DNA from: Thermoplasmata archaeon
GTDB lineage: Archaea; Thermoplasmatota; Thermoplasmata; Thermoplasmatales; Thermoplasmataceae
Length of the DNA stretch: 9,663 nt
Assembly (NCBI GenBank): GCA_021802365.1
Contig: JAKAAJ010000042.1
Location: 1-9,663 of the forward strand
Reading direction: 5' to 3'
Shown here: positions 1-9,663 of the stretch, one piece after another
Layout of the letters: every line of letters begins with the position of its first letter
How positions within the stretch are numbered: position 1 is the stretch's first letter
The notes under the pieces: model-generated
What the model saw: only the letters and a program-made list of their open reading frames with translations
Told to the model about the DNA's origin: nothing
Databases searched by the model: none
Made by a program: the position numbers and the translations under genes

Positions 1-6
1 AGGATA

Positions 7-1200
7 ATGTCCAGACTCCTCACGGATCACCCATTTTACGGAGCAATTGCCTCATCCATGAGGATAGTGGAATCTGAAAAGGCAGACAGATTATACACTG
101 ACGGAAACAGCCTTCTTGTGAACCCGATATGGTTCAGGAATGCCGGCATAGAGGAATGTGCATTTGAGTTTTCAAAAGCAGCTTTGAAGATAGCTCTTCT
201 TCAGCAGTCCCGAATGAAGAACAGAGTTCCACTGGTATGGAACCTTGCAATGGAAAGTGTCTGTGATTCAATTCTGCACAGGTATGCAATTTCAGATGGA
301 ATCACTCTGGACAGTTTCAGCATCCTTGCAGAGCAAATGTCTGTGGACGAGTTCTATACTATGATTGTTAGAACCCTGAGGGGTAGTCAGAGATTGGAAA
401 TGCTGGAAAAAATTGAAAAGAAACTGCTGAATAAAGAGAATCTGTCGGAATCTGATGTTTTTCTTTTGAAGGATATAATGAATATTGCGGAGATCAGAAG
501 GAAGGATATCTCATGGTTCATTGACAGATACGGGGACATGACAAGGAGCCATTATCTTTACAGGCCAAAATATTCAGGGAAAATGGTTGCAGCTGAAAGG
601 GCTGAGGCCATGGCAGGGAGAAGGGGAGTCCCTGTTGAAAGGCACATCAAAGGTTCATATGCATATCCCTCCTGGATATACATTCTATCATCGAAACTGG
701 AAATGAACTGCAGAATTGCCTCATTTTCCAGAATTCGGCGAAAATATCAGGACCAGGGTATTGTTCTTCCGTCTTTCAGGGAAAAATTCTCACTGGTCAA
801 CATTGCCATTGACGCCTCAGCATCAATTGACGATAGCACCTTTTCTTTGTTTTCCTGGTCAGTTATTGAGATGCTTACCGGGAACTTCGGTATACAGGCA
901 TTCAGGATCTTTCAGACTGATGCAGGAATCAGGAGTGAAATCACCATTGAGGGGAGAGATATTCCGCAATCTCTCCTTGTAAGAAAGGGAGAGGGGGGAA
1001 CTGATTTCAGGGATCTATTCCGTCATCTGGAAAATACAGGAAACAGAGAACCGCTTATAGTTCTCACAGATGGAAAGGCCTCTGTTCCGGAAAAGGAACC
1101 TGAAGGGTTCAGAACATACTGGATCACAACAGACCATGACCTCCCATGGGGAGAGAACATTAAATGGGATCTGGAGAGATTGGATGTGCCTTCAGCTTAA
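7..1200 (+). CDS. VWA domain protein of the DUF2201 (metallopeptidase-like) family, protease motif lost
   Basis: Two-part protein of 397 residues. Residues about 5-95 resemble the DUF2201 N-terminal domain (HPF start, 'TDG..L..NP', then 'LVWNLA' at 77-81). The C-terminal half, about 260-397, is a VWA domain preceded by the family's 'ILPSF'-like segment (IVLPSF, 252-257). The MIDAS metal site looks intact: D269-A-S271-A-S273, T332 in GGTDF, and D355 in LTDG. Relatives carry HExxH plus a further His in the first domain. Here the aligned stretch reads K57-A-A-L-K61 with Gln at 66, so zinc binding and proteolysis are unlikely. VWA proteins of this type usually work with a MoxR-family AAA+ ATPase in assembling or remodelling complexes in the cytoplasm. 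The start ATG overlaps a TAA (bases 5-7) in another frame, which could be the stop of such an ATPase gene, but that gene lies outside the window. The family call is fairly sure; the cellular target is unknown. Confidence 0.8.
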   Translation: MSRLLTDHPFYGAIASSMRIVESEKADRLYTDGNSLLVNPIWFRNAGIEECAFEFSKAALKIALLQQSRMKNRVPLVWNLAMESVCDSILHRYAISDGITLDSFSILAEQMSVDEFYTMIVRTLRGSQRLEMLEKIEKKLLNKENLSESDVFLLKDIMNIAEIRRKDISWFIDRYGDMTRSHYLYRPKYSGKMVAAERAEAMAGRRGVPVERHIKGSYAYPSWIYILSSKLEMNCRIASFSRIRRKYQDQGIVLPSFREKFSLVNIAIDASASIDDSTFSLFSWSVIEMLTGNFGIQAFRIFQTDAGIRSEITIEGRDIPQSLLVRKGEGGTDFRDLFRHLENTGNREPLIVLTDGKASVPEKEPEGFRTYWITTDHDLPWGENIKWDLERLDVPSA

Positions 1201-1220
1201 ACAGAACGGGCTGCTCAGAA

Positions 1221-1643
1221 ATGACGGAAAACATAATGATAAGTAAAGTACTGGAAAAGTTTCATTCGTTCATTGCCGGGAATCCGGATATTGGTGTAAA
1301 CCAGATAAGTGGAAACTCAATTATGGAGAACAACAAGTACGGGTTCTCGGTGAAGAAGGAACAGTACCGTTATAATTTCAACAACATGTCTTACTTGGAC
1401 ATATCCATGGAGGAGCCTGTAATTGTGGAATACGTATCGGCAGGCATTTTCCACTCCACTGCCGGAAAGAGGCTGGATTTCCACCGCGACTACATTCTGG
1501 TTTATTCTGATCCGGAGAGATCAGCCCCATACCATAAGGTGTATCTGGAAACTTTGCAGGATATTAACTTCAGGAGGCCAGATTCAGATGAGAGAGAATC
1601 ACTGAAATCGGAATCACTCCTCAGGAGGCTTAGGGAAAATTGA
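1221..1643 (+). CDS. Hypothetical protein, 140 aa
   Basis: Not recognised. It is a small soluble protein with no signal peptide or membrane segment. It starts with a helix-like stretch (ISKVLEKFHSFI), has a middle rich in alternating hydrophobic residues that suggests a beta sheet (YGFSVKKEQYRYNF, then PVIVEYVSAGIFHS), and ends in a charged, Arg/Ser/Glu-rich helix (ERESLKSESLLRRLREN). It follows the VWA gene after 20 bases in the same direction, so it is probably cotranscribed and may serve the same complex. The reading frame is open back to 1164, overlapping the VWA gene, but the extra residues look like chance translation. ATG 1221 is preferred, with ATG 1236 also possible; neither has a clear ribosome binding site. 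Confidence 0.6.
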   Translation: MTENIMISKVLEKFHSFIAGNPDIGVNQISGNSIMENNKYGFSVKKEQYRYNFNNMSYLDISMEEPVIVEYVSAGIFHSTAGKRLDFHRDYILVYSDPERSAPYHKVYLETLQDINFRRPDSDERESLKSESLLRRLREN

Positions 1644-1652
1644 TGGAATCGG

Positions 1653-1664
1653 AAAACACTTATC
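1653..1664 (+). promoter_or_regulatory. Probable TATA-type promoter for the 2-hydroxyacid dehydrogenase
   Basis: The stretch AAAACACTTATC sits in the 43-base gap after the hypothetical gene. The CTTATC core lies about 25 bases before the ATG at 1687, and the purine-rich GGAAAA just upstream could be the BRE. That spacing places the transcription start at or next to the ATG, so a leaderless mRNA is likely. The TATA match is imperfect. Confidence 0.45.
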
Positions 1665-1686
1665 TCCAGAGAATCATTAAACCTGC

Positions 1687-2568
1687 ATGATCGTTTCCAT
1701 AATGAGGGAGATCAGCATTGATGTCCTTCAAAGATGCAGAGAAATTACCGGAGCAGATGTAAGGGTATTGGAGCCTGAGGTCGCAGATGTTCAGGTTATT
1801 TACAGGAAATATTCTGTTACTAAGGATCTGAAGATGATTCAGACAATTTCAGCAGGTGTTGACCACCTGGATTTCAAATCAGTTCCGGAAAATGTATTGA
1901 TATGCAGCAATGCCGGAGCTTTCTCTGAACCTGTTGCTGAACATGCTTTTGCCATGCTTCTCTCTGTAAACAAGAGAATAATAGATTTCGAAAAGCAGTC
2001 AAGAAAAGGTGTGTATGAAAGGCTGCCAGTCCGCAGCCTTATCGGCAGGAAAATTGGAATATTCGGGTATGGTGGAATAGGCCGGAGCATGGCGAAAATT
2101 GCAAAATCCCTAAACATGGAAACAGTAGCCTATTCACGCAACAGGAATGGGGATGAAAACCTTGACAGATTTGTCAATACTCCAGAAGAACTGTTCCAGG
2201 AGTCGGATATAGTAGCTCTGGCTATGCCTCTCACCAACATAACGAGAGGCATAGTTGATTCAAAACTTCTCTCAGAATTCAGGGGAGATACAATAGTAAA
2301 TGTGGCCAGGGCAGACGTTGTAAGAGAGAAGGACATGCTGGAATATCTGAGTAAAAATCCCGACAAGATGTACCTTACTGATGTCTGGTGGAGGGAACCA
2401 AATGTTGATTTCCCGATTCCAGAAAATGTCCTGCTCACTCCGCATGTTGGAGGGATAAACAGATCTCTGGAAGAGACAGCCGTATACAGGGCCTGCCAGA
2501 ATGTGAGAAAATTCATAAATGGCGAAAGGCCTGAGCATATTGTGGATAGAAAGGAATATACGAATTAA
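1687..2568 (+). CDS. D-isomer-specific 2-hydroxyacid dehydrogenase, likely NADP(H)-dependent
   Basis: Cytoplasmic oxidoreductase that interconverts a 2-oxoacid and a D-2-hydroxyacid; the glyoxylate/hydroxypyruvate reductase and glycerate dehydrogenase group fits best. The substrate domain carries 'SAGVDHLD' (55-62) and 'EPVAEHAFAMLL' (81-92). The Rossmann domain begins at GYGGIG (127-132). The catalytic triad is visible: R208 in NVARAD, E237 in WWREP, and H253 in TPHVGG. After the second Rossmann strand the usual Asp is absent and the sequence is YSRNRNG (149-155). Basic residues here normally favour NADP(H) over NAD(H). At 293 residues it is shorter than the common 310-330 but complete, and close in size to a Thermoplasma glycerate-dehydrogenase-related protein I recall. 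It has its own promoter and converges on polB with two bases between stop codons. The exact substrate cannot be read from the sequence; phosphoglycerate is less likely because the C-terminal regulatory domain of SerA is missing. Confidence 0.9.
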   Translation: MIVSIMREISIDVLQRCREITGADVRVLEPEVADVQVIYRKYSVTKDLKMIQTISAGVDHLDFKSVPENVLICSNAGAFSEPVAEHAFAMLLSVNKRIIDFEKQSRKGVYERLPVRSLIGRKIGIFGYGGIGRSMAKIAKSLNMETVAYSRNRNGDENLDRFVNTPEELFQESDIVALAMPLTNITRGIVDSKLLSEFRGDTIVNVARADVVREKDMLEYLSKNPDKMYLTDVWWREPNVDFPIPENVLLTPHVGGINRSLEETAVYRACQNVRKFINGERPEHIVDRKEYTN

Positions 2569-2570
2569 GG

Positions 2571-4943
2571 TCAGGAGAATTCAAAAAGGCTCTTCTGTTG
2601 AGTATCCGCGTTATCCTTTACTTTCTCCAGTGTGCTGTTCTGGCTGTTGTCCTGCAATTCCCTGTAGTCCTCGGAAAGTCCCTCAAGAACCCTGTTGAGT
2701 GTCTCATCAACTCTTCTGGCATAATATTCCCAGTCAGGGGTACCGTTGAATGGTACACCATCCATGTATGGCTCAACCTCCTGTGGTGACTTTTTGCTGT
2801 TCGTCACTATCCAGGAGACTTTCATGCCGGGGATGAAGGTTTCACCCATTTCCATCAGTTTCTTGGCAACACGGATATTTGCCAGGGATTGTTCCTTGTA
2901 ATTTCTGAAATCTCTAACTGATCGGGAGATAACAAGATCATCAATATTTATGGATGAAGTATCTCCAGCCTTTATCTTTGCAATTATGTCATTCCTGTAC
3001 GCAATGGCCCCTTCCAGGTTTCTGTCCAGCACCAGCTGGAAGACCCTGGAGAGAGCTTCACTCTGAAGATCGAATGAATCTGTCCTTCTGACCTCATATC
3101 CCCTGACAAGAACTTCCCCTTTCTGTGATTCAGGATATATGATCTTCCCTGCGTATCTCTTCTTGGCACCATGTGAGAAGAGCGGATCCATGACCTTTTC
3201 AAATTCCACAATGACCCCCTCCTCCCGGGAGATACGCTCGCTCAGGTCTCGGCCAATCCGGATGGCATCTTCTGGTGATCCCGCACCAGACTCGATAAAT
3301 ACGGAATCAGTATCACCATATATCACACGGAAATTTTCGGATTTCAGTTTTTCTATGAGCCCCTTTATGGTTTCCCTGGCGTATCCGGTAACTGCGCTTC
3401 CAATTTCCAGGTTAGTGAACCTGTAGAACGATGAGGCAAGGACCCCATAGAATGTGTTCATGAGGATCTTAAGAGCCCCCTGGATTCCGTCAAGATATTC
3501 CCGTTCTTCCCCTCCCGATGCTTTCATACGGGCCTTTACGCGGTCTCTTTCCTCCATCAGGTCCCTCAGGAGTCTTGGTACAAGCCCAGGTTTTCTCTCT
3601 GCGGAGATAAATCGTATTCCGTTTGGAGCAACGTTTTCTCCATCCGGTGAAAGGGTTGTGAAACAGATGTTGTATTTCATAATCATGGACGGATACATGC
3701 TCTTGAAGTCAAGAACAATAACATTATCATATATCCCTGCACCGATGGAGTGAACATATCCTCCTTCAATTGGGTTCTCCTTCCCGTTGTGGGAAGTCAT
3801 GGGGACACCGATATTCTCCCTGTCTGCCTTTCTTATGAGAAGAGAATCCACATAATTGCTGGTCCCTCCATTTGAAACATCATCATACGGTAGTTTGGTG
3901 ACAGTGGACATGAACATGTTCCGGTCAACAACCCTGAGCTTCTGGAATATCTGGAGTGTAAGATATGCATCCTTTATACAGTATTCTATCACCTCCTGCT
4001 TTCTGTTTGCCCATTCCTCCTCTATTTTCAGGCGGTTTATGTTATCCTTTCCTTCCCCAAGTAGCTCCTGAGCAACGTAATTCAGTGTTTCATGCTTTGG
4101 ATGCATTATCTTCTTGACCGCCCACCATGTATCCGATATTGTTCTCCCATGCAGCCGCCAGTACTGTCCCTGAATCCTGTGCGGGGGTTCTCCATCCCTG
4201 CCAATGTTGAATCTGACCCCAAATTTCTGCATTCTTGACTGGATTACGGGAAGGTCGTATCCGTCAATGTTATAACCTGTGAGAATGTCAGGGTCCTCCT
4301 TCTTCACCAGAGAGACAAAATCAGAAAGAATTTTTTTCTCATCTCCTTCAATGTATCCTTTGTGCAGTTCCTTCCCGTCGTGAACCGCATATCCGATCAT
4401 AAGGATGTGCCCATATTCCTCCCCTTTCACCGGAGTGACAGCGTTTTCTATATCGAAGCTCAGAATCTTTACAGGAGGAACAAAATCGTCACAATTTTCA
4501 AGTTTTTCCACCTTAATTACAAGTTCAGTGGTAAAATTAGCCTTTTCTTCAGGCATCTCCTCTCCTGTTATTTTAACACAGGGGTTCAGGTCCATATCAT
4601 ATATGAATCTGTGATGAAATGGTATGTCAGCAGCAAGGACCTTGAACCTGTTTCCACATTTCTCCCTTAACTTCGGGACCTTCCAGGGTGAAGTAACATA
4701 TATCCGTGTTACTTTTCTCACCTTTCCCTCCACCCAGAGTTCCATCTCCTTTTCATCACGGTATTCCTCGTCTGCACGATAGATCTGAAGGCATGCATCA
4801 GATGGCTCAACAAGATCGAAATATGGCCTGAATCCAAAATATAGGGCAGTGACTGATCTGCCGTCGTCAGTTCTCCCGAAAAGCTCAACTGCAACATCCC
4901 TTGTCCTGTAAGAGGCAACAAGGATGCGCATCCTGATCTCCAT
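2571..4943 (-). CDS. polB: Family B DNA-directed DNA polymerase with 3'-5' proofreading exonuclease
   Basis: Replicative or repair DNA polymerase of 790 residues, the usual size for archaeal PolB. The exonuclease motifs are complete: ExoI D164-I-E166, ExoII N225...D230 (NIDGYD), and ExoIII Y321-CIK-D325. Next come the linker motif EGGYV (393-397), polymerase motif A D412-FKSMYPS, motif B K492-ILMN-TFYG, motif C YGDTDS with D544 and D546, and KKRYAG (594-599). No intein or break is seen. The extreme C-terminus QKSLFEF (783-789) fits a PCNA-binding PIP box (QxxLxxF), as expected for a polymerase tethered to the sliding clamp. The first Met is chosen because a good TATA box lies about 25 bases upstream, predicting leaderless translation there; Met5, which starts MRILVASY, is the alternative. 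The gene is divergent from the SHMT-like gene and convergent with the dehydrogenase. Confidence 0.97.
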   Translation of the reverse strand: MEIRMRILVASYRTRDVAVELFGRTDDGRSVTALYFGFRPYFDLVEPSDACLQIYRADEEYRDEKEMELWVEGKVRKVTRIYVTSPWKVPKLREKCGNRFKVLAADIPFHHRFIYDMDLNPCVKITGEEMPEEKANFTTELVIKVEKLENCDDFVPPVKILSFDIENAVTPVKGEEYGHILMIGYAVHDGKELHKGYIEGDEKKILSDFVSLVKKEDPDILTGYNIDGYDLPVIQSRMQKFGVRFNIGRDGEPPHRIQGQYWRLHGRTISDTWWAVKKIMHPKHETLNYVAQELLGEGKDNINRLKIEEEWANRKQEVIEYCIKDAYLTLQIFQKLRVVDRNMFMSTVTKLPYDDVSNGGTSNYVDSLLIRKADRENIGVPMTSHNGKENPIEGGYVHSIGAGIYDNVIVLDFKSMYPSMIMKYNICFTTLSPDGENVAPNGIRFISAERKPGLVPRLLRDLMEERDRVKARMKASGGEEREYLDGIQGALKILMNTFYGVLASSFYRFTNLEIGSAVTGYARETIKGLIEKLKSENFRVIYGDTDSVFIESGAGSPEDAIRIGRDLSERISREEGVIVEFEKVMDPLFSHGAKKRYAGKIIYPESQKGEVLVRGYEVRRTDSFDLQSEALSRVFQLVLDRNLEGAIAYRNDIIAKIKAGDTSSINIDDLVISRSVRDFRNYKEQSLANIRVAKKLMEMGETFIPGMKVSWIVTNSKKSPQEVEPYMDGVPFNGTPDWEYYARRVDETLNRVLEGLSEDYRELQDNSQNSTLEKVKDNADTQQKSLFEFS

Positions 4944-4962
4944 GGTTCATTAATGTAGACAG

Positions 4963-4972
4963 AATATAAAAG
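4963..4972 (-). promoter_or_regulatory. TATA box for polB (leaderless-type promoter)
   Basis: Read on the minus strand the sequence is CTTTTATATT, a strong archaeal TATA box. Its centre lies about 25 bases before the polB ATG at 4943, so transcription should begin at or within a base or two of the start codon. No Shine-Dalgarno sequence is seen between box and ATG, which agrees with a leaderless mRNA. Confidence 0.65.
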
Positions 4973-5012
4973 ATGACCTTTTATCTAATTGTATCAGAAT
5001 GATCTGCCACTT

Positions 5013-5027
5013 GGAAACATTAAATAT
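5013..5027 (+). promoter_or_regulatory. Probable BRE and TATA box for the SHMT-like/CBS operon
   Basis: GGAAAC followed by ATTAAATAT is a good match to an archaeal purine-rich BRE plus TATA box. A start about 25 bases downstream (near 5047-5050) would leave a leader of roughly 45 bases that contains the ribosome binding site at 5079-5086. A second AT-rich stretch, TTTATAATAA near 5059-5068, could act instead, but it would start transcription around 5087 and remove that binding site. Confidence 0.45.
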
Positions 5028-5077
5028 CCTGATAGTATGATTACCAAGTTCTATGAAATTTATAATAACATATTGTG

Positions 5078-5095
5078 AAGGAGGTGCCCCCTCTT
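5078..5095 (+). promoter_or_regulatory. Possible hairpin masking the ribosome binding site
   Basis: AAG(G)AGG at 5078-5084 can pair with CCTCTT at 5090-5095: six base pairs with one bulged G (5081) and the five-base loop TGCCC. The 3' arm ends exactly before the TTG start codon, and the 5' arm is the core of the Shine-Dalgarno sequence. If it forms in the mRNA it would limit ribosome entry. Short leaders of this design can act as heat- or protein-sensitive switches, but function here is inference. Confidence 0.35.
5079..5086 (+). promoter_or_regulatory. Strong Shine-Dalgarno sequence that sets the TTG start
   Basis: AGGAGGTG matches eight consecutive bases of the complement of the archaeal 16S rRNA 3' end (AUCACCUCCU). 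It lies nine bases before TTG 5096. The upstream in-frame GTG at 5075 comes before it and the GTG at 5084 overlaps it, so neither could use it. This is the clearest ribosome binding site in the window. Confidence 0.75.
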
Positions 5096-6259
5096 TTGTC
5101 TGAAATTCTGGAAATTGTGAGAAAACACAACGACTTCAGAAGGTCGTGCCTCAATATGCAGGTATCAGAGAATTTCCTCAGCGGTGATGCCAAAGAAGCC
5201 CTTTCTTCAGACATGGCTTCCCGATATTCTCTGGAGATTGATGGAAAAGAGGCATATGGTGGAGCAAAATTTTCCGAAGAAGTTTTGCACACAACTGAAA
5301 AACTTGTTGCCCGACTTTACGGGAGCAGGTACGCAGAGGTCAGGCCTATTGGTGGGCACATAGCCTCTGAGATTGTTCTTCTTTCACTGGTATCAAGGAA
5401 GGATAATGTACTATCAATACCTGAGAGCAATGGAGGATACACAGGCTATGAGGGGGGATATCTCCCGCAGATGCTTGGTTTCAAGAATTACCACATACCA
5501 TATGACAACGCAACCCAGGAGATCCGCCTTGACAAGCTGGAAAAACTTATGCAGGTGACATCTCCAACCCTTCTGGTTCTTGGGCAGTCTTTCTTTGTCA
5601 GGCATTACGATCTGAAGGCTATCCGGGAGATCTGCGACAGACATGGAACAAAGTTGGCATATGACGGCTCACATGTGATGGGGTTAATTGCCGGGAAAGC
5701 TTTCCAGAAGGATGTTCTTGACTATTGTGACGTACTTTTCGGGTCAACACATAAATCATTCTTTGGTCCACAGGGAGGGATTATACTTACCAATGATGAA
5801 GACATATATGATACGATGAGCAGGAACATCACCTGGCGTTCAATGGATAATTTCCATCCTTCAAGGGTGGCTGCCCTTGGGGTTGCAACAGAGGAGATGA
5901 TAAGATCCGGTGAGAAGTATGCCTCACTTGTAGCATCCAACAGTCATTCCCTTGGAAAGGAACTAAACGATAACGGAATAGGTGTCAGATTTTCCCCCTG
6001 GTTCTCAGAAACGCACCAGATACTTATTGACCCTCAATCCCTCAGTAAATCAGGTCTGGATTTCAGGACTTTCAGTGAAAGGCTTGAGGAAAATGGCATA
6101 ATTACTGACAGGGAAGGCAGGGTCGGGACAGCTGAAATATCAAGATACGGATTAAATAATATGCATGAGATAGCAGAGTTGATTCTCAAAGTATTCCGGG
6201 GAGAATCTGTAAAAGACAGGGTGAAAGAAATGCTCTCAAACATGTCGCTGAAATACTGA
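5096..6259 (+). CDS. Serine hydroxymethyltransferase family PLP enzyme, divergent active site
   Basis: PLP-dependent fold-type I enzyme of the GlyA/SHMT family, 387 residues from the TTG start. PLP-site residues are kept: Schiff-base Lys K220 after His H219 in GSTHKSFFGPQGG, ring-binding D190 and H193 in YDGSH, and S165. E25 in VSEN, Y44 in SRY and Y54 in AYGG are also present. The C-terminus, R342-V-G-T-AEIS-R350-YG, has the archaeal spacing and should hold the substrate carboxylate. Aligned by eye with E. coli SHMT, however, catalytic Glu57 is Leu46, Tyr64 is Ala53, and PLP-stacking His126 is Asn112. True SHMT makes glycine and a one-carbon-loaded pterin from serine; this protein may instead be an aldolase-like paralogue with another amino acid substrate. 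TTG is chosen over GTG 5075 because of the strong ribosome binding site between them. It is coupled to the CBS gene one base downstream. Family is sure; SHMT activity (glyA) is not. Confidence 0.85.
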   Translation: MSEILEIVRKHNDFRRSCLNMQVSENFLSGDAKEALSSDMASRYSLEIDGKEAYGGAKFSEEVLHTTEKLVARLYGSRYAEVRPIGGHIASEIVLLSLVSRKDNVLSIPESNGGYTGYEGGYLPQMLGFKNYHIPYDNATQEIRLDKLEKLMQVTSPTLLVLGQSFFVRHYDLKAIREICDRHGTKLAYDGSHVMGLIAGKAFQKDVLDYCDVLFGSTHKSFFGPQGGIILTNDEDIYDTMSRNITWRSMDNFHPSRVAALGVATEEMIRSGEKYASLVASNSHSLGKELNDNGIGVRFSPWFSETHQILIDPQSLSKSGLDFRTFSERLEENGIITDREGRVGTAEISRYGLNNMHEIAELILKVFRGESVKDRVKEMLSNMSLKY

Positions 6260-6260
6260 G

Positions 6261-7370
6261 ATGGTTTTCATGAAGGTATCAGACATAATGACAAGGGAAG
6301 GTTTGGTGACCCTTCCCTCAACGGCAAAGATCACCGATGCGTTTGCAAAGATGAAGGAAACTGGCATACATCAGATACCGGTCCTGTCAGGAAAGACATA
6401 CATTGGAATGCTTCTGTTCAGGGAAATCCTTAAGAGACGAAGCCTTCAGAGCATGGAAAAAATAGGCTCACTTGCAATAAGAACACCCAGGCTGAAGCCC
6501 TCAGATGATATCTTCAGGGCCATTGATCTCATTAGGAAGTCAGGAATTCCAGCACTTCCGGTTGCAGAGAAAGGGAAGCTGGTTGGAATACTTTCCAGGA
6601 CGGATATTATGCGCAATCTTGGGACTTTCAGTGACATCAGGAACATGAAGGTGCTTGATGTCATGACAACCAGTCCAGAAACAGTAAGCATGGATGACAG
6701 CGTAAAGACTGCAGTGGAGAAGATGAGAAGCCTTGATGAGAGTGAAATCCCGGTAACAGACGGGGAACAGTTCCTGAAGGGAATCCTAATGGCAGGGGAA
6801 ATATCTCCGTCCGCAATAATCCGGGGTGACCAGACGAAGGGGAAAGGAGACATAACTGGAGAAAACTCCAGAATGGACCTGAAGTGTTCATCCTTGATGG
6901 GAAACCCTGTCAGTGTGCACCCTGACTCAACGCTGGAAGATGCCTCCCGAGCGCTACTGAAAAACAGGTTTCACACTCTGCCGGTCACAGATGGGCAGGG
7001 AAAGGTTGTCGGGGTAATTGGCATCATGGATATTCTGAACATGATCTCAGTACCAGCCAGGGAAAAGGGAATCCTGATCCAGGTTTCCGGTCTGGATGCC
7101 TATGACGACGATCTCTACGACATTATATTTTTTGAGGGGGAAAAATTTGTTTCCAGAATATCTAGAATTGCCGGAATTGAGCAAGGCAGTTTCAATATTC
7201 ACGTAACAAAATATCACTCCTCAGGCAGGATTAAATATTCCCTGAGGACCCGCCTCTATGGGGGTCATACTCACATGGCCGTAGATGATTTTGACTGGAA
7301 TTTCGGAAAATGCCTCAGCCGCATTTTCGATACCTATGAGAACAGACTGAAGAAAAATAATTCTTCCTGA
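6261..7370 (+). CDS. Four CBS domains fused to an HPF/RaiA-like ribosome-binding domain
   Basis: Cytoplasmic protein of 369 residues. Four CBS motifs form two Bateman pairs: CBS1 about 4-60 (SDIMTREG... IHQIPV...GML), CBS2 64-120 (IPALPV...VGILSRTDIM), CBS3 128-186 (VLDVMTTSPETV... EIPVTD), and CBS4 207-262 (SLMGNPVSV... HTLPVTD...VGVIGIMDIL). Such pairs typically bind AMP, ADP, ATP or S-adenosylmethionine. CBS3 is the least typical after its central strand, and a charged 190-206 linker joins it to CBS4. Residues about 270-365 look like the beta-alpha-beta-beta-beta-alpha fold of hibernation-promoting factor: ILIQVSGLD, a helix, FNIHVTKYHSSG, IKYSLRTRLYG, HTHMAVDDFD, then the helix DWNFGKCLSRIFDTYENRLKK. 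The likely role is nucleotide-sensitive control of ribosomes. ATG 6261 lies one base after the upstream stop; ATG 6270 (MKVSDIM) is also plausible. Translation is probably coupled to the SHMT-like gene. CBS calls are firm; the HPF call rests on pattern and secondary structure. Confidence 0.85.
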   Translation: MVFMKVSDIMTREGLVTLPSTAKITDAFAKMKETGIHQIPVLSGKTYIGMLLFREILKRRSLQSMEKIGSLAIRTPRLKPSDDIFRAIDLIRKSGIPALPVAEKGKLVGILSRTDIMRNLGTFSDIRNMKVLDVMTTSPETVSMDDSVKTAVEKMRSLDESEIPVTDGEQFLKGILMAGEISPSAIIRGDQTKGKGDITGENSRMDLKCSSLMGNPVSVHPDSTLEDASRALLKNRFHTLPVTDGQGKVVGVIGIMDILNMISVPAREKGILIQVSGLDAYDDDLYDIIFFEGEKFVSRISRIAGIEQGSFNIHVTKYHSSGRIKYSLRTRLYGGHTHMAVDDFDWNFGKCLSRIFDTYENRLKKNNSS

Positions 7371-7440
7371 ACCTGTTCCATATACCTATAATTTATCCTA
7401 TTCTTAGTTAACCATTATTCATCAGTACGCATTAATCTAT

Positions 7441-7461
7441 TATAATATAAATTTTATTATA
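7441..7461. repeat. AT-only imperfect inverted repeat upstream of the permease
   Basis: The arms TATAATA (7441-7447) and TATTATA (7455-7461) are perfect inverted copies around TAAATTT. They lie in the 184-base AT-rich gap between the CBS gene and the permease. It could be an operator for a dimeric regulator or simply an AT-rich promoter region; base composition alone makes such repeats common. The rest of the gap shows only the permease TATA box and T-rich sequence. Confidence 0.3.
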
Positions 7462-7525
7462 GTATTCGAATTATGGCAATAAAAGATATGGTTTTAGAAT
7501 GTATTATATAAACTTTTGCAATAAC

Positions 7526-7533
7526 AATTATAT
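7526..7533 (+). promoter_or_regulatory. TATA box for the permease
   Basis: AATTATAT is centred 25 bases before the ATG at 7555, the spacing of a leaderless archaeal transcript. A second candidate, TATTATATAAA at 7502-7512, would give a leader of about 20 bases. There is no Shine-Dalgarno sequence before the ATG, which favours the nearer box. Confidence 0.5.
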
Positions 7534-7554
7534 GAACAGGCTCGTTAATGAACG

Positions 7555-9243
7555 ATGGAATCTGTAGGTAATGTTGACACTAAAAGGAGGCCAAGGAAGA
7601 TTGGATTAAAGAAGGAACTTGGTTTTTATGAACTCCTTGTTATTGGCGTTGCCGGAGCCCTGGGTAACGGTGCTCTCTTTGGTACAGTTCAGATGGTTTC
7701 AGGTGCTGGCCCGGGAGCTATTTTCGGGTTTGTATTCGGAGCATTTATCTATGGTCTGTTGACAATGACATACGTGGAAATGTCAAAGGTATATCCGGAG
7801 GCAGGAGGCCCAACAAGATATACAATCTATACCCATGGACGCTGGACAAATCTTATAAACTCCATGGCAGACCTGTTATGGTACCTTTTCATCCCGCCCA
7901 TCGAGGTTGTGGCAATTATTTCAGGTCTGGATTACTTCTATCATGGGGTATTCCTTACAAGTGCTGGATTTCCCACAACCACAGGGGTTCTCGTTGGAAC
8001 GCTTCTTATACTGACATTTGTCCCGATCAATTATTTCGGAATAAAGGAGTTCGGCAGAACAACAAATGTGATGGGAATTATAAAACTGATATTCTACATT
8101 GCCATGGTGCTTGGTTTTATTGCCTTTGTTGCTAATTTCAGTAACCTGACAGCATATGGGGTTCTCCCTTACAGAGCGGTGTCCATTCTTGGAATCATGC
8201 CTCTTGTCATGTACGATTTCGGGGCCACACGAGTAATTCCGGATCTTGCAGAGGAGACAAAACACCGGGGTGACATAGGCAAGGCCATGATCTTCACGGT
8301 GATTATAGAGAGCCTTATCTATGTGGGTGTAGGGTTTGCAGTTGTGTTCGGTTTCCATTTTGCCTCACTGGGCATAAAGCCAGGTGATTTCAGTGCTCTA
8401 TCATCACATCTTGAGGGATTTAACCCATTCTTCGTTTTTGCGCACCAGTCCGGAATAACCTGGGTTTTTGTTGCCGCTCTTGTAACAGGGCTTCTGGCCC
8501 CATACGTGACGGGATACATATATCTTGGAAGCGGAACCAGAGTTCTCTTTGCCATAGGAAGATCAGGTTTCATAAGCAAATCACTTAAAAAGATAGAATC
8601 GAAGCACGCTATCCCGCTGATTGCCCTGATTGTGTTTGCAATTATAGGTTCAATAATAGTTCTGGTGACTGCTCCTGATCCTACCATATATACTTTCATA
8701 GATGACGCGTCGGCCGCAGGATATCTGGGGCTTGTTCTCAACCCTATTGCGAACATGGTTACAAGAAGACAGGGTCTTGTTCCTAAGAATCTGAGAGTAA
8801 GAGGTATGCCAGTAATAGCCCCACTTGCTGTGGGTCTGAGTGCTCTTATACCCTTCTGGGCGGGATGGCCTTCCGAGCCTTATGCTGTTCTTCTTATGTT
8901 AATAGGTACAGTTGTCATAGGAATACTGTCAAAGGTCAAAATAGGCGCCAGGAATGTGATATGGTATGTGGTTTTCATTCTGTTCGAGACAATAATGGTG
9001 ATGATAGGTTCGGACGGTTTCACCGGAAAAATATTCGGAGCAAGTATTGGGAACCTTATACCATTTACATGGGCCACTCTGATAGTTCTGGTTGTTTCAA
9101 TGGCAATATTCTACCCCTGGGGCATTCTGTCAGGTTTCAAGAAACAGTTCTCACACCCGGACTTCACACAGGAGGTTCTGGAGTCCAACAGACTCGCCAA
9201 GCAGATTGACCCGTTGAAATCAGAAACAGAATCTAACCAGTAA
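7555..9243 (+). CDS. APC-superfamily amino acid permease
   Basis: Integral membrane transporter of 562 residues with about 12-14 hydrophobic segments (approximately 25-47, 54-76, 101-125, 143-163, 172-194, 207-225, 243-267, 300-322, 353-372, 385-402, 419-437, 440-458, 467-484, 499-522). TM1 holds the Gly-rich substrate motif GVAGALGNGALFG (31-43). The family's TM6-loop signature appears as DLAEETKHRGDIGKAM (230-245), and the post-TM8 signature as GTRVLFAIGRSGFISKSLKK (327-346), followed by the usual 'P' of HAIP. The N-terminus is short, charged and cytoplasmic; the C-terminal tail from about 525 is hydrophilic. Such proteins import amino acids using an ion gradient, which suits a peptide- and amino-acid-consuming acidophile. 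Substrate cannot be told from sequence. It is a single-gene unit with its own promoter and a terminator at its stop codon. Confidence 0.92.
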   Translation: MESVGNVDTKRRPRKIGLKKELGFYELLVIGVAGALGNGALFGTVQMVSGAGPGAIFGFVFGAFIYGLLTMTYVEMSKVYPEAGGPTRYTIYTHGRWTNLINSMADLLWYLFIPPIEVVAIISGLDYFYHGVFLTSAGFPTTTGVLVGTLLILTFVPINYFGIKEFGRTTNVMGIIKLIFYIAMVLGFIAFVANFSNLTAYGVLPYRAVSILGIMPLVMYDFGATRVIPDLAEETKHRGDIGKAMIFTVIIESLIYVGVGFAVVFGFHFASLGIKPGDFSALSSHLEGFNPFFVFAHQSGITWVFVAALVTGLLAPYVTGYIYLGSGTRVLFAIGRSGFISKSLKKIESKHAIPLIALIVFAIIGSIIVLVTAPDPTIYTFIDDASAAGYLGLVLNPIANMVTRRQGLVPKNLRVRGMPVIAPLAVGLSALIPFWAGWPSEPYAVLLMLIGTVVIGILSKVKIGARNVIWYVVFILFETIMVMIGSDGFTGKIFGASIGNLIPFTWATLIVLVVSMAIFYPWGILSGFKKQFSHPDFTQEVLESNRLAKQIDPLKSETESNQ

Positions 9244-9270
9244 ACTTTTTTCAGTTTACAATTATTTTTC
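9240..9270 (+). terminator. Stem-loop plus T-run terminator of the permease
   Basis: GTAAACT (9240-9246) and AGTTTAC (9253-9259) form a perfect seven-base stem with a TTTTTC loop, followed by ATTATTTTTC. The stem contains the permease stop codon TAA. Archaeal termination depends mainly on T-runs, and two are present here (9246-9251 and 9265-9269). Confidence 0.55.
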
Positions 9271-9272
9271 TT

Positions 9273-9290
9273 GAAAATTAAAACAATAAA
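9273..9290 (-). terminator. T-rich stretch, possible terminator of the leftward partial gene
   Basis: On the minus strand this reads TTTATTGTTTTAATTTTC, starting about 40 bases past the stop codon of the gene at 9331. T-rich tracts of this kind end archaeal transcripts. There is no clear stem. It lies between two convergent genes. Confidence 0.3.
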
Positions 9291-9330
9291 TCTCTCACTG
9301 AAAATGATATTTTTGGAAAATGGAGAGGAA

Positions 9331-9663
9331 TTATTTCATAGCCTTCCTGATAGTAAGATTCACATCCAGAATCTCAAGCCCTTTAGAAATTCCATTTTTA
9401 AGGTCATCAGTCTTGAGACCTTTAAGTATTTCCCTTATTCTCTTTTCGTAATCAAGGCCAAGATATGGGACAGTTTCCTCTATAACTCTTGCAGGGGTTC
9501 TTGACCCTACAAATGTCTCACGTAGCTGCATTATAATGCGCTCGAAGTTGTCAAGAACAAGCCCCCGGCCATCAGGGGAATGTGAGCAGGAAATGTAGAA
9601 TCTGGTCGAATCCTGTTTCTTTATGCGGCCATCCATGATCATCTCAAGTGTTTTCTTCAGATT
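9331..9663 (-). CDS. Unrecognised protein, C-terminal part only (gene runs off the window)
   Basis: The frame is open from the window edge to a TAA at 9331-9333, giving 110 residues that begin NLKKTLEMIMDGRIKKQ. The internal ATG at 9642 would make a 103-residue protein, but the frame continues upstream without a stop, so a longer protein is more likely. The visible part has a charged helix, a short strand (TRFYISCS), the turn SPDGRG, and then mainly helical charged sequence ending EILDVNLTIRKAMK. There are no membrane segments or metal-binding motifs. The opening pattern could be the end of a winged-helix DNA-binding domain followed by a ligand or dimer domain, but I cannot support a family. 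It converges on the permease gene with an 87-base gap. Confidence 0.6.
   Translation of the reverse strand, partial: NLKKTLEMIMDGRIKKQDSTRFYISCSHSPDGRGLVLDNFERIIMQLRETFVGSRTPARVIEETVPYLGLDYEKRIREILKGLKTDDLKNGISKGLEILDVNLTIRKAMK

What the first reader, a model, noticed from the sequence alone, without database searches (positions are those of the whole stretch)
6261..7370. Quadruple CBS protein fused to an HPF/RaiA-like domain: a candidate energy-sensing ribosome hibernation factor
Seen: four CBS motifs and then about 95 residues with a beta-alpha-beta-beta-beta-alpha pattern and the DWNF...L..IFDTYENRLKK final helix, resembling E. coli HPF (...DMYAAIDGLIDKLARQLTK). Known: CBS pairs sense adenine nucleotides; HPF/RaiA block the decoding channel. 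From memory, an archaeal ribosome dimerisation factor has been reported in Pyrococcus furiosus; I cannot verify that it is related. Inference: AMP/ATP ratio or SAM level gates binding of the C-terminal domain to the 30S subunit, shutting translation under starvation.
Basis: partly seen in the sequence, partly recalled or inferred. Interest (0 to 1): 0.7.

Follow-up and report, generated by a model that had tools for sequence, protein, structure and literature searches.

The report
Archaeal ribosome hibernation factor HibA

Summary
[quoted passage not shown] A model of that region alone, though poor, ranks HPF/RaiA/protein Y structures first in Foldseek (rows 1-11, none with E <= 0.001). A profile of 36 relatives matches PDB 9sr9_H along nearly its whole length (E 4e-41). 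That chain is Pyrococcus abyssi HibA (PMC13324472, April 2026): four CBS domains fused to an HPF/RaiA domain, seen by cryo-EM in the 30S mRNA channel with the CBS disk on the 50S. This protein is a Thermoplasmatales HibA, a new member of a known kind. The proposed AMP/ATP gate is untested here and unsupported in P. abyssi, where neither nucleotide clearly changed ribosome binding. Details that may be new: the complete nucleotide motif sits in CBS2 (35 of 36 relatives), not CBS3/CBS4 as in Pyrococcus; hibA directly follows a divergent SHMT paralog in 22 of 23 HibA-bearing genomes of the family; two of those genomes carry a second HibA with a longer loop.

The parts
6261..7370 (+). hibA: 4xCBS + HPF/RaiA-like domain, 369 aa (alternative start 6270)
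6276..6437 (+). CBS1 (motif GMLLFRE, no S/T-x-x-D)
   Evidence: (C36 coordinates minus 1215)
6489..6620 (+). CBS2
6585..6605 (+). CBS2 GILSRTD (residues 109-115): the only complete nucleotide-site motif in this protein; S/T and D both kept in 35 of 36 aligned sequences
6657..6800 (+). CBS3 (motif degenerate, GILMAGE)
6828..6881 (+). loop equivalent to the PTC loop of P. abyssi HibA (residues 190-207 in both); residues 184-204 are low-confidence in the model; carries GDITGE aligned with Pyrococcus GELAGE
6903..7046 (+). CBS4 (GVIGIMD: D kept, S/T lost)
7062..7367 (+). [quoted passage not shown]
5096..6259 (+). divergent SHMT-like PLP enzyme gene, stop codon 1 nt before the hibA ATG (TGAgATG); listed from GTG 5075, but alignments to relatives outside the genus and a GGAGGTG at 5080-5086 (read by eye) favour TTG 5096
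5059..5066 (+). TATA-like box (TTTATAAT) upstream of the SHMT-like/hibA pair; read by eye, not tested

Best explanation
The gene encodes a HibA ribosome hibernation factor of a Thermoplasmatales archaeon. Inferred from its published homologue: in stationary phase or stress the C-terminal HPF/RaiA domain lodges in the mRNA/tRNA channel of the 30S subunit, while the disk of four CBS domains fills empty tRNA sites on the 50S, its long CBS3-CBS4 loop reaching the peptidyl-transferase centre. Idle 70S ribosomes are thereby blocked, held together and protected until growth resumes. Shown here: ORF, domain order, predicted fold, family membership, conservation. Inferred: ribosome binding and physiological role. 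Predicted only: an adenylate bound at CBS1/CBS2, effect unknown.
For: A profile of 36 relatives matches 9sr9_H (P. abyssi HibA) over profile positions 2-363, E 4.2e-41, and another CBS protein solved in four PDB entries (9l96_a, 406 aa) over 1-365, E 6.4e-33; the Methanosarcina ribosome-bound CBS proteins (9znf, 9zni, 9zng) and Dri (9e6q) align only over the CBS part (their titles are). Relatives aligned with this protein over 98-99% carry Pfam Ribosomal_S30AE at the C-terminus (P0057, 29.9 bits against a cut-off of 23.7; 9 of 36 at E <= 0.1; precomputed in 32 of the 120 proteins listed). Model topology; the isolated C-terminal model ranks HPF/RaiA/protein Y structures first (rows 1-11). PTC loop at the same residue numbers with a shared G[DE]xxGE core. 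HibA found in 23 of 25 genomes of the family (one only as fragments, one with a broken frame) and in 16 of 16 others of the order. Function of HibA: PMC13324472.
Against: No direct evidence of ribosome binding for any Thermoplasmatales protein was seen. The window protein has no S30AE match and neither has its genome; the same Pfam search is also silent in the control Haloferax volcanii, although that species is reported to have a CBS protein with a hibernation-factor domain (HVO_2384), so the Pfam model misses such domains. The isolated-domain model is poor (pLDDT 64.7, first strand missing) and its best Foldseek E is 7.7e-3. The 50 rows shown for each whole-model fold search are CBS structures. 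The second HPF insertion is 2 residues shorter than in P. abyssi and the C-terminal tail about 17-20 residues shorter.
Confidence: 0.9

Rival explanations
1. Energy-gated switch: AMP, ATP or SAM bound to the CBS module turns ribosome binding on or off.
For: A complete adenylate motif in CBS2, S/T-x-x-D in 35 of 36 aligned sequences; R113 in 34 of 36. P. abyssi HibA binds AMP with Kd 12 uM.
Against: In P. abyssi neither AMP nor ATP clearly changed binding or the distribution of states, apart from one extra weakly populated state with ATP. The site in this protein appears to lie elsewhere, so that test does not fully transfer.
Confidence: 0.2
2. The protein also, or mainly, serves DNA replication and recombination.
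For: P. abyssi HibA (Pab0961) co-purified with RadB, with GINS23 (moderate score) and with the nuclease GAN (in the nuclease-free assay only); T. kodakarensis TK1186 with GINS23; Haloferax HVO_2384 reported as a personal communication to interact with RadA and RadB (passages of PMC3820547). In the window a family B DNA polymerase gene lies divergently upstream of the SHMT-like/hibA pair; the same, within 1.5 kb between profile matches, in 9 of 23 HibA-bearing genomes of the family (compared by eye).
Against: An HPF-type domain and the cryo-EM of P. abyssi ribosomes explain the C-terminus better; the polymerase is not seen there in 14 of 23 genomes, some of them fragmented drafts.
Confidence: 0.1
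3. The protein is a CBS regulatory subunit of the SHMT-like enzyme encoded just upstream, and its C-terminus does not bind ribosomes.
For: Linkage in 22 of 23 HibA-bearing genomes of the family, with a hibA start -13 to +6 nt from the SHMT-like stop in 17 of 21 linked loci examined.
Against: Linkage absent in 16 of 16 other genomes of the order; the C-terminus is on average better conserved than the CBS part and is HPF-like.
Confidence: 0.05
4. A 30S-dimerising factor like aRDF.
Against: In the passages seen, aRDF's authors compare its N-terminal fold with LmrR, eS10 and CodY, report it as sequence-wise exclusive to the Pyrococcus group, and the word CBS occurs 0 times in the main text (PMC11724365). 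I did not compare the two sequences directly.
Confidence: 0.01

Closest known systems
HibA of Pyrococcus abyssi (Pab0961; PDB 9sr9 chain H; PMC13324472)
   Same: Four CBS domains then HPF/RaiA-like domain in one chain; near full-length profile alignment; PTC loop at residues 190-207 with G[DE]xxGE core
   Different: 369 versus 392 aa; hairpin insertion between the 2nd and 3rd strands of the HPF domain 2 residues shorter; shorter C-terminal tail; complete S/T-x-x-D motif in CBS2 here, in CBS3 and CBS4 there (printed alignment)
PDB 9l96_a (406 aa CBS protein in four entries; probably haloarchaeal, my inference from its acidic sequence) and Haloferax HVO_2384 (passages of PMC12607858)
   Same: 9l96_a aligns over the whole profile; HVO_2384 is described as tandem CBS plus a hibernation-factor domain
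   Different: 9l96_a keeps the motif in CBS2, CBS3 and CBS4 and has a longer loop before CBS4. My paper searches (none used the code 9l96) brought up no paper on it
Bacterial HPF/RaiA/protein Y
   Same: Fold of the C-terminal domain; Foldseek rows 1-11
   Different: No CBS module in the classical proteins; 7-17% identity in those rows
Dri (Pyrobaculum, 9e6q) and Methanosarcina SriA-SriD (9znf, 9zng, 9zni)
   Same: CBS modules bound to ribosomes (PDB titles)
   Different: Matches here cover the CBS part only

Membership tests
HibA | N-terminal module of four CBS domains | tested here: met
[quoted passage not shown]
   topology; S30AE on relatives; Foldseek ranking on a weak isolated model
HibA | Homology to P. 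abyssi HibA over both parts | tested here: met
   E 4.2e-41 over profile positions 2-363; single-sequence search E 2.7e-18 over 2-323
HibA | Long PTC loop between CBS3 and CBS4 | tested here: met
   residues 190-207 align with Pa 190-207; low confidence in the model (184-204 pLDDT < 50)
HibA | Two archaeal insertions in the HPF domain | tested here: inconclusive
   first region within one residue of the length in Pa; second 2 residues shorter; no structure-based test
HibA | Adenylate site between CBS3 and CBS4 | tested here: inconclusive
   the S/T-x-x-D motif is absent in CBS3 and lacks S/T in CBS4, but complete in CBS2; sequence only
HibA | CBS module groups with HibA rather than CM-1 to CM-6 in a tree | not tested
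   no tree with CM families was built
HibA | Binds the ribosome; inhibits translation; preserves 70S | not testable with these tools
   needs cells or purified ribosomes
Pfam PF02482 (Ribosomal_S30AE) | Profile match over the curated cut-off | tested here: not met
   no match in the window protein or in the window's genome; relatives do match
aRDF | Sequence or fold similarity to PF0560 | not tested
   judged only from passages of PMC11724365

The most novel reading that the evidence does not exclude
In the window's family HibA has diversified. Its adenylate sensor has moved from the CBS3/CBS4 pair to CBS1/CBS2; its gene is translationally coupled to a divergent SHMT paralog that lacks a 15-residue loop of the canonical enzyme, tying hibernation to amino-acid metabolism; and some genomes keep a second HibA with an enlarged loop aimed at the peptidyl-transferase centre, i.e. 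two specialised hibernation factors in one cell.
Probability: 0.3. Interest if true: 0.5.

Novelty: new member of a known kind. Interest (0 to 1): 0.3.

Why it matters
It places an acid-loving archaeal lineage (lifestyle recalled) in the HibA hibernation pathway and gives testable differences from the HibA studied in depth in Pyrococcus. The conserved CBS2 motif offers another protein in which to ask whether nucleotides regulate HibA, a point left open in P. abyssi. The duplicated long-loop copy and the conserved partner gene are new handles on when and how these cells put ribosomes to sleep.

Tried and rejected
Pfam S30AE on the window protein and on its whole genome (81.6% complete): no match, so homology was carried through relatives. 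Whole-model fold searches: the 50 rows shown for each are CBS structures, because that module fills the list; 9sr9 and 9l96 were not among them, perhaps because the library ends 2026-04-08. Searching the C-terminal piece alone in the protein database gave 1 protein among 2 candidates, which starts inside the CBS part and so is probably a fragment; no stand-alone close relative was found. The isolated-domain model was poor; I quote its matches only as a ranking, and the identity of chains taken from ribosome entries is inferred from title and length. SHMT as housekeeping glyA: rejected, because the genome has a higher-scoring SHMT elsewhere and the linked gene is 31% identical to it. aRDF: rejected from passages. 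Rfam (gathering threshold) and tRNA scans of the window: nothing. A genome-contig scan with the single protein gave one true relative, Thermoplasmatales archaeon UBA447, and one short match in a Bacteroidetes contig.

Full report
Check of the observation. ORF 6261-7370 (+) is 369 aa; the opposite strand of this stretch is broken by stops. Pfam finds four CBS stretches. The AlphaFold2 model from 36 sequences has mean pLDDT 84.6 and, after the CBS module, one strand, a long helix, three strands and a last helix.

What it is. The best solved match by sequence is PDB 9sr9_H (392 aa). The code 9sr9 occurs once in PMC13324472, Nat Commun, April 2026, which names the family HibA: four CBS domains fused to an HPF/RaiA-like domain (residues 270-392 of a P. 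abyssi protein), found on stressed P. abyssi ribosomes by cryo-EM and reported in 47% of archaeal genomes across all major lineages. That chain H is HibA follows from its length, numbering and architecture. I saw its abstract, sections 6, 7, 11, 12, 28, part 1 of 2 of section 13, and passages. A profile of 36 relatives matches 9sr9_H over positions 2-363 at E 4.2e-41 and 9l96_a over 1-365 at E 6.4e-33, while ribosome-bound CBS proteins without an HPF domain (Dri; Methanosarcina SriA-D) match in the CBS part only (titles).

Where it comes from. The window lies in an unnamed draft genome (1.25 Mb, 81.6% complete). The nearest named relative is Thermoplasmatales archaeon UBA447, 93% identical in this protein. 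A member of the same family, G019, appears to be Picrophilus oshimae, because its contig length of 648,970 equals that given for P0115. The family name Thermoplasmataceae is my inference.

The HPF link. The window protein has no Pfam S30AE match of its own, but relatives that align with it nearly end to end do: P0057, 32% identical over 99%, scores 29.9 bits against a cut-off of 23.7; of the five such relatives scanned one by one (P0055-P0059) only P0057 is over the cut-off; 9 of 36 aligned members reach E <= 0.1; 32 of the 120 proteins listed carry the precomputed label. The Pfam model is a blunt tool here: it rings in 11 of 14 control genomes but not in Haloferax volcanii, which is reported to have a CBS protein with a hibernation-factor domain (passages of PMC12607858). 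An isolated model of the last 103 residues is weak (pLDDT 64.7) and no Foldseek match has E <= 0.001, yet rows 1-11 are all HPF, RaiA or protein Y structures, or ribosome entries with such factors, from bacteria and chloroplasts, best E 7.7e-3. Over 36 sequences the C-terminal part has mean pairwise identity 48%, the CBS part 39%; K325, S327 and R329 are invariant in both alignments, W346 in the first only.

Mechanism. Shown for P. abyssi and T. [quoted passage not shown] Inferred for this protein by homology. The loop has the same residue numbers here and its core GDITGE matches Pyrococcus GELAGE; the strict pattern G[DE]xxGE occurs in 16 of 34 divergent sequences and is lost in many close relatives, so it is a tendency, not a rule. 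[quoted passage not shown]

Nucleotide site. P. abyssi HibA binds AMP, ADP and ATP (Kd 12, 65 and 113 uM); AMP and ATP were seen between CBS3 and CBS4, without clear effect on ribosome binding. In the printed alignment Pyrococcus has T-x-x-D in CBS3 and CBS4 and no D in CBS2. Here the complete motif is in CBS2 (GILSRTD). Of the 36 sequences of A1, S/T and D are both present in CBS2 in 35, in CBS4 in 9, in CBS3 in 0 and in CBS1 in 4; of the 34 of A3 (overlapping, more divergent) the counts are 34, 20, 0 and 4. I predict that adenylates bind at CBS1/CBS2. The reading of the motif is recalled knowledge of CBS domains; binding is untested.

Distribution. The single protein finds some match in 40 of 41 genomes of the order, but 2 of those 40 need a remark: G005 has only short CBS matches and G020 only two HibA fragments. 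Near full-length HibA is present in 22 of 25 genomes of the family (one of them, G007, with stops in frame); the other three are G020, G005 and G004, which has none; all three are 76-79% complete. It is present in 16 of 16 other genomes of the order. Over 194 genomes of the phylum, 135 match a HibA profile at E <= 1e-20, but these include matches to the CBS module alone, so 135 is not a count of HibA.

Gene partner. A SHMT-like gene ends one base before the hibA ATG. Using the coordinates, the script finds the pair on one strand within 600 bases in 22 of 23 HibA-bearing genomes of the family (G020 and G007 counted; exception G018) and in 0 of 16 other genomes of the order. In 17 of 21 linked loci examined a candidate start lies -13 to +6 nt from the SHMT-like stop; in 3 the script found no start codon, and in 1 (the broken G007 gene) the gap is 85-94 nt. 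The genome has a higher-scoring SHMT elsewhere (216.6 against 122.2 bits). The linked gene is 31% identical to it, keeps the THK motif and lacks 15 residues before the GTxEI motif; the six sequences of this paralog type that I aligned (window and four others linked to hibA, and the unlinked one of G028, 42% identical to the window's) all lack them. The gene from G018 (30% identical, unlinked) has most of them and may be another paralog. That this loop touches the pterin in SHMT is recalled, not tested. The HibA paper's main text holds none of the terms serine hydroxymethyl, operon or glyA; I did not search the literature further for the pair.

Paralogs. G008 and G016 each have two near full-length HibAs: one linked to the SHMT-like gene and one with a longer, glycine-rich loop and no SHMT-like frame in the stretch examined. 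In a 40-row tree the 7 long-loop rows, which I chose by eye, form one side of a branch with 100/100 support.

Other factors in the same genome. aSBDS is present. A 287-aa protein with four CBS domains and no sign of an HPF domain lies on C28; the paper says most such families rarely co-occur with HibA.

Verdict.

Noticed in passing
window 5075-6259 (+): Divergent SHMT paralog directly upstream of hibA in 22 of 23 HibA-bearing genomes of the family, lacking 15 residues of the canonical SHMT of the same genome.
   Followed up: partly
L011 1501-2634 (G008) and L047 1513-2709 (G016): Second HibA copies with an extended glycine-rich PTC loop, grouping with P0035, P0037, P0038, P0039 and P0045.
   Followed up: partly
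window 2571-4943 (-): Family B DNA polymerase divergent from the SHMT-like/hibA pair; same arrangement in 9 of 23 HibA-bearing genomes of the family. HibA homologues have been reported with replication proteins.
   Followed up: partly
P0079 (255 aa): HPF domain at the N-terminus (S30AE 39.8 bits, residues 7-93) followed by two CBS domains: the reverse domain order; organism not determined.
   Followed up: no
L048 252-1112 (own genome, C28): 287-aa frame with four CBS domains, in the same genome as HibA.
   Followed up: no
G193:C3:108992-110035 and 110318-111364, G193:C4:16795-17859: Three matches to nearly the whole HibA profile in one genome of the class, two of them in tandem; not read.
   Followed up: no
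window 9331-9663 (-): C-terminal end of an aminopeptidase-like protein (weak ERAP1_C match, below cut-off) cut by the window end; an amino-acid permease (7555-9243) lies between it and hibA.
   Followed up: no
window 1-1200 (+): VWA-like/metallopeptidase-like protein (DUF2201 and DUF2201_N), followed by an unassigned 159-aa ORF at 1164-1643.
   Followed up: no
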